NCBI GenBank assembly: GCA_035651995.1
Contig: DASRER010000038.1
Coordinates: 1 to 64,000 of the forward strand
Length of the DNA: 64,000 nucleotides
From: Terriglobales bacterium
GTDB taxonomy: Bacteria > Acidobacteriota > Terriglobia > Terriglobales > Acidobacteriaceae
Reading direction: 5' to 3'
The notes below the pieces were generated by a model. That model ran no database searches. It worked only from the letters and a program-made list of their open reading frames with translations, and had not been told where the DNA came from. Positions 1 through 64,000 of this stretch are shown piece by piece; the stretch's first letter is position 1, and every line of letters begins with the position of its first letter. A program made the translations under genes and the position numbers.

Positions 1-186
1 GTGGGCGTGAGCAAGCACACGCTGTACTCCTGGAAGGCGAAGTACGGCGGGATGGACGCGACGCAGGCGCAGGAGGCCAAGCAGTTGCGCGACGAGAACA
101 ACCGGCTGCGCAAGCTGGTGGCGGACCTGTCGCTGGACAAGGAAGCGTTGCAGTCGGTGATCCGAAAAAACGGCTGGAGCTCGTAG
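1..186 (+). CDS. IS3-family transposase OrfA, 3' part (N-terminus cut by window edge)
   Basis: The visible 61 residues are the second half of an IS3 OrfA. They comprise the end of the helix-turn-helix (VSKHTLYSWKAKYGGMD) and a leucine-zipper-like coiled coil (LRDENNRLRKLVADLSLDKEAL). A full OrfA is usually near 90 aa, so the GTG at base 1 is probably an internal valine rather than the start. Bases 165-171 read A-AAA-AAC in the orfA frame, a canonical -1 slippery heptamer. Shifting there runs in frame into orfB, giving the OrfAB transposase expected of this family. The TAG stop shares its last base with the GTG of orfB. Confidence 0.85.
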   Translation: MGVSKHTLYSWKAKYGGMDATQAQEAKQLRDENNRLRKLVADLSLDKEALQSVIRKNGWSS

Positions 187-1109
187 TGATGAAGGCAGCT
201 ATCGGGCAGATGAGAAACGAGTACGCCTTCACCGAGCGGCGGGCGTGTCGGCTGCTGCTGTTGGCGGCAGGGACGTTTCGTTATCAGTCGCGTCGCGACG
301 ACGAGCCACTGCGGACGCGGCTGGTGGATCTGGCGCGGGAGCGGCCGCGGTTCGGCTACCGGCGGCTGCACGTGCTGCTGCCGGGGCGCGGGGCGGGCGT
401 GAACCACAAGCGGCTGCATCGGGTGTACCGGGAGGCGGGGCTGGCGTTGCGGCGCAAGCGGCGGAAACACTGTGTGCGCGTGGGCCGGCCGCTGGTCCAG
501 CGTACCGCGGCCAACCAGGAGTGGGCTCTGGACTTCGTGCACGACGTGGTGGAGTGCGGACGCAAGATCCGGGTGCTGACGGTGGTGGATGCCTACACGC
601 GCGAGTGCCTGGCGCTGGAAGTGGACACCAGCTTCGCCTCGCGGCGGGTGACGCGCGTGCTGGACCAGATCATCGGCGAACGCGGCCGGCCGCAAGTGGT
701 GCGCTGCGACAACGGGCCGGAGCTGACCAGCCGCCACTTCCTCGCCTGGGCCATCGAGCGCGGGATCGAGCTGGTGCACATCCAGCCCGGCAAGCCGGTG
801 CAGAACGGCCGGCTGGAAAGTTTCAACGGGAAGCTGCGGGAAGAGTGTCTGCCGGTGAGCTGGTTTCAGAACCTGTTCGACGCGCGCCGCAAGATCGCGG
901 CCTGGCAGAAGGAGTACAACGAAGAACGCCCGCATAGCAGTCTGGGCTACAGAACACCGAAAGAGTTCGCCGCGCAAAGGGCGAGCTTCAACAGAACTGG
1001 AGTGGGGCAAGAGGACTCAAACGCCGTCCCCTTGCCCCACACCCCCATCCCCGCTCACCACGAGGATGGAGTTAACATCAACGTTCGTATTCAGGAGTGT
1101 GCGGAGTAA
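186..1109 (+). CDS. IS3-family transposase OrfB (DDE integrase domain)
   Basis: This is the catalytic half of the IS3 transposase, 307 aa. An HTH-like region (FGYRRLHVLL) is followed by a retroviral-type integrase core. The acidic triad is visible: D in WALDFVHDVV, D in VRCDNGPEL, and E in NGRLESFNGKLREECL, with the usual K/R residues after the glutamate. The terminal HSSLGYRTPKEFA block is also typical. Its frame is -1 relative to orfA, and it probably works as an OrfAB fusion made by ribosomal frameshifting at 165-171. The last 40 residues after KEFA are low in family character and run into the element's terminus. The frame is intact, so the copy could still be active if its left end is present. 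Confidence 0.92.
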   Translation: MMKAAIGQMRNEYAFTERRACRLLLLAAGTFRYQSRRDDEPLRTRLVDLARERPRFGYRRLHVLLPGRGAGVNHKRLHRVYREAGLALRRKRRKHCVRVGRPLVQRTAANQEWALDFVHDVVECGRKIRVLTVVDAYTRECLALEVDTSFASRRVTRVLDQIIGERGRPQVVRCDNGPELTSRHFLAWAIERGIELVHIQPGKPVQNGRLESFNGKLREECLPVSWFQNLFDARRKIAAWQKEYNEERPHSSLGYRTPKEFAAQRASFNRTGVGQEDSNAVPLPHTPIPAHHEDGVNINVRIQECAE

Positions 1110-1668
1110 GGGGGCAGGTCATATCAACATTTCGTTCAGCAGTTTTGGAACGGCGGATGCGCAGATTTTTCTTACGACTGCAACACTGACCAACAGGAAC
1201 GGCCCAGTTAACGGTCAGACGCGTGAAAACTTCTTTGGTGTTCCTACCAACATTGCTGATATCAGCGTCTTTACCATTGCGGACCAAGTTCAAGCATCCA
1301 GCGTCGACAAGACGCTACAGAACATCGGTTTTGCAATCGGACAAGTAGCTGCGCATGAGATTGCGGCGCACATCATGGGGGGCGGGACAATTCCGGAGTT
1401 TGATAGTCTTGACCTGCTCAAAGAAGGCTGGGACGCAAATAAGCTGCTAGATGATCGCGTCGGCATTTTTCCAGGCGATGCAAAGAGGCTGAATGGCGTA
1501 TGCAAGAAGTGGCATCCGAAGAAGCCGCCGAATCGTTTGCTGCCGGTCGGTTACTTTGACCTATTGCGGTTATTTCTGATCGCAGGTGATGATGATGGTG
1601 GAATGGGCGACCACACGGGGTGGTGTCCGAACTGTCCAGTACCACCGCTACGCATTCGCGGGAAATAA
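1066..1668 (+). CDS. 5'-truncated gene fused to IS end; uncharacterised protein with HEIAAH motif
   Basis: The open frame starts at an ATG inside the IS (1066), but genuine host-gene sequence begins only after the IS end at 1121. The first 18 codons are therefore transposon-derived and the original N-terminus is lost. The remaining ~180 aa have no family I recognise. A segment IGQVAAHEIAAHIMGG resembles a zincin helix, but the spacing is HExxxH rather than HExxH, so metalloprotease activity is doubtful. The C-terminus has an HTGWCPNCP cysteine pair. Base composition is clearly lower in GC than the core genes further on. A membrane-anchored ankyrin protein follows 36 bases later on the same strand. 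Together this suggests a horizontally acquired island, possibly the C-terminal end of a larger secreted or polymorphic protein. Function is unknown. Confidence 0.5.
   Translation: MELTSTFVFRSVRSKGAGHINISFSSFGTADAQIFLTTATLTNRNGPVNGQTRENFFGVPTNIADISVFTIADQVQASSVDKTLQNIGFAIGQVAAHEIAAHIMGGGTIPEFDSLDLLKEGWDANKLLDDRVGIFPGDAKRLNGVCKKWHPKKPPNRLLPVGYFDLLRLFLIAGDDDGGMGDHTGWCPNCPVPPLRIRGK
1110..1121 (+). repeat. Right terminal inverted repeat of the IS3-family element
   Basis: GGGGGCAGGTCA ends here. Its outward reading TGACCTGCCCCC begins with the TG expected for IS3 termini. Beyond 1121 base composition falls and the host gene begins. The partner repeat is outside the window. Confidence 0.6.
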
Positions 1669-1704
1669 CGCGAGATAAGAAGACAAGAGCCAGGCTAATC
1701 AACG

Positions 1705-2475
1705 ATGATAAAGGGCGACCATTTTCAGAAGCGGCACTGGCAGCACAGATCACGAGCTGTCGCACTGTTACTGGCGTGCTGTGTTCTGCTTGGTTATTAC
1801 ATCTACTCATTATCGACGAGCGAACCTCCCGTACTCCACTACCGGGCAGACTTTGAATGGGATGCGAGTCGAGGGTTCCTCGGGTTTACGTTAAGCGGCC
1901 GCCCGGAGCCGAACAATCCCGTTTGGCTCTTCTTAGTGGAACTGCAAGTTAAGCCCATTCTAACGCGATATCTTCGACAAATCGGGTGGGATCGAATAAA
2001 CGGTTCAGCTCCGGTCAGCGTGCTAGCCGTTATACCGGTTGCGAAACCTCAGCAGCTTGGGGGCGATGGAGCCGCCTTGGAGGATCCCACTGTTACGCCG
2101 CTCATGAAGGCAGCGAAACGTGGAGACCGAGACGCCGTTCGCCACCTGATAACTGAAGGCGGCGTCGCCGTCGACTCAACCGACCAAAGCAGGCGAACAG
2201 CTTTGCTCTATGCTCTCTTGTACGGTTGCGCGGACATAGGCGTGGTCCGCACGCTGCTCGCCGCCGGTGCTGACCCGAACTCCAGAGACAGGTCGGGTCG
2301 GACACCGCTCTTACTGGCCGTTCGCGAATCCAATCCTGGTATCGTGCGAGTGCTACTCGAAGGAGGCGCGGATCCCAACGTCCAGGATCAACAAGGTTAC
2401 ACCCCTCTTGCGAACGCGCGATATTGGAGGCAGGAAGAAAACGCGCAACTCCTGCAGCAATTCGGTGCAAGATAG
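1705..2475 (+). CDS. Membrane-anchored ankyrin-repeat protein
   Basis: 256 aa. An N-terminal hydrophobic helix (about 17-36, ALLLACCVLLGYYIYSL) after a basic stretch suggests a single-pass anchor. Residues ~37-125 are unassigned. From ~128 there are ankyrin repeats with clear signature pieces: TPLMKAAKRGDRDAVRHLI, TALLYALLYGCADIGVVRTLLAAGADPN, TPLLLAVRESNPGIVRVLLEGGADPN and TPLANARYWRQEENAQLL. Ankyrin stacks bind proteins. The gene sits 36 bases behind a truncated possible effector-type gene, so it could have been its partner or immunity protein, but that is inference. Base composition is lower in GC than the core genes, matching the island. No strong Shine-Dalgarno sequence is visible upstream of the ATG. 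Confidence 0.8.
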   Translation: MIKGDHFQKRHWQHRSRAVALLLACCVLLGYYIYSLSTSEPPVLHYRADFEWDASRGFLGFTLSGRPEPNNPVWLFLVELQVKPILTRYLRQIGWDRINGSAPVSVLAVIPVAKPQQLGGDGAALEDPTVTPLMKAAKRGDRDAVRHLITEGGVAVDSTDQSRRTALLYALLYGCADIGVVRTLLAAGADPNSRDRSGRTPLLLAVRESNPGIVRVLLEGGADPNVQDQQGYTPLANARYWRQEENAQLLQQFGAR

Positions 2476-3049
2476 ACTAGACGTGTCTCGCGGCGAGGCG
2501 AATTCCGGCGGGCACATCAGCAACGCGTTTTCTTAGTCAGGTTTGCAGGGCAGGGCCTTCGGCGGGAGTAGATACGTTTTTGCGTAACGTACAGGATCAC
2601 GGCGATATGCACGCTGCTGGATGGGCTCGTCGGCAGTAGATAATCGCAGCGCGGCTGATTCTGATACAAGCCCTGTGGACCCCCCCCACTGACTCTCGTC
2701 TGCGGAGCCTCTGGGATTGAAACGGCAGGAGTTCAGGGAGAGAAGAGCGTGAGGAGAAGGGCTGGCGGATGCGGCGGAAAGAACCTGGGGAGCGGAGCCC
2801 CGAGGCCGAAGGCGAGGGGCGGAGCGAGAGCCTTGGGCCGAGGCGATGCAAAACGGCAACGGGGACAGACGTTTGATGCTGGGAAGCGGTAGATACCGGC
2901 AGCCGACCATTCAATGCTGCGGCGCAGCCCCGGCAGAAACGCCGGTTCAAGCAACATCAGGCCGGCGCGGAGAAACACCTAGCCCTCAACGGCCGACCTC
3001 AGCAGCCGTTTTCGCTCACGCGAAACATCCCGATGTGCTTGATTTTGAT
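2476..3049. other. 574-base intergenic region, no gene supported
   Basis: Several short frames exist on the minus strand, but none shows a recognisable family, a ribosome site or coding-like composition. There is a purine-rich stretch around 2700-2840. The tail of one minus-strand frame (about 2536-2640) has a protein-like end (RRDPVRYAKTYLLPPKALP), which might be a decayed gene terminus; I do not recognise it. The region lies between the low-GC island and a tRNA gene, a common place for integration scars, but I see no clear attachment repeat. Confidence 0.4.
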
Positions 3050-3126
<77 letters not shown>

Positions 3127-3211
3127 ACACTTGGCAGGAAAAAACGCGGGATGGCATCGCTGCGACCAGCTCGCGACTGATTCCCTCGCGGCGGGCAAAC
3201 GATGACGTTTG

Positions 3212-3220
3212 ATTATAGCA
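3212..3220 (-). promoter_or_regulatory. Extended -10 promoter for tRNA-Pro
   Basis: The minus strand reads TGCTATAAT, a perfect TATAAT preceded by the TGn extension. It lies about 85 bases upstream of the tRNA 5' end. No good -35 hexamer is present at 17 bases, which fits an extended -10 promoter. The rest of 3127-3453 between the tRNA and purM holds no gene I can support. Confidence 0.55.
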
Positions 3221-3453
3221 AAACTGCTTGACTGCGATGTTGTGGTACTGCGAGCGGATGTCCGCGCCTGAAAACAGGTGAGCCGGCGTCATCTCATTGT
3301 GCTCGAGTCCTGAGTTCACTCACCTGCAATCCTGACCGGGTCAGCATCCCGCAGAATGCTAGAATAAATGACCTTCTGCCCGCGAATGCGCTTCCGGTGC
3401 GGCTGCGAGGACGAGCGCATTCTGGCATTCTTCAGGGACCTGAGCCTTTGGCC

Positions 3454-4500
3454 GTGAGACCCAGCCAACCCGTTCCGCTCACCTACGCCGATGCCGGCGT
3501 GGACATTGAGCGCGCGCAGCGCACCAAGCAGCGCATCAAGTACCTGGCGCACAAGACGTTCACGCGGAACGTGCTCAGCGAGATTGGCGGGTTCGGCGGC
3601 ATGTTCTCGCTCGACAAGAAAAAATTCCGCGATCCGGTGCTGGTTTCCAGCGTTGACGGCGTCGGCACCAAGCTGAAGCTGGCGTTCGAGCTGAACCTGC
3701 ACCATACGATCGGCGGCGACCTGGTGAACCACTGCGTGAACGACATTGCCGTGCAGGGCGCGACGCCGCTCTTCTTCATGGACTACTTCGCCACCGGCAA
3801 GCTCGACCCCGAGATCGCCGAGAAGGTCGTGACCGGAATCGCTGAAGCGTGCAAGCAGAACGGCGCGGCGCTCATCGGCGGCGAAACGGCTGAGATGCCC
3901 GGCTTTTACTCGAACGGCGAGTACGACATCGCCGGATTCATTGTCGGCATAGTCGACCGCGAGCGCATCCTCACCGGCGACGCGGTGCAAGCGGGCGACA
4001 TACTGGTCGGTCTGCCTTCGACCGGGCTGCACACCAATGGATATTCGCTCGCGCGCAAGCTGCTCTTTCAGGTGGCGCGTTATTCGCCGGAAACTTACGT
4101 GAACGAGCTGAGGAACAAGGTCGGCAGCGAGCTGATGCGCACGCACAAGAGCTATTGGCCGCTGCTGCGGCGGCTGCTCGAGGCCGACGCGATCTCAGCC
4201 GCGGCGCACATCACCGGCGGCGGAATTACGGAGAACCTGCCGCGCGTGCTGCCCAAAGGGACAGCGGCGCTGGTCGAACGCGGCACCTGGCCCATTCCGC
4301 CGATCTTCGAGCATCTGCAGCGCATCGGCTCGATCGAACAGGCCGAGATGTTTCGCACGTTCAACATGGGTATTGGCATGATCCTCGTTGCGCCGAGCAA
4401 GAAGTTCAAGAAGGTGCAGGCTGCGCTCGACCGGGCCGGCGAAAAGAGCTACACCATCGGCCGCGTCATCAAGGGCGAGCGCAAGGTCCACTACAGCTAG
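3454..4500 (+). CDS. purM: Phosphoribosylformylglycinamidine cyclo-ligase (AIR synthetase)
   Basis: Fifth step of purine synthesis: ATP-dependent ring closure of FGAM to AIR, in the cytosol. The start is placed at GTG 3454, giving 348 aa, the normal family length (an upstream in-frame GTG at 3397 would add 19 residues before the conserved region). Family blocks are clear: TYADAGVDIERA near the N-terminus, VSSVDGVGTKLKLA, GGDLVNHCVNDIAVQGA, GGETAEMPGFY (about 143-153), LPSTGLHTNGYSLAR, and HITGGGITENLPRVLP. The first-half and second-half domains of the AIR synthase fold are both complete. purN follows 124 bases later on the same strand, so the two purine genes may be co-transcribed. No operator was seen. 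Confidence 0.96.
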   Translation: MRPSQPVPLTYADAGVDIERAQRTKQRIKYLAHKTFTRNVLSEIGGFGGMFSLDKKKFRDPVLVSSVDGVGTKLKLAFELNLHHTIGGDLVNHCVNDIAVQGATPLFFMDYFATGKLDPEIAEKVVTGIAEACKQNGAALIGGETAEMPGFYSNGEYDIAGFIVGIVDRERILTGDAVQAGDILVGLPSTGLHTNGYSLARKLLFQVARYSPETYVNELRNKVGSELMRTHKSYWPLLRRLLEADAISAAAHITGGGITENLPRVLPKGTAALVERGTWPIPPIFEHLQRIGSIEQAEMFRTFNMGIGMILVAPSKKFKKVQAALDRAGEKSYTIGRVIKGERKVHYS

Positions 4501-4501
4501 G

Positions 4502-4539
4502 TCATCCGGCGAGCTGATCATCCGGCGAGCTGATCATCC
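4502..4539 (+). repeat. Short tandem repeat between purM and purN
   Basis: Two perfect 16-base copies of TCATCCGGCGAGCTGA (4502-4517 and 4518-4533) are followed by a partial third (TCATCC). They start one base after the purM stop. Each unit contains AGCTGATCA-like symmetry only across junctions, and I see no function. Confidence 0.7.
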
Positions 4540-4624
4540 CTAGCAGCAGCTGTTTGCGATGGCACTTTCTGTGCCGGACATGAACTCCTCCGCGCCTCCG
4601 TGTCTCGGCGGTTAGAATCATTCC

Positions 4625-5257
4625 GTGAAACGTCTCGGCATTCTGATTTCCGGGCGCGGTTCGAACTTCGAGGCTATCGCCGACTCCGTTGCCGCGGGCC
4701 GCATCGCGGCTGAGATCGCGGTGGTGATCTCGAACCGCGCCGACGCCGCCGGCGTTGAAGCGGCGCGACGTCGCGGGCTGAACTCGCTGGTCATTCCATC
4801 GAAAGGACGCATTCGCGAGGAGCACGAGCGCGACGTGATTGCCGCGCTCCGGCGGCACAGCGTTGACCTGGTTTGCTTGGCGGGTTACATGCGGCTGCTC
4901 TCGCCGGTGTTCGTGAACGCGTTCCCTCAGCGCATCCTGAACATTCACCCCTCGCTGCTGCCCGCGTTTCCCGGCATGGACGCCCAGAAGCAGGCGTTGG
5001 AGTACGGCGCACAAGTGTCGGGCTGCACCGTGCACTTCGTGGACGAAAGCCTCGACGGCGGTCCGATCATCGTGCAGCGGCCCGCTCCGGTCTTGCCGGG
5101 CGACGACGAGCACACGCTCGCGGCACGCATCCTCGAGCAGGAGCACATCGCTTACACCGAAGCGATCAACATCGTGCTCCACGGCAATTACCGCATCGAG
5201 GGGCGGCGCGTGATCGCCGGTAAAGCGCCTGCACCGGCGACTCCGACGCGAGGGTGA
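4625..5257 (+). CDS. purN: Phosphoribosylglycinamide formyltransferase (10-formyl-THF dependent)
   Basis: Third step of purine synthesis: transfers the formyl group from 10-formyl-tetrahydrofolate to GAR. 210 aa from a GTG start, close to the usual 190-215. The N-terminal phosphate-binding loop ISGRGSNFEAI is intact. The catalytic Asn and His are in ILNIHPSLLPAFPG (about 106 and 108), and the Asp is in VHFVDESLDGGPII (about 144). It lies behind purM. The short gap with tandem repeats shows no promoter I can name. A TATAAT follows just after its stop and probably belongs to tyrS. Confidence 0.96.
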   Translation: MKRLGILISGRGSNFEAIADSVAAGRIAAEIAVVISNRADAAGVEAARRRGLNSLVIPSKGRIREEHERDVIAALRRHSVDLVCLAGYMRLLSPVFVNAFPQRILNIHPSLLPAFPGMDAQKQALEYGAQVSGCTVHFVDESLDGGPIIVQRPAPVLPGDDEHTLAARILEQEHIAYTEAINIVLHGNYRIEGRRVIAGKAPAPATPTRG

Positions 5258-5274
5258 TTGCTGCTCTCGCCCTC

Positions 5275-5280
5275 TATAAT
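5275..5280 (+). promoter_or_regulatory. -10 element (TATAAT) for tyrS
   Basis: A perfect TATAAT sits 26 bases before ATG 5306. Transcription would begin near 5287, after the earlier in-frame candidates at 5258 and 5279. This supports 5306 as the tyrS start. The -35 region is poor. Confidence 0.45.
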
Positions 5281-5305
5281 GAAGAAAACGAAACGAAGAA
5301 ATCTC

Positions 5306-6553
5306 ATGGCTGAATTTGCTCCCGTCGAGCAGCAACTCGAATACCTGCGCAAAGGCGCGTCGGAGATCATCCGCGAAAACGAACTGCGGGAACGGCTGGA
5401 ACACTCGCGCAAGAACGGCTCGCCGCTGCGCGTCTATGCCGGCTTCGACCCGACCGCGCCCGACCTGCACCTGGGCCATACTGTCCTGCTGCGGAAGATG
5501 AAGCACTTCCAGGACCTGGGGCACACGGTCATCTTCCTGATCGGCGACTTCACCGCCATGATCGGCGACCCGACCGGGCGCAACGTGACGCGTCCGCCGC
5601 TGAGCGATGCCGAGATCACCAGGAACGCGCGCACCTACCTCGAGCAGGTGTTCAAGATCCTCAGCCCGGTTAAGACCGAGATCCGGCGCAACAGCGAGTG
5701 GTTCAGCAAGTTCAGCGCCGCTGACTTCGTGCGCCTGTCGGCGAAGTACACGGTGTCGCAAATGCTCGAACGCGAAGACTTCCACCAGCGCTTCCAGGAG
5801 GAGAAACCGATTGCGCTGCACGAGCTGCTCTATCCGCTGGCGCAGGGCTACGACTCGTATGCGCTCAAGTGCGACGTGCAGCTGGGCGGGAACGACCAGA
5901 AGTTCAATCTGCTCGTGAGCCGCGAGATCCAGCGCGCGTACGGCTGCGCGGCGCCGCAGATCGTAATCACCATGCCGCTGCTCGAGGGCACCGACGGCGT
6001 GCAGAAAATGTCGAAGTCGTACGGCAACTATATCGGCATCACCGAAGCGCCGCTGGAGATGTACGGCAAGCTCATGTCCATCTCCGACGAGCTGATGTGG
6101 CGCTACTGGGAGCTGCTCACCGATACCTCCATGACCGCGATCGAAGGCATGCGCAAGCAGGCGGCGAGCGGCAAGCTGCATCCCATGAAGATCAAGAAGG
6201 GGCTGGCAGCGAAGATCGTGGCCGACTTCCACTCGGAAGACGCCGCGAAGCAGGCGTCCGAGGACTGGGAGAAGCAGTTCCAGAAGCGCGAAGTGCCCGA
6301 GAGTGTGGAGACGGTAGCGGTGAAGTACGACGACGTCGCTGCGCAGAGCACGAATGGCCATGCGATCAAGCTGGACAAACTTCTTGCCCGCGCGGGACTG
6401 GCCGAGTCAGTCAGCGACGGCCTGCGCAAGATCAAGCAGAACGCGGTGCGCGTTGACGGGCAGGTACACGCCCAGCCGGTGATGCCGGTAAAGCTGCCGA
6501 GCGAGTTCACGCTGCGCGTGGGGAAGCTGCTGCGCAAAGTCTCGATCTCGTGA
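5306..6553 (+). CDS. tyrS: Tyrosyl-tRNA synthetase
   Basis: Class I aminoacyl-tRNA synthetase charging tRNA-Tyr. Starting at ATG 5306 ([10 protein letters not shown]) gives 415 aa, normal for the family; longer starts are disfavoured by the TATAAT at 5275. The HIGH-type signature is HLGH (55-58) within [14 protein letters not shown]. The tyrosine/ATP site contains [20 protein letters not shown], and the KMSKS loop is at about 234-238. The C-terminus carries an S4 RNA-binding domain ([22 protein letters not shown]). All catalytic motifs are present. No T-box or other leader is visible, as expected outside Firmicutes. Confidence 0.96.
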
Positions 6554-6950
6554 ACGAAATTCGCCCCCTCCTTCCCGGACGATCATTTCTTCAGTGTCCC
6601 GGCCGGCTTCTTACGAACGGCCGCCAAGCCCGTCCGCTGCTGTTCGAAATTTTCAACATTGACGTCCGATTGATGTGAGCGTGTGGGCGGGGCGGCTCAC
6701 GCCCGGCTCTCTCCTTCGTCCGCACGGGCATGTTGCCGGTGATCGATTACAGGTTAGCACTGCCGTCAGGCGCTCCGGTGGGCGCGACGTAGAAAGTCCC
6801 AAATTCTGTGTGCTCTGCCACCCGCAAATCTACGGCTTCCTTCGGCTCCCCGTAGTGTCAGGGGGATGGAACATGGGGGACTTCACAGGTTGTTTCCCGG
6901 TCGTGCGAGCAGCAAGAATGTTCTTGAAGAACGCCCCAGGAGGTCGCGCC
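6554..6950. other. 397-base intergenic region upstream of the SYLF-domain gene
   Basis: The frame of the following gene stays open back to 6675, but the codons before 6951 look non-coding and there is no ribosome site there. A GGCCGG/CGGCCG pair near 6600-6630 could form a weak hairpin after tyrS, without a T-run. I see no other feature. Confidence 0.4.
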
Positions 6951-8009
6951 ATGCTGCGTGTCGTTTCTCTTCTGCTCTGGATGGGTCTGGCGGCCTCAGC
7001 GCTCGCGCAATCGCAATCATCGCAGCAAACCGGACCCGTTCCGCCTCCACAGCCGCCTGACGTGACACAGCAGCAGCCCGCTTCGAGCGCTGCCTCGGCA
7101 GCAACTCCCCCCAGCGCGCAATCAACTCCGGCCGGCACGCAATCAGCGCCCGGCACGGCCGCGCCACAGAGCGACCAGCCGCAACATCCCGCGGTGGGAA
7201 CGCAGGTCCTGCCGGGCCTTCAAAAGGGCGCAGACACCACGTCGGACGCGAACAAGACCGAGCTCCCGGAGAGCGACCGGCTCGACGCTGAGAGCCAGCG
7301 CCTGGAGGCTGACCTAGAGAAAATCGAAGCCAGGCGCCAGATGCTTGAACTGGAGCAGAAGACCGACGATCGCCTGAAAGAGTCGCGTGCGTTGCTCAAC
7401 GAACTGCTGAACGGCCCGACGAAGATCCCGAACTCCATGCTCAACGGGGCAAAGTGCGTCGTCGTAATTCCCGCTGTGAAAAAGGCTGCCGTCGGCTTCG
7501 GCGGAAAGTACGGGCGCGGCGTCATGTCGTGCCGCCTGGGCGACGAATACGATGGAAACTGGAGCGCTCCCTCCATGTACGCGTTGGAAGGCGGAAACTT
7601 TGGCTTGCAGATCGGCCTCGAATCGACCGACCTGGTACTGCTGATAATGAACGGCCGCGGCGCTGATTCGCTCCTGGGCAGCAAGTCAAAACTGGGGGGC
7701 GATCTCTCGGTTGCAGCCGGGCCCTGGGGCCGGACCGCCGAGGCTTCCACCGATCTTGCCATGCGCGCCAAGATTCTGGCGTACTCGAGAGCGCACGGGA
7801 TTTTTGCCGGCGTATCGCTCGATGGATCGACGTTGCGACCCGATGAGGACGCCAACACCGCTCTCTACAAGCGGGACCTTTCGGCGCGGCAAATCGTCCG
7901 CAGCGGACGGGTACCCATCCCCAGAAACGCGGCGCCCCTGATTCGGCTTCTGAGCGAATCAACCAGCGCAGCCTCAGGCTCGAGCGCGCAAGCCATCGAG
8001 CGCAAGTAA
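6951..8009 (+). CDS. Secreted SYLF (YSC84/DUF500) lipid-binding-domain protein
   Basis: 352 aa. The start at ATG 6951 is fixed by AGGAGGT 10 bases upstream and by the signal peptide that follows (LRVVSLLLWMGLAASALAQ). Residues ~20-110 are a Gln/Pro/Ala/Ser-rich linker, then a charged helix. From ~140 comes a SYLF domain with its usual blocks: LLNGPTKIPNSMLNGAKCVVVIP, FGGKYGRGVMSCR, and later KSKLGGDLSVAAGPWGR and AYSRAHGIFAGVSLDGS. SYLF domains bind phosphoinositides in eukaryotes; bacterial versions are secreted or envelope proteins of unclear role. It ends convergent to a response regulator gene. Confidence 0.9.
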   Translation: MLRVVSLLLWMGLAASALAQSQSSQQTGPVPPPQPPDVTQQQPASSAASAATPPSAQSTPAGTQSAPGTAAPQSDQPQHPAVGTQVLPGLQKGADTTSDANKTELPESDRLDAESQRLEADLEKIEARRQMLELEQKTDDRLKESRALLNELLNGPTKIPNSMLNGAKCVVVIPAVKKAAVGFGGKYGRGVMSCRLGDEYDGNWSAPSMYALEGGNFGLQIGLESTDLVLLIMNGRGADSLLGSKSKLGGDLSVAAGPWGRTAEASTDLAMRAKILAYSRAHGIFAGVSLDGSTLRPDEDANTALYKRDLSARQIVRSGRVPIPRNAAPLIRLLSESTSAASGSSAQAIERK

Positions 8010-8255
8010 ACTCTCACTGCAGTGTCCGGTTCCGAGCGCCCGCCGCTCGCCGATACCGCCGCCCTCCAACGCGCGGAAGCGCGAGCCATCTGCCATCGCC
8101 CGGCGGTTCCCTTCATTCTTGCGGAGGCGGAAGTTGCGGCGGCGGCGCTGTGCCCGGCTGCGCCGCAGCCGCCTAAAGCGGAAGAGGCGCTGCTTGCCGA
8201 GCAGCAGCAACGGATTGACGCATCGCGAGCGGCCTCAGATGCGGCCGCGGTGTCG

Positions 8256-8642
8256 TCAGGCGGCCGGAGCCGAACTCCACTGCAAACGGCTGCTGACGGC
8301 TCGTGACGTTTGCCGGGATTCAGAGGCTTTCGTCACGTACTTGTCTGCTGGCTTCGGCCCTTCAGTAGTCGCTTCCGAACTGCTGCTCAAGAGGATGATC
8401 GCCATTTCCGGCCGGATGCGTCGCATTGCCGAGGCCAGAGCAGCTCCGGGCATGGCGGGCATTTCGCAATCAACAATGGCGAGCGACACCGGCTCGCGGC
8501 GGACCAGTTCCAGGGCGGTCTTCACGTCACTGGTAGCGGCCACGTCGCATCGGCAGGCCATCAGCACTTCCACCAGCCCCTGCAGGAACACCAGGTCATC
8601 GTCCACGCAGAGAACCATGCTCTTGTTCGCCACGTCAGCCAT
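8256..8642 (-). CDS. Stand-alone receiver (CheY-like) response regulator
   Basis: 128 aa from ATG 8642, preceded by AGAAGGGG. A longer frame exists upstream but lacks a ribosome site and family character. The receiver core is present: acidic pocket CVDDD, phospho-acceptor Asp in LAIVDCEMP, a Ser in the LLSSSS switch, and Lys in DKYVTKAS. No output domain follows the receiver; the tail is a short Ser/Arg-rich stretch. It opens a signalling cluster with four further regulators and one histidine kinase within 6 kb. Its cognate kinase is not evident. Confidence 0.85.
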   Translation of the reverse strand: MADVANKSMVLCVDDDLVFLQGLVEVLMACRCDVAATSDVKTALELVRREPVSLAIVDCEMPAMPGAALASAMRRIRPEMAIILLSSSSEATTEGPKPADKYVTKASESRQTSRAVSSRLQWSSAPAA

Positions 8643-9235
8643 AGCACGCCCCTTCTGACCGGAACTCCCTTGCTCTCCCGTGTCGCCTGCGAGAGCTGCA
8701 AGGTGACGATGACTCTGCTCCTGAATCGCGGTTTGAGAAACACGCAGTTGTCGGTAATACGCAGGCCCGAACAATTTCCCGGTCAATCTCCGGACCGCGC
8801 CGGAAGGCCGGCAGTTGCCGCTCCCGAAGTTCTCCGGGTGCTCAATGTCGGCCGGATTACCGATTGGAGAAAAGTGCGCAACAGGCTAAACATTCGATCG
8901 CGACTTAGGTCACTCACGATGCTGTTGCAATGGGCGCCGCAGACTGATTCTGACTGAGTTGCTCCTGATTGCGCCTTGAATCGCAGGGGCGCGCGCGACA
9001 AAGTTTCGCCGCCTGGAGGTCGCAGCATCCAACTTTGCGGGCCCGAACCGGGCGCTCTGCTTCCACTTCGCAGGCGGGCGCTCGTCCGGTGCTCTCGATT
9101 TCAGACGGTCCGACTGCCGTTGGCCCGCACCCGAGAGCCGGGTCTAAGGGATTCGGGCATCCGTAGTTCTTCGGGTGCGACATCCCGGAGGCGGCCGTTC
9201 TAGTATGCATAAGTCACCGCTACCGAAGGCGCCCG
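8643..9235. other. 593-base divergent intergenic region between two response regulators
   Basis: It separates the minus-strand receiver gene from the plus-strand NarL-type gene and must hold both promoters, though no strong sigma-70 pair stands out. An 8-bp perfect inverted repeat GCACCCGA (9127-9134) / TCGGGTGC (9171-9178) lies about 60 bases before the ATG at 9236 and could be an operator or leader hairpin. Short frames here have no support. Confidence 0.4.
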
Positions 9236-9898
9236 ATGCGGATCCGAGTCGTACTGGCCGATGATCATCAGGTTCTAACCGAGGGACTCCGCGGTCTGCT
9301 CAGCCCCCGCTGCGAGGTCGTGGGAGTGGCAACCACTGGCCGAGAGCTGGTCGAGATGGTCCATGCCACCACACCCGACGTTGCCATCACCGATGTCTCG
9401 ATGCCTCTGCTCAACGGCCTCGACGCCATCCGCCAGATTCAGCGCGGCAGCGGCATACGCACAAAGTTCATTCTGCTGACCATGCACGCCGATGTTTCGC
9501 TGGTAGTGGAAGCCTTTCGCGCAGGGGCCTCGGCGTACGTGTTGAAGCATTCGGCGAGCAGCGAGCTGGCGGTGGCCATTGATTCGGTCTTGCGCGGACG
9601 CGCCTACGTCAGCCCCGCGCTTCCCACCGATGTTCTGACGGTTTTGGCGGAGGCTGCCCGTCACCGCAGCTCGGAGGGCAGCAAATTGACGCGCCGCCAG
9701 CGCGAAGTTCTGCAGCTGGTGGCTGAAGGCAAGGCGATGAAGGAAGTCGCCGCGACGCTGGGAATCTCAGTGCGCACGGCGGAGTCCTACAAGTACGAAA
9801 TCATGCACTCGCTCGGGCTCCACTCCAACGCGGAGCTTGTGCAGTTCGCCATTCGCATCGGCCTTATCACGGTGCAGCCGATCACGCCGGCAGCGTAA
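9236..9898 (+). CDS. NarL/FixJ-family response regulator (REC + LuxR HTH)
   Basis: 220 aa. The N-terminal receiver has RVVLADDHQVL (acid pocket), phospho-acceptor Asp in VAITDVSMP, Thr in ILLTMHAD and Lys in AYVLKHSA. The C-terminal LuxR helix-turn-helix is LTRRQREVLQLVAEGKAMKEVAATLGIS followed by VRTAESYKYEIMHSLGL. It is strongly similar to the products of 9947-10612 and 13422-14066, so local duplication is likely. The neighbouring MASE1 kinase (10710-12329) has the HisKA_3 type that pairs with this regulator class, but which regulator it phosphorylates cannot be read from sequence. Confidence 0.93.
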   Translation: MRIRVVLADDHQVLTEGLRGLLSPRCEVVGVATTGRELVEMVHATTPDVAITDVSMPLLNGLDAIRQIQRGSGIRTKFILLTMHADVSLVVEAFRAGASAYVLKHSASSELAVAIDSVLRGRAYVSPALPTDVLTVLAEAARHRSSEGSKLTRRQREVLQLVAEGKAMKEVAATLGISVRTAESYKYEIMHSLGLHSNAELVQFAIRIGLITVQPITPAA

Positions 9899-9946
9899 GC
9901 CCTTGCCGCTTCACCCTGGTTGCCGAACCGGCAACGATGCAAGCAC

Positions 9947-10612
9947 TCAACGCCACCTGCTGGAGTCGATCGGCGGCGGTACGGTCACCAGCGCGAGTTT
10001 GATCGCGTGCTGAACAAGCTGCGCGTTCGTCCGCAGGCCCAGCGAACGCATCAGCGTGTACTTGTAGAACTCGACCGTGCGGGTGGAAATTCCAAGCAGC
10101 CCGCCGATTTCCTTCATCGTCTTCCCTTCGGCAACGAGCTGCAGCACCTGCCGCTGCCGGCCCGTCGGCTGCCGGCTGTTGCCATGATGGCGCCGCAACT
10201 CGTAGCGGACCGTTTCGAGGTTGATCGGCAGCGAACGGCTCAGATATTGGCGGCCGGCAGACACGGTGGAAACCGCCAAATCGAGTTCCAGCGCACTGCA
10301 CTCCTTCGAAACATAGCCCGATGCTCCCGCCTTGAACGCCGCCAGAATCAGGCTCGGATCACGATGCATGCTCAACACGAGGAACTTCGCGGCGCAGCCC
10401 TCCTTGCGCAACTGGTGGATTGCGTCGAGTCCGTTCACCAGCGGCATGGAAATGTCGAGAATGATCACGTCGGGTTTCTTCTCGCGGGCCAGCTTCAGCA
10501 GTTCCTGTCCGTCAGAAGCAGCGCCCAGGACGGCACACTGGGGTGACAGCAGGCTTGTCAATCCATCGGCCACGACCGCGTGATCATCCGCGAGCAACAC
10601 TTTGACGCGCAT
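9947..10612 (-). CDS. NarL/FixJ-family response regulator (REC + LuxR HTH)
   Basis: 221 aa from ATG 10612, with AAGGAGG correctly placed upstream; the longer open frame overlaps the kinase gene and is not real. The receiver shows KVLLADDHAVV, Asp in VIILDISMP, Ser in LVLSMHRD and Lys in GYVSKECS. The LuxR domain reads PTGRQRQVLQLVAEGKTMKEIGGLLGIS then TRTVEFYKYTLMRSLGL. It lies 97 bases downstream of, and on the same strand as, the MASE1 histidine kinase, so it is the best candidate for that kinase's partner. It is convergent with the regulator at 9236-9898. Confidence 0.93.
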   Translation of the reverse strand: MRVKVLLADDHAVVADGLTSLLSPQCAVLGAASDGQELLKLAREKKPDVIILDISMPLVNGLDAIHQLRKEGCAAKFLVLSMHRDPSLILAAFKAGASGYVSKECSALELDLAVSTVSAGRQYLSRSLPINLETVRYELRRHHGNSRQPTGRQRQVLQLVAEGKTMKEIGGLLGISTRTVEFYKYTLMRSLGLRTNAQLVQHAIKLALVTVPPPIDSSRWR

Positions 10613-10709
10613 GTTCGCCTCCTTGTTTCTCGGACGAAGGGCGTGCCAAATCAAATTGCGGTCTCCTGCGGTGGCGCCCGCAGAGCGACAGTCTATCCCA
10701 CTCTGAACT

Positions 10710-12329
10710 CTATGGCGTGCGGCTTCGCATAGGGGCTGTTGCTTCCAGGTACGTTCCCCGGTTCGGCGACGATACGACATCCAGCGTGCCGCCGACCGCC
10801 CGCATCCGATCACGCATGCTCGCCATTCCAAGATTTCCTGTTTGATCGTCCCGGAAACCAACCCCATCGTCGAGCACGCGCAGAACAATGTTGTCGGCCG
10901 ACGCTTCCAGGTGCACCACGGTATTGCTCGCCTGGCTGTGCTTGCTGATGTTTTGCAGCGCTTCCTGGGCTATGCGGTAGATGCTGAGCGCCACATCCGG
11001 GTCGACGCGCAAGGGAAGGTTGATCTCGGTGAACTGCACGTTCACTCCATCTTCGCTGAACTCCTGGCAGAGGCGGCCCACCGCCGGGCCCAGCCCGATC
11101 AGTTCCACGCGGAACGGATGCAGCCCGTGCGAAAGATCGCGAGTGCGCGAAGCCAGTTCGGAAACCTGCGATTCCAGGCGCTCGAGTCGGTTCTTCAATT
11201 CCGTTCCCACATGCGGCTGCAGATTGTGCAGCTCCAGCCCGATCATGCACAGCTGCTGCAAAAGGTCGTCATGCAGTTCCTGCGCGATTCGCCTGCGTTC
11301 CTGTTCTTGCGCCGTGATCAGCTTGGCGCTCGTCTCACGCAGGCTCTCCTCCGTACGCCGGGTGCTCGCCAATAACCCGCAAAGGACCACCAGCGGAACA
11401 CTGACCACGATCAGAAGCAGCTGCAGCGACGTAACGTTGGGAGCGACTGCTTCGTTGAAGGCCGGACCGGCCGCGCGGAGAACAAACGTCAGCGAAAGCG
11501 CGCAGACCAGCGTCATCGACGTGCCCAGACCGCCGATTCCGAACCGCAGCGCCGCCCACAGCAGCAACGGGAACGGCAGATAGATCAGCACATGCTCTGC
11601 AAGCGGAATCGTGGTGGACGAACCAAAGACCGTCACGGTTAAGGCCGCCAGAATCGAGAGGAGCGCCGCCGCCTCGGTGACACGCGCCAGTGACGGCCGG
11701 GTCCGCGCTGCTGCCGCTCGTGCGGTCCCCACGATGGCGGGGACGATGGTTACTTGCGCCAGCGCATTCGACAAGAATCGGCTCTGCCAGAGCGTCCAGA
11801 AGCGATGTCCCACTCCGGTTGCCAGCACCGCTCCGGTATCCACGAATGATGTGACCAGCGGCGCGATGAAAGCGCCGACCAACAGGAACTCGAGCGTGCC
11901 GCGGATACCTTCCAGCGGGGACCGGCTGAATCGCCGCACCAGGAATGCGCCGAGCAGCGCCTCGCCGGTATTGCCTGCGAACCATCCCAGCGAGGTAGCG
12001 AAGGGCACGCCGCGCGCCAACTGCATCGAAAAGTGGGCTGGAACCACGGCGGCGAGCGCCAAAGGCCACATGCGGTACGGCATCAACAGCAGCGCACCCA
12101 GCAGGATCGCATTCGGTGGCCAATAAATCGAAATCGGAGTACCCGGCGGCGTGAGCGCAAAGCCGAGCTCGGACCCCAGGTAGTATCCGACACCGACCGC
12201 TGCCGCTGCCGCAATCTGCAGGTAGACGCTGCTGCCCACCGCCAAACGATCCAGGCGTTCACGCACCCCCGTGACCGTCTTGAGCGAAATGGGTGCTTCA
12301 CGTGGCCGGCTCATCTGTCCCGAACTCAA
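10710..12329 (-). CDS. MASE1-domain sensor histidine kinase (HisKA_3 / HATPase_c)
   Basis: 539 aa. Residues ~35-320 form a MASE1-type membrane sensor with about eight to ten helices, including the typical GSELGFALTPPGTPISIYWPPNAILLGALLL and GNTGEALLGAFLVRRF. After a short linker comes the dimerisation/phosphotransfer segment ITAQEQERRRIAQELHDDLLQQ, with the phospho-accepting His at about 354 (NarX/DesK class). The ATPase domain has the N box in YRIAQEALQNISKHSQA and G boxes in LDDGVGF and GNLGMASMRDRMRAVGG. It probably senses a membrane or small-molecule signal and phosphorylates the NarL-type regulator encoded just downstream. Confidence 0.93.
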   Translation of the reverse strand: MSSGQMSRPREAPISLKTVTGVRERLDRLAVGSSVYLQIAAAAAVGVGYYLGSELGFALTPPGTPISIYWPPNAILLGALLLMPYRMWPLALAAVVPAHFSMQLARGVPFATSLGWFAGNTGEALLGAFLVRRFSRSPLEGIRGTLEFLLVGAFIAPLVTSFVDTGAVLATGVGHRFWTLWQSRFLSNALAQVTIVPAIVGTARAAAARTRPSLARVTEAAALLSILAALTVTVFGSSTTIPLAEHVLIYLPFPLLLWAALRFGIGGLGTSMTLVCALSLTFVLRAAGPAFNEAVAPNVTSLQLLLIVVSVPLVVLCGLLASTRRTEESLRETSAKLITAQEQERRRIAQELHDDLLQQLCMIGLELHNLQPHVGTELKNRLERLESQVSELASRTRDLSHGLHPFRVELIGLGPAVGRLCQEFSEDGVNVQFTEINLPLRVDPDVALSIYRIAQEALQNISKHSQASNTVVHLEASADNIVLRVLDDGVGFRDDQTGNLGMASMRDRMRAVGGTLDVVSSPNRGTYLEATAPMRSRTP

Positions 12330-12509
12330 CTTTCAACAGCTTCGCCTGCTGCTATTCCCGCACCTTCAACCCAACCGCCCGGTGATTCTTCGACGGCCCG
12401 CCGGGTTGAAGGTTACCGCGGTCACATGGTCGGGCCCGCCCGGTAACCACTCTGCTCTGCGCCGGTAATCTGGCGGTGACATTGGTCCTGAACTAACGTA
12501 CGGCCGGTA

Positions 12510-12926
12510 ATGCTGATTCGCGCCATCATTGCCGACGACCACGAGGAGTTTCGCCGGCGAATATATTCCGAATTGGCCCCGCAATTCGACGTCGTTGCTG
12601 TCGTCGAATCGGGCGAGGAAGCGTTGCGCGAGGTGAAGCGCCTCCGGCCCGACGTCGCTGTTCTTGACCTCAACATGGGCCCGCTAAACGGTATCGACGT
12701 GATTCGAACACTCGTGGCCGAGCAAACGCCCGTCGCCATCGTCGTGGTCAGCGCCGACGCCGATCCTCTTTCCGCCCAAGCGGCGCTCTCATCGGGCGCC
12801 GCCGCCTTCGTTGTGAAATCGCGCCTCTCCGACGATCTTAAGACCGCGATCGAGCGAGCGCTCCGCCGCGTGTCGTTCGTTTCCCCTGGCGTGCTCGATG
12901 GAGCACCCCACAGCGACCGTCGCTAA
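12510..12926 (+). CDS. Stand-alone receiver response regulator
   Basis: 138 aa from ATG 12510. The receiver domain covers nearly the whole protein: IIADDHEEF, phospho-acceptor Asp in VAVLDLNMGPLNG, Ser in VVVSADAD, and Lys in AFVVKSRLS. The last ~20 residues (VSFVSPGVLDGAPHSDRR) look like the linker that normally leads to a LuxR domain, so this may be a NarL-type regulator that has lost its DNA-binding half. It is divergent from the MASE1 kinase with a 180-base spacer. A structured hairpin lies 25 bases after its stop. Confidence 0.85.
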   Translation: MLIRAIIADDHEEFRRRIYSELAPQFDVVAVVESGEEALREVKRLRPDVAVLDLNMGPLNGIDVIRTLVAEQTPVAIVVVSADADPLSAQAALSSGAAAFVVKSRLSDDLKTAIERALRRVSFVSPGVLDGAPHSDRR

Positions 12927-13421
12927 AGCCCCATCAGTATCACCCGTCCGTCCCTGGGGCCATAAGCCGTAGAAATACGGTGGCTTTGGCTGCCCGGGAA
13001 ACGCCGCCTTGCAATCCGTTCCAAACTTCCCTATGCCAGCCCTCCTTCTAACACCCTTGCTACCAATTAGTTACGTCCAGCATACGACACCCGCTTGGCG
13101 CGACGGAGCGCACCTCTTCCGCGAATGCGCCATGTTACGCAACTAGGTTCTTGCCGGTGGCTGAATTCCAGGTTGTCCGAAAGCAATCAGCCTGCCAGTG
13201 TGATTACTATGATTACAACTGCTGCTGTCCCGTAGCGCCAACGCGGTACTTTCGCGGGTTGCCGATGTAGGAGGTCACACGATAGTTGTCACGTATTTTC
13301 TACCTGCTGCATGGCATTTCTGCGGAGTAACGTCCACTGACCTTTTCCGGATACAGAGGGCCTTACCACCGTGCGTAGTCTCAACACCGGCCGCTGAAGT
13401 CTCTTTCCGATCGGAGGGCCG
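12927..13421. other. 495-base intergenic region
   Basis: Apart from the hairpin at 12951-13001 I see no coding frame or clear promoter. The stretch 13030-13260 is less GC-rich than flanking genes and may carry regulatory sites for the regulator at 13422. Confidence 0.4.
12951..13001 (+). ncRNA. Candidate structured RNA element / hairpin with GAAA tetraloop
   Basis: The apical stem CCGTA-GAAA-TACGG (12967-12980) is closed by GCCA/TGGC (12959-12962 / 12981-12984) across a small asymmetric loop. An outer stem can form between TCCC..GGGC and GCCCGGGA, giving a nested rod. There is no T-run afterwards, so it is not a classic terminator. The minus strand contains GCCAAAGCCACCG, which resembles but does not match the GCAAAGCCAC core of GEMM-I riboswitches. 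The rest of 12927-13421 holds no gene. Class unknown. Confidence 0.35.
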
Positions 13422-14066
13422 GTGCAAAGACCTCGCATCCTTATCGCTGACGAACAAACCCTCATCGTCGAGGCGCTCAGCTCCCTGATCGCCTCTTATG
13501 CCCAGGTAGTCGGGATCGCTCAGAATGGCCGCTCGCTGCTCGAGAAGGTTGTAAGGCTGCGGCCTGATGTGGTTCTGCTCGACCTCGCCATGCCGCTACT
13601 GACCGGTAGTGACGCTGCCCAGCGCGCAAAAGAAGAAGTACCTTCGGCGAAGTTTATCGTGCTGACGGCGATCGAGGATCCGCGCATTGCCGCGTCGGCG
13701 CTGCGCACATGGGCTTCGGGATATGTGCTCAAGCGCTCGTCAGCCGCGGAGCTTCAGAGCGCGATGAGCGACGTGCTCCGCGGGCACTCCTATGTCACTC
13801 CGCGAATGGTGATCGCACTCGAGCAGCAGTTCATTCGCGATCCAAACCTCAAGCCGCACGGTCTTACCGTTCGCCAGCGCGAGGTGGTCCAACTGCTTGC
13901 TGAAGGACGGACCATGAAGGAGGCGGCGAGCATTCTTCAAATCACCCCGCGTACCATCGCGTTTCACAAGTACCGCGTCATGGAGGAGTTCAGACTGCAT
14001 TCCACGTCGGACCTCGTCCGATTTGCGATTCGCGAGCACATGATCGCGGTTTCGGCGCATTCTTGA
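13422..14066 (+). CDS. NarL/FixJ-family response regulator (REC + LuxR HTH)
   Basis: 214 aa from a GTG start preceded by TCGGAGGG. The receiver has RILIADEQTL (Asp-Glu instead of the usual Asp-Asp pair), phospho-acceptor Asp in VVLLDLAMP, Thr in IVLTAIED and Lys in GYVLKRSS. The LuxR domain reads LTVRQREVVQLLAEGRTMKEAASILQIT then PRTIAFHKYRVMEEFRL. It is the third close paralog in the cluster and has no kinase gene beside it. The sequence just downstream is a decayed sensor N-terminus, so its former partner may have been lost. Confidence 0.92.
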   Translation: MQRPRILIADEQTLIVEALSSLIASYAQVVGIAQNGRSLLEKVVRLRPDVVLLDLAMPLLTGSDAAQRAKEEVPSAKFIVLTAIEDPRIAASALRTWASGYVLKRSSAAELQSAMSDVLRGHSYVTPRMVIALEQQFIRDPNLKPHGLTVRQREVVQLLAEGRTMKEAASILQITPRTIAFHKYRVMEEFRLHSTSDLVRFAIREHMIAVSAHS

Positions 14067-14096
14067 AGCGGGCGGGCGCTTCTAGGAAGAGTTCCC

Positions 14097-14289
14097 ATGA
14101 AGCTGGACATCTCACTGCCGCTTACTCCTCGTGCGATCGCGACGCGGCTTGCAGGGCTCTACATTCTCTTGTCTGCCCTGTGGGTGTCCCTGTCCGACTG
14201 GATCCTGCACGGTCTCTATTTTTTTCGAAGCGCCGCGCATCCTGTGGACACTAGAGCTTGCCAAGGGCTTGATCTGCGTCTCGCAATGA
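14097..14289 (+). pseudogene. Frameshifted, truncated N-terminus of a membrane sensor protein
   Basis: ATG 14097 opens a frame with RLAGLYILLSALWVSLSDWILHGL, the first transmembrane segment typical of PAS/GGDEF/histidine-kinase sensors of the (L)xxLWxxxSDxxL type. At a run of seven T (14219-14225) the original frame is lost. Removing one T restores FFEAPRILWTLELAKGLICVSQ, matching the second conserved piece of such proteins (the KGxxFV-like block), and then a stop is reached at 14287-14289. So this is the first ~60 codons of a sensor with a one-base insertion and no body. It lies 30 bases after a NarL-type regulator. Family recognition is from motif memory. Confidence 0.55.
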
Positions 14290-14329
14290 TTGACGACGTG
14301 CTCTTCAAACGGAAAGCGAGCCGAAAACC

Positions 14330-14566
14330 TCAGGCTGCCCTTCGCTCGTAGGCGCCCGTTTTGGTTGACTCGCGGAGGTCCGCCTCGATCCTTGACGGCA
14401 GCGCCCGGACCCAATCATCGATGTCGCTGGAGAGCGCAACTACTCCGGTGCGCAGATGCATGTTCGGCCGGCGAACCGGAAGACCCCTAAGCTCCCAACG
14501 CTGCACGGTTCGCACACCTCTCCCGAGATACTGGGCTATCTGTTTCCACCCGTTGAGCACCATCAT
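14330..14566 (-). CDS. Small helix-turn-helix protein (Acidobacteria-type, excisionase/MerR-like fold)
   Basis: 78 aa from ATG 14566, chosen over a longer upstream frame because GAGG sits at the right distance and the domain begins at once. The sequence NGWKQIAQYLGRGVRTVQRWELRGLPVRRP, then SSDIDDWVRA, is a compact winged-HTH module. In Acidobacteria it often occurs at the N-terminus of longer regulators with TPR or periplasmic domains. Here only the HTH plus a short charged tail remains, so it may be a stand-alone DNA-binding protein or a truncated regulator. It lies in a debris-rich stretch. Confidence 0.65.
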   Translation of the reverse strand: MMVLNGWKQIAQYLGRGVRTVQRWELRGLPVRRPNMHLRTGVVALSSDIDDWVRALPSRIEADLRESTKTGAYERRAA

Positions 14567-14715
14567 GGGAAACCTCGCTGTGGCTGGTTCAGGACGCATG
14601 TTCCGAGTTACAGCCCTGCTGCGGGGTCCGTCAACTCGTAAAACTACGTACCCGGCGGATAACCCAAAGCTATCGAAGTCGCTGAACGTAAGGCTGGGCG
14701 TGGATCGAAACTGCC

Positions 14716-14901
14716 TCAACGGATCACCTCGAAACCGACCATGTCCTTGCCGTACAGGCAGTTAGGAAATGGCTGAGCGCAAACCGCGAGCAACGCGCCG
14801 GCCAGCCATCCAACGAGCGATTGCCGACCGCCCATGGTGCTGACCAGGAGCGGCAACGTGATGAATGGCCCTATCCCGGCCATCTGCACCACGTTCGCCA
14901 C
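14716..14901 (-). pseudogene. N-terminal fragment of an APC-family amino-acid permease
   Basis: The 61-residue frame (ANVVQMAGIGPFITLPLLVSTMGGRQSLVGWLAGALLAVC) matches the first two helices of APC-superfamily permeases, which have a conserved GIGPFI-type motif. The match ends after about 43 residues, where LVWSELGAAMPGSGG-like sequence would be expected; instead there is QPFPNCLYGKDMV and a stop. The frame is open upstream only to about 14940. It is a relic, not a functional transporter. Confidence 0.5.
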
Positions 14902-15014
14902 ACATACTCCAGCGCGCGATGCGCCGTCAGCCGTGCTTCAGGTGAAGGAATGGCCTTCGCGTACGGCAATATCTGTGGGCTATTGCAGGCGGTGAACGCG
15001 CAGGCCTGGTCGCG

Positions 15015-16073
15015 CTACGGCAACGGCGCGCTGTCCGCGGACAGCCTCGCCGGCAAGGGACGGTACCCGCTGCGGGTGCGCACGCGATACTTGCTCAGCG
15101 CCGGCCCCTTCAGCTTCACCGTAATGGCGCGCCATCCGCGGTTCGGGTTCGGTTGCGGGTAGTAGCTGAGCGAGTAGAGATGCGCGAGGTCGTCGCGGAT
15201 GGACGCGAAGGCGTCGCGCTGGTCCTTCCAGTTACGCGCGAAGTACGCCTTGCCGCCGGTGGCGGCGCTCATGCGCTCGAACACCGCGCTCGAGGCCGGA
15301 TCCTGCTTGGCCTCGCGCGTGCTGATCATGTAGATGGGGATTCCTTCCGACTGCGCCAGTTCGCCCACGTCTTCCGGCGCGACCATGCTCGAGTTGTCCG
15401 GCCCGTTGGAAAACACGACGACGACCTTGCGCCCGGTGTACTGGCTCGCGTCCTTCAGGGTAAGCAGCAGCGCGTTGTACAGCGCGGCATTGTCGCCCGC
15501 CGTCGTCGAGCGCGCGCCATGCAGCACCGTGCCTCGGTCCGGCGTGAGCAGCGCATCGCGCGATAGGTCGCGGCTGTAGGAGTAGAACGCCACGCGGTCC
15601 GGGCCCTGCAGCGAGCGCACGAATTCGGCGATCGCGTCCTGCGCGAACACGAAGCCGCGATACATGTAGTTGCTCTTGTCGAAGAGGATAAAAACGCTCG
15701 CGCCTGCCATGGCGTCGCTGAGCGTGGGCGTGGTGGCGGCGGCTTGCGTGATGGCGTCGGCGCGTGAAGAGCGCGCGGTCAGCCTGGCGCCGCCTTCGCT
15801 GCGGTCAATATCGGCCACGCGGCGCGCTGCCTCGTCGCCCTCGGCGAATGTCGCGAGCGTCTGCGGAATATTGTCTTCGCTCACCGCGAAGTCCCACGGA
15901 CGCAGCCCCGTCACGTAGTCGCCCTTGCTGTCGGTCACCGCCACATTCAGCTGCACCATGTCCACTTCCACGCGGATGCTGGTGCGCGGGCCTTGCGCCC
16001 GCGATGCGACCGGATCGGTCAACAGCCCCGGCGACAACAACACGAGAACGATCGCGATGCTTCTCTTGTTCAT
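15015..16073 (-). CDS. Secreted VWFA-related domain protein
   Basis: 352 aa. A signal peptide (KRSIAIVLVLLSPGLLTDPVASRAQ) is followed by a beta-rich segment (IRVEVDMVQLNVAVTDSKGDYVTGLRPWDFAVSED) and a von Willebrand A-like domain at ~120-320. This order is typical of the VWFA-related proteins that are numerous in Acidobacteria. The metal-site motif is ILFDKSNYM, where the usual DxSxS has Tyr in place of the second Ser. Later blocks VVVVFSNGPDNSS and GIPIYMISTRE are conserved. It lies 36 bases downstream of, and co-directional with, the 1021-aa lipoprotein gene, so the two may be co-transcribed. Confidence 0.88.
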   Translation of the reverse strand: MNKRSIAIVLVLLSPGLLTDPVASRAQGPRTSIRVEVDMVQLNVAVTDSKGDYVTGLRPWDFAVSEDNIPQTLATFAEGDEAARRVADIDRSEGGARLTARSSRADAITQAAATTPTLSDAMAGASVFILFDKSNYMYRGFVFAQDAIAEFVRSLQGPDRVAFYSYSRDLSRDALLTPDRGTVLHGARSTTAGDNAALYNALLLTLKDASQYTGRKVVVVFSNGPDNSSMVAPEDVGELAQSEGIPIYMISTREAKQDPASSAVFERMSAATGGKAYFARNWKDQRDAFASIRDDLAHLYSLSYYPQPNPNRGWRAITVKLKGPALSKYRVRTRSGYRPLPARLSADSAPLP

Positions 16074-16109
16074 GAGTCACTCTGTCCGAACGTAAGGCCC
16101 GCGGGCCGA

Positions 16110-19100
16110 TTACTGTTGTGCCTGTGCCGCGGCCCCCGCCGACGGCGCCGCTTCGATCTTTCCCTGCCGGAATTCCTCCCCGGTCTCGCGCATGGCGCGC
16201 ATCAGCGCGGAAAAATCTTCGAAGTCGGTGGCGAAGATCTTTTCCACCATGCGCCGCGTGAGCTCCGGGACGAGCCGGTTCAGCATGACCGGCGCGTATC
16301 CCAGCTCGTCCGCCAGCCGCGCCCAGTACAGGTTGCTCGAGTCCCACGACTCAGCCATCAGCCGGCTGCCATATCCGCCGACCGCGGGAAACGGCTTGAT
16401 GTTCAGCAGCGCGCGCGCGTAACTCTGCTGCAGCGCGGGATGCGGCACACCGAAATCCTCGGAAAGCCGCGCCCAGCTTGCGTCGGCCGGATACTGCCGC
16501 GCCAGCTCTTCCAGCTCTTTCCCGGCCGAAGCCCACGCGTCGCTCTGCCCCGGATAGCGCCGCCGGAATTCGGCGGCCAGGTAAAGCGTCTCGCCGGGCA
16601 TCAACTCCGGCAGCGCATCCTGATTACCGGCCGCGAGCGCGCGCTCGATCTGCGCGCAGCGCTGCGGCAGCATGCGCTCGCTCAGGATGTCCACCACAGG
16701 CGCGCGAAGGCTGGCCTTCGTCACCGCCGCGCGCACCAATTCGTCTCCCGCGCGCTGATGCAGCGCGACCGCGTGCATCTCCTGCCGGCTCACCGTCCAC
16801 CAGCGAGGCAGGATGGCGCTAGTCACCAGCGCCGGCACCGTCTCGTCCCAGATGAGCGCCTGCACGTTTTCCGGCACGATGAAGTCCTGCTCCACCTGCG
16901 AGAGCACGAAGGGCAGGTGTGCGAGCGATCCCACCAGGTGCGCGCCGCGCCCGGCCGTCACGCCCGAACCGAAGAGCCGGGGCGTCTTCCACGATTCCTG
17001 CAGCGTTTCCGATGCCGATCCGGAGAAATCGTGCGAACGGATGAACAGCGGATTATGGTGCAGCACCTGCGCCGCGGGCGGCTCGTAATACGCGTAGTTG
17101 AGCCCAACCAGCGTATCGCGCAGCAGCGCCGAAAGCAGGCCGCGCGCCTCCGCCAGCTCCTTCGGCGACGGGTTCCTGATGACCTTGCTCAGGTCCATCC
17201 GCGTTTGCAGCGCGGTGTGCTTGTAATCCGGCAGGCCGGGCGCGTACTCGATGCGCTCGGTGTTGCTGAAGAACGAGCGCGGGAACTCGAACTCGCGCAG
17301 CTCCGCCGCCAGCGGCAGCAGCGCGTCAGCCGAAGCTTTTCCCTGCGAAAGTTGCGCCAGGCCGTCCCCCAGCGCAAACAGCGTGTCGAGCGACACCAGC
17401 CGCTGGTCCTGCATCACGGTGTGCATGCGGACCGCCAGCTCCGAGCGCATGCGCTGGCCTTCAGGCGTGGACTGCTGCGGTCCGGCCAGCAGGGCGATAA
17501 TGTTGTCCTGGTAGAGATCAGGCGCTCCAGCCGCGCGGACAACTTCCGAGAGCGCGGTGCGCGCCGCGTCAAACAACTGCGGCCCCGACTTCACTCCCTG
17601 CAGCGGCGCCATGGCGCGCTGGAAGGCGTCGTTCATGCGCGCCGGCGGAAGCTGTCCCTGCCGCGCCAGGATCTGCCACAGACCCAGCGTCGCCTGGAAG
17701 GTGCCAATCACGTCGGCGCGCAGGAATGGGTCGGAGATGTGGTCCAGGCTGTCGGCCACTGCGAAATAGCGCGCGATCGACGCGTTGTTCAGCCCGTGAA
17801 ACTCGGCCAGCAGCGTGTACTGATGGCCGAAGCGCGAGTACTTGTCGGCCAGCAGGCGGACCGTGGCCGCGCTCAGGTGCTCATCGCCCGTGCGACCGCG
17901 GTCAACCTCGTTGATCGCCAGGTACGTTTGCAGTGGCCCATCGGCCGTTTCGATGCGCGAGAGCCCGAACAGTCCCTCCACCAGCTGGTCGGGCGTGCTC
18001 CAGCCCTGTGATTTCCCCGCCCATTCGCGAATCAGGCCCGAACCGCCCCGCCGCCGCAGGATCTCTTTCCACACCGCCAGGCCGCCGGGAATGCGCGGCT
18101 GCCCGTTTTCCAGTTGCAGCCGCGAGACCAGCAGAAGCAGTCCGCCATCAGGACGAAATACCGGTGTGGCCGGGCTGCGGCCTACATCTTTGCCCCGCAC
18201 CCCTTCGTAGAACTTGCGGAGGCGGCGCGGATCGCAGAAGTACGCCTGGTGCTGGTCGTCCGCTCGCGAGAGCGCGTCGAAGTACGCTGCCAGCCAGCCA
18301 TTGTCTTTCGCGAGCAGCCGCGGAACGAAGTCCGACGGCGCATGAACGTCGGCGCCGGCCAATTCTTTCCATTGCGTCTCCGCCGCCGCTCCGCCCGGCG
18401 CCACGACCTTTCCGCCGCGCACCGCGATGTAGCTTCCAAAGAAGTCCATCACGCCCGCAACCGGCAGCAGCTTCGAGAGTCCTGGAGACTGCCGCAAAAG
18501 TTCGCGCGTCTCCACGTCGGCCTTCGACATCCCCCAATACAACCGCGCCAGCGACGGATCGCGCAGCAGGTCGTCGAGCAGGTTGCCCTGCCCCAAACGT
18601 AATCCTGTGCGGCTCGCGGCTGCCCAGTCGTTGGACGTGAACAGCATCGGCACCGGCGTGTCAGGATACGGATAGCGGAATGGCTGACCGGTGCGCAGCG
18701 CCTCTTCCAGTTTGGCCAGAGGGAATCCGGAATCGAGCGTCACAAAGGCGCGCTCCGGGACCGACGTTTCCAGCGCGGCGTTCTTCCCGCAGCCTTCGCG
18801 CAGGCGGTAACCCAGCACGTCGAGCAGCGGCTTCACGTCCTCGCAGCGCTCCACGTCAATCGAGTTTTTCGCGCCGGCGAGCGCCCGCAGTTCGCGCGAC
18901 TGGTCAACGTACCGCCGCAGCAACAGCAAAAATTCGGTGGGCTGCGATTCGCGCTCCCACCCGAGCACGACGGCGTTGCGCGCCAGCAACGGCAACACCT
19001 CGTCGGGCGTGACCTTCTGGCTGATGCCCGCCATGCGCAGGAACGAGCGCAGCGGTCCCGGAATCACGGCGACGGATGTGCTGGGCGACGGAGGCGCAGG

Positions 19101-19175
19101 CGCGGCGGCGGTTGCCGCGCAGGCCGACAGCAATACGGCGATCACAAGGGCGGGGAGACGACGAGGAAACGTCAT
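16110..19175 (-). CDS. Large uncharacterised secreted lipoprotein, 1021 aa
   Basis: Start at ATG 19175, with GAGG upstream; a TTG two codons earlier is less likely. The N-terminus FPRRLPALVIAVLLSACAATAA is a lipoprotein signal with lipobox LSAC. The mature part is nearly all alpha-helical and rich in Leu, Arg and Ala, with no repeats I can define and no family I recognise. Notable blocks are LRSFLRMAGISQKVTPDEVLPLLARNAVVLGW near the start and YEPPAAQVLHHNPLFIRSHDFSGS in the middle. The C-terminus is Ala/Gln-rich. It ends 36 bases before the VWFA gene on the same strand. Probable periplasmic or outer-membrane-attached protein of unknown role. Confidence 0.8.
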   Translation of the reverse strand: MTFPRRLPALVIAVLLSACAATAAAPAPPSPSTSVAVIPGPLRSFLRMAGISQKVTPDEVLPLLARNAVVLGWERESQPTEFLLLLRRYVDQSRELRALAGAKNSIDVERCEDVKPLLDVLGYRLREGCGKNAALETSVPERAFVTLDSGFPLAKLEEALRTGQPFRYPYPDTPVPMLFTSNDWAAASRTGLRLGQGNLLDDLLRDPSLARLYWGMSKADVETRELLRQSPGLSKLLPVAGVMDFFGSYIAVRGGKVVAPGGAAAETQWKELAGADVHAPSDFVPRLLAKDNGWLAAYFDALSRADDQHQAYFCDPRRLRKFYEGVRGKDVGRSPATPVFRPDGGLLLLVSRLQLENGQPRIPGGLAVWKEILRRRGGSGLIREWAGKSQGWSTPDQLVEGLFGLSRIETADGPLQTYLAINEVDRGRTGDEHLSAATVRLLADKYSRFGHQYTLLAEFHGLNNASIARYFAVADSLDHISDPFLRADVIGTFQATLGLWQILARQGQLPPARMNDAFQRAMAPLQGVKSGPQLFDAARTALSEVVRAAGAPDLYQDNIIALLAGPQQSTPEGQRMRSELAVRMHTVMQDQRLVSLDTLFALGDGLAQLSQGKASADALLPLAAELREFEFPRSFFSNTERIEYAPGLPDYKHTALQTRMDLSKVIRNPSPKELAEARGLLSALLRDTLVGLNYAYYEPPAAQVLHHNPLFIRSHDFSGSASETLQESWKTPRLFGSGVTAGRGAHLVGSLAHLPFVLSQVEQDFIVPENVQALIWDETVPALVTSAILPRWWTVSRQEMHAVALHQRAGDELVRAAVTKASLRAPVVDILSERMLPQRCAQIERALAAGNQDALPELMPGETLYLAAEFRRRYPGQSDAWASAGKELEELARQYPADASWARLSEDFGVPHPALQQSYARALLNIKPFPAVGGYGSRLMAESWDSSNLYWARLADELGYAPVMLNRLVPELTRRMVEKIFATDFEDFSALMRAMRETGEEFRQGKIEAAPSAGAAAQAQQ

Positions 19176-19445
19176 GACCAAATCCTCTACGACCCAAACC
19201 GGGAGGCTCGGTCAAAGCGGGGAATGGACAATCGCCCGAAAAGCGCGGCGCCGGTCCATCCCGCCGGCACAGATCGAGCCGAAATGGCCCACTGTTCCCG
19301 CGAATACAACAGAGTGGTTCTTTTAATGCCGTCCAGTCCGATTGTCAACAGTGATGCAGTACATGTTTGGGGAGAAACGTGGCAGGGCCGGGAACGCGCC
19401 AATTCGGGTACCGGTATTCAGGACCGCAGGAGCGCCGCAGGCGCG

Positions 19446-21191
19446 CTATTTTGCGCTGGCGGAGCGGCGGCGCTCGAAGCGGCCGAACTGACGCCGCAAT
19501 TCCACGCTGTCTTCATAGACGCGGCGGGCGCGTTGCAAAGCAGCCTCCACGTTGGGGCAAATGTTCTCCACGCCCACGTGTTCTTCGAACTCGGCTTGGT
19601 GCATCAGGCTGGCGGGCTGCTCACGCGCCCCACACAAAATCAACTCGCGGCCGGAGGCGTGCAACGCATCGGCGACCTCCTCCAGGGCCTTCAACCCTGT
19701 GGCGTCGACCGCAGTCATGTTGCGCAAGCGCAGAATCACGATCGGCGGCAGCTCGGAGAGATGATCGTGAATGACGGAAATCTTGTCCGTGGCGCCAAAC
19801 AGGAATGGACCGTGAATGCGGAAGATGCGTACGTATTCCGGAATGCTCTTGTCCTGGAGAATATGCACGCGCCCTTCGTCAACGTAAGCATTGGTCACCG
19901 CGGAAACGGTGGTTGTGATGGTCACTTTGCGGATGAACAGCAGAGTGGCGAGAATCATGCCCGCTTCGACGGCGACGGTGAGATCGGCGAACACGGTGAG
20001 CAGGAACGTGACCGCCCAAACCGAAATGTCCGATGCGGTCAGCTTCACGATGTCGCGAATTTCACCCCACTCGCCCATGTTGTAGGCCACCACGACCAAA
20101 ATCGCCGCCAGGACCGACATCGGAATGAAGCGCGCCAGCGGCGCGGCAAACAGCAGCATGGCCAGCAACGTAAGCGCATGCACCATGCCCGCGACCGGAC
20201 TCTGTGCGCCGGAGCGGATATTGGTGGCGGTACGGGCTATGGCTCCCGTGGCGGGAAGTCCTCCGACCATCGGCGAGGCGATGTTCGCCAGGCCCTGCGC
20301 GATCAGCTCCACGTTGGGATTGTGCTTGTCGTTGCTCATCCGGTCGGAAACCACCGCCGACATGAGCGATTCAATGGCCCCGAGCATGGCGACCGTCAGG
20401 GCCGGCCCAAGCAGCGACGGCACCATGCTGAAGTGGAAGGCGGGTATCTCCACTCGCGGCAGCCCGCTGGGAATGCCGCCGAACCGCGATCCGATCGTTT
20501 CCACGTGCAGGCGCAACCCCAACGCCGCCAGCGTCCCCAGAAGCAGCGCAACGATGGTGCCGGGAACACGACGCGTGACCCTGGGAACGAGCAGGATCAC
20601 CACCAGCGCAGCCACCGCCAGCAGCGCCGGCCCGAGGCCGACCGTATTCCAGGCGCGCACAATGGCCAGCATGCGCGGCCCAAATTCGCTGGGAACTTGT
20701 TCGATGTGGAGTCCGAAGAAATCCTTGATTTGCGTGCTGGCAATCAGCACCGCGATTCCGTTGGTGAAGCCGATCACCACCGGCCGGGGAATGAACTTGA
20801 CGGCGGATCCAAAGCCGGTGGCGCCCATCAGCACCAAAATGACGCCCGCCATGAAGGTGCAGATGAACAGCCCGCCCACGCCGTGTTTGGCCACAATGCC
20901 GGCGACGATCACCACGAACGCGCCGGTCGGGCCGCCAATCTGTGTCTTGGAGCCGCCCAGCGCCGAAATGATGAACCCGGCAACAATGGCGCAGTAGATG
21001 CCCGATTGCGGCGGCACGCCGGAGGAGATGGCGAAAGCCATGGCCAGCGGCAGCGCCACCAGGCCAACGGTGACCCCGGCGATCAGATCGGAAACAAACC
21101 TGTGCCGGTTGTATTGGCGAAGGACAAGGAACGACTTCGGCAGCCAGGCCTCGGCCAGGCGCCACGACTTTTGCGGCAGGTCTTTGTCCAC
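19446..21191 (-). CDS. SulP-family anion transporter with STAS domain
   Basis: 581 aa from GTG 21191. Residues ~25-430 form the SulP membrane domain: FVSDLIAGVTVGLVALPLAMAFAISSGVPPQSGIY is the family signature, followed by GPTGAFVVIVAGIVAKHG and later PATGAIARTATNIRSGAQSPVAGM. A cytoplasmic STAS domain follows (~445-565, VRIFRIHGPFLFGATDKI, then VILRLRNMTAVDATGLKALEEV). Members carry sulfate, bicarbonate or dicarboxylates; the substrate cannot be told from sequence. A 134-base gap separates it from the TPR gene upstream, and no partner gene is evident. Confidence 0.93.
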   Translation of the reverse strand: MDKDLPQKSWRLAEAWLPKSFLVLRQYNRHRFVSDLIAGVTVGLVALPLAMAFAISSGVPPQSGIYCAIVAGFIISALGGSKTQIGGPTGAFVVIVAGIVAKHGVGGLFICTFMAGVILVLMGATGFGSAVKFIPRPVVIGFTNGIAVLIASTQIKDFFGLHIEQVPSEFGPRMLAIVRAWNTVGLGPALLAVAALVVILLVPRVTRRVPGTIVALLLGTLAALGLRLHVETIGSRFGGIPSGLPRVEIPAFHFSMVPSLLGPALTVAMLGAIESLMSAVVSDRMSNDKHNPNVELIAQGLANIASPMVGGLPATGAIARTATNIRSGAQSPVAGMVHALTLLAMLLFAAPLARFIPMSVLAAILVVVAYNMGEWGEIRDIVKLTASDISVWAVTFLLTVFADLTVAVEAGMILATLLFIRKVTITTTVSAVTNAYVDEGRVHILQDKSIPEYVRIFRIHGPFLFGATDKISVIHDHLSELPPIVILRLRNMTAVDATGLKALEEVADALHASGRELILCGAREQPASLMHQAEFEEHVGVENICPNVEAALQRARRVYEDSVELRRQFGRFERRRSASAK

Positions 21192-21324
21192 GTCAGTCCG
21201 TATGGAAAGGAATCGGCTAGTGTAAGTGTGTCACCGATGGCGGTAAAAAATCCATTCCATTCGTTCGGGCGAAGACACGAAGGGCCGCGCCCGGCGTCAC
21301 ACACCGGCACGGCCCCGATCATTT

Positions 21325-22284
21325 CTACGAAGTGCCCAGCTTCTTGCGCGCCACCGGCCGCGCAAACGCGTTGGTTGGGTTGTGGCTGTTCACGGTCATG
21401 ATCTGCTGGTAAAGCTCCTTCGCCTTGGCCGCGTCGCCCGTCTTTTCGTACGACTGCGCCAGCAGCAGCATGATGAACGGATCGCGCTGGTCGGCCTTCT
21501 GGAGTTCGCCGATCGCCGTCTTGTAGTCCCCGGTGTGATAGGCGACATAACCGGTCAGATACGGCCAGAAACGCGTCTGGTCCGTGTTGCCTCCGCGCGT
21601 GATCGTTCCCTTGTCCATGATCGCCTTGGCGGCGGCCACGTGTCTCCCGGCTTCGGCGCGATTTCCGCGGCGCGCCGCGATCCGCGCTTGCGCGTTCTCC
21701 CAGCGGAAGTCCCAAAGATCGCGCTCTTCCGGTTTCAGGTCGGCTTTGCGCAGCGCGGTTTCGTGGCCCATCTGGTACCACTTCTGCGCGTTATCCAGAT
21801 CGCCGGCCTCGATGAAAAGCCGCGCCTGCTCGTTGGCGATTTCGGCGGCCGTGGGGAAGTCCGATTTGGCAACCGCCTCGTCGTACAGCGGGCGCTCGTA
21901 CTTTGCGGCCTCGCCGGCCTTGCCCTCAAAGGCATACGACATGGCCAGCGTCCGCATCGCGCTGTTCTTCTGCTCCGGCTTGGCGGCCTCGAGCGCGCGA
22001 TTCAGGTGATAACGCGCCTCGGCATACTGCCCCTTCAGGTCGAGCGCCACGCCGGCACCAAGGTGCGCCTCAAACAGATCGGGCGAAGCCTTGAGCGCCT
22101 GCTGGTAAAGCGCCAGCGCCTCGTCCTGCTTGCCCTGGCTATTCAGCTGGCGGCCTTGTTTAACCATTTCCATGGCCGCATCGGCAGGCGTGGGAACCGC
22201 GGGCGCCTGCGCCTGCCCCGCGATGGCGCCCACGAACAGGCACAGGGCGAACGACAACAGAACTGCGAATGTTGAACTCTTCAT
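21325..22284 (-). CDS. Secreted TPR-repeat protein
   Basis: 319 aa from ATG 22284. The signal peptide is KSSTFAVLLSFALCLFVGAIAGQAQA. TPR motifs follow from ~45: ADAAMEMVKQGRQLNSQGKQDEALALYQQALKASPDLFEAHLGAGVALDLKGQYAEARYHLNRAL, and again near the end (YHTGDYKTAIGELQKADQRDPFIMLLLAQSYEKTGDAAKAKELY). TPR arrays scaffold protein contacts, and this one would act in the periplasm. It has no catalytic domain. It lies 61 bases after the BON-domain gene on the same strand. Confidence 0.88.
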   Translation of the reverse strand: MKSSTFAVLLSFALCLFVGAIAGQAQAPAVPTPADAAMEMVKQGRQLNSQGKQDEALALYQQALKASPDLFEAHLGAGVALDLKGQYAEARYHLNRALEAAKPEQKNSAMRTLAMSYAFEGKAGEAAKYERPLYDEAVAKSDFPTAAEIANEQARLFIEAGDLDNAQKWYQMGHETALRKADLKPEERDLWDFRWENAQARIAARRGNRAEAGRHVAAAKAIMDKGTITRGGNTDQTRFWPYLTGYVAYHTGDYKTAIGELQKADQRDPFIMLLLAQSYEKTGDAAKAKELYQQIMTVNSHNPTNAFARPVARKKLGTS

Positions 22285-22345
22285 GACCGCAGAATTATGG
22301 CACAGACAATACCGCGCGCACACTGCAACCGGCTTTGTCCTCAGC

Positions 22346-22891
22346 TCACGCTTGCTTGCCCGAGGCGACCGCCAGGTTGTTCTGCACCGCGAAGATTCCC
22401 GGCACGCTGTTGGCCTGCATGCCGGCCAGCGTCTTATCGCCTTCGCTGTTGACCGTGCCCTCCAGCGAAACGCGCCCGTTCTTCACGATGATGCGAATCG
22501 GCTTGATGGACAACAGCGCGTACTTCTCCAGCGCCGGGTATCCGTAGATGGCGCGATAGAGCTGCAGGCGCAGGCGATCGTCGTTGGGCGACGGCGGCAG
22601 CACCTCGATGTTGTTGATCACCTTCTCCACGCCTTCAATCTTCTTCACCGCGTTTTCGGTGTCGGTTTTGAGTGTGGGCCGCGTGACCGCGCCGGTCAGC
22701 GTCACCGTGTTGCCGTCAACCTTGTATCCGATCGCATCGAAAACGTCGTAGTACGGCAGCATCAGGACTTCGTGCATGACCTCGCGCTTGATGCGCTCCA
22801 CGTCACGCGCGGAAGCCTGCCGATGTGCGGCAGCCGTCACCGCGACCGATAGACAAAACAGGCCAAGGAAAATGGTGCGAAGTCGTTTCAT
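22346..22891 (-). CDS. Periplasmic protein with two BON domains
   Basis: 181 aa from ATG 22891, with GGGAGAG upstream. A signal peptide (RLRTIFLGLFCLSVAVTAAAH) precedes two BON domains, ~30-92 (GYKVDGNTVTLTGAVTRPTLKTDTENAVKKIEGVEKVINNIEV) and ~98-172 (IVKNGRVSLEGTVNSEGDKTLAGMQANSVPGIFAVQNNL). Each has the central Gly and the VxLxGxV strand. BON proteins bind membranes or surfaces and help keep the outer membrane intact (OsmY type). It lies 47 bases downstream of the AsmA-like gene, so an envelope-maintenance unit is plausible. Confidence 0.9.
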   Translation of the reverse strand: MKRLRTIFLGLFCLSVAVTAAAHRQASARDVERIKREVMHEVLMLPYYDVFDAIGYKVDGNTVTLTGAVTRPTLKTDTENAVKKIEGVEKVINNIEVLPPSPNDDRLRLQLYRAIYGYPALEKYALLSIKPIRIIVKNGRVSLEGTVNSEGDKTLAGMQANSVPGIFAVQNNLAVASGKQA

Positions 22892-22938
22892 TGCATCTCT
22901 CCCTTTCAACGCCACGCGCGTTGGCGGTACAAAGACCT

Positions 22939-24594
22939 TCATTTTTTCTTCTTGTTGCCGAGGAGACCGTGGATCAAATCGCCAACGGAGTTTTGCTGGT
23001 TAGGACTCCGGTTGCTGGTTTGCCCGCTCTGCGTGCCCCCGCTGCCCAGCGGTTGCAGCAGGCCGCCGCCCTTCACCATGCCGGCGACATCGGGAACGAA
23101 GATCGGCCGGGCCGTGGTTCCCTGAATGCGAAACGGCAGCGTATTGCTTCCCTTGCCCGCCAGGCCGGCCAGGTTTGCCAGCCCGCCGGCAACGCTGCCC
23201 GCCGCCGTGTTGAGCTTGGCCACCATGCGGAAGTCGAGCGTGTTGTTGCTGGCAATCACGCCCGAGCCGGTCACGGCGCCAAGCTCGGGAATCACGATGT
23301 TCAGGTTCTGCGCCTGCGTGCCGCCCGGGCTGATCTGCAAGTCCGAACTCATCATCTGGATCGTCGTGTCCGCCGTCTTCTGAATGCCGGCGAGCGCCGC
23401 CACCAGCGCCAGCTCCTTCGCCATGCTGAAGTTCGTCACCTTCGTGTTGGCGATTTGCACCGCGCCCGAGGTCAGCATCCGATCCACGGCGCCATCGAAT
23501 CTCAGATTGGCGGTCGCCGTGCCGCCCTGCAACGACGCACCCGAGGGCAGCGTGACCCCGAACGCCGGCAACACTCCCACCAGGTCCGGCACGGGCAGGT
23601 CTTGCCCTGTCATCACCATGTGGACAACCGCAGGTTCATTGCGCAAGTCGTAGTTTCCCGTCAGGTGAGAGATGCTCTTTCCGATATGTATGTTGCCCCT
23701 GGAAAGCGTCCCGGTGGAGCGCTGCAGGTTGTGCGTAGCGGCGTAATCAATCGTGATGGGCGCCGAAGCCGGTGAACCCGCCTTGGTGAGCCGCAGTCTC
23801 TGCGCCCTGATCGTGCCCTCGGACCGGGCAGTGCCGTCGCTGGAAGCGAGCGTTCCTGTGTAGTCCATCACGCCCGAGACGGCCGATTCCGGCCCCAGCA
23901 GGCCGGTCGAGCCGAGGTCGAGCGAGGAGATCTTGATTTCGGCGTTCAGTGGCGTCAGCGCGCTATCGGTGGCGTTCACCGGACCGGCATGCCCTTCGAT
24001 CGTCGCCTTCCCGCCTCCCGGAGTGGTGAGGCTCATGCTGAAGGGAAACTGCGAGTCGGGGCCGATGTTGCTTGCCTTCACATTGACGTTCGTATAGGCG
24101 CTCAACTTGCCGCCTGCCCGGCCAACCGACACGCGTCCATCCTCCACCTTGAGCGATGAAATTCGCGCCGAGCCCGGCGCCGCGCTGCCTCCGCCTTTTT
24201 TCGCGTTGCTGCCGAGGGTAGAAAAATTCCAGCGTCCGTCGCCCGCTTGCAGCAGCGTGACCTCAGGGTTCACCAGCGTGAGCGAGCTGATGTTGGCTTC
24301 GCGGCGCGTGATGAGCGGCCACAGCTCGACGCCCACATTGACCTGCCTCGCCCGAACGAACGGGCCGCGGCTGAAGGCGGGATCGTCGGCGATCGTGATA
24401 TCGCTGGCGCTCAGGCCGCCCGAAAGCAGGGAAAGGCTCAGGCTGCCCACGTGCACGCTGCGGCCCAGCGCCGATTGCAGGCGTGACTCAACCTGCGGCC
24501 GCACTACGTTTGCGTCGAAGAAAAACGAAATGCAAGCGACTGCTGTGAGCGCTGCAAGCAGCACCACGCCAACGATGATCAGGCTGCGTTTCAC
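22939..24594 (-). CDS. AsmA-like envelope protein
   Basis: 551 aa from GTG 24594, preceded by GGAGGG. An N-terminal membrane anchor (SLIIVGVVLLAALTAVACISFFF) is followed by the AsmA opening: RPQVESRLQSALGRSVHVGSLSLSLLSGGLSASDITIADDPAFS, then LVNPEVTLLQAGDGRWNFSTLG. The C-terminal part (SGVIASNNTLDFRMVAKLN, then PFRIQGTTARPIFVPDV) is the conserved AsmA_2-type end. It closes with a Gly/Gln-rich tail and KKKK. AsmA-like proteins form beta-groove bridges linked to phospholipid transport and outer-membrane assembly. It is followed by BON and TPR genes on the same strand. Confidence 0.88.
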   Translation of the reverse strand: MKRSLIIVGVVLLAALTAVACISFFFDANVVRPQVESRLQSALGRSVHVGSLSLSLLSGGLSASDITIADDPAFSRGPFVRARQVNVGVELWPLITRREANISSLTLVNPEVTLLQAGDGRWNFSTLGSNAKKGGGSAAPGSARISSLKVEDGRVSVGRAGGKLSAYTNVNVKASNIGPDSQFPFSMSLTTPGGGKATIEGHAGPVNATDSALTPLNAEIKISSLDLGSTGLLGPESAVSGVMDYTGTLASSDGTARSEGTIRAQRLRLTKAGSPASAPITIDYAATHNLQRSTGTLSRGNIHIGKSISHLTGNYDLRNEPAVVHMVMTGQDLPVPDLVGVLPAFGVTLPSGASLQGGTATANLRFDGAVDRMLTSGAVQIANTKVTNFSMAKELALVAALAGIQKTADTTIQMMSSDLQISPGGTQAQNLNIVIPELGAVTGSGVIASNNTLDFRMVAKLNTAAGSVAGGLANLAGLAGKGSNTLPFRIQGTTARPIFVPDVAGMVKGGGLLQPLGSGGTQSGQTSNRSPNQQNSVGDLIHGLLGNKKKK

Positions 24595-24648
24595 CGCGTC
24601 CCTCCCCCCGGTCGGAGCGCCGTCTGCGATCAGCCGGCCAGCGGCGGA

Positions 24649-25434
24649 TCAGCGCCCTCGGACGCGCACTTCGAATTCGGCGCGGCAGCCGCGGTCCACC
24701 CAGATGCCGTCGTTGCGCCAGCCCCAGCTCTGCGTCTCCGTACAGGGCGACCCGCTGATCTGCCGCACCAGGCGCGCGCTGCGGACGTTCGCGATCGGGC
24801 AGAAGCGGTAGTCCTCGTCGTCGGACTCGCACTTGATGTTGGCCGTCTGCTGGTTGCGCCCAAAACCGCCCCCGCCCTGGCCGGCATTGAGGATTCCGCT
24901 GCCGGTGTACACGGTGAATTCGGCGCGGCAGCCGCGATCAACCCACACCTCGCGCTCGCTCCAGCCGAAGCTGCGATTCAGCGTGCACGGCGAGCCGCTG
25001 ATCTGGCGATAGACCTCGACGCTCGACACGCGATCGTTCACCGGACACGACCGGCGATGCTCGTCGTTCGACTCGCACTTGATCAGCGTGCGGTTGTGGC
25101 CCCACACGCCGCCCAGGACCGGTACGCGGAACCCGGTCTCGTACGGATACACCGTGAACACGGCGCGGCAGCCGCGGTCCACCCAGATGCCGCTGCTGCT
25201 GAATCCCCAGCTCCGGTTGAACGTGCAGGGCGACCCGCTCATCTGCCGCTGCAATTCCACGCGAGCCACGGCGCCCTGCGTCGGGCAGGTGCGGTAGTGC
25301 TCGTCATTGGACTCACACGTCACCGGGTAGGAGTTGGCGCTCGGCTGGCGTCCGAACTGCGCCGAAGCGGCGCGCGATACAAGCACAACGACGCCCAGCA
25401 GCGTCAATGCAAAGACCGCCATCCGGAGTTTCAT
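24649..25434 (-). CDS. Secreted protein with three DUF3011 repeats
   Basis: 261 aa from ATG 25434, with AGGAGGG upstream. The signal peptide is KLRMAVFALTLLGVVVLVSRAASAQ. Three tandem copies of a ~70-residue module follow. Each starts C-E-S-(N/D)-D-E and a Cys-Pro, contains SGSPC(T) and a Trp-Gly pair, and ends WVDRGCRAxF. This is the DUF3011 pattern, four cysteines per copy, probably two disulfides each. The spacers are Gly/Gln/Arg-rich. The start codon overlaps the stop of uxaC (ATGA), so translation is probably coupled to it, an unexpected pairing. Role unknown; the fold suggests an extracytoplasmic binding protein. Confidence 0.85.
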   Translation of the reverse strand: MKLRMAVFALTLLGVVVLVSRAASAQFGRQPSANSYPVTCESNDEHYRTCPTQGAVARVELQRQMSGSPCTFNRSWGFSSSGIWVDRGCRAVFTVYPYETGFRVPVLGGVWGHNRTLIKCESNDEHRRSCPVNDRVSSVEVYRQISGSPCTLNRSFGWSEREVWVDRGCRAEFTVYTGSGILNAGQGGGGFGRNQQTANIKCESDDEDYRFCPIANVRSARLVRQISGSPCTETQSWGWRNDGIWVDRGCRAEFEVRVRGR

Positions 25435-26864
25435 GCACGCCCTCCTGCTTTTTCTGAGGTCACGCAACCCAGGCCCAGGAAAGCCGCGGCATTGCCGAAG
25501 CACACGTCTTCGATCAGCCGGCCGGCCAGAGATTCGTCTGCCGGCAGGAGCCCGGCTTCGATGTCGGCGCCCAGCATGTTGCACAGCACGCGGCGGAAAT
25601 ACTCGTGCCGCGGGTATGACAGGAACGAGCGCGAATCGGTCACCATGCCGATGAAGCGCGAGAGCAGCCCGGTGTTGGAGAGCGCGTTGATCTGCCACTC
25701 AATCGCTTCCTTCTGATCGAGGAACCACCATCCACTGCCGAACTGGATCTTGCCGGCGGTGCTGCCGTCCGAGAAGCTGCCCGCGATGGTCGCGAACAGG
25801 TAGTTGTCGCGCGGGTTCAGGTTGTAGATCACCATCTTGGGCAGCGCGTTTTCCTGGTCGAGCCGGTCCAGGTAACTGACCAGCGCCTCCCCCTGCGGCC
25901 AGTCGCCCACGCAATCATAGCCCGCGTCGCGTCCCACCTGCTGGCGCATGCGCGAATTGGCGTTGCGCCGCGCCCCCAGGTGCATCTGCTTGGTCCAGCC
26001 TTTTTCGGCGTCGAGCCGCCCGAAGTACAGCATCATGAAGCCGGCAAAGCGGCTGCGCTCCTCCGGCGTCACCGCGCGGCCCGAACGGGCAGTATCGAAG
26101 ATCGCCGCCGCTTCCCGCTCGCTGCACAGGTCGGCGTAGCAATGGTCCAGGCCGTGGTCCGAGAGCCGGCAACCGAGCGCATGGAATTCGTCGTGACGCT
26201 TGCGAATCGAGGTGAGCAGGTCAGCGAGCTTGCGGATCTCCACGTTGGCGGTCGCGCCGATCTTGTCGATCCAGAAATTCCAGTCCACCGGCAGGTGAAC
26301 ATTCAGCACCGCATCCGGACGAAAGGTCGGATACACTCGCGTCGCCAGGTTCGACGCGGCAATCCGCTGGTGGTGCTCCAGGCTGTCGGCCGGATCGTCG
26401 GTCGTGCACACGGCGCGCACGCTGAACTTCGCCAGGATGCCGTGCGCGGTAAGTCCATCGGAGGCTAGCTGCTCGTTGGCGCGCTTCCAAATCGACGGCG
26501 CGGTTTTCTCGTCGAGAAGATCGTCAATGCCGAAGTAGCGCTTCAGCTCCAGGTGCGTCCAGTGATAGAGCGGGTTGCGCAGCGTGCGCGGCACCACCCG
26601 CGCCCAGGCCAGGAACTTCTCGTAGTCGCCGGCATCGCCGGTGCAGTACTTCTCGGCGACGCCGTCGGCCCGCATCGCGCGCCACTTGTAGTGGTCGCCC
26701 TCCAGCCACGCTTCAAACAGGTTCTTGAAGCGCCGGTTCTCGGCGATCTCGCGCGCCGGAAGATGGCAGTGGTAGTCGAGGATCGGCTGGCCGGCGGCGT
26801 ACTCCTCATAGAGCCGCTTCGCAGCATGGTTCTGAAGCAGGAAATCGTCGTGTATGAAGTTCAT
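25431..26864 (-). CDS. uxaC: Glucuronate isomerase (uronate isomerase)
   Basis: 477 aa, full family length. Converts D-glucuronate to D-fructuronate and D-galacturonate to D-tagaturonate in hexuronate catabolism. Recognisable blocks are FLLQNHAAKRLYEEYAAGQPILDYHCHLPAREIAENRRFKNLFEAWLEGDHYKWRAMRADGV (the HCH metal-site segment), VCTTDDPADSLEHHQ and GMVTDSRSFLSYPRHEYFRRVLCNMLG. No other hexuronate gene (uxaA, uxaB, uxuA, kdgK) is in the window. Upstream lies the double aldehyde dehydrogenase and deoC; downstream it overlaps the DUF3011 gene by four bases. A CGCCGGC-AACC-GCCGGCG hairpin (26902-26919) lies before it, which may separate it from the ALDH transcript. Confidence 0.95.
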   Translation of the reverse strand: MNFIHDDFLLQNHAAKRLYEEYAAGQPILDYHCHLPAREIAENRRFKNLFEAWLEGDHYKWRAMRADGVAEKYCTGDAGDYEKFLAWARVVPRTLRNPLYHWTHLELKRYFGIDDLLDEKTAPSIWKRANEQLASDGLTAHGILAKFSVRAVCTTDDPADSLEHHQRIAASNLATRVYPTFRPDAVLNVHLPVDWNFWIDKIGATANVEIRKLADLLTSIRKRHDEFHALGCRLSDHGLDHCYADLCSEREAAAIFDTARSGRAVTPEERSRFAGFMMLYFGRLDAEKGWTKQMHLGARRNANSRMRQQVGRDAGYDCVGDWPQGEALVSYLDRLDQENALPKMVIYNLNPRDNYLFATIAGSFSDGSTAGKIQFGSGWWFLDQKEAIEWQINALSNTGLLSRFIGMVTDSRSFLSYPRHEYFRRVLCNMLGADIEAGLLPADESLAGRLIEDVCFGNAAAFLGLGCVTSEKAGGRA

Positions 26865-26901
26865 GAGTTGCGCAATGCGTTGTCGACTGCACTCAAGGTT
26901 T

Positions 26902-26919
26902 CGCCGGCAACCGCCGGCG
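26902..26919 (-). repeat. GC-rich inverted repeat between aldehyde dehydrogenase gene and uxaC
   Basis: A perfect 7-bp stem CGCCGGC / GCCGGCG with loop AACC. No T-run follows on either strand, so termination would need Rho or be partial. Confidence 0.4.
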
Positions 26920-26938
26920 GCACAGCCGCCCTACTGCG

Positions 26939-29323
26939 CTACTCCCCGTAGGGCACCCAGATGTTCTTGACCTGTGTGGCGTGATGCAAAAACCAGCGGC
27001 CCTCCGCCTGGCGCGCGTCAAACCAGTCGATGGAGCGGCCTTCGTTCGTCCACACCTGCTTCAGGTTCCCGGTCGAGAGCGACTTCGCCGCCTCCGCCGC
27101 GGCGGCATCGGCAAACGACCAGATGGCGTCCACGTCATCGTGCTCAGCCAGCACCTTCATGAGTTCCATCGCGCGCCCGGTCACAATGTTGACCACGCCG
27201 CCCGGCAGGTCGCTCGTGTCGAGCACCTGGTAGAGGTCGCCGACAATGAGCGGATAAAGCTCGGAAGGAATCGCGACCACCGTGTTCCCTGCCGCGATCG
27301 CCGGCATGACAACCGATACGAATCCCAGCAACGGCGCTTCCCGCGGACAAACGATGCCCACCGTCCCGATCGGCTCGTTCATCGCCAGCGCGACGTTGCG
27401 GAACGGCGGGTTGTGCACCGCGCCGTCGTACTTGTCCGCCCACGCCGCATACGAGAAGATGCGCTCGATGCTCGCCTGCACCTCGGCCGCCGCCTGCTGC
27501 TCGCCGACCACGCGCGACAGCCCCGCGGCCGCCTGCGTGCCGCGCTGGGAAAGATTTTCCGCGATGTAGAACAGCACCTGCGCGCGATTATGCGCCGTGG
27601 CCTTGCCCCAGCCTTCTGCTTTGTGTGCGGCCTCCACGGCATTGCGAATGTCTTTGCGGTTCCCCAGCGGGATTTCGCCGAGCAGCGCGCCATCGGCGGC
27701 GTGCACCGGCAGGCTGTATCCGGAATCGGGACGCGCCTGCTTCCCGCCGATGTAGAGCTTTACCGTGCGGTCAATCGCGGGCATGCCGGAATCGCCGTCG
27801 TCGTTTTCGTCGGCGCCGACCGACGCCGTCGCCGCGCGAAGCTGCGGCGCGCTCTTGAACCATGCCGGCTCCAGATACTCCAGCAGGCCCTCGCGTCCGC
27901 CTTCGCGTCCGTAGCCGCTCTCGCGATATCCGCCAAAGCCGCAGGCCGCGTCGAACAGGTTCGTGCTGTTCACCCAAACCACGCCCGCCTTCAGTTGCGC
28001 CGCCACGTGCAGCGCCACGTTGATGCTCTCGCTCCACACGCTCGCCGCCAGGCCATACGTCGTGTTGTTGGCTAGTTCAACGGCCTCGCGCGGCGTGCGG
28101 AAGCTCATCGCCGCCAGCACCGGTCCGAAGATCTCCTCCTGCGCCACGGTCGAGGCCGGATGCACATTAATAAGGAGCGTGGGCGGGAAATAGAGACCGC
28201 GCGCCGGCACCGGCGTCGAGGGCTGCCAGCAACTCGCGCCCTCCGAAACACCCTGCTCCACCAGCCGCTTGATGCGCTCCAGTTGCACCGGCGCAACGAT
28301 GGCGCCGATGTCGATCGCCTTGTCGAGCGGCGGCCCCATGCGCAGCGACTCCATGCGCTCGCGAATTTTCCCGATCAGCGGCTCGGCGATGCTCTCCTGC
28401 ATCAGCAGCCGCGACCCGGCGCAGCAGACCTGCCCCTGGTTGAACCAGATTCCGTCCACCAGGCCTTCCACGGCGCTGTCCAGGTCGGCGTCCTCGAAAA
28501 TGATGAACGGCGACTTGCCGCCGAGTTCGAGCGAAATCTTCTTGTGGCTCGCGGCGGTCGCTTTGCGGATGATGCGCCCGACCTCGGTCGAACCGGTAAA
28601 AGCGATCTTGTCCACGTCGTCGTGCTTCACTAGCGCTTCGCCCGTGCGCCCGTCGCCGGTCACGATGTTGACCACGCCCGGCGGCAGCCCGGCTTCGGCG
28701 CACAACTCGGCGAACGCCAGCGCGCTCAGCGGGGTGAATTCGGCGGGCTTCAGGACAACGGTGTTGCCCGTCGCCAGCGCCGGCGCGATCTTCCACGCCA
28801 GCATCAGCAGCGGGAAATTCCACGGGATCACCTGCCCCACGACGCCGCAGGCGGTATAGCCGGGAAATTCCTGCTCGAGCAGTTGCGCCCATCCGGCGTG
28901 GTGGTAGAAGTGCCGCGCGACCAGCGGAATATCAATGTCACGGCTCTCGCGGATGGGCTTGCCGTTGTCCATCGTCTCGATCACGGCCAGCCGCCGCGAG
29001 TGCTTCTGCACCTGTCGTGCAAGCGCGTACAGATAGCGCGCGCGCGCATGTGGCGTGAGCGCCTGCCACGCCGGCAACGCTTTCCGCGCCGCTTCAACGG
29101 CGGCGTTCACATCAGCAAGCGAGCCCTGCGCCACCTGCGCGAGCCGCTCGCCGGTGGAAGGATCGTTGCTATCGAAGTATTCGCCGGCCGAGGGCGCAAG
29201 CCACGCGCCGTTCACGAAGTGACCGAAACGGCGCTTGTGGCCGTCCAGCCACGCTAGCGCCTCTTTTGGATCTTCCGGCGCGGGGCCGTATTCCATGCTG
29301 ACGAATTTTTCGACGATGCTCAT
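26939..29323 (-). CDS. Tandem aldehyde dehydrogenase; second ALDH half lacks the catalytic part
   Basis: 794 aa from ATG 29323 (a much longer frame upstream overlaps deoC and is spurious). Residues ~25-490 are a complete NAD(P)-dependent aldehyde dehydrogenase. Visible are the NAD site (VIPWNFPLLMLAWKIAPALATGNTVVLKPAE, TGSTEVGR), Glu in SLELGGKSPFI, and the catalytic Cys in WFNQGQVCCAGSR at about 298. Residues ~520-780 repeat only the N-terminal, cofactor-domain half of an ALDH (VKLYIGGKQARPDSGYSL, IGTVGIVCPREAPLLGFVSVVMPAIAAGNTVVAIPSE) and stop before any catalytic Cys. The duplicated half is therefore probably structural. It lies 26 bases downstream of deoC, so it likely oxidises acetaldehyde released from deoxyribose 5-phosphate. 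Confidence 0.9.
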   Translation of the reverse strand: MSIVEKFVSMEYGPAPEDPKEALAWLDGHKRRFGHFVNGAWLAPSAGEYFDSNDPSTGERLAQVAQGSLADVNAAVEAARKALPAWQALTPHARARYLYALARQVQKHSRRLAVIETMDNGKPIRESRDIDIPLVARHFYHHAGWAQLLEQEFPGYTACGVVGQVIPWNFPLLMLAWKIAPALATGNTVVLKPAEFTPLSALAFAELCAEAGLPPGVVNIVTGDGRTGEALVKHDDVDKIAFTGSTEVGRIIRKATAASHKKISLELGGKSPFIIFEDADLDSAVEGLVDGIWFNQGQVCCAGSRLLMQESIAEPLIGKIRERMESLRMGPPLDKAIDIGAIVAPVQLERIKRLVEQGVSEGASCWQPSTPVPARGLYFPPTLLINVHPASTVAQEEIFGPVLAAMSFRTPREAVELANNTTYGLAASVWSESINVALHVAAQLKAGVVWVNSTNLFDAACGFGGYRESGYGREGGREGLLEYLEPAWFKSAPQLRAATASVGADENDDGDSGMPAIDRTVKLYIGGKQARPDSGYSLPVHAADGALLGEIPLGNRKDIRNAVEAAHKAEGWGKATAHNRAQVLFYIAENLSQRGTQAAAGLSRVVGEQQAAAEVQASIERIFSYAAWADKYDGAVHNPPFRNVALAMNEPIGTVGIVCPREAPLLGFVSVVMPAIAAGNTVVAIPSELYPLIVGDLYQVLDTSDLPGGVVNIVTGRAMELMKVLAEHDDVDAIWSFADAAAAEAAKSLSTGNLKQVWTNEGRSIDWFDARQAEGRWFLHHATQVKNIWVPYGE

Positions 29324-29349
29324 GGGCCCTTTTTGTTCAGCTTGCCGTA

Positions 29350-30405
29350 TTAAGCAATCGGATGACGGTGCTCGGCCGAGTATCGGCCGGTGGCGAAGTA
29401 TTCCAGCTGCCGCTCGATGTCGGCCAGCATGCCGCTGGCGCCGAAGCGGAACAGGCTCGCCTGCATCCACGGCACGCCCAGCTCTTCGCGCATCAGCGAC
29501 AGCCACTCCAGCGACTGCTTCGCCGTCCGGATGCCGCCCGCCGGCTTGAAACCCACCGCCATGCCGGTTTGGTGCGCGTACTCGCGGATGGCGCGCGTCA
29601 TCACCAGCCCGGCGGGAAGCGTGGCGTTGGTCGCCTCTTTTCCGGTCGACGTCTTGATGAAGTCGGCGCCGGCCATCATCGCCACGTAGCTGGCTCTGGC
29701 AACGTTGCGCAGCGTCAGCAGGTCGCCCGTCCCGAGAATCACTTTCAGGTGCGCGCGTCCGCAGGCTTCCTTGAAGGTCGCGACTTCGTCGTACAGCGCC
29801 TGCCACTGCCCGCCGAACACGTGCGCGCGCGTGATGACCACGTCAATCTCGTGCGCGCCCGCTTCGACCGAGCGGCGAATCTCCGCCACGCGCTCCGCCA
29901 GCGGCGAGAGTCCCGCCGGAAAACCGGTGGAGACCGCCGCTACGTGAATGCCGCTGCCTTCCAGCGCCTGCAGCGCCGTCTCGATGAACGTGTGATACAC
30001 GCACACCGCCGCGACCTTGATTCCCAGTTCTTCCACGCCCAGCTTCTGCGCCAGCGGCTGCTGGATCGGCTGCCGCGCCTTGGCGCACAGCCGCCGGACA
30101 CGCTCATGCGTGTCGTCGCCCGAAAGCGTGGTCAGGTCCATGCACGAGATGGCGCGCAGCAGCCACGCCGCCTGCCATTCCTTCTTCACCGTGCGACGCG
30201 CCACCAGCGACTGCGCGCGGCGCTCCACCGCGCTGGTGTTCACCCGAACCTCTTCCACCCAGTCAATGTTCAGCGGAATGCCGCGGTTGGCGACCAGATC
30301 GCGGCCGCCGAGGGTGGCAATCGCCTGCTCAGTCGAGTTCAGGGCTTCGCTGGCGCGAACCGTCACAGCCGCCACACTGTCCTTCTTGACCAACTTCACG
30401 GCCAT
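29350..30405 (-). CDS. deoC: Deoxyribose-phosphate aldolase
   Basis: Splits 2-deoxy-D-ribose 5-phosphate into glyceraldehyde 3-phosphate and acetaldehyde. 351 aa from ATG 30405 (GGGAGC upstream), longer than E. coli DeoC (259 aa) mainly through an N-terminal extension, as in other long DeoC proteins. The Schiff-base Lys is in ADFIKTSTGKEATNA (about 249). The second Lys of the proton relay is at MAVGFKPAGGIRTAK, and KVAAVCVYHTFIE-like and ISCMDLTTLSGDD blocks are present. The C-terminal YYS-type tail is replaced by ATGRYSAEHRHPIA. It heads an apparent operon with the double aldehyde dehydrogenase. Confidence 0.95.
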   Translation of the reverse strand: MAVKLVKKDSVAAVTVRASEALNSTEQAIATLGGRDLVANRGIPLNIDWVEEVRVNTSAVERRAQSLVARRTVKKEWQAAWLLRAISCMDLTTLSGDDTHERVRRLCAKARQPIQQPLAQKLGVEELGIKVAAVCVYHTFIETALQALEGSGIHVAAVSTGFPAGLSPLAERVAEIRRSVEAGAHEIDVVITRAHVFGGQWQALYDEVATFKEACGRAHLKVILGTGDLLTLRNVARASYVAMMAGADFIKTSTGKEATNATLPAGLVMTRAIREYAHQTGMAVGFKPAGGIRTAKQSLEWLSLMREELGVPWMQASLFRFGASGMLADIERQLEYFATGRYSAEHRHPIA

Positions 30406-30636
30406 ACTCAGCTCCCGTGGCGCCGCACTGAACCGTTTCAAAGCGTAATGCTTCGTCTCAGGCGTTTGAGAGCTGCCATTGTATCCAATATTCCCGGGGA
30501 GCCAGCGCAATCTGCGCCGCCTGAGAGGGGCCGCCGCCGAGCGGCGGCTCGCCAATCCTGGTGCCCTTGCGAAGGAGATTCGCAAAAGTCTCTCGTCGAT
30601 GCAATTTCTTGCGCTGCAGCGAGTTACCAGCGGCGG

Positions 30637-31377
30637 CTACAGCAGATGGCGAAACCCTTCCGAATTGAAAAACCGCTCGGGGGTCGTGACCTCAACGATC
30701 TTGCCCGCCGACATAGCAATCAGCGTGTGGCCCAGCGCCATGGCCTCATCGTAGGAGTGTGTGACGTACAGCGTGGGGACGCTCTGCACCTCCGGGCGTC
30801 GCTTCAGATCGCCCACGATCGCCGTTCGTGTCGCCAGGTCCAGCGCCGACAACGGCTCGTCAAGCAGCACCAGTTGCGGACGCGGTGCCAGGGTGCGCGC
30901 CAGCGCCACCCGCTGCTTTTCGCCGCCGGAGAGGCCATCGGCCCTCCGCCGCGCGACTCCTGCCGCGTCAAACGCCTCCAGCATCTCGTGCGCTCGTCTC
31001 CCCTGCTCGCTCGCCGGCTTGGCGAAAAGCCCGAAGCGCACGTTCTGCGTCGCCGTCATGTGCGGGAACAGCGCCAGCTCCTGGAAGACGTAGCCCACGC
31101 GCCGCGCGCGCGAAGGAACGTCAACGGCCGCGCCGGAATCGTAGAGCTGCTCGTCGCCCATCGCTACCCGGCCTTCATCCGGCGTCAGCAGACCGGCAAT
31201 GCAGTTCAGCAGTGTAGTTTTCCCGCATCCCGAGGGACCGAAGAGGATGGTCACGCCCGGCCCGGCGTGAAATGCAACCTCGAGCGTGAATTCGGCCGAG
31301 AGCCGCTTGCGCAAACGGACGTCGAGCGCCGGGGCCGCGTTGGCCGGCGGCCTCACCGGCCCGCCTGCGGACGCCAC
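30637..31377 (-). CDS. modC: Molybdate ABC transporter ATP-binding protein (short ModC)
   Basis: 246 aa. All ABC motifs are present: Walker A GPSGCGKTT, Q-loop YVFQELALFPHMT, signature LSGGEKQRVALART, Walker B LVLLDEPLSALD, and the switch His in YVTHSYDEA. It ends soon after PERFFNSEGFRHLL, so the C-terminal molybdate-binding (Mop/TOBE) domain of E. coli-type ModC is missing. Substrate assignment rests on modB and modA, which lie directly upstream on the same strand; the modC start overlaps the end of modB by 25 bases. Confidence 0.9.
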   Translation of the reverse strand: MASAGGPVRPPANAAPALDVRLRKRLSAEFTLEVAFHAGPGVTILFGPSGCGKTTLLNCIAGLLTPDEGRVAMGDEQLYDSGAAVDVPSRARRVGYVFQELALFPHMTATQNVRFGLFAKPASEQGRRAHEMLEAFDAAGVARRRADGLSGGEKQRVALARTLAPRPQLVLLDEPLSALDLATRTAIVGDLKRRPEVQSVPTLYVTHSYDEAMALGHTLIAMSAGKIVEVTTPERFFNSEGFRHLL

Positions 31378-32036
31378 AGGCTCCAGCTGGCGCGCGCCGC
31401 TCCATACACCGCGGCCAATACCGCGAACGAAAACACCAGCAGCGCGAGCGACGTGCGCCCCGCGGCGGCGTAGTTCAGTGTTTGCGCTTCGTCATAAATC
31501 GCGATGGAGACGGTTTGCGTCACGCCGGGAATGTTGCCGCCCACCATCAGCACCACGCCGAACTCGCCCAGCGTGTGCGCGAACGCCAGCACCAGGCTGG
31601 TGATCAGGCCGGCGCGCGAAAGCGGCAGCGTCACGGTCAGGAACGTGCGCAGCCGCGAACTGCCCAGCATCTCCGACGCCTGCAGATATCGCTTGTCTAC
31701 CAATCGAAACGACGCCACCAGCGGCTGCACGCCAAACGGCAGACTGTAGAGCACCGATGCGACCACCAGCCCCGCGAACGTAAACGGCAGCGGGCTGCCG
31801 AACAGGCCTGCATAGGCGCGTCCCAGCGGGCTGCGTGCGCCCAGCCCCGCCAGCACATAGAAACCGAGCACGGTCGGCGGCAGCACCAGCGGCAGCGCGA
31901 CCACCGCTTCCACCAAAAACATCCACCGGCGGCGCGAAAATGCGATCCACCACGCCAGCGGCAGCGCGAGCACGAACAGGACCGCCGTCGTCGTAAGCGC
32001 CAGGCGCAGGCTGAGGAAGATCGCCGGCCAGTTCAT
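31353..32036 (-). CDS. modB: Molybdate ABC transporter permease
   Basis: 227 aa inner-membrane protein with about five to six helices. Typical blocks are LRLALTTTAVLFVLALPLAWWIAFSRRRW, VALPLVLPPTVLGFYVL, and the EAA loop ASEMLGSSRLRTFLTVTLPLSRAGLITSLVLAFAHTLGEFGVVLMVGGNIPG, which contacts ModC. Four-base overlap with modA and 25-base overlap with modC show a single transcription unit. Confidence 0.93.
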   Translation of the reverse strand: MNWPAIFLSLRLALTTTAVLFVLALPLAWWIAFSRRRWMFLVEAVVALPLVLPPTVLGFYVLAGLGARSPLGRAYAGLFGSPLPFTFAGLVVASVLYSLPFGVQPLVASFRLVDKRYLQASEMLGSSRLRTFLTVTLPLSRAGLITSLVLAFAHTLGEFGVVLMVGGNIPGVTQTVSIAIYDEAQTLNYAAAGRTSLALLVFSFAVLAAVYGAARASWSLWRPQAGR

Positions 32037-32839
32037 TTTGCCGGCCTCGCTGGCGGCGCCGTTGTGGAGCTTGTGTCGGATGTTTGCAAGCCGTACTGCG
32101 ACATCAGCTCCCGAATCTCCGGCGTCTGCAGCAAACCAATCAGCGATCGCGCCGCTTCCTTCTGCCGCGAGCCCTTCAGAATGACCGCGGCCTGCTCGAT
32201 CGGCGGGTGCAGTTCCTGCGGAACAAGTGCGTAGCTTCCCTTCTGCTTCATCGCCGGCGCAAGCGCGAGCGACAGCGCGATGATGCCGGCGTCGGCATTG
32301 CCCGTTTCAGCGAACTGCGCCGCCTGCGCCACGTTTTCGCCCAGCACGATCTTGCCCGCAACCTCGTCCTTGATTCCCGCGCGTTCCAGCGCCGCCATCG
32401 CCGCGCGTCCATACGGCGCATGCGCGGGATTCGCGATCGCAATCCGGCGCACGCCCGGCGCGGTGAGGGCCCCCAGACCCTTGGCCGGGTCAACCGGCGA
32501 ACCCTTCGGCGCCCACACAACAATGCGGCCCGTGGCATAGCGATACAAGCTGCCCGGCTCGGCGGCGCCCGACTCGACCAGCTTCTGCGCGTAATCGACG
32601 TCGGCGGAGAAAAACAGGTCGTAGGGCGCGCCGTTCTGTATCTGGGCGAAAAGGTTTCCCGATGAACCCAGCGACAGCACCACACGATTGCCGGTGCGCG
32701 CCTCGTAACGGGCGGCGACCTGCTTGAACGCACCCGCCAGATCAGCGGCCGCGGCGACGAAAACGTCTGCCGCGCGGCAGCACACGGCGAACGTCAGGAC
32801 AAGTAGCAGCGTGCAATAGCGCGTCAGCCGTTGGAACAT
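32033..32839 (-). CDS. modA: Molybdate-binding periplasmic protein
   Basis: 268 aa. The second of two close ATGs (32839) is chosen because GGAG lies six bases before it. A signal peptide ending in CCRAA precedes the mature start DVFVAAAADLAGAFKQVAARYEARTG. Oxyanion-binding positions are in LSLGSSGNLFAQIQNGAPYDLFFSADVDYAQ. The family block IRRIAIANPAHAPYGRAAMAALERAG is present. It is the first gene of modABC. I saw no ModE box or Moco riboswitch before it, but the 39-base gap to the upstream receptor gene leaves little room. Confidence 0.93.
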   Translation of the reverse strand: MFQRLTRYCTLLLVLTFAVCCRAADVFVAAAADLAGAFKQVAARYEARTGNRVVLSLGSSGNLFAQIQNGAPYDLFFSADVDYAQKLVESGAAEPGSLYRYATGRIVVWAPKGSPVDPAKGLGALTAPGVRRIAIANPAHAPYGRAAMAALERAGIKDEVAGKIVLGENVAQAAQFAETGNADAGIIALSLALAPAMKQKGSYALVPQELHPPIEQAAVILKGSRQKEAARSLIGLLQTPEIRELMSQYGLQTSDTSSTTAPPARPAK

Positions 32840-32878
32840 GATCATCTCCGGTCAGCGTCGTTGTCGTTCAATCCCATG

Positions 32879-35800
32879 TCAGTAATTGAGTTTGATTCCG
32901 AACTGAATCACGCGGGGATCGTTCACCGTCGCAACGATTGTTCCGAAGGCCGCGCTGCCCAGCACGCCATTGGGCTGCGCGAAAGCGGGGGTATTGGTCA
33001 AGTTGAACACCTCTGCGCGAAACTCCAGGTCGGCAGTTTCCTTGATCCGGGAGTGCTTGATCAAGGCAATGTCCCCGTTGCGATACGCGGGCCCGCGTAT
33101 GGGATTCCGCGAGCTGTTGCCGAGAGTGAATTGCGGCGCAGCCACAAAAGCAGCGGTATTGAACCACCGTCCTGTGCCGCGCTGGCCAGGAGGAAGGTTC
33201 GGCGTCGCGACCACGTTGGGACGCTGCACCCCGTAACCGGCGAAGGCGTTGAAGTTTGTGGCTTGCGTGACAGCCACCGGCATGCCCGACTGCCATGTCA
33301 CGATTCCGCTCAGCTGCCAGCCCTGGAGCAAGGCGCCGGCGATACCGGCCGGGGCGACACGGTGTCCTTTCCCGATCGGCGCGTCCCATGTGTAGCTCGC
33401 GACCGTCACGTTGGGCATGTCGCCGGTCGAGGAATCGCGCTCGCGCCGGGAGTCAAAGCTGTCGGCGACCGGGAAGTTGGCGACCGGGCCGGTCAGCACC
33501 GAAGCGTTGAACACCGACGAGGCGGTATCAATCAGCTTCGAGTGGGTGTAGCTAACCAAAAAGGACACACCATGCGCCATTCGTTGCTGAAAACGCAGCT
33601 CGCCGGCGTGATAGACGGTGCTGCCGGTGTTGTTACGGTACAGCGCGACCGTCGTGAACGCCGGGAACGGCTTGAGGAGCTGCCCCTGCGGGATCGTCGG
33701 ATCGCCAATGGATGACGAGCGGGGCACAACGCCAAAGAAAGGATTCGCCACCCGCGTCAGCAGAGAGTTGCCCTGGGCCAGTTGTTGCGGCGTGAGCTGG
33801 TTGATGTTCACGTCGGGCACGCCGACGTGGGTGATATGCGAACCGCTATACGCAACCTGCAGCGAGCTGCCACGCCACAGCTCGCGCTCGACCGCGGCAT
33901 TCCATTGTTGCGCGTATCCTGAGCCGAGTTCCCGATTTACCCCGAAAACGCCCTGCCCCAGCCCGGCATCGGGCGTGAGCGGCAAGGGCGTGACCGTTGG
34001 CCCGGCACTTAGCACGAACGCTGGCACGATGTTATCCAGCGTGCGCTGCGACGTGGTTTGCAGAAAGGGGAACTGGGGGGTCGTGAACGGTGTCGTGATG
34101 CCCGTCTGCTCGATCCAGACCAGCCCGTATCCCGAACGCACGACCGTCTTGTCGGTCAGCATGTACGCCAGGCCGAACCTCGGGCCGACGTTGCCCCAGT
34201 GCAGCTCGCGCGCCGAACGTGAGAATCCGTTCTTGCCCAAATAGTCCAGTTTCTGCGTTCGAAAATTAAACACGGCGCCTTGATCGTCCGCTTCCGTGGA
34301 GGGAAAGTTCAGCGTGTAGCGCAAACCGGCGTTAAGCGTGAGGCGTGGCGTTGCTTTCCAGTTGTCCTGCATGAAGTATTCCTGAATGTGCGCGCGCGGG
34401 CGGATGACCTTGCCCTGCAGATCAATGGCGAACTGCTGCACCTGTCCCAACAGAAAGCTGGCCAGAGCATTGCCCGTGCCGCTCACGCCCGGCTGATCGG
34501 TGAACAGCTGCGAGAAGGTGAAGACACCCGTAGGGTTCGGCGGTTGCAGGACGTCGAGCCGCTCCCAGCGGAAGTCCAGTCCAAATCGAAGCGTATGCGC
34601 GCCGAGCTGCTTCGTGGCGGTGTCCACAATTTCTGTGACGTCGGTCTTGAAATCGGCGAACGCGTTTGCCGGTGACCCGATCTGCTGCACGCCGCCAATT
34701 GAAAATACGGGCAACGCATTGGCAAAGGCCGCGACGCTGGGAAGGCCGGGCAGCTTCAGGCTCTGGGCTGCCGGGGCGTCCAGCGTTGCGCCGCGTGTGC
34801 GGTTCGTGCGCCGCGTATATCCGAAGCGGAGCTCGATCAGCAATGCGCGCCCGAAGGCATGGTTGTAGCCCGCCACGAACTGCTGCCCGCCGTTCTCGGT
34901 GAGCGCAATGGCGCCGCTTGTAATGTTGCCGCTGCCATCGGGAAGCGGAGCGACCGGCTGCTCGATGTCGTGGAAATACGAGTAGCGGCCAAAAAGCTGG
35001 TGGGAGTCGCCGATTACATGGTCGAAACGGACGTCGAACTGGTGCTGATGATCGTCATCGTTGCCGACCCGTGTGAAGTTGTTTGCCGTTCCCGCCTGCG
35101 TGGGCAACGGAAAACGGTTCAGCAGGGCGGCGGCGACCGGGTCAATGCGGTTGCTGGGGATCGTGTTGTTGGCAAATGCAGTTCTGGTAAACGTGGTCCC
35201 AACCTGCTTGGTAGTAGCCGGGTCGAAAATTGCCGGAACCTTGCCGCTGATCGCCTCCGTAAAGATGCCTTGCCGTTGCAGAAGGGTCGGTACGGTTGAA
35301 ATCCGCACCGTCCCGACGGCCTGGCGTGTCCCCTGATAGTCAGCGAAGAAGAATGTGCGCCCTCGGACGATCGGTCCGCCGATGGCGGCGCCATACTGGT
35401 TCCGTCGAAACACCGGTTTGTCGGCGCCGGCGGGTGCAAAGTAGTTGCGTGCGTTCAGCGCCTCGTTGCGAACGAACTCAAACACCGTTCCGTGGAAGGC
35501 GTTGCTGCCGCTGCGCGTCGTCAGGTTGACTACGCCGCCATTGAACCGGCCAAACTCCGCCGACACACCGCTGCTCTGAACGTTGAACTCCTGGATCGCG
35601 TCAATCACCGGAAAAAACGCAACCTGCCCGGGTTCCGGCTGCAGGGCGCTGATGCCGTCGAAGAGGTATTCATTCGTTCGCGGACGGCCGCCGTTGATGC
35701 GCGGCAACAGTGTGCCGGGCGGCAGCGCGACGCCCGGCGCCAGGGTCGCGAGTTGAACGAACGTCCGGCCATTCAACGGGAGTCCCACGATTCGATCGTG

Positions 35801-36208
35801 CGAGACCGTGTGCTGCAGGTCTGCGGACTCGGTCTGCAACAAACCTGCCTCGGCCGCAACGTTGAGCGTGGTCTTGGCGCGTCCCACGGCAAGCCGTACG
35901 TCCAGGTGGAGCCGCGCCCCGGTATTGAGCACGATGCCTTCGTAGTGCGCGGGCGCAAAACCGGGTGCTTCCACCACCACGCGATACTCTCCCGGTTTCA
36001 CGTTCGTAAAAGCGAAGGCGCCCTGGCCCGATGCCTGCGCCCGCCTCGCCGTGCCGGTCGAGAGCTCCGTCGCCGTGATGCTCGCGTCCCCGATCACGGC
36101 TCCGTCCGGGTCGGTGATGCGTCCCGTGAGGTCGGCGCCGGTGGACTGGCCGACGATCGCCCGGCTGAACACGAGCACCAGCGCACAAACCACAAGCTTT
36201 GGCTTCAT
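32879..36208 (-). CDS. TonB-dependent receptor-like outer-membrane protein (Oar type) with carboxypeptidase-regulatory N-domain
   Basis: 1109 aa. A signal peptide (KPKLVVCALVLVFSRAIVGQ) precedes a beta-sandwich (~23-105, GADLTGRITDPDGAVIGDASITATELSTG). A plug-like region follows (LPLNGRTFVQLATLAPGV, GRPRTNEYLFDGI, GRFNGGVVNLTTRSGSNAFHG), then a very long beta-barrel. This Oar-like architecture is highly expanded in Acidobacteria and is often linked to uptake of sugars or polymers. The C-terminus ends NDPRVIQFGIKLNY, with the aromatic last residue expected of barrels. No TonB box is evident. It has its own promoter upstream and no catabolic neighbour, so the substrate is unknown. Confidence 0.9.
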   Translation of the reverse strand: MKPKLVVCALVLVFSRAIVGQSTGADLTGRITDPDGAVIGDASITATELSTGTARRAQASGQGAFAFTNVKPGEYRVVVEAPGFAPAHYEGIVLNTGARLHLDVRLAVGRAKTTLNVAAEAGLLQTESADLQHTVSHDRIVGLPLNGRTFVQLATLAPGVALPPGTLLPRINGGRPRTNEYLFDGISALQPEPGQVAFFPVIDAIQEFNVQSSGVSAEFGRFNGGVVNLTTRSGSNAFHGTVFEFVRNEALNARNYFAPAGADKPVFRRNQYGAAIGGPIVRGRTFFFADYQGTRQAVGTVRISTVPTLLQRQGIFTEAISGKVPAIFDPATTKQVGTTFTRTAFANNTIPSNRIDPVAAALLNRFPLPTQAGTANNFTRVGNDDDHQHQFDVRFDHVIGDSHQLFGRYSYFHDIEQPVAPLPDGSGNITSGAIALTENGGQQFVAGYNHAFGRALLIELRFGYTRRTNRTRGATLDAPAAQSLKLPGLPSVAAFANALPVFSIGGVQQIGSPANAFADFKTDVTEIVDTATKQLGAHTLRFGLDFRWERLDVLQPPNPTGVFTFSQLFTDQPGVSGTGNALASFLLGQVQQFAIDLQGKVIRPRAHIQEYFMQDNWKATPRLTLNAGLRYTLNFPSTEADDQGAVFNFRTQKLDYLGKNGFSRSARELHWGNVGPRFGLAYMLTDKTVVRSGYGLVWIEQTGITTPFTTPQFPFLQTTSQRTLDNIVPAFVLSAGPTVTPLPLTPDAGLGQGVFGVNRELGSGYAQQWNAAVERELWRGSSLQVAYSGSHITHVGVPDVNINQLTPQQLAQGNSLLTRVANPFFGVVPRSSSIGDPTIPQGQLLKPFPAFTTVALYRNNTGSTVYHAGELRFQQRMAHGVSFLVSYTHSKLIDTASSVFNASVLTGPVANFPVADSFDSRRERDSSTGDMPNVTVASYTWDAPIGKGHRVAPAGIAGALLQGWQLSGIVTWQSGMPVAVTQATNFNAFAGYGVQRPNVVATPNLPPGQRGTGRWFNTAAFVAAPQFTLGNSSRNPIRGPAYRNGDIALIKHSRIKETADLEFRAEVFNLTNTPAFAQPNGVLGSAAFGTIVATVNDPRVIQFGIKLNY

Positions 36209-36252
36209 TCGATAGCTTTCCGTAAATTAGGCGTTCTGCACGAACGCGCGTA

Positions 36253-36281
36253 ATTATACGGATAATATCGATAATTGTGTA
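36253..36281 (-). promoter_or_regulatory. Sigma-70 promoter for the Oar-like receptor gene
   Basis: The minus strand reads TACACA, 17 bases, TATAAT (36253-36258 is the -10). The -10 is perfect and the -35 matches four of six. Transcription would start near 36246, 38 bases before the ATG at 36208. The surrounding 36209-36316 is strongly AT-rich compared with the genome. Confidence 0.6.
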
Positions 36282-36316
36282 TGTTTATACTTGTTTATAT
36301 TTTTTGTTTTGGATCG

Positions 36317-36793
36317 TCATCGCACTGGCCGCGGGCCGTCCGAGCGGCCCTTAAGCTCGCCAACGCTGACCGGCGCCATCTGCCGGATACGCTGCAGCCC
36401 GCTCGTCAGCAGCGGCAAATAGCGGTCGGGAGCGATCAGCCGCCGCTCCGTCAGCCGGATCACCGCGTAGGTGAACTTCTCCACGTCCCACGCGCGCATG
36501 CACACCATCGCCTGCTGTTCGATGGTGTTGCCGCGCTTGCTTTCGCTGACCGTGTAGTACTCGTCGTGGCGTTCGGCGTCTTCGCAGCCAAGCTGCAGCG
36601 TTATCGGGAGCTCAGCGACCTGCCGCGCACCGCGAAATAACTCGTCGAAAACGGCTTGCCGGCCCACTTTGTAGGCCAGCGTCATTTCCTCGCGCGACAC
36701 CGGCAACCCATCGGGATTTTCGATGCTTACCTGGCCCAGAGCGCTGCCGGCCCAGATCGTAGCAAGCAGAAAGAAGGCGAATTTGGTCTTCAT
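36317..36793 (-). CDS. Small secreted protein of unknown function
   Basis: 158 aa from ATG 36793. A clear signal peptide (KTKFAFFLLATIWAGSALGQ) is followed by a mixed alpha/beta domain with two cysteines (LQLGCEDAERHDEYYTV and AMVCMRAWDVEKFTYAVIRLTERRL), which could form a disulfide. I recognise no family. It lies between two receptor genes on the same strand, with AT-rich gaps on both sides, so it probably forms its own transcript. Confidence 0.65.
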   Translation of the reverse strand: MKTKFAFFLLATIWAGSALGQVSIENPDGLPVSREEMTLAYKVGRQAVFDELFRGARQVAELPITLQLGCEDAERHDEYYTVSESKRGNTIEQQAMVCMRAWDVEKFTYAVIRLTERRLIAPDRYLPLLTSGLQRIRQMAPVSVGELKGRSDGPRPVR

Positions 36794-36898
36794 CCACGAA
36801 TCATGCGGGACAACACGCAATTCGCCAAACGCAACTTTTGAATCGCTGGAATCTAACTTATGAATGGAGATTAACGAATCGTGAATGCGCGCCGCGCA

Positions 36899-39229
36899 TC
36901 ACCGGTTCCCGAAGCGCAACCGCACGCCGCCGCGCGCGATCACCGGCGGCCCGATGGTGCGCACCGGCGTGCGCGCCACGTCATAGCGCGCGTCGAAGAT
37001 GTTCTCCACCGCCGCGAACAACTCCGCGTTGCGATGCACCGGACAGGAGACGAACGCATCGAGCGTGAAGAAGCTGTTCAGAGGAAACTGATTGCGATCG
37101 TCGTCGAACTGCCGCCCGGCCCAGCGCCCCTGCACCGCCGCCGCCGGACGATGCGGCGCCGAGTAGCGCGCCGAAAACGTGAACTGGTGTCGCGGCGCCT
37201 GCGGAACGTCCAGCCCTTGCAGGCTGCGGTCGGCGGCAAAGCTCACCACCTCCGCATTCGCGTATTCGTAACCGGCGAAGAGCTGGATGCGCCGCAGCAC
37301 CGTCGCCTGCGCATCCACGTCCAGACCCCGCGACCGCGTGCTGCCCAGGTTCTGCCGCTGCCGCGTGATCAGCGCGGGCGTCGATGAGAGCGTTACGCTC
37401 GCGATCGGCTGGTCCACCTCCGCCCAGAAGAAGACGCTCCGCAGCGTCAGACCCCCTGCATCGATCGCCACGCCGCCTTCCCCGCCGGTCAGCGTCTCCG
37501 CGCGCAGGTTCTCGTTCGCGTTGGTCACCACGTTGCCCACGCGGAATGAGCGGTAAAGCTCGTTCAACGTCGGCGCGCGAAAGGCGGTGTATCCGCTCGC
37601 CAGCGCCGACACGGCGCTGTTCACGCGGTAGACCAGGCCGGCGCGCGGACTGAAGGCATCTTCGCTGCGATCGGCAAATGGCGTGATCGCGAACGCGCGC
37701 GCGCCGGCGCCGGCCAATGGCCGCGCGCGGCGCAGCGCGTCAGTGTTGCTCCAATGGTCGTAGCGGCTGCTCAGGTTCAGCGTAAGCCGCGGCGCCGCGT
37801 GCCAAAGGTCGCCGACAAAAAGCCCGGCGTACCGTTGGCGGCCGCCGCCGTCGCTCTCCGACGTTGCCACGCCCGCCGGCGAGTAACCCAGCTCATCGCT
37901 GTGCCCGCGGACGTCGCGTCCCTCAAAGCCTGCCACCAGCGTGTGCGGTCCGGCCGCGCGCCACCATTGCAGCGAAAGCCCCGCCTGCTGCGCCGGCGCC
38001 TGCTGCGTCCGGGTGAGCGCCTCCGAGTTGCGGTCCGTGGCCACCGACGTGAAGCTCTGGCTGAAGTTTTCGCCCATTCCGAATACCCGCAGCGCCAAGC
38101 TGCCGGCGCTGGGTGTGTCCGCCTGTCCGCCAACCACGAAGTCTCCGATGCCCGCCGAATTCGCCTGCAGCGGCGTGCCGTTGTGGCGTGCATCGCGGAA
38201 CAGCGAACCGCGCGCAAAGATGCTGGCCGTCTGTCCAAACCTCCGCTCGGCGCCCACCTCGAGCGACCGATGCTGCGAGTTGGCGGGCGTATCCACCCGC
38301 CCGCGGCTCGCGGGCTCGACAACAACGTAGCCGTCAGTTGTGAACGCTTCGCCGGCGATGCTCCCGGCCCACGGACCGGCCTTTCCGCTCGCGCGCGCCG
38401 AGACTTCAGCCTGGTTTTGCGAGCCGAAATCGGCCGTCAGTGACAACGTATTCTCACGTGCCGGCGGCCGCGCAATGCTCACCACTCCCGCCAGCGCGTC
38501 GGCGCCGTAGAGCGCGGAGGCGCCGCCGCGCACCACCTCCACCCGCCCGATGTCCTCGAACGGCACGCGGTCCCAGTACACCCAGCCGCCGAACGGATCG
38601 TTCAGCGGCACGCCGTCCACCAGCGTCACCGCGCGGCTGGCGCCGCTGCTGCCCACCCCGCGCAGCGACGCTCCCAGCGTAGTGGGATTGGCAAAGCGGC
38701 TGCCGCTGCGCCGGAACAGCGAAAAGCCGGGCACCAGGCGCAGCGCGTCGTCCAATGCGGGCGCGGCCCGCGTGCGCAGATCGTCGCCTGCGACGATGAT
38801 CACGCTCGCCGGCGCATCGCTCAGCGGAATGCCGGCGCGCGTGGCGGAAACGGTAATCTCCTGCTGCGCGCCCGCCGGCGTCAGTTTCACCTCAACGCGC
38901 GCATTCGACGCCTCCCAGTGCCGCCGCATTTCACGGAACCCTGGCGCGCGCACAATCAGCTCCGCCGAAGGCGCAGCCACGCCATCAATCTCGAAGCCGC
39001 CGTCACTGCCGCTGGTGGTGCTCACGGCGGGCAAACCCGGCACATCGAGCTCGATCTGCGCATTGCGCACCGCGGCGCCGGAGCCGTCGGTTACGCGGCC
39101 CTGCAGACGGAATGGCGCTGATGCGCCGGCGCGCGCCGCCGGGCTGACGGCGATCAGGACCGCCAGCGCCAGCCAGGAGCTTCGCTTCGCGTAGCCGGAG
39201 GGCGACGAGCTCGGCGGGAGCAAACGCAC
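36899..39229 (-). CDS. TonB-dependent receptor with carboxypeptidase-regulatory domain
   Basis: 776 aa from GTG. A signal sequence (WLALAVLIAVSPAARA) is followed by a beta-sandwich (~38-115), a plug (ISVSATRAGIPLSDAPASVIIVAGDDL, LRGVGSSGASRAVTLVDGVPLNDPFGGWVYWDRVPFEDIGRVEVVRGGASALYGADALAGVVSI), and a 22-strand-type barrel ending in GGVRLRFGNR. This is the vitamin-B12/siderophore receptor class rather than the Oar class. It lies 27 bases behind the cytidylate-kinase-like gene at the end of the tolC/emrAB-like run. No cobalamin riboswitch or Fur box was seen, and the short gap leaves no room for one. Ligand unknown. Confidence 0.92.
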   Translation of the reverse strand: MRLLPPSSSPSGYAKRSSWLALAVLIAVSPAARAGASAPFRLQGRVTDGSGAAVRNAQIELDVPGLPAVSTTSGSDGGFEIDGVAAPSAELIVRAPGFREMRRHWEASNARVEVKLTPAGAQQEITVSATRAGIPLSDAPASVIIVAGDDLRTRAAPALDDALRLVPGFSLFRRSGSRFANPTTLGASLRGVGSSGASRAVTLVDGVPLNDPFGGWVYWDRVPFEDIGRVEVVRGGASALYGADALAGVVSIARPPARENTLSLTADFGSQNQAEVSARASGKAGPWAGSIAGEAFTTDGYVVVEPASRGRVDTPANSQHRSLEVGAERRFGQTASIFARGSLFRDARHNGTPLQANSAGIGDFVVGGQADTPSAGSLALRVFGMGENFSQSFTSVATDRNSEALTRTQQAPAQQAGLSLQWWRAAGPHTLVAGFEGRDVRGHSDELGYSPAGVATSESDGGGRQRYAGLFVGDLWHAAPRLTLNLSSRYDHWSNTDALRRARPLAGAGARAFAITPFADRSEDAFSPRAGLVYRVNSAVSALASGYTAFRAPTLNELYRSFRVGNVVTNANENLRAETLTGGEGGVAIDAGGLTLRSVFFWAEVDQPIASVTLSSTPALITRQRQNLGSTRSRGLDVDAQATVLRRIQLFAGYEYANAEVVSFAADRSLQGLDVPQAPRHQFTFSARYSAPHRPAAAVQGRWAGRQFDDDRNQFPLNSFFTLDAFVSCPVHRNAELFAAVENIFDARYDVARTPVRTIGPPVIARGGVRLRFGNR

Positions 39230-39256
39230 AATTTCGAATCTAGCAGACCGGCGCGC

Positions 39257-39889
39257 TCAGCGGGCCACCCCTGCAGCGCGATCCACCGTGGCCATCGAGT
39301 TCAGGATGGTTTCCACTACTAGCTCGTCGCCCATGGAAGTGTTGATCATCAGGTGATAGAGGTGGCGATTCGGCCAGTCCTTGCCGAAATACTTCTTGAT
39401 GAACGCCGCGCGCTCCTGGTCCACCGTGTCCACCAGTTCTTCGGCTGCTTCCTGCGACTGGCCGCTCTCCATCAGACGGCGGACCTTGTACTCGCGCGGC
39501 GCAAAGAGAAACACGTGGAACGCGTCGCTGCGGTCGCGAAGGAAGTAGGGCGCGCCACGTCCCACGATGACGCATTCTCCGTGCTTGGCCGCGTTCTCGA
39601 TCACCTGCTGCACCATCGCCACCATGCAGTCGGTGTCGAAAGCGCCGGGATCGCTCAGCGGCAGGCTGCGCTCGTAGCTGCCGCGCCAGAACGTCTTCGC
39701 CAGCCGGTACACCAGCGGATCCAGTCGTTCATCGCACCGCTTCGCCGCGGAAATATCCACGTGCGCGATCTTGGCGATCTCGTCGGTCAGCGACTGGTCC
39801 CACAGCTTCCATCCCAGCCGCTTGGCCAGCTTTTCGGCGATGACGGGAGTCCCGCACCCGTATTCGCGTTCGATGGTGATGATGCGCAT
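39257..39889 (-). CDS. Cytidylate kinase-like family protein
   Basis: 210 aa from ATG 39889. The N-terminus IITIEREYGCGTPVIAEKLAKRLGWKLWDQSLTDEIAK resembles the nucleotide-binding start of the cytidylate-kinase-like family, though the loop is REYGCGTPV rather than a classic GxxGxGKS. A later RGAPYFLRDRSDAFHVFLFAPREYKVRRLM matches the family's second conserved block. Role unknown; such proteins often stand apart from true Cmk. It sits inside an apparent efflux operon, 17 bases after the MFS gene and 27 before a TonB receptor. Confidence 0.8.
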   Translation of the reverse strand: MRIITIEREYGCGTPVIAEKLAKRLGWKLWDQSLTDEIAKIAHVDISAAKRCDERLDPLVYRLAKTFWRGSYERSLPLSDPGAFDTDCMVAMVQQVIENAAKHGECVIVGRGAPYFLRDRSDAFHVFLFAPREYKVRRLMESGQSQEAAEELVDTVDQERAAFIKKYFGKDWPNRHLYHLMINTSMGDELVVETILNSMATVDRAAGVAR

Positions 39890-39906
39890 TCGCCCAGTTC
39901 TCTGGA

Positions 39907-41490
39907 TCAGTGGGCCACCACCGCGCCCGGCCGTGCTTTCTTCATGGTGAAGACCAGCGGCGCCATGGCCAGCGTAACCACGCCCAGCAGCCAGAAGTTG
40001 TCCACGTAGGCAAGCATGGCTGCCTGGCGGTCCACCACGTTCCCGATCAAACTATACGCCTGCCGCATGGCCTCGTGCGGACTGGCGCCGCGCTGCATCA
40101 GCGTGCTCACCGTGCCGGCCAGGAAGCTGCGGAACTGCGGGTTCGTCTCGTTCAATTGGGTGGCGAGCACGCTGTGGTGATATTGCGCCCGCCTCTCCAG
40201 CATGGTCGTGACAAACGAGATCCCCACACTGCTGCCGATGTTGCGCGCCAGGTTCATCAGGCCAGACGCCGCGTTGTTCTTTCCCGGCGGCAGATACGTA
40301 TAGGCCGCGGTGTTGATGGGCACGAACAGAAACGCAAGCCCCGCCGCCTGCAGGACGCGCGCCAGCACTACGGTTCGAAAATCAATGTTGAGGTTGAACG
40401 TGGTCATGTGGAACAGCGACAGCGCCAGCGTGATCAGGCCGAACATCAACAGGTAGCGCGCGTCGTAGCGCCCCAGCAGAAACCCAACCAGCGGAAGCAG
40501 CAGCATGATCGTGAATCCGCCCGGCGAAAGCGCCATGCCGGCCAGCTCGGCGGGATAGCCGAGCAGCGTCTGCGCCATCAGCGGCAGCAGCAGCGTGCTT
40601 CCCAGCAGCGTGAATCCCAGCATGAAAAACATGATGTTGGCGCTGGTAAACGTCCGGTCGCGGAACAGGTGCAGGTCTACGATCGGGTCCTTGTGCCGCC
40701 ACTCCCACCACACCGCGACCGCCAGCGCCACAACGAACGTAATCGTGAGCGAAACGATGAACCGCGATTGGAACCAGTCTTCGCGCTGGCCCTTGTCCAG
40801 CACGACCTGCAGCGCGCCCAGCCCGATCGCGATCAGGCTCAACCCGACGTAGTCCACCGTGGTGCGCTTCGACAGCCTCCGGCGCATCTTCAGATAGGGC
40901 GGGTCCTCCACCAGCAGCGACGTCAGCAGCAGCGAAATGATTCCGACCGGAATGTTGATGAAGAAAATCCAGCGCCAGCTGTAGTTGTCGGTGATCCAGC
41001 CGCCCAGCGTCGGCCCCAGCGCCGGCGCGGTCACCACCGCCACGCCGTAGATCGCAAACGCCATGCCGCGCTTGGCGGGCGGAAATGTGTCCGCCAGGAT
41101 GGCCTGCTCGCTGGGCTGCAATCCGCCGCCGCCCATCCCCTGCATAACGCGGAATAGGATCAGCGTGCCCAGGTTCGGCGCCAACCCGCACAAAAACGAG
41201 CTCACCGTGAACAGCGCCACGCAGCCCATGTAAAAGCGCTTGCGGCCCAGGACGTTGCTGAACCATCCGCTGAGGGGCAGCACGATGGCATTCGACACAA
41301 GATACGACGTGAGCACCCACGTGCTCTCGTCCTGTCCGGCCGAGAGGCTGCCGGCAATGTGCGGCAGGGCCACGTTGGCGATGCTCGTATCGAGCACCTC
41401 CATAAACGTGGCCAGCGTGACCGCCAGCGCAATGATCCAGGGATTGTGCCCCGGCCGCCACTCTTCCATGGGCGTTGCGGCTGCGCTCAC
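39907..41490 (-). CDS. DHA2-family MFS multidrug efflux transporter (EmrB/QacA-like)
   Basis: 527 aa with about 14 helices. Family motifs include [23 protein letters not shown] (motif D1), [15 protein letters not shown] (motif A) and [32 protein letters not shown]-like motif C ([16 protein letters not shown]). It would export hydrophobic drugs with the adaptor encoded upstream, whose stop overlaps its start by four bases. Together with the TolC-like protein this makes a tripartite Emr-type pump. Substrate unknown. Confidence 0.94.
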   Translation of the reverse strand: [527 protein letters not shown]

Positions 41491-42764
41491 TGTACCTTCA
41501 CCTTGGGGATCACCGACATGCCGGGCCGCAGCTGGTGGTCGCTGTTTTCCCCCGGATCGAGCGTGATCTTCACCGGAATGCGCTGCACCACCTTCACGTA
41601 GTTTCCGGTGGCGTTCTCCGGCGGCAGCAGGCTGAACCTGGCGCCGCTGGCGCCTGCGATGCTGAGCACATGCCCTTTGTACTCGCGGCCGTTGGCGTCA
41701 ACCTTGATGCTCGCCCGCTGCCCGCTGCGCATGTTCTTTAGCTGCGTCTCTTTGAAGTTCGCCGTCACCCAGACGTCGTCGAGCGGGATCACGTCCATCA
41801 GCGCCTGCCCGGGCTGGACGTTTTCTCCCAGCTCCACGTTCTTGCGCCCCACCACGCCGTTCACGGGTGCGCGCACCGTGGTGTATTGCAGGTTCAGCTC
41901 TGCCTGCGCCAGCTCGGCGCGCCGCCGCTGCACCGCGGCGATCGCTGACTCGGCCTTCGCCTGTGTCGCCGAAACCTGCTGCGGCGCCGTCTTGGCTGCG
42001 CGCAGGTTCGCCTCCGCCTGGATCGTCTTGCTGCGTGCCTGCGCCACTGTCTGCTGCGCTGAGGCGGCCAGGGCGCGCGCCGCATCCACCGCCGCCGCGG
42101 TTGCCGCCGCGGTGGTCGCAGCCTGGTCGTACTGTTGCTGCGAAATCTCCTGCTTTTCCACTAGCGCACGGTAGCGCTTCACGTCGTCCTGCGCCCTCGC
42201 GTTGTTCGCTTCCGCCTGGCGAAGCGTGGCGGTCGCCGCCTGCTGCTGCCCCTCCGCCCACGCAACCCCGGCCTGTGCGTTCAGCACGTCTGCCTCCGCA
42301 GCGCTCAACCCGCTGCTCGTGCTGACCGAAGTGATCGGCACGTTCACGTGCGCGGCCCGTGCTGCGGCTTCGGCATCGGCCAGCTCGGCGCGCGCCCGGT
42401 CCACCGCCACCTGGTAGTCGCGCGGGTCGATCTGCACCAGCAGCGTTCCCGCCTCCACGTACTGGTTGTCGTCCACGTTCACCTTGATCACGTAGCCGCC
42501 CACGCGCGGGCTGATGGTGTTCAGGTGGCCGTCCACCTGCGCGTCGTCCGTTGACTCGTACGACGCAAAGTAGCGCCACAGCAGCACCGTGCCCGCGACT
42601 ACGAGGATGAGCGCCAGCGGCGTCACCACCCGCATCGCCGGGTGCTTCTGAAAAAACGACCGCCGGCGATCGCTCAGGGTGATGCGCTCGCCTGGCTCCG
42701 CCGCCGGCGCAGCTTCACGCTCCGGCATTTCCTGCTTCGGTTCGACTTCCACTGGATTCGCCAT
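41487..42764 (-). CDS. HlyD/EmrA-family membrane fusion protein
   Basis: 425 aa. A cytoplasmic N-terminus is followed by one helix (VTPLALILVVAGTVLLWRYFAS), then the biotinyl-lipoyl half-motif (DAQVDGHLNTISPRVGGYVIKVNVDDNQYVEAGTLLVQIDPRDYQVAVDRA). A long coiled-coil hairpin (~130-300, Ala/Gln-rich) and the second half (YTTVRAPVNGVVGRKNVELGENVQPGQALMDVIPLDDVWVTANFKE) complete the fold. It is the periplasmic adaptor between the MFS pump and the TolC-like channel, and lies 5 bases after the tolC-like gene. Confidence 0.94.
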   Translation of the reverse strand: MANPVEVEPKQEMPEREAAPAAEPGERITLSDRRRSFFQKHPAMRVVTPLALILVVAGTVLLWRYFASYESTDDAQVDGHLNTISPRVGGYVIKVNVDDNQYVEAGTLLVQIDPRDYQVAVDRARAELADAEAAARAAHVNVPITSVSTSSGLSAAEADVLNAQAGVAWAEGQQQAATATLRQAEANNARAQDDVKRYRALVEKQEISQQQYDQAATTAAATAAAVDAARALAASAQQTVAQARSKTIQAEANLRAAKTAPQQVSATQAKAESAIAAVQRRRAELAQAELNLQYTTVRAPVNGVVGRKNVELGENVQPGQALMDVIPLDDVWVTANFKETQLKNMRSGQRASIKVDANGREYKGHVLSIAGASGARFSLLPPENATGNYVKVVQRIPVKITLDPGENSDHQLRPGMSVIPKVKVQ

Positions 42765-42769
42765 ATTGA

Positions 42770-44224
42770 TTACTTTCCAAGATATTGGCGTACGCCCTGC
42801 TCGGCGATGCCCACCGCGCGCGCCAGCGAGAGCTTGGCCACATTGTGCGCGTACACACTGCTGATGTACGACTCGTTGGCCGCCGCGAGCGACTGCTGCG
42901 CCTGAATGACCTCAATGTTGTTGGTCACGCCCGCCGCGAAGCGGTCCTGCGCCTGGGCGAGCGCCTGGGTCGCCAGGTCCACCGAACTGCGTGCGACCTC
43001 CACCTGGTCGGATGCGGCTTTCAGATCAAGGAATGCGGTGCGCACCTCGAAATCGATGCGGCCGCGCAGGTCTTCCAGCTCCGACCGGCGTCGCTGCAGC
43101 AGTGAATCGGCCTGCAGCACGTCGCCGTGCACCTTGCCGCCCTGAAAGATCGGCACCTTGAGCGTGCCGGTCACGTGGAAGGTGCCGTGCGAGTTGCCGG
43201 GCGTGACGCCAATGTCGCCGTAATCCGCATCGATCGAGATCGAGGGAAGATATTCGGCCGAAGCGCCCCGTCGGGCCCACTCGGCCGAGCGCAGCAGCGC
43301 CGCGGCGCTCTGAAAATCCTGACGTGTGGAATAAGCACGAGACAACGCGCTTTCCAGCGTGATGTCGGTCAGCGGCGTGTATGGCGCCTTCTCGGTCAGG
43401 CCGAACTGCTGTCCGGCGGGCAGGCCGATGGTGCGCGCCAGCGCCAGCTTCTGCTTGGCAAACGTGTTTTCCGCTACGATCAGCTGCTGTTGCAGGCTTT
43501 GCAGCTCCACCCGCGCCCGCAGCACGTCAATCGCGGGCGACAGGCCCGCCCGCTGCTGGTCAACCGCGCGGTCGTAGAGGCTCTGTGCGGTCTGCACCTG
43601 CGCCCGCGCAGTGTCAATGCGCGCGCCGTCAGCCAGCGCCTGCAGGTACGTGGCCCCCACGGCCAGCACCACCAGCTCGCGCGCGTCGCGGAAGGAAAGC
43701 TCCGCCGCTCTCTGGCTGTGACCGGCGGCACGCCAGTTGTGAAACGATTTCAGCGCTAGGTCCTCCGAGAGGTTGGCGCGCACGTCGAAGTAGTTGAACG
43801 GCCCAACGATCGGGTTGAGGCCGGGAAAATTCGCCGGGTTAAAACCCAGGGCTTGCAGGTTGATCTGATTCACGCTTTCGGCGGTTGTCACATTGAGCTG
43901 CGGCAGCAGCTCCGAAAGTTTTCGCCATACCTCGCCGCGTGCGTTCACCATGGACTGCGAAGCGAACAGCAGCCCGAGGTTCTGGCGGATTCCCCGATCG
44001 ATCGCCTCCTTCAGGGACAACGGCATCACTTCACCGCTGGCCTTTCCGGTGGGCACGCTGCCCTGAAACGGGTTCTGGCTGGCGTTGAGGTTCAGGTTCA
44101 GTGTGGGCGCGGAGGGCAGCTGCACGCCCCCGGCGTGCTCGTCACTGCTCCTTTGGCCGGCGGCCGTCGCTGTCAGCACGACGGCCACTGCGGCCAGCAC
44201 AGCGCTTGGCGCTTTCGCGTTCAA
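42770..44224 (-). CDS. TolC-family outer-membrane efflux protein
   Basis: 484 aa from a TTG start at 44224, chosen because AGGAGG lies 7 bases upstream and a signal peptide follows immediately (KAPSAVLAAVAVVLTATAAG). Two OEP repeats are visible: LSLKEAIDRGIRQNLGLLFASQSMVNARGEVWRKLSELLPQL in the first half and LESALSRAYSTRQDFQSAAALLRSAEWARRGASAEYLPSISIDADYGDIG in the second, with ELEDLRGRIDFEVRTAFLDLKAASDQVEVARSSVDLATQALAQAQDRFAAGVTNNIEVIQAQ near the end. It is the first gene of the efflux operon, 80 bases after dps. Confidence 0.92.
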   Translation of the reverse strand: MNAKAPSAVLAAVAVVLTATAAGQRSSDEHAGGVQLPSAPTLNLNLNASQNPFQGSVPTGKASGEVMPLSLKEAIDRGIRQNLGLLFASQSMVNARGEVWRKLSELLPQLNVTTAESVNQINLQALGFNPANFPGLNPIVGPFNYFDVRANLSEDLALKSFHNWRAAGHSQRAAELSFRDARELVVLAVGATYLQALADGARIDTARAQVQTAQSLYDRAVDQQRAGLSPAIDVLRARVELQSLQQQLIVAENTFAKQKLALARTIGLPAGQQFGLTEKAPYTPLTDITLESALSRAYSTRQDFQSAAALLRSAEWARRGASAEYLPSISIDADYGDIGVTPGNSHGTFHVTGTLKVPIFQGGKVHGDVLQADSLLQRRRSELEDLRGRIDFEVRTAFLDLKAASDQVEVARSSVDLATQALAQAQDRFAAGVTNNIEVIQAQQSLAAANESYISSVYAHNVAKLSLARAVGIAEQGVRQYLGK

Positions 44225-44304
44225 AGCAGCTCCTCCTGACAATGGGATTCCCGCGGGCCTGTAGTTCGGAACTCCTCCGGCAGGCGCGAAGAGTTGCCAC
44301 CAGC

Positions 44305-44811
44305 TCAGCGGCGGCCCTGCAGATGCGCCTCCAGGAACCAGAGGTCCTTGTCGAGCGAGCGCGAAATTTCGGTGAACACGTCGGCGGTGGATGGGTCGCC
44401 CCACTCGGCGGACTTGTTGATCGCGTCGCGCACGGTCGCCGCCAGTTGCGCCAATCGCGCCGCCAGCGCGCGCACATGCTCTGGCCCATCCACGGCCTCC
44501 TGCGGATACTCGGGCAGCGTCGACGCGGCGGCCGCGTTGCGCGCCGTCCCCAGCGCCGTTCCTCCCAGCGCGGTGGCGCGCTCAGCCAGCAGGTCGGTGT
44601 GCTCCTCCAGATGTCCGGCAACTTCGTCGAACAGCAGGTGCAGCTGGTAGAAGTTCTCTCCCTTGACGTTCCAGTGCGCGTGCTTGGTCTGCGTCTTCAG
44701 GTCGGTGGCATCGGCCAGGCGCGCGTTGAGCAGCCCGATGATGCGCTCCCGGTTCTTTTCCGGGATATCAATGCTGGTGGGAAAAGTCGCAACGGCAGTC
44801 GCTGGCGGCAT
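44305..44811 (-). CDS. dps: Dps-family DNA-protection / ferritin-like protein
   Basis: 168 aa from ATG 44811, with AGGAGAG upstream. It sequesters iron and protects DNA from oxidative damage as a 12-mer. The inter-subunit ferroxidase residues are in LKTQTKHAHWNVKGENFYQLHLLFDEVAGHLEEHTDLLAERATALGG (His, His, Asp and Glu at the family positions). The C-terminal helix STADVFTEISRSLDKDLWFLEAHLQGR is complete. The N-terminal tail has little positive charge, so direct DNA binding may be weak. It is probably its own transcript ahead of the efflux operon. Confidence 0.93.
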   Translation of the reverse strand: MPPATAVATFPTSIDIPEKNRERIIGLLNARLADATDLKTQTKHAHWNVKGENFYQLHLLFDEVAGHLEEHTDLLAERATALGGTALGTARNAAAASTLPEYPQEAVDGPEHVRALAARLAQLAATVRDAINKSAEWGDPSTADVFTEISRSLDKDLWFLEAHLQGRR

Positions 44812-45072
44812 GAAGCTCTCCTCTTATGGACAGCAATTTAAAGATGAGCGTCGGCTGGGCCGGGCTTCAAATTTGCTGTGACCAGTGGCCCCAATCGGTC
44901 CGAAACAACGCCAACGGACGCCGTCCCCGGGACGGTCCTGGTCCGCGCAGGCGATGTTACTCCTCCGCTCCGCCTTCCGGCTTTCCGCTGGCGCTGCGCG
45001 GCTGGGATGTGGTACAGCAGGGGCTAATCCGCCCGCGGCGACGTACGTTTTCCCTCGCTCGGTTCGCGGCTT

Positions 45073-45516
45073 ATGAGCAGCCCGGCACCAGACTTCAACC
45101 TCGACCAGGCGCGCTTTCCGGCGCAGCGTGAATTCGCCCTGGCCGCCGACCCGGAAGCCGTCGGCGCCGCCGTGGACGCCATGATGGCGTTCATGGACGC
45201 CTCCGGAATCTCGCTTCAGAAGCAGGCCGAGATCGCACTGGCGGTCACCGAAGCCGTGGTCAATGCTGTCGTGCACGGCTCAGGGGCCGATCGCGGCAAG
45301 ACCGTGCGCTGCATCGTAGGCTGCGACGCCTCGGGCGGCGTGCTCATCGCCGTGCGCGACTCCGGCCCCGGCTACGACCCCGCCAGCATCGCCGATCCGC
45401 TTTCCCGCGAAGGCTTGCAGCGCGACCACGGTCGCGGCCTTCACCTCATCCGCCAGCTCATGGACGAGGTCACCTTCGCGCACAACGGCGCTGAAATAAG
45501 GATGTGGAAGAAGTAA
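45073..45516 (+). CDS. RsbW/SpoIIAB-like anti-sigma serine kinase (HATPase)
   Basis: 147 aa. A small GHKL ATPase: N box in LAVTEAVVNAVVHGSG, G1 box in VRDSGPGYDP, and G2 box in DHGRGLHLIRQLMDEV. There is no sensor part, as in RsbW-type anti-sigma factors that phosphorylate STAS antagonists. A STAS protein gene lies only 11 bases beyond its end on the opposite strand, so the pair could form a partner-switch module. No matching sigma factor gene is in the window. Confidence 0.88.
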   Translation: MSSPAPDFNLDQARFPAQREFALAADPEAVGAAVDAMMAFMDASGISLQKQAEIALAVTEAVVNAVVHGSGADRGKTVRCIVGCDASGGVLIAVRDSGPGYDPASIADPLSREGLQRDHGRGLHLIRQLMDEVTFAHNGAEIRMWKK

Positions 45517-45527
45517 GGGAAGCCGCT

Positions 45528-45893
45528 TCAGCTCGACGCCGCCTGCGCCCCGCTCGGCCCGAACGACTGCACGGCAGCGGCGTCGTTGTTGTGGATCTCG
45601 AACACCGTCACCAGGCCCACCAGCTTCAGCGTCTGCAGAACGAACTTGCTCGGACTCACCAGCTTCACCGCCCCGCCGTGCTGCTTGGCCGATGTCTGCG
45701 ACTTCACCAGCACGCCGATGCCGCTGGAATCGAGCATGGGCACATCCGCCAGGTTCACCACGATCTGCGGATGTCCCTCCCGCAGCAGCCCGTCAATGGC
45801 GGCGCGAAATTCGTCCACCGCCTGGCCGAGGCGAAACTGCCCCCGCAATTTGATCACGTGCACTGCGGAATGCTTGCGAACGTCAATGTCCAA
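45528..45893 (-). CDS. STAS-domain anti-anti-sigma factor
   Basis: 121 aa from a TTG start at 45893 with GGAGGGG upstream. A single STAS domain (VHVIKLRGQFRLGQAVDEFRAAI, IVVNLADVPMLDSSGIGVLVKSQTSAKQHGGAVKLV). The phosphorylatable Ser is in the canonical MLDSSGIG loop (about 56-57). It is the expected substrate of an RsbW-type kinase, one of which is encoded convergently next door. It is divergent from the GAF/HlyD operon and shares its 158-base control region. Confidence 0.9.
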   Translation of the reverse strand: MDIDVRKHSAVHVIKLRGQFRLGQAVDEFRAAIDGLLREGHPQIVVNLADVPMLDSSGIGVLVKSQTSAKQHGGAVKLVSPSKFVLQTLKLVGLVTVFEIHNNDAAAVQSFGPSGAQAASS

Positions 45894-45929
45894 AGTTCTC
45901 CCCTCCGGCTCGTCCCAGTCCGCATCGCA

Positions 45930-45958
45930 TTGACACCTGCTGGGCCCTTTGCTACAGT
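45930..45958 (+). promoter_or_regulatory. Sigma-70 promoter of the GAF-HlyD / adaptor / M50 operon
   Basis: TTGACA (45930-45935), 17 bases, TACAGT (45953-45958), with a TG two bases before the -10. The -35 is perfect and the -10 matches four of six. Transcription would begin near 45965, 87 bases ahead of the ATG at 46052. Confidence 0.6.
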
Positions 45959-46051
45959 CCGCAAACCTTAAGGGAAGCTCCCCGCTTTTTCAAGTCCTTC
46001 GCGGGACGCGTTTCCTCGCTTCCCCCGTATTCATACGGAGTCGCATCAGCG

Positions 46052-48463
46052 ATGGCGGCGCACACACCTGGGCTGGCGGGCTTGACGCGCGATATCGCCA
46101 TCTCCCTGCTGGCCGAACGCGAGGTCATGCCGCGCGCGCAGATCATCGCCGCGCGCGTTGCCGAACTCATCCCCGGCTCCGCCGTCGTGCTGTACCTGCT
46201 CGAGGGCAAACAACAACCCGCCTGGGCGCACAAGGCTGTGGTCGGCGACGTCACTCTGCACCGCAAGGGCTCGATTCCCCGCAACGCCGGCGCCCTCGGC
46301 CAGGCCTGCGCCCGGCGCGCGTCGCTGGTCCTCTCCGGCTCTTCCACGCCGCGCGAAAGCTACGCACACCTCGACGTGCGCCGCACCGTGGTCTCGCTCG
46401 GCTATGCCCCCATTCGCCACCACGGCGACGTGGTCGGCATGATCGAGGTGCTCACCTTCGACCGCCCGCTCGATGCCACGGTGCTCCACGAGCTCGATCC
46501 GCTGCTCGACTACGCCGCCGTCGCGCTCACCAGCGCCGTCGGCTACGAGGACGAGCGCAACGGCCAGTTCGCCACCATCAACCGCCTCACCCAGCTCTAC
46601 GACCTTGAGCGCTCGTTCAACTCCACCCTGCAAATGGACCAGCTGCTGCCCATCATCACCTCCAAGATCGCCGAAGTGCTCGAGGTCGAGGCCGTCAACC
46701 TCTGGATGGAGGAGGAAGAAGAGGGCGGCCTGCTGCTGGTCAAGCAGCACGGCGGCGACACCACCGTCCAAGAGGGCATGCACCTGCCCAAGGGCGAAGG
46801 TATCGCCGGTGAGGTTTCCGACAGCGGCAAGGGCGTGATCATCTTCAATCCCTCCGACGAGCGCCTGGTCAGGAGAAACGGCGGCGCCGAGCCGCCGCCC
46901 GTCCGCACCCTCATCGCCGTTCCCGTGCTCTCGCAGAACTACCAGGTTGGCGTGCTCGAAGCCATCAACCGGCTCGACGGCCGCTCATTCAACGACGACG
47001 ACGGCTTCTATCTCGGCACCATCGCCATCACCGCCGGCAGCGCGCTGCACAACGCCAGCCTGCTCGAAGCCGAGCGCAAGATCGAAGTGCTGGAAACCCT
47101 GGTCGAAGTCAGCCGCGAGATCACCTCCACGCTCAACCTCGATCGCGTGCTCCAGGTAGTGGTCAACGCCCCGCAGCGCATCATGGCCTACGACCGCGCC
47201 GCCATCGCCATCGAGCAGAGCGGCAAGCTGCAGCTCAAGGCGATCTCCGGCAAGACCGAAGTTGTCGCCAGCGACCCCCAGGTCAGGCGCCTGCGCGACA
47301 TCGTCGAATGGGCCGCCGACGCCGGCAACGAACTCTTCGTCGCCCAGCACGGCAACCAGGTCGCCGCCGATCGCCAGGAGACTGTCGCCAAGTTCCAGGA
47401 GTATTTCGCCGCCTCCGGCAGCCGCGCCTTCTACGCCGTGCCGCTGCGCGATGACCAGGGCCTGCTCGGCATCCTGACCTTCGAGAGCCGCAACCCCAAC
47501 TTCCTCTCCGACGCCCACTTCGAGTTCATCAAGGTGCTCGCCGGCCAGGCCACGGTGGCGGTGCGCAACGCCTCGCTCTACACCGAGGTGCCCTTCATCG
47601 GCGTCCTCGAGCCGCTCATCCAGAAGAAACAGGCGTTCATGCGCATGGAAAAGAAGCGGCGCACCGCGCTGGCCATTGCCGCCGCCGCGCTGGTCCTTTT
47701 CCTCGCCGTATGCCCGTTGCCCATGCGCGTGGAAGGCGAAGCCGTCGTCGCGCCGCTCGATACCGCCCGCATCCAGGCCGAAGTCGAAGGCGTCGTGCGC
47801 AACGTCTACGTGAAAGAAGGCGACCGCGTCGCCGCCGGCGCCGTCCTTGCCGACATGGAGGACTGGGACTACCGCGGCGCCCTGGCCGGCGCCGAAGCCA
47901 AGTACGCCACCGCCGTCGCCGCCATGAACCAGGCCCTCGCCGCCAACGACGGCGGCGAAGCCGGCGTGCAGCGCGTGCAGGCCGAGTTCTGGCAGTCGGA
48001 GGTGGAGCGCGCTCGCGCCCGCCTTGAGCACACAAAGCTCCGCTCCCCGATCAATGGCATCGTCGCTACCGCACGCGTCGAAGAACTCGCCGGCCACAAG
48101 CTCGAGGTCGGCGACCTGTTCGCGCAAGTGGTGGACTCTTCCCGCGCCAGCGTGGACGTGACCGTTGATCAGCAGGACCTGCCGCTGCTCCGCTCCGGCG
48201 AAGAACTGGCGCTGAAGCTGGAAAGCTTCCCCACGCGCAAATTTCACGGACGCGTCACCGTCGTCAGCCCCGCCGGCACGCCGCAGGGCGACCATCGCGT
48301 GTTTTACGCCCGCGCCGAGGTCCCCAATCCCGACGGCGCCCTGCGCCCAGGCATGCAGGGCATGGGCAAGGTTTGGACGGGCTGGCGCCCGGCAGGCTAC
48401 GTCTTCTTCCGCACGCCCGCCGCGTGGCTGTGGTCCAAGATCTGGTCGTGGGTAGGCTGGTAA
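46052..48463 (+). CDS. Triple-GAF sensor fused to an HlyD-type membrane fusion domain
   Basis: 803 aa with an unusual order. Residues ~10-165, ~185-345 and ~365-515 are three GAF-like domains; the second is the most typical (LYDLERSFNSTLQMDQLLPIITSKIAEVLEVEAVNLWMEEEEEGG, GEGIAGEVSDSGKGVIIFN). One helix at ~537-556 crosses the inner membrane. Residues ~560-785 are an HlyD-type barrel-sandwich with a short hairpin (VEGVVRNVYVKEGDRVAAGAVLADME, then HTKLRSPINGIVATARVEELAGHKLEVGDLFAQVVD). A cytoplasmic sensor is thus joined to a periplasmic adaptor. It heads a three-gene operon with a second adaptor and the PqqD/M50/HlyD protein. No kinase or cyclase domain is present. Confidence 0.88.
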   Translation: MAAHTPGLAGLTRDIAISLLAEREVMPRAQIIAARVAELIPGSAVVLYLLEGKQQPAWAHKAVVGDVTLHRKGSIPRNAGALGQACARRASLVLSGSSTPRESYAHLDVRRTVVSLGYAPIRHHGDVVGMIEVLTFDRPLDATVLHELDPLLDYAAVALTSAVGYEDERNGQFATINRLTQLYDLERSFNSTLQMDQLLPIITSKIAEVLEVEAVNLWMEEEEEGGLLLVKQHGGDTTVQEGMHLPKGEGIAGEVSDSGKGVIIFNPSDERLVRRNGGAEPPPVRTLIAVPVLSQNYQVGVLEAINRLDGRSFNDDDGFYLGTIAITAGSALHNASLLEAERKIEVLETLVEVSREITSTLNLDRVLQVVVNAPQRIMAYDRAAIAIEQSGKLQLKAISGKTEVVASDPQVRRLRDIVEWAADAGNELFVAQHGNQVAADRQETVAKFQEYFAASGSRAFYAVPLRDDQGLLGILTFESRNPNFLSDAHFEFIKVLAGQATVAVRNASLYTEVPFIGVLEPLIQKKQAFMRMEKKRRTALAIAAAALVLFLAVCPLPMRVEGEAVVAPLDTARIQAEVEGVVRNVYVKEGDRVAAGAVLADMEDWDYRGALAGAEAKYATAVAAMNQALAANDGGEAGVQRVQAEFWQSEVERARARLEHTKLRSPINGIVATARVEELAGHKLEVGDLFAQVVDSSRASVDVTVDQQDLPLLRSGEELALKLESFPTRKFHGRVTVVSPAGTPQGDHRVFYARAEVPNPDGALRPGMQGMGKVWTGWRPAGYVFFRTPAAWLWSKIWSWVGW

Positions 48464-48493
48464 GCAGTATCGGGTGAGACTCAGGAGGTTCCG

Positions 48494-49381
48494 GTGCGTA
48501 GCACGATCTTGAATGCACTCATCGCCTCGGCGTTGATGCTGGCCCTGTGCGGGTGCAGCGATTCGCGCCCGGCGGAAGCCGCCGCGGCCGCGCCGCTCTC
48601 CACCACGGCCGCCTCGAAACCGGCTGATTCCGCACTGTTCGAGGCCTCCGGCCCCATCGTGGTCGAGAACCAGCTCGACGTCCTCGCCCAGCGCGACGGC
48701 GTTGTGGCGCATATCGCGGCTGACACCGGCGCCCGCGTCAGCAAAGGTCAGCTTCTCGCCCAGCTCGACGACCGCCAGCTCCAGGCCGACAAGGAAGCCG
48801 CCGAGGCCAAGGTCGCCAGCATGGAGCAAAACCTCAAGGACTTCGAAGCCGAGACCCGCGTCCTGGAAAACGACCTCAACATCGCGCAACAGATGTACGA
48901 CGCCGGCCTGCAGACGCGCCAGCAGCTCGACCATGCTCGCTACAAGCTCGAAGGCCAGCGGTTCCAGACCAGGCGCGAGGCGGAAATCATCCGCGAGAAC
49001 CGCGCCATGCTGCGCTCCCTCACCCTCGAACTGGAGAAGACGCGCATCCTCGCGCCCTTCGACGGCGTCGTGGCCCGCCGCTACATCCGCGAAGGCCAGC
49101 GCGTGGCCAACAACGACCGCATGTTCTGGGTGACGGCCACCGGGCCGCTGAGTGTGAAGTTCACCCTGCCGCAGGAGTTCGCAGGCAAGGTCGCGGTGGC
49201 CGATCCGGTCACCGTCACCGCCCCCGCTTCCACCGCGGAATACGCCGCCCGGATCACGCGCGTGAGCCCGGTCGTAGACCCGGCCAGCGGCAGCATCGAA
49301 GTGCAGGCGCAGCTCACCGGCGCCGCCGCCGGCCTGCTGCCCGGCATGACCGCCAGCGTGCGCGTCAGGAAGGCCAAATGA
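48494..49381 (+). CDS. Periplasmic adaptor (membrane fusion) lipoprotein
   Basis: 295 aa from GTG 48494, with CAGGAGG six bases upstream. The signal peptide ends in a lipobox (LALCGC). The adaptor fold is complete: DVLAQRDGVVAHIAADTGARVSKGQLLAQLDDRQLQADKEA (lipoyl half), a coiled-coil hairpin at ~105-185, TRILAPFDGVVARRYIREGQRVANNDRMFWVTA (second half), and a beta-barrel ending in SVRVRKAK. RND and ABC pump adaptors look like this, but no pump subunit or outer-membrane channel is in the operon. Its stop overlaps the start of the M50 gene (ATGA). Confidence 0.9.
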   Translation: MRSTILNALIASALMLALCGCSDSRPAEAAAAAPLSTTAASKPADSALFEASGPIVVENQLDVLAQRDGVVAHIAADTGARVSKGQLLAQLDDRQLQADKEAAEAKVASMEQNLKDFEAETRVLENDLNIAQQMYDAGLQTRQQLDHARYKLEGQRFQTRREAEIIRENRAMLRSLTLELEKTRILAPFDGVVARRYIREGQRVANNDRMFWVTATGPLSVKFTLPQEFAGKVAVADPVTVTAPASTAEYAARITRVSPVVDPASGSIEVQAQLTGAAAGLLPGMTASVRVRKAK

Positions 49382-51525
49382 ACATCGCCGAGGCGCTGAA
49401 GGAGGCGCTGCCGGAAACTCCTTCAGCACGCGCCCTGGAGACGTTCCCGCGCGTGCACCCCAACCTCGTGGTCCGCGAGCACATGGAGCGCGAGGGCAAG
49501 ATGTACCACACCGCCGTCCCCGGCACGACCCTCCTGTTCCGCCTCACGCCGCAGCAGTATCAGCTCGCCCTGCTCTTCGACGGCAAGCGTTCCTACGCGC
49601 AGGTGGCCGCCGCCTTCCGCCAGAAAACGGGCATCCATACCGACGAAGCCACCGTCCGCCGCTTCGCCGACAATCTCGACAAGGGCGACTTCTGGTACCG
49701 CACGCCGCAGGAAGAAAGCATCATCCTCTACCAGAAGCTCCAGCAGCACCGCCATTCGCGCGTCACCAAGCGCCGCCTCGTCGGCGATCTATCCAGCATC
49801 CACATCGTTTACTTCGATCCCGACCGCTATCTGACCTGGCTGCACAGCAAGTTTTGGTGGGTCTACACCGGTTGGTTCGCGCTGTCCGGCGCTGTGATGT
49901 TTGTCGTCATGTGCATCATCCTGGGCTCGCGCTGGAGCGAGGTCTGGAACGACAGCGTCCTCTTCTACAACTTCACTAACAAAAACGCTTGGGACATCGT
50001 TGAGTTCTTCGTCATCTTCATCCTCCTCGCCGTCCTTCATGAGAGCGCGCACGGAATGACGTGCAAACACTTCGGCGGCGAGTCGCACAAGATGGGCATG
50101 TTCCTCGTCTACCTGCTGCCCGCCATGTTCTGCGACACCTCGCAGGTGTGGGTCTATGGCGGACGCTGGGCGCGCATCCTCACCGTCGCCTCGGGCGTGC
50201 TCTCGGAAATCTACCTCTGCTCCATCATCAGCGTCGTCTGGTGGTTCACCACGCCCGGAACCTGGATCCACGAAATTGCCTATAAGTTCATCCTGAGCGG
50301 CGGCATCTTCGTCGTGCTCGTGAATTGGAACCCGCTCACCAAGCTCGACGGCTACTACCTGCTCTGCGAGATTTGCCGCTTCTTCGACCTGCGCGGCCAG
50401 GCCAATGCCCTGCTTTCGGCCACGCTGCGCAAGTACGTGTTCCGCATGCCCGCCACGGTCCCGCCCATGCCGCTCCCTCGCCGCCTGGGTCTGCTCTCCT
50501 ATGCCGTCGTCTCCGGCGCTTATTGTTACTTTGTCCTCCTGTTCTTCGTGCGGCTCACCTACAAGATCACCTATCACTTTTCCCCGGAATGGGCCTTCAT
50601 CCCGGCGCTGCTGCTGGCGCTTCGTATCTTCCGCTCACGTATTCAGAAACTCACCCAGTTCGTGCGCGCTCTTTACCTCGATAAGAAGGAATTTATGGGT
50701 ATTCACTGGCGCAAATTCGCCGCCGCCGCCGCCCTGCTGGCGCTGTTTGGCCTGCTCCCCGTCTGGCGCGATTCATTCAAGGGCCGCTTCCTCCTCCAGC
50801 CCGCTGCCCGCGCCGTGCTCCGCGCCCAGGTCGCTGGCACGGTTGCCGGCGTCTTCGCCGCCGAGGGCGACCACGTGCGTGCCGGCGACCTTCTGGGACG
50901 GCTGCGCAATCTCGATGTGGAAACATCCGCCGCTCGCGCTCAAGCTGACTACCGCGTTGCCGTCGCTCGCGCCACCCAGGCTCAGCTGCGCTACACCGCG
51001 TTCGCCGCCGCCGACCAGCAGCGCCGCCGCATGGAACAAGCGCTCCGCCTCGCCGACGATCAGCGCCGGCGCTTGAGCATCGCCTCGCCCATTTCCGGCA
51101 CCGTGGTCACCCCCCGGCTGTCCGACCTCCGCGGCTCTTACCTCACGGAAGGTACGCCCTTTGCCGAGGTGGAAGACACATCGTCTCTGCGCGCCGAGAT
51201 CTACGTTCCGGAAACTGAGATTTACCGCTTTCGCGACATCCGCCGCATCGGTCTCCACATCGACGGTTTCGTGGGCCGCGTCCCGGCCGTCAGCATTTCC
51301 GTCTCGCCGGCCGCGCGCGAAATGGAACCTGGCCTTGAGCCTCCCGTGAAGTATCAGGGAATGCGGCCACCGGCCATGTACGTCCTCACCGCCACCGTGT
51401 ACAACGCCGACGGCCGTCTTTCACCGGGGATGGCGGGAACCGCCAGGGTCTTCGGCCCTCGCCGCAGCCTGGCCGGGTTGCTGTTGGAACCTCTCGTCCA
51501 CGCCATCGCCCGCCGCATCTGGTAG
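49378..51525 (+). CDS. PqqD-like / M50 zinc protease / HlyD-domain membrane protein
   Basis: 715 aa. Residues ~27-110 form a PqqD-like winged-helix (VPGTTLLFRLTPQQYQLALLFDGKRSYAQVAAAFRQKTG); PqqD domains often bind leader peptides of ribosomal natural products. Residues ~155-450 are a polytopic M50 (site-2 protease) domain with the zinc motif HESAH (221-225) and the third-ligand motif NWNPLTKLDGYYLL (Asp 324). Residues ~465-700 are a periplasmic HlyD-like barrel-sandwich (RAQVAGTVAGVFAAEGDHVRAGDLLGRLRNLDVETS). All catalytic residues are present. The combination suggests recognition, membrane cleavage and/or export of a peptide. Convergent to it, 73 bases away, lies a small repeat-peptide gene, the obvious candidate substrate (inference). 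Confidence 0.9.
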   Translation: MNIAEALKEALPETPSARALETFPRVHPNLVVREHMEREGKMYHTAVPGTTLLFRLTPQQYQLALLFDGKRSYAQVAAAFRQKTGIHTDEATVRRFADNLDKGDFWYRTPQEESIILYQKLQQHRHSRVTKRRLVGDLSSIHIVYFDPDRYLTWLHSKFWWVYTGWFALSGAVMFVVMCIILGSRWSEVWNDSVLFYNFTNKNAWDIVEFFVIFILLAVLHESAHGMTCKHFGGESHKMGMFLVYLLPAMFCDTSQVWVYGGRWARILTVASGVLSEIYLCSIISVVWWFTTPGTWIHEIAYKFILSGGIFVVLVNWNPLTKLDGYYLLCEICRFFDLRGQANALLSATLRKYVFRMPATVPPMPLPRRLGLLSYAVVSGAYCYFVLLFFVRLTYKITYHFSPEWAFIPALLLALRIFRSRIQKLTQFVRALYLDKKEFMGIHWRKFAAAAALLALFGLLPVWRDSFKGRFLLQPAARAVLRAQVAGTVAGVFAAEGDHVRAGDLLGRLRNLDVETSAARAQADYRVAVARATQAQLRYTAFAAADQQRRRMEQALRLADDQRRRLSIASPISGTVVTPRLSDLRGSYLTEGTPFAEVEDTSSLRAEIYVPETEIYRFRDIRRIGLHIDGFVGRVPAVSISVSPAAREMEPGLEPPVKYQGMRPPAMYVLTATVYNADGRLSPGMAGTARVFGPRRSLAGLLLEPLVHAIARRIW

Positions 51526-51542
51526 CAACTTCGTCAAACAAC

Positions 51543-51572
51543 AAAAAATGGGCTGCGCATTGAGCGCAGCCC
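51543..51572 (-). terminator. Intrinsic terminator of the repeat-peptide gene
   Basis: A perfect 9-bp GC-rich stem GGGCTGCGC / GCGCAGCCC with loop ATTGA (51550-51572). On the minus strand it is followed by one A and then six T. It lies 26 bases after the peptide stop codon. On the plus strand no T-run follows, so it mainly serves the minus-strand gene. Confidence 0.85.
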
Positions 51573-51598
51573 GTTGTCGTTTCAGGGGGAAAGTCCGT

Positions 51599-51877
51599 CT
51601 ACTTCATGCTGACGGCGCTGTCAACGCCCGTGCCGCTGGCGCTGTCCAGACCGGCGCCGCTGGCGCTGTCCAGACCCGTGCCGCTGGCGCTGTCCAGGCC
51701 CGTGCCGCTGGCCGAATCCAGACCCATGCCGCTGGCACTATCAATCCCAGCGCCGCTCGCAGATTCGATCGAGACCGATTCCGGGGTCACGCTGCCGAAC
51801 TCACGGCCGCCGGTACGCGATGCCAGAATGGCCTTCTTCGCAGCCGCGCGGCTCTTAATGAGTGACTTCTTCTCCAT
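51599..51877 (-). CDS. Small repeat peptide, candidate substrate of the M50/PqqD exporter
   Basis: 92 aa from ATG 51877, preceded by GAGG; an earlier in-frame ATG near 51922 precedes the predicted transcription start. Residues 1-22 are basic and amphipathic (KKSLIKSRAAAKK..). Residues 23-24 are Gly-Gly, reminiscent of leader cleavage sites. From 38 to 85 there are six octapeptide repeats of the form [D/E]SASGxG[ILV], ending DSAVSMK. There is no signal peptide, cysteine or hydrophobic helix. The region is rich in Ser, Gly, Ala and Asp. It has its own sigma-54-like promoter and terminator, and lies between the M50 gene and the sigma-54 activator gene. I know no family for it. Modified, processed or secreted peptide is the leading guess. 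Confidence 0.7.
   Translation of the reverse strand: MEKKSLIKSRAAAKKAILASRTGGREFGSVTPESVSIESASGAGIDSASGMGLDSASGTGLDSASGTGLDSASGAGLDSASGTGVDSAVSMK
51623..51766 (-). repeat. Six tandem 24-bp coding repeats
   Basis: Each 24-base unit encodes one DSASGxGL octapeptide. Units differ at a few bases, mostly at the variable position (Ala, Met, Thr) and at the Ile/Leu/Val position. Copy number is likely to vary between strains by slippage or recombination. Confidence 0.9.
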
Positions 51878-51922
51878 ACCATCCTCGCTTGTAGATTTTG
51901 GATTGACTACGTCTTCCCTCAT

Positions 51923-51938
51923 TGCATTCGCCGCACCA
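51923..51938 (-). promoter_or_regulatory. Candidate sigma-54 promoter of the repeat-peptide gene
   Basis: The minus strand reads TGGTGCG-GCGA-ATGCA: GG at 51937-51936 and GC at 51925-51924 with exactly 10 bases between, as in the -24/-12 class. Transcription would start near 51912, 35 bases before ATG 51877. A sigma-54 activator is encoded immediately upstream. The -24 GG overlaps an imperfect 20-bp palindrome at 51936-51955 (CCAAAGTAC-CT-GTACCTTGG arms). Confidence 0.55.
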
Positions 51939-52040
51939 AAGTACCTGTACCTTGGTAAGGACATAACGTATATCACTCATTTTATTGGTTTTATCTAGAG
52001 CAGCGATTCGTCGCGCACAGCGACCGCAGGCCCCTGTGTA

Positions 52041-52066
52041 AAGGTGAAAAATTAAACTTTCACCTT
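52041..52066. promoter_or_regulatory. Dyad, candidate upstream activator site for the sigma-54 activator
   Basis: A perfect 9-bp inverted repeat AAGGTGAAA (52041-52049) / TTTCACCTT (52058-52066) with an 8-base spacer, centred about 117 bases upstream of the -24 element. A smaller dyad GGTTAA-TTT-TTAACC (52072-52086) spans the activator's stop codon and shares the CGAAGGT start. The stem is AT-rich with no T-run, so a terminator is less likely than a protein site. Confidence 0.5.
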
Positions 52067-52080
52067 CGCGCGGTTAATTT

Positions 52081-53496
52081 TTAACCTTCGCCATCGAGGT
52101 CGGCGCGATATTTTCGGCAGAGATACTTCATCCGCTGCTGGTTCAGGCGAAGCAGCGCCGCCGCTACCGTTTTCTTGCCGCCAGCCCGGCGCAGGGCAGC
52201 CCGCAGGTAGGCCGCCTCGATCTTCTCCATCTCTTTATCGAAGTCGATGCCCTCGGCAGGGATCAGGAGCGCTTCGTGCTTGGTGGTGCTGCTGTACAGG
52301 ATCTGCTGCGGCAGGTGGTGCACCGCGATTGTCTTGCCCTCCACCATCAGCACCAGCCGCTGAATCAGGTTTTGCAGCTCGCGCACGTTCCCCGGCCAGG
52401 TATTCTCCTCCAGGACTTCCAGCGCCTCCAGATCCAGCCGCTTCAGCGGCACGTGGTTGGCGGCGCAATACAGTCGGAGGAAGTGGTCGGTGAGCAGCGC
52501 AATGTCGCCCTCGCGCTCCCGCAGCGGCGGTATCAGGATCGGCACCACGTGAATCCGGTAATAGAGGTCGCTGCGGAAGCGGCCTTCCTTCACCATCTGC
52601 TCCAGGTTCTCGTGGGTCGCGGTCAGCAGGCGGAAATCGATCTTGCGTGACGAGTTGCCGCCCAGCCGCTGCACCGCCCGGTCTTCCAGCACCCGCAGCA
52701 GCTTGCTCTGCAGCCCCAGCGACAGCGTGGCGATCTCGTCGAGAAAGAGCGTGCCGCCGTCGGCCAGCTCGATCTGCCCGGCACGCGAAGTGACGGCGCC
52801 GGTAAACGCGCCCTTCTCGTGTCCGAACAGCTCCGCTTCGATCAGATGCTCGGGCAAGGCCGCGCAATTCAGGCTGATGAACGGTTTGTCGCGCCGCGGA
52901 CCCAGCGACACGATGCTGCGCGCCACCAGCTCCTTGCCGGTCCCGCTCTCGCCGCGGATCACCACCGACGTATCGCTCTGCGCCACCCGCAGGATGGCGC
53001 TGTACACGTTGCGCATGGCTTCGCTGGCGCCGATCAGCTCGCAGAACGAGTAGCCGCCCCCCAGCGGATCGGCGGCTCGCCACGCTTCCGCCTGCGCCGA
53101 GCGCCGCTCCAGCGCGGCCGTCAGCGCCGGCTTCAGCTCCGACATTTCCAGCGGCGCGCCCAGCACCTCGTCGGCGCCCGCCTGCGTCAGCCGGACGCGC
53201 GTCTCCGGTGTCTGCGTGCGCGTCAGCGCCAGGATGGCGAAATGCGGATAACGCCGCCGTAGCACCTCCAGCGACACCAGCGCCGAATCCAGCGGCTGGT
53301 CGCGCAGCTCCGCGTCGAGCACGATGCCGGCCACCGGCATGCGCGCCGTCAGCACCTCAACGCCGCTCGGCGAATCCACGTGCAGCACCTGAAAGTCACC
53401 CTCCAAGAGCGACTGCACGCCGGCCACGATCCCAGCGTCGGCGCACACCACCGCAACGTTGCGGGATTCGGAAACACGCGCGCCGGGTGATGCCAT
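52081..53496 (-). CDS. Sigma-54-dependent transcriptional activator (NtrC family) with degenerate receiver
   Basis: 471 aa. The N-terminal ~130 residues have a receiver fold with Asp 61 (AGIVLDAEL) in the acceptor position. The acidic pocket is reduced (CADAG), and the conserved Lys is replaced (VLGAPLEM), so normal phosphorylation is doubtful. The AAA+ domain is complete: Walker A GESGTGKE (182-189), sigma-54 contact loop GAFTGA (229-234), Walker B TLFLDE (about 249-254), arginine finger region [11 protein letters not shown]. The C-terminus is a Fis-type HTH ([31 protein letters not shown]). It is transcribed toward the repeat-peptide gene, whose promoter region holds a matching dyad and a GG-N10-GC element. 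Confidence 0.94.
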
Positions 53497-53646
53497 CCGT
53501 TCCCCTCAGGCAAACGTGAAACGCGGCGGATTATCCCCCATCTGCGCTGCCGAATTCCAATGCGCTGCGCAACCCCGGGCCGATGATTTGAAGGGAATGG
53601 GGCCGGCCTCAACCGGCCCCAACGGTCATTCGGGTCCGCGCTGGCG

Positions 53647-56600
53647 CTACTGACCGCGGAAGGTCACGTCGAAATACACGCGTGCCTCGCCGCTTGCGCC
53701 TGATGTGTCACCCGGCTGCACCGGTCCGGTACCGCCGCCGAGCTGGCGAATCAGCTGGCCGGCGCCGTTGCGCGTGAACACCGTCCGCGAACGCGCGTCG
53801 AGCTGCCGCGGATTGCGGATGGCGCGCAATGTCAGCATGCCCACGTGGCCGTTGTTCAGCCGGACGGCGTAGGTGTGTCCCGCCAGGCCCGTCGCGCTCG
53901 TGCTGAACGGCGCCAACGACGCGTTCGCCGCCGCCGCGTCCTGGTTGAAGCCCAGGTCGGCAATGCCGTTCTGCGATTGCAGACGGTAGTTGCCCGCCCC
54001 TAGGTCAACCACGCTGAACTCCACATCGGCGTTGTCGCAACCGCCGCTCGCGCCCGACGACAGCCGCAGGCCCGTGCAACCCGACTCGCTCACTTCCACC
54101 ACCAGCCTCTGCTCCGGCCCCGCGGCCGCCAGTTCATCCGCCAATGCGCCGCTTTCGTCCGGACGCAGCACGAAATGCGGAACCGTCACCGACTTGACCC
54201 CGCTGGTCTGCTGCGTGAGCGTGCGCTCGGGATCGATCACCACCGCCAGGTTGAGCGCGAGGCCGGGCGAGACGGCCCCTCCCGCCGCGGCCCCAGCGTC
54301 GGTGGCGCTCCCCGCGCCCGAAGCCGGGAAGCGCTGCCCGCGCCGGCCGCGCGACCCGCCCACCCGCGCGTTGCTCCACTCCAGCGCACCCAGCGTGCCG
54401 CCGCCCGCGGCCACGTCAAACGTGTCGCTGGCCACGGTCACCCCGTTCACCTGCAACGCGACCGGCACTTTGTGCGCCGCGCCGGTGCCCTTGTTTGTGA
54501 TCCGGAAGCGCACCGCCACCGTGTCCCCGGCGCGCGGCAGCGACGGGCTGAATGACACGTCCGCGGCGCTGATGCTCAAATCGGGCAGCCCGCCCCCGCT
54601 TCCTCGCTTTGCGCCCTGGCGGCGCGCCGCGCTCCCGCTGGCCCCGCGGCTCCACGACCCGCGTTTCGCCGTGGCAACGCCCGGCGCCGTGCCCCCCCCA
54701 CAAAGTCCGCCGGCTGCCGACATATCAACCGCCAGGTCGAGGAACGTGGCGGTCACCGTGTCGTTGCCATTGGTCACCGTCACGTCGAAGAACACGCTCT
54801 GCAGGTCGAGCGGCGCATTGGCGGCCGTGGCTGAACTGTTGAACTGGAATGTGGGCAGGGCCGTGTACCCGTTCCCGGTAAACGTGCTGCTTCCGGTGGG
54901 GATGTTCACGCTCAGCCCGCCCCCCGCAAACGGAAACTCGTTGGTCTCCCACGCCCAGTTGACGGTCGGAATGTTGAAGCCGTTGTCGGCGATGAAATTC
55001 ACCGCCAGCGAACCGCTGCCGCCGGGCGGCACGCGCACGCACGCGCCCCCGTTGTTCAGCAGCAAATCGCCGATACGGTAGTACAGTGTCCCAACCGGTT
55101 GCACCACTCCCGTCTGCGGGTTGTCGCGCGCCGAAGACACCGAGAACGCCTCCGCCGAGACGGTGCTCGTCGGATTGCCTTCCACCACAAACCCGTCCAG
55201 GTCCAGCGTGGCCTGGGCCTGCGCCCCGGCGGGCGTTCTCCAAGCCACTCCCTTGATCTGCTGCGGACTGGTGATGATCTGGTCCTGGTCCACGAAGGTC
55301 ATATCGAGCGTACCGGGACACGGCGGCGGCGGCCCGATCGACCCGATGCAGCTCGTCCGCGTCGCCGTCACGCTGAACGGCTCGCGCAGGAACCCGTTGA
55401 TCTGCAGCGGACTCTCGATCGAGTTGTGGCCGGTGTTCGTGTTGATGGAGATGCTGTCGGTGAACGCCGGCAGCACGATCGTGTTGATGAAGATGGTCGC
55501 CCCGCGCTTGGCGTCCCGCGTCGTCACCAGGTTCGAGTCCGTCAGGAAGGTAGGCGCGGGCAACGTCGCCACCACCTGCGCGTAGTACAGCGCGTCCGGC
55601 GTCAACGCGTCCTCATGCACCGTCACCGTACCGCTGAAGTTGTTGCCGGCGTTCAGTTGCGCCGGGAACGTGGGCACGGTGATGTGGGTACTGGTCAGGC
55701 TTACGCTGATCGGCAATGGGACCGTCAAGGACCCGCTGCCCCCCACCAGCCGCGCCTTGATGGTCGTGTTGGCGTTGATGACCGCCGGCGGTGTGAACGG
55801 TATTGGGTTTGCGCTCGACTCGCCCGGCGAACCCGGCTGCACCACCAGTTCCCAGTTCGACGCCGTGACGTTCAGCGTCGCGAAGTTGTCCACCAGGTTG
55901 GTTTCGCCCTGGGCCGAGACGACGAACAGATGGACCTGCACGGCGTTGCTCATGGTGGGATCGTCCGGCATCCACACGTCCATGGTCACGTTCGTTGAGG
56001 CGCCTGCGGCCAGAGACGAACTGAGTTCCTTGAACCCAACCAGCCTGCCTCCTATGCTCGCCCCGATCTCAATCGGATTCAGGCTCGGCCCGGTGCCGTG
56101 GTTGTTCACCGTGAGGCCAATCTGGAACGTCTCCCCGAACAGGATCGGGTTGGTCGTGGTGTTGCGCCCCGTCGTCGTGCCGCCCAGCGCCACATTCTGC
56201 AAAGCGAAGTCCGGCGTGCCGCTGGCCGCATTCACGTTCACCGGTATGGTAATGGAATCGTCGGCGGTGGACTGCGTGATGGACGTGGTCAGGCTGATGG
56301 TGGCCGTGTACGGGCCCGGCGGCACCTGCGATGTCAGCGCCGAGGGTATGGTGAAAAACGCGTTCGCGGTTTGCCCCGCCGCCGGCGCCGGCACCGACGT
56401 CTGGAACGGCGGATTGCACGCGCCGATGCACGCGATCGAGACCACGATGAACCCGGTCGGGCTGAGACTGCCGATGTTCTTGACCGGCACCGTGATGTTC
56501 AGGCTTTCGCCCACCGTCAGTGAGTTCGGGCCGGTGAAGGGCGCAGGCCCGTGCCCGGCGATCTGCATCGTCAGCGGCACGTAGTTGGCCTGCGGCGGCG

Positions 56601-59600
56601 CGTTGGTCACGATGATCGTGGCGTTGAAGTTCACGTTGCCGGCCGGCACATTGCTGGTGGGAATTCCGCCGTCGGTGGCGTGCACAACCGCCGTCAGATT
56701 GCCCAGCGCCAGCCCCGTCGCTGCCTGCACGTTCCAGGTCACATTTCCGGGCGTGTTCAAGACTTGCGTGAGCGGATTGGGCGTGCTGATGCCGCCCGGC
56801 AATGTGATCGAGAGTTGAAGCGGAAAGATGCCGCCGCTCACGCTCACTGTCAGGGCCTGCGTCGGACCACCGGCTTGGACCGCCACCGGACTGCTGTTCA
56901 TCGCGATCTCGCTCAGCACCTGGAACACAATCGGCTGGTTGGCGGCGTGCGTCACACCGCCCACCGTTCCCGTGATGTTGGCCGTGAACGGCCCCGGCCC
57001 GCTCGACACCGTCCCACCCAGCGTCGTGCCGTTGGCGCCGCTGGCCGCCAGCCCCGACGGCGCGCCCGTGTAGCTCACGGTCACCGTCAGCGGATAACTC
57101 GCCGGATTGATCTGCACCGCAGGCACGCTGGCCGCCCGGCCGTTGATGAGCTGCACCGTCGAGGTGGGCAGCGTTGTCAGCGTGAAGTCCACTAGTCGGA
57201 TGCTGGTCGTCAGAGTGTTGTTCGCGGTGTTGGTTTCCTGCACTGCGTTGTTGGTGTTCACGTCAACCTGCAGCGAGCCCGTGATGTCAGCCGGCGCCGC
57301 CGCCAGCTGTGGCACGTTTACGTTGACCGTTGCCAGGGCGCTGCCGCCCGCCGGAACATTCGGTCCCGTCCCCGATCCCACCGGGCTCCCGTTGATCCTG
57401 AGCACCACGTCGTAGCCCGCCGGCGCATCGTCGAGCCCGGTATTGTTCACGCGGATCGTGATCGTGCCCGCCCCGCCCATCTGCCCGATGATCTGCGTGG
57501 CCGGCGCCGGCACCGTCAGGTCGATGTTCCCGTTCGTCTGCGCGGCCAGCGTCAGCGAGTTGTTCCCCAGCGCGCCCGAGCTTTCCAGCGGGTCCTTGTT
57601 GATCGTGCAGCTCAGCGTGTTCGCGCCCGCGAAATTGGTGGGGACCACGAAATTGAAGGTGATCGTTCCGCCGGTCGTGTTCGGCTGCACGACCGGAATC
57701 GTGTTCGACCCCAGGCTCCGCGTTCCCAGGGGCCCGGTCAGGGAGCACGCGAACGTGTCAGCTGCGTTCGAGGGCACGTTCCCCGTGTTGTGGACCTGGA
57801 ACGTCACCCCGCGGTTCTGACCCGCCAGGAACGGCGGACCGCCGGCGGCCGTGAAGGCCAGGTTCACCATCGAGAGGTCGATCTGCGCCGCCGTCAGCGT
57901 GAGGCTGGCGGTCAGCGTGTCGTTGGCGGCGTTGTTGTCGAATTGCGCCGCCGGAGTGATGCGCACCTGGAAGTTGTGCGTTCCCGAACCGTTCGGCCAG
58001 ATCACCGGAATCGGCGCCACCACCGACTGGCCCGAAGGGATCGCCGGTATGCCGGCGCTGAATTGGAACCCGGGGAAGTCAGCGCTCGTCACCACCAGGT
58101 TGTTGCTCGAGGGCGACGATCCCGTGCTGCCAAGGTTCCGGATCGTGACGTTCACCACGCCCGCTAGCGTCCCGATCAGGTTCGTCGCCGTGAAGCTCTG
58201 CACCGCCAGGTCAACGTTGCCGATCACCACCGGCACCACGTCGGTGCTCGTGGTTCCGCAGCTCGCCGTCTGCACCACGCATCCCGGATTGCCGATTCCG
58301 ACCAGCTGCCCGGGCGTGCCCGGCGTCAGGTTCGGCACGGTGATGCGTCCGCTCACCTGCACGCTTTGTCCAGGCGCGAGCGGCGGCGCAACATCCACGT
58401 CGGTCCCGCCAATCTCTGTGCCGGCGCTGTCGGTAAGAGACAATCGCACCTTGACGGTCTGCGTCAGCGGCGCTTTGCCCACATTCGTCACCGTCGCCGT
58501 CACCTGCACGCTGCCGGTCGGGATCGGCGTGGGATCGTTGCTTGTTGTCGCCGGGCCGCGGCTCGCCTGCGCGCGCGCTCCTTTCACCGGCACTGCCCCG
58601 CTCACCGACGTCACATTCGTGATCTGCACTTCAATGTCCGGCAGCGCGGCGTCGCTGGTCTGCGGTCCGGGCGGCAGGCCCTGCACCGTGCCGTTGTCGC
58701 CCTGGAAGTCCACAATGCGCCAGCCGTCGCCCGATTCCCGCGACATCCGTACCGAAAGCTGTTCCACCTGGTGGTAGACCAGGTTGGGATTGTTCTGGAA
58801 CGAGTAGTTTTGCTCCCAGTCGGCGCGCACCGTGGCGTCGTTGCAGTTCACCTGCGCCTGCGAGATGCGCAGGTTGATGTTCATCGAGGCCAGCGTCTGG
58901 AACGTGCGCCGCACGTTCTCCTGCAGCTGCGTGTAGCCGGAGAACTGCGTCGCGTCGAAGTACCCGAGGAAGCGCGAAGACTGCAGGGCCACGTACGCGT
59001 CAGCCAGGTTGCGCAGCGTGGTCGGCGGATCGTCGTACGCCGTGGGCAGCACGTGCAGCGTCGTATCCGTGGTGTTCTTGTTGCCCGAAGCGTCCGTCGT
59101 CACCAGGCGCACGCGGTAGTCGCCCGGCTGCAGCGAGCAGGTCACCGCCGTGAAGTCCGGCGCGCTCGAGGTAAAGCCCGGCAGCGGATTGCACGATCCG
59201 CTCGCCGCGCACAGCGACCACTCATAGCTGGTGATGTTCGCGCCGCCGCCACTGGGCGCCGTGTATCGGAAGCTGTTCCCCACTTCCACCGACTGCTCGC
59301 CCAGCGCCCCGCCGCCCGCCGGGCTGCCGCGCAACTGGTCGAGCCAGTTCTGCGTGATCTGCGCAATGTTGCCGCTGGCATTGTTCGCGGCCCCGCCCAA
59401 CCCTTCCCCGGCCGCTCGCAGCGCGCCCTGCAGCGTGCCGTTCACCTCGTTGAAAGCGCCGGCCAGGGCTTGGTTGAATGCCTCATCGGGCGCGCGCCCG
59501 TTGAGCGCCTGCTGCGCCGCGTCGAAGCGCGCCTTCAAGTCCGACTGCGCCGTGCCCGCCGCCTGCTCGATCGCCGAGCGCGCCCGCTCGGCCGCCGAGC

Positions 59601-60717
59601 GCACCGCGTCCACCTGCGCCTGCAGGTCGGAGTCGGCGCGGCTCACGTCGCGGTTCTGCTTGTTGGCGCTGTCAATTTCCGATTTCGATTGCGCTGCCTG
59701 GTTGGCAATCTGGTCGGCCACGCCGCCCAGCGCTGTCAGCGCCGACGTTCGCTCCTGCTCGATCAGGTCTTCGTAGCCCTTGCGCAAGGCCGCAGCGTCC
59801 CCGGTCGGCGCACCCTGGATGTTGATGACCGCCACCACGTCAGCGCCCTTGGAGCGGCTGAACGTGATCGTGCGCGGGCCCGGCGCCGCATTCGCATCCG
59901 CCGCGATGTGTACGTTCACCGCCGTGTTCGTGCCGCCCGGATTCAATCTCGCCTGCACGCCGCCGCCGGCAACCGTGACTTTGTTCACGCCGCCCAGGTT
60001 CGAACCCGTCGCGACCGCGTCCACCGCCGTGCCCACCAGCAGCGCTCCCGGCGCCAGCGCGCTTAGCACGCCCGCGGCGGTTTCCTGCAACGCCTCCTGC
60101 ATCTCCTGCGGGGTGGCTTTGCGCTTCGACGGCGCCTTGCCGCCCGGCACGCTCACGAAGTCGCCCGCGCCGCAATGCTCTTCCCCGCCCACGCTCGGAT
60201 CGGCGTTGCCGATCTTCGTATCGCCGTCAAAGCAGACGAAGTCGGTGTTCGACGCCGACGCGTTCGACGAAAAATGCGTTCCGATGACGCCGGCAACCGC
60301 CGTCGGCGTGCGCAACTGGAAGCTGCCGCCGTCGCGCGTGATCTTGGTGACCTCGGCCCGCATTCGCCCGTACGTCAGCGCCAGCGACGTCTGCTGCGAG
60401 CGCGCATCGTGCTGCACGATGCGCAGTTCGGCCTGCGACCCGACCGAGAGAATCGATTCATCCAGCAACTGGATGCGCGCCCGTCCGCCCTTCTCCGTGC
60501 GCACCAGGTCCTGCCATACCAGTTCCGAGCCCTTCTTGGCGTCCGTCGACGTCTGTGCCTTGCCGCTGCCGCGCACAATGTGCGCCACCGGGAGCAGCGC
60601 CGTGATGCTGCCCGCCTTCGTGTTCACCGTGGGCTTAGGGGGCGGAGCGGCTTCCAGTGGCTGGACTGCCGCCAACAACACGCCCAGAAGGCAACCGACG
60701 ACCGGACGACGATTCAT
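53647..60717 (-). CDS. Giant FecR-domain / CARDB-repeat secreted surface protein (2356 aa)
   Basis: A signal peptide (VVGCLLGVLLAAVQPLEA) precedes a FecR domain (~45-185, GSELVWQDLVRTEKGGRARIQLLDESILSVGSQAELRI, SFQLRTPTAVAGVIGTHF). A coiled-coil Ala/Gln-rich segment follows at ~310-460. A PKD-like beta domain comes next (~475-560, EVGNSFRYTAPSGGGANITSYEWSLC). The remainder is a long array of beta-sandwiches, several of them CARDB-like (DLAVQSFTATNLIGTLAGVVNVTIRNLGSTG, QTVKVRLSLTDSAGTEIGGTDVDVAPPLAPGQSV). No sortase, PEP-CTERM or type 9 signal is seen at the C-terminus. A FecR domain normally contacts an anti-sigma or surface partner; here it is fused to an adhesin-like stalk. The single frame is intact over 7 kb. 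Confidence 0.88.
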   Translation of the reverse strand: MNRRPVVGCLLGVLLAAVQPLEAAPPPKPTVNTKAGSITALLPVAHIVRGSGKAQTSTDAKKGSELVWQDLVRTEKGGRARIQLLDESILSVGSQAELRIVQHDARSQQTSLALTYGRMRAEVTKITRDGGSFQLRTPTAVAGVIGTHFSSNASASNTDFVCFDGDTKIGNADPSVGGEEHCGAGDFVSVPGGKAPSKRKATPQEMQEALQETAAGVLSALAPGALLVGTAVDAVATGSNLGGVNKVTVAGGGVQARLNPGGTNTAVNVHIAADANAAPGPRTITFSRSKGADVVAVINIQGAPTGDAAALRKGYEDLIEQERTSALTALGGVADQIANQAAQSKSEIDSANKQNRDVSRADSDLQAQVDAVRSAAERARSAIEQAAGTAQSDLKARFDAAQQALNGRAPDEAFNQALAGAFNEVNGTLQGALRAAGEGLGGAANNASGNIAQITQNWLDQLRGSPAGGGALGEQSVEVGNSFRYTAPSGGGANITSYEWSLCAASGSCNPLPGFTSSAPDFTAVTCSLQPGDYRVRLVTTDASGNKNTTDTTLHVLPTAYDDPPTTLRNLADAYVALQSSRFLGYFDATQFSGYTQLQENVRRTFQTLASMNINLRISQAQVNCNDATVRADWEQNYSFQNNPNLVYHQVEQLSVRMSRESGDGWRIVDFQGDNGTVQGLPPGPQTSDAALPDIEVQITNVTSVSGAVPVKGARAQASRGPATTSNDPTPIPTGSVQVTATVTNVGKAPLTQTVKVRLSLTDSAGTEIGGTDVDVAPPLAPGQSVQVSGRITVPNLTPGTPGQLVGIGNPGCVVQTASCGTTSTDVVPVVIGNVDLAVQSFTATNLIGTLAGVVNVTIRNLGSTGSSPSSNNLVVTSADFPGFQFSAGIPAIPSGQSVVAPIPVIWPNGSGTHNFQVRITPAAQFDNNAANDTLTASLTLTAAQIDLSMVNLAFTAAGGPPFLAGQNRGVTFQVHNTGNVPSNAADTFACSLTGPLGTRSLGSNTIPVVQPNTTGGTITFNFVVPTNFAGANTLSCTINKDPLESSGALGNNSLTLAAQTNGNIDLTVPAPATQIIGQMGGAGTITIRVNNTGLDDAPAGYDVVLRINGSPVGSGTGPNVPAGGSALATVNVNVPQLAAAPADITGSLQVDVNTNNAVQETNTANNTLTTSIRLVDFTLTTLPTSTVQLINGRAASVPAVQINPASYPLTVTVSYTGAPSGLAASGANGTTLGGTVSSGPGPFTANITGTVGGVTHAANQPIVFQVLSEIAMNSSPVAVQAGGPTQALTVSVSGGIFPLQLSITLPGGISTPNPLTQVLNTPGNVTWNVQAATGLALGNLTAVVHATDGGIPTSNVPAGNVNFNATIIVTNAPPQANYVPLTMQIAGHGPAPFTGPNSLTVGESLNITVPVKNIGSLSPTGFIVVSIACIGACNPPFQTSVPAPAAGQTANAFFTIPSALTSQVPPGPYTATISLTTSITQSTADDSITIPVNVNAASGTPDFALQNVALGGTTTGRNTTTNPILFGETFQIGLTVNNHGTGPSLNPIEIGASIGGRLVGFKELSSSLAAGASTNVTMDVWMPDDPTMSNAVQVHLFVVSAQGETNLVDNFATLNVTASNWELVVQPGSPGESSANPIPFTPPAVINANTTIKARLVGGSGSLTVPLPISVSLTSTHITVPTFPAQLNAGNNFSGTVTVHEDALTPDALYYAQVVATLPAPTFLTDSNLVTTRDAKRGATIFINTIVLPAFTDSISINTNTGHNSIESPLQINGFLREPFSVTATRTSCIGSIGPPPPCPGTLDMTFVDQDQIITSPQQIKGVAWRTPAGAQAQATLDLDGFVVEGNPTSTVSAEAFSVSSARDNPQTGVVQPVGTLYYRIGDLLLNNGGACVRVPPGGSGSLAVNFIADNGFNIPTVNWAWETNEFPFAGGGLSVNIPTGSSTFTGNGYTALPTFQFNSSATAANAPLDLQSVFFDVTVTNGNDTVTATFLDLAVDMSAAGGLCGGGTAPGVATAKRGSWSRGASGSAARRQGAKRGSGGGLPDLSISAADVSFSPSLPRAGDTVAVRFRITNKGTGAAHKVPVALQVNGVTVASDTFDVAAGGGTLGALEWSNARVGGSRGRRGQRFPASGAGSATDAGAAAGGAVSPGLALNLAVVIDPERTLTQQTSGVKSVTVPHFVLRPDESGALADELAAAGPEQRLVVEVSESGCTGLRLSSGASGGCDNADVEFSVVDLGAGNYRLQSQNGIADLGFNQDAAAANASLAPFSTSATGLAGHTYAVRLNNGHVGMLTLRAIRNPRQLDARSRTVFTRNGAGQLIRQLGGGTGPVQPGDTSGASGEARVYFDVTFRGQ

Positions 60718-61305
60718 AGTTCCTCTGTTCCCCTCTTCAACAGTCCCGGTCCCGCCCGATTCGTCCCCCGCGTTCGCGTCGCGTCTTCGGCGACGCTGAC
60801 GTGGGTTAAGCCCGTCTCGCGTTCAGCTCGCCAGCCCGCGGACACACTTCCGCCCGCGCCCGCCGTCAGCACTGAACTACGCCGGAAACCGGGTACAAGT
60901 ACGCTGGCACCTTGCGCTTGGAACCCCCCACACGCCCGCTTTTGGCGTGTTGGGGACTGAGTTACGCCTGCTTTTCTCTGGGGAAGGCTTCGGCGCGAAT
61001 TATTTGATTAAGAGTTTCACCTGTCAAGAAAATTGCGAGTTGCTGAAGCCCTCCCCGCCGATTTCCCTTGCGCTCGGGCGATTACCTTAAGTGCTTTTGC
61101 CATGAGCCTTTTGCCTCGAAAACTCACTTGACAGCGCCGCCCTATGACCGCACCATCTATGGACGCCAATCGGCGCGGCTTCTCGCGCCGAGTCTTCAGT
61201 CGCCCTGTCAACCAGTCACCCCGCCGGGCTGCCCCCGAATCCGGGCAGACCGTCTCGGACTGGCCGCGCCGTTTTCTGGCGCTGTGGAGGGCCTGAGGTA
61301 GATGC
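60718..61305. other. 588-base divergent intergenic region with promoter and hairpin
   Basis: It separates the giant FecR/CARDB gene (minus) from the HEAT-repeat gene (plus). It holds the minus-strand promoter at 60999-61027 and a hairpin at 60926-60955 (CCCCACACGCC / GGCGTGTTGGGG, one bulged T, loop CGCTTTT) within the ~275-base leader of the giant gene. TTGACA also occurs at 61128 on the plus strand, but without a good -10. No coding frame here is supported. Confidence 0.5.
60999..61027 (-). promoter_or_regulatory. Sigma-70 promoter for the giant FecR/CARDB gene
   Basis: The minus strand reads TTGACA (61027-61022), exactly 17 bases, AATAAT (61004-60999). The -35 is perfect and the -10 matches five of six. 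Transcription would begin near 60992, leaving a leader of about 275 bases before ATG 60717. Confidence 0.75.
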
Positions 61306-62868
61306 TTGTTTTTTCTGGAAGATGTCGCGCAGTTGGTGCTCTGGCTGCTCCTCGGCCTGACGTGGGTCAACCTCGTCTTCTTGTGTTTCGTCTTCTACCG
61401 CCGCCTTTCGCGCAAACGCTACTTCGCGGCCAAGGACGCCGCTCGTGAGCACTACCGCCCAATGATTTCGCAGTTTGCCGCCGGCCACATACCCGTCGAG
61501 GCCGCCGCCGCCGTGCTGCGCAACGCTCGCACCGTCCCCGAACAGGACGCCGTCCGCGACGCGCTCTTCCTCGAAGCCGCGCCCGCCGATCGCGAGCGCA
61601 CTACCGAATTGCTCTTTGCCCTGGGAATGGTGGAAGCGTGGGCCAAGCAAGCCTACGGCAAGCGCCAGGCACAGGACGTGGTCCGGCGCGCCCTGCGCCA
61701 CGAGGCGGCGCCGCTGGCGCCCGCCAACTCGACCGCCCGGCGCGCCACCAGAAGCAGCCTGCGCATGCTGGCCGTCCCCCGCGCTCTGGCCGTCAATCGC
61801 CTCGCTCACCTTCGCCCCGAGGTGGCCCAGGTCTTCGCCGCCGAAGCGCTGAAGGATCCCTCGCCCGAGGTTCGCCGCGTCGCCGTGCGCGCCCTTGGTC
61901 GCACCCGCCATCCCGCTGGCGTTCCCTTGCTCGCCGCCGAGATCGAGCGGTCCTTTGCCGCCGGCAACGACATTTCCCTGCGCACCGCCAAGGCGGCGCT
62001 GGTCGCCTACAACCTTGAGGACCTGCACCTGTTCGTCCCGCTGCTGCGCCACCCCAGCCGCCGCATGCGCTTCGTCGTTGTCGACACCGTCCGCCAGATC
62101 GCCGAGCGCGCCGCCCGCAAGGCCCCGCTCAACCGCAACGACTTCCCCATCGAGATGCACCAGCTCCTGCTCAACGAGCTGGCGCGCGACGAGTTCGCCG
62201 ACGTGCGTGCCCGCACCGCCTCCGTCCTGCGCCACTTCCGCGACGCCGCCGCCGTCGAAGCCCTTCGCAAGCTCACCACCGACGAAGACGAGTTCGTGCG
62301 GCTGCACGCCGTGCGGGCCTGCGGCGACCCTTACCTGCCGCAGCTCCTGTCCGCCGTCACCGACCGCCTCGGCGACCCGCGCTGGCGTGTTCGCGAGGCC
62401 GCCGTGAAGTCCATCACCGCCTTCGGACAGGCCGGCGACCAGGAACTCTACCGCTACTTCATCCAGTCGCCCGACCGCTACGCCTGCGAGCAGCTCGCTG
62501 AGGAAATCCAGCGGCGCGGCCTGGTGCTGCAACTCATGGACCTGCTCCAGGCTTCCACTTCCGGCCGCGCCTCGCCGGGCAGCTCGGCGCATCACGGCGC
62601 GCAGCTCGCCACCGCCGTCTTCCAGAAGCTGGTCATGCTCGGCAAAGGATCGCTGCTGCTGCACGCCGCGCAGTCGCCCGAGCTCGATGCCAACACCCGG
62701 CTGAAGCTGCTCGACCTGGTGGCGGCCCAGCCCACCCAGCTGACCCTTTCCACCTTCGCCTATCTGGCCCAGACCGATCCCGGCCCGGTCGGCGAACACG
62801 CCGCCGAACTGCTGCGCCATATCAGCGAAGCGTCGCGCGCGGCCGCCGCGGGGAGCGACCATGCATAG
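61306..62868 (+). CDS. Membrane-anchored HEAT-repeat protein
   Basis: 520 aa from a TTG start at 61306, with GAGGT upstream; the ATG at 61302 is out of frame. One N-terminal helix (VAQLVLWLLLGLTWVNLVFLCFVFYRRL) anchors it, followed by a cytoplasmic alpha-solenoid. HEAT units are clear from ~180: EALKDPSPEVRRVAVRALGRTRHPAGVPLLAAEI, LLRHPSRRMRFVVVDTVRQIAERA, LARDEFADVRARTASVLRHFRDAAAVEALRKLTTDEDEFVRLHAVRACGD and LGDPRWRVREAAVKSITAFG. Its last eight bases overlap the start of a family-2 glycosyltransferase, so it probably acts with that enzyme as scaffold or regulator. Confidence 0.88.
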   Translation: MFFLEDVAQLVLWLLLGLTWVNLVFLCFVFYRRLSRKRYFAAKDAAREHYRPMISQFAAGHIPVEAAAAVLRNARTVPEQDAVRDALFLEAAPADRERTTELLFALGMVEAWAKQAYGKRQAQDVVRRALRHEAAPLAPANSTARRATRSSLRMLAVPRALAVNRLAHLRPEVAQVFAAEALKDPSPEVRRVAVRALGRTRHPAGVPLLAAEIERSFAAGNDISLRTAKAALVAYNLEDLHLFVPLLRHPSRRMRFVVVDTVRQIAERAARKAPLNRNDFPIEMHQLLLNELARDEFADVRARTASVLRHFRDAAAVEALRKLTTDEDEFVRLHAVRACGDPYLPQLLSAVTDRLGDPRWRVREAAVKSITAFGQAGDQELYRYFIQSPDRYACEQLAEEIQRRGLVLQLMDLLQASTSGRASPGSSAHHGAQLATAVFQKLVMLGKGSLLLHAAQSPELDANTRLKLLDLVAAQPTQLTLSTFAYLAQTDPGPVGEHAAELLRHISEASRAAAAGSDHA

Positions 62869-64000
62869 CTTCATCCTCAAGCTCTTCGACTACGCCAACG
62901 CGATCATCCTGCTCTACTTCATCGCCGCCAACGTGATCTACACCATCCTCATGTTGGTCTCGCTCTACAGCGTCACCCTGCACTCGCGCCTGGCCGGCCA
63001 CTACGGCCACGACCACCTCGCCGCCTCGCCGGTTACGCCGCCCGTCGCGCTCATCGTTCCCGCTTTCAACGAACAGGACGGCATCGTGCAGACCGTCATG
63101 TCGCTGTTCGACCTGAACTATCCGGAAAAAGAAATCATCGTCGTTGACGACGGCTCGACCGACAGCACGCTCAACCGCCTCATCGAGAGCTTCCAGCTCC
63201 TGCCGCTCGACCTCGTGTATCGCCCGGTGCTGCAGGCCAGGCACCCGTACGCGCTCTACTACAGCCGGCAGTATCCCGAGCTGCTTGTTGCCTCCAAGCA
63301 GAACGGCGGTAAGGCCGACGCCGTCAACGTCGGCATCAACCTCGCCCGCAGTCCCTACTTCTGCACCGTCGACGCCGACTCCATCATCGAGCGCGATGCC
63401 CTGCTGCGCCTGATGGCGCCGGTCTTCAACTCGCACGTGAACACCGTCGTCTCCGGCGGCATCGTCCGCATCTCCAACGGCTGCCGCATCGTGAACGGCC
63501 GCGTGCACGAGATTGACCTGCCGCAGGGCTGGCTGGAACGCTGCCAGATCGTCGAGTACATGCGCACTTTCCTCTTCGGACGCCCCGCCTGGAGCTTCCT
63601 CCATGCCACCTTCATCGCCTCGGGCGCTTTCTGCATGCTGCATCGCGAGACCGTGATCGCCTGCGGCGGCTTCAAGCTCGACACCGTCACCGAAGACATC
63701 GACATCATCGCCAGCATTCACCAGTACATGCGCGCCCGGAAGTGGAAGTACCAGATGGCCTTCACCACCGACCCGGTCTGCTGGACCGAGTGCCCGCGCA
63801 CCGTCAGCATGCTTGCCCGCCAGCGCCGCCGCTGGCAGCTCGGCCTCATGCAGACGGTCATGAAGCACGAGAAGATGATCTTCAATCCCCGCTACGGCAT
63901 GCTCGGCATGCTCAGCATGCCGTTCCACGCTTACGTGGAAGCCATCGGCTGCGTGATCGAAGCGGCCGGCACCATCCTGGTTCCCTTCTCCTTCCTGGTC
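62861..64000 (+). CDS. Processive family-2 glycosyltransferase, membrane-bound (runs off window end)
   Basis: The frame is open from ATG 62861 to the window edge (380 codons). It begins with a hydrophobic segment (IILLYFIAANVIYTILMLVSLYSV), then a GT2 catalytic domain: ALIVPAFNEQDGIVQTVMSL, VVDDGSTDSTL (first Asp pair), NGGKADAVNVGINLARSPYFCTVDADS (DxD), TEDIDI (catalytic Asp region) and ARQRRRWQLGLMQTV (the QxxRW motif). This is the cellulose/chitin/poly-GlcNAc synthase type, so it probably makes and exports a surface polysaccharide. The product cannot be told. It overlaps the HEAT gene by eight bases, showing translational coupling. Confidence 0.92.
   Translation, partial: MHSFILKLFDYANAIILLYFIAANVIYTILMLVSLYSVTLHSRLAGHYGHDHLAASPVTPPVALIVPAFNEQDGIVQTVMSLFDLNYPEKEIIVVDDGSTDSTLNRLIESFQLLPLDLVYRPVLQARHPYALYYSRQYPELLVASKQNGGKADAVNVGINLARSPYFCTVDADSIIERDALLRLMAPVFNSHVNTVVSGGIVRISNGCRIVNGRVHEIDLPQGWLERCQIVEYMRTFLFGRPAWSFLHATFIASGAFCMLHRETVIACGGFKLDTVTEDIDIIASIHQYMRARKWKYQMAFTTDPVCWTECPRTVSMLARQRRRWQLGLMQTVMKHEKMIFNPRYGMLGMLSMPFHAYVEAIGCVIEAAGTILVPFSFLV

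Follow-up and report, generated by a model that had tools for sequence, protein, structure and literature searches.

A gene for 92 residues at positions 51599-51877 (minus strand) of the window, i.e., the whole 64,000-nt stretch of Terriglobales DNA analyzed here, represents a bacterial family, apparently undescribed so far, whose members begin with the same segment and continue, in each species, with wholly different tandem repeats. The frame is real and coding, and a chance frame was excluded because both its position and its leader were conserved in relatives. The product is probably the dedicated substrate of a sigma-54-controlled, leader-guided pathway for the processing and export of species-specific repeat peptides. 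This proposal was built on the family itself, its fixed leader and changing repeats, its linkage to the gene of a RRE-M50-HlyD fusion protein, the RRE-like fold and the protease residues of that protein, and a promoter element. In a literature search, with subscription journals mostly outside its reach, no description of the leader, of the PqqD+M50+HlyD combination or of such repeat precursors was found.

Translation from the ATG at 51877 to the end of the stop codon at 51599 gave MEKKSLIKSRAAAKKAILASRTGGREFGSVTPESVSIESASGAGIDSASGMGLDSASGTGLDSASGTGLDSASGAGLDSASGTGVDSAVSMK, and a ribosome-binding-like GAGG was present 5′ of the ATG. Residues 38-85 (51623-51766, minus strand) consist of six octads of the form (D/E)SASGxG(L/I/V), and a degenerate partial seventh octad is also present. 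This stretch had the top Tandem Repeats Finder score in the window (169-176, every other row being at or below 76), and in this array alone the octad unit was weakly constrained (pN/pS 0.8). No match to the peptide was obtained in Pfam or NCBIfam, and a search for a second precursor in the same genome found none. When the sequence was re-read, the initial annotation proved exact in describing a frame of 92 residues with six octads and a Gly-Gly at residues 23-24 after a basic N-terminus, and the two-part, precursor-like layout that it proposed was borne out by the conserved leader and variable repeat region of the relatives. Its functional suggestions did not extend to them: the Gly-Gly, taken as a processing motif, was absent from the relatives (which have, e.g., SRSGIS, SRKGTA, STPVA or TTPVA), and the Asp/Ser spacing, thought to suit crosslinking, glycosylation or metal binding, finds no counterpart in units such as AIKP, LSGGKG, KLAPN and GPGGFQ, which share no such side chains.

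The first search for relatives returned weak matches. One of them, in genome G022, was placed immediately downstream of a homologue of the protease gene that flanks the window precursor, with the two genes converging; the product of this match reads MEKKSLITTRAAAKKALIASRSGIS, after which ADAGSMA is repeated about 18 times. A search across the phylum with the short leader was too insensitive (4/396), and therefore the relatives were searched with the fusion gene instead. It was present in 67 of the 348 genomes from the same family, and in 58 of the 59 loci with enough sequence a leader-plus-repeat gene was found downstream of it, in convergent orientation. In one of these (L063) the leader was divergent; a few had weak repeats, and L128 had none. 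Identical precursors occurred in two pairs of loci (L108/L109 and L113/L114), and the 46 distinct precursors were aligned gap-free for comparison. Two genomes hold two systems each, with different repeat units (G488, L098 on contig C42 and L142 on contig C9; G509, L104 on contig C98 and L116 on contig C68). Matches to the repeat region in relatives (E about 0.001-0.1) were mostly low-complexity parts of other frames, and were retained only if they lay beside a fusion gene. The sole tblastn match in named genomes, on an archaeal contig (L003), was discarded, as the matched stretch was split in two within a longer frame, which presumably encodes a thiolase-type enzyme. Three consecutive short Lys-rich frames were also observed next to a remote member of the system (L063, 7507-7656, 7831-7968 and 8108-8257), the first of which starts with a related MQKK and contains short repeats. 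Furthermore, short frames just 5′ of more distant RRE-M50-HlyD genes (L064, 7377-7538; L067, 6006-6140) share another motif, MEE.LVLEVEELE..APN..W, and are possibly precursors with a different leader.

The conserved leader corresponds to residues 1-19 of the window precursor (MEKKSLIKSRAAAKKAILA; 51821-51877, minus strand), and its consensus over the first ~18 residues was xKKSLIxxRxAxKKAIIA. Residues K3, K4, L6 and I7 were invariant in the 46 precursors, but they were included in the search motif; outside this motif, K14 and K15 were each found in 42 of the 46 sequences, A19 in 40 and A16 in 37. Over the 1035 pairs the mean identity of the leaders was 0.60 and the median 3-mer overlap of the cores was 0. 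The repeat units, with periods from 3 or 4 up to about 12, included ADAGSMA, NVASG, SRLAE, LSGGKG, LSGAKG, GGGLQG, GPGGFQ, RVTPHA, KAPAKLAA and SKGGAL, and also AIKP, RVQS, LTRGSAN, LSNSP, LSGGRGN, NTRA, AGTLR, KLAPN, KRLDSA and GHSPKVV. In genus g71, with fusion proteins 48-62% identical, three leaders were 100% identical and the core 3-mer overlap was 0.02 (units SRLAE, LTRGSAN and LSNSP); in genus g23 both leader and core were kept. The check suggested at the outset, namely whether the leader is conserved while the number of repeats varies, was strongly positive, but it had not foreseen that, beyond the number of repeats, the whole unit differs. The cores are composed mostly of Ala, Ser, Gly, Lys and Leu, with Cys and Tyr almost absent and no Trp. 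Most of them are basic; the window precursor and genus g23 have acidic cores, and some arrays, such as that of L100, are irregular.

When adjacent units within arrays were compared (pooled comparisons that are not mutually independent), pS was 0.55 and pN 0.16, a ratio of 0.29, and in the ADAGSMA array (G022, L049) pN was 0.03 versus a pS of 0.78. Neighboring units differ mainly at synonymous sites, which marks them as old and constrained at the protein level, not as recent copies. The in-array ratio was 0.29 for the sense frame versus 0.34 for the antisense frame that mirrors its codons, values that do not separate the two frames. The strand was decided by the counts of open frames and the conservation of the leader, both of which favored the sense frame: it was open in all 46 genes and the best antisense frame in 27 of them, and the leader pN/pS across species was lowest in the sense frame (0.37), rising to 0.42 in the codon-mirroring antisense frame and to at least 0.93 in the others. 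Hence, the opposite-strand frame, whose strong conservation had been named as grounds for rejecting the peptide, is not the conserved one in these 46 genes. Although overlapping open frames on both strands at this place would fit a frame open merely by chance or on the antisense strand of GC-rich DNA, this explanation is already refuted by the conservation across loci of the leader, the position, the promoter element and the open sense frame, and we give it practically no credence.

The plus-strand gene at 49378-51525 encodes the 715-residue RRE-M50-HlyD fusion, as recognized by Pfam and NCBIfam matches. The PqqD-like RRE (RiPP recognition element) domain covers residues about 22-110 (49441-49707), and its AlphaFold2 model (pLDDT 82) has three strands and then helices that form a winged-helix unit. 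Among its best structural matches with VIA-align were RREs of lasso-peptide pathways whose structures include a leader peptide, namely 6jx3_B (Z 9.6) and TbiB1 (5v1u and 5v1v, Z 9.0-9.1), and also PqqD (5sxy, Z 8.0), all of them over 79-85 residues. Foldseek alone gave an E of about 0.06 for TbiB1, and PqqD ranked first in a PDB profile search with an E of 0.06. The sequence scores for a RRE are weak, and therefore the fold carries the assignment: in its model the N-terminal domain is RRE-like, and it is predicted to bind the leader. In the middle part of the protein, the HExxH (H221, E222 and H225) and NP....DGYY (N318, P319 and D324) residues were invariant in 38 homologues, and the model of the whole fusion (pLDDT 82) has a helical core in this part. 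By these motifs the middle part can be classed as a M50 (site-2) protease, with predicted activity. The C-terminal part was modelled like the HlyD-type adaptors MexA and AcrA.

Upstream of the fusion gene lie two other adaptor genes that are conserved in the loci of the family: one for a HlyD-type adaptor with a lipobox-like N-terminus (48494-49381, plus strand; RND_mfp over the cut-off) and one for a GAF-domain protein fused to a HlyD-type adaptor (46052-48463, plus strand; domain matches). Divergent from the latter is a gene for a STAS anti-sigma-factor-antagonist (45528-45893, minus strand; TIGR00377 over the cut-off), a homologue of which, 37-66% identical, was found in 14 of the fetched loci, and the order STAS (divergent), GAF-HlyD, HlyD and fusion recurs across loci. 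Beside the STAS gene, at 45073-45516 on the plus strand of the window, is an RsbW-like anti-sigma kinase domain (HATPase_c_2); among the fetched loci, only L059 and L060 have retained a gene of this type close to the system. No ABC, RND or MFS pump, no TolC, no peptide-modifying enzyme and no receptor or immunity gene was conserved in the loci. At 39.9-44.4 kb of the window lie TolC and EmrAB-like genes, which were considered as partners and discarded, as they have no conserved counterpart in the loci of the relatives; likewise, the FecR/CARDB protein encoded beside the activator gene (2356 aa; 53647-60717, minus strand) was not conserved in the loci.

A -24/-12-like element of the sigma-54 type (consensus TGGCAC-N5-TTGCA), TGGTGCGGCGAATGCA, lies at 51923-51938 on the minus strand, 61 bp upstream of the ATG of the window precursor. 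A TGG-N10-GC element, in agreement with this consensus, was located 55-115 bp 5′ of the start in 42 of the 46 precursors, versus 0.49 expected from shuffled sequences, and it was observed neither in the upstream control window nor on the other strand (0 in each). The gene adjoining the precursor (52081-53496, minus strand) encodes a sigma-54-dependent activator whose N-terminus weakly resembles a receiver domain (Sigma54_activat, E=7e-69; Response_reg, E=4e-4) and is conserved at this place in the family loci; in addition, a sigma-54 gene was found in the genome. With such an element and an adjacent activator, the precursor is, as judged from the sequence, a predicted sigma-54-controlled gene.

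In the model that we favor, the peptide would be made from the sigma-54 promoter driven by the adjacent activator, and its KKSLI...KKAIIA leader would be bound by the RRE domain of the protein encoded at 49378-51525. The M50 part, in the inner membrane, would then cut the precursor, presumably near the end of the leader, and the fused HlyD adaptor together with the two other HlyD proteins would carry the released repeats through the envelope. Once outside, they would form an extended low-complexity polypeptide with a unit characteristic of each species, and its most likely location would be the cell surface or a matrix. From their composition (Ala, Ser, Gly, Lys and Leu, almost no Cys and no Trp) we would guess such a surface or matrix role: these are low-complexity cores that share no chemistry, and therefore a polymer of this type was favored, with a cut-up signal or toxin as a possibility.

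In that second case, the repeats would be cleaved into numerous short copies with a species-specific role as a signal or toxin between bacteria, as with tandem pheromone precursors, and rapid replacement of the unit would result from recognition or conflict. We consider this unlikely, yet it would account for the full replacement of the unit between species of the same genus with identical leaders while the unit is held within the array, and the conserved activator, the GAF sensor domains of the locus and the mostly cationic cores would fit it as well. However, a receptor or immunity gene was not conserved in the locus, no cut site was common to the unit junctions, the cores of two genera are acidic, and irregular arrays such as that of L100 would not be expected. 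Tandem-core precursors exist among RiPPs, and RRE-bound leaders usually serve modifying enzymes, so the family could also be one of multi-core modified peptides with tailoring enzymes encoded elsewhere in the genome. This is rather improbable, given that no modifying enzyme was conserved in the loci and that no residue type common to the units would allow a single chemistry, some of them being without Ser/Thr, some without Lys and some without acids. Even more doubtful is a peptide that stays in the cell as a regulator of the M50 protease or a decoy substrate for it, with the repeats as a neutral tail: M50 proteases are often related to signaling and STAS and sigma-54 proteins are encoded nearby, but the fused HlyD domain and the two additional HlyD genes point to export, and the purifying selection on the units argues against a neutral tail.

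If the leader-guided export model holds, the role of the RRE domain extends to the leader-guided export of repeat proteins, and a single fixed leader is compatible with almost any repeat, whether silk-like (GPGGFQ), proline-rich (AIKP) or acidic (ADAGSMA), which would open a route to the secretion of designed repeat polypeptides. The family also offers a natural series for asking why a unit is swapped whole between species and yet remains constant within an array. Because RiPP mining relies on finding a modifying enzyme together with a conserved core, loci such as these, which lack both, would easily escape it. A broader reading, which we put forward as possible rather than probable, is that the RRE-M50-HlyD machine represents a distinct class of secretion system that exports unmodified tandem-repeat polypeptides with a fixed leader and a unit replaced wholesale between species, in which case each species would have its own secreted repeat polymer.

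Compared with known systems, the one described here would work like the RRE/M50 peptide pathways, yet it lacks the features that define daptides and epipeptides. MpaP, a RRE-dependent intramembrane peptidase, has been described as removing the daptide leader (PMC10036551), and both systems have a RRE fused to a M50 protease beside a leader-plus-core precursor; the fusion matched the daptide protease model over residues 35-414 (E=1e-35), with a score of 123.6 versus a cut-off of 300. Unlike in daptides, however, the oxidative decarboxylase, aminotransferase and methyltransferase genes were not in the conserved neighborhood, a HlyD part is fused on, and the tandem-repeat cores have no common C-terminal Thr. 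In the epipeptide systems (EpeP/YydH/LiaK) the M50 protease EpeP is thought both to cleave and to export a ribosomal peptide (PMC10885120), but the fusion matched this model weakly (34.8 bits, cut-off 225), the radical SAM epimerase was not among the conserved genes, and the RRE and HlyD parts are additional. Double-glycine leader peptides have a conserved Gly-Gly and a C39 peptidase transporter, whereas here neither the Gly-Gly nor a transporter was conserved. The HlyD-type adaptors are shared with type I secretion (HlyD-TolC), but in place of a conserved ABC pump and RTX-like repeats there is an N-terminal leader and a RRE-protease. In LEPR-XLL systems, found on Alphaproteobacterial plasmids, a homologous fusion and HlyD genes are neighbors of a protein whose N-terminus carries a conserved motif; there the presumed substrates have thousands of residues and an EPR-LLSA motif, and a SecA-like or TolC gene is present, whereas here the substrates are short repeat peptides with a KKSLI leader, and the LEPR-xLL motif was absent from all precursors. 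In four such loci (L149 and L150, NZ_CP024200.1; L147 and L151, NZ_CP085155.1), PqqD-M50-HlyD genes lie beside giant proteins that start with EPRILLSA or EPRVLLSA, together with DUF3467 and HlyD genes, a TolC gene in L149 and a translocase gene in L147. The EPR-LLSA motif possibly serves as a leader recognized by the RRE domain, and the presence of relatives of the fusion gene beside these giants suggests, through a purely positional link, that export of leader-bearing surface proteins by this machine is more widespread.
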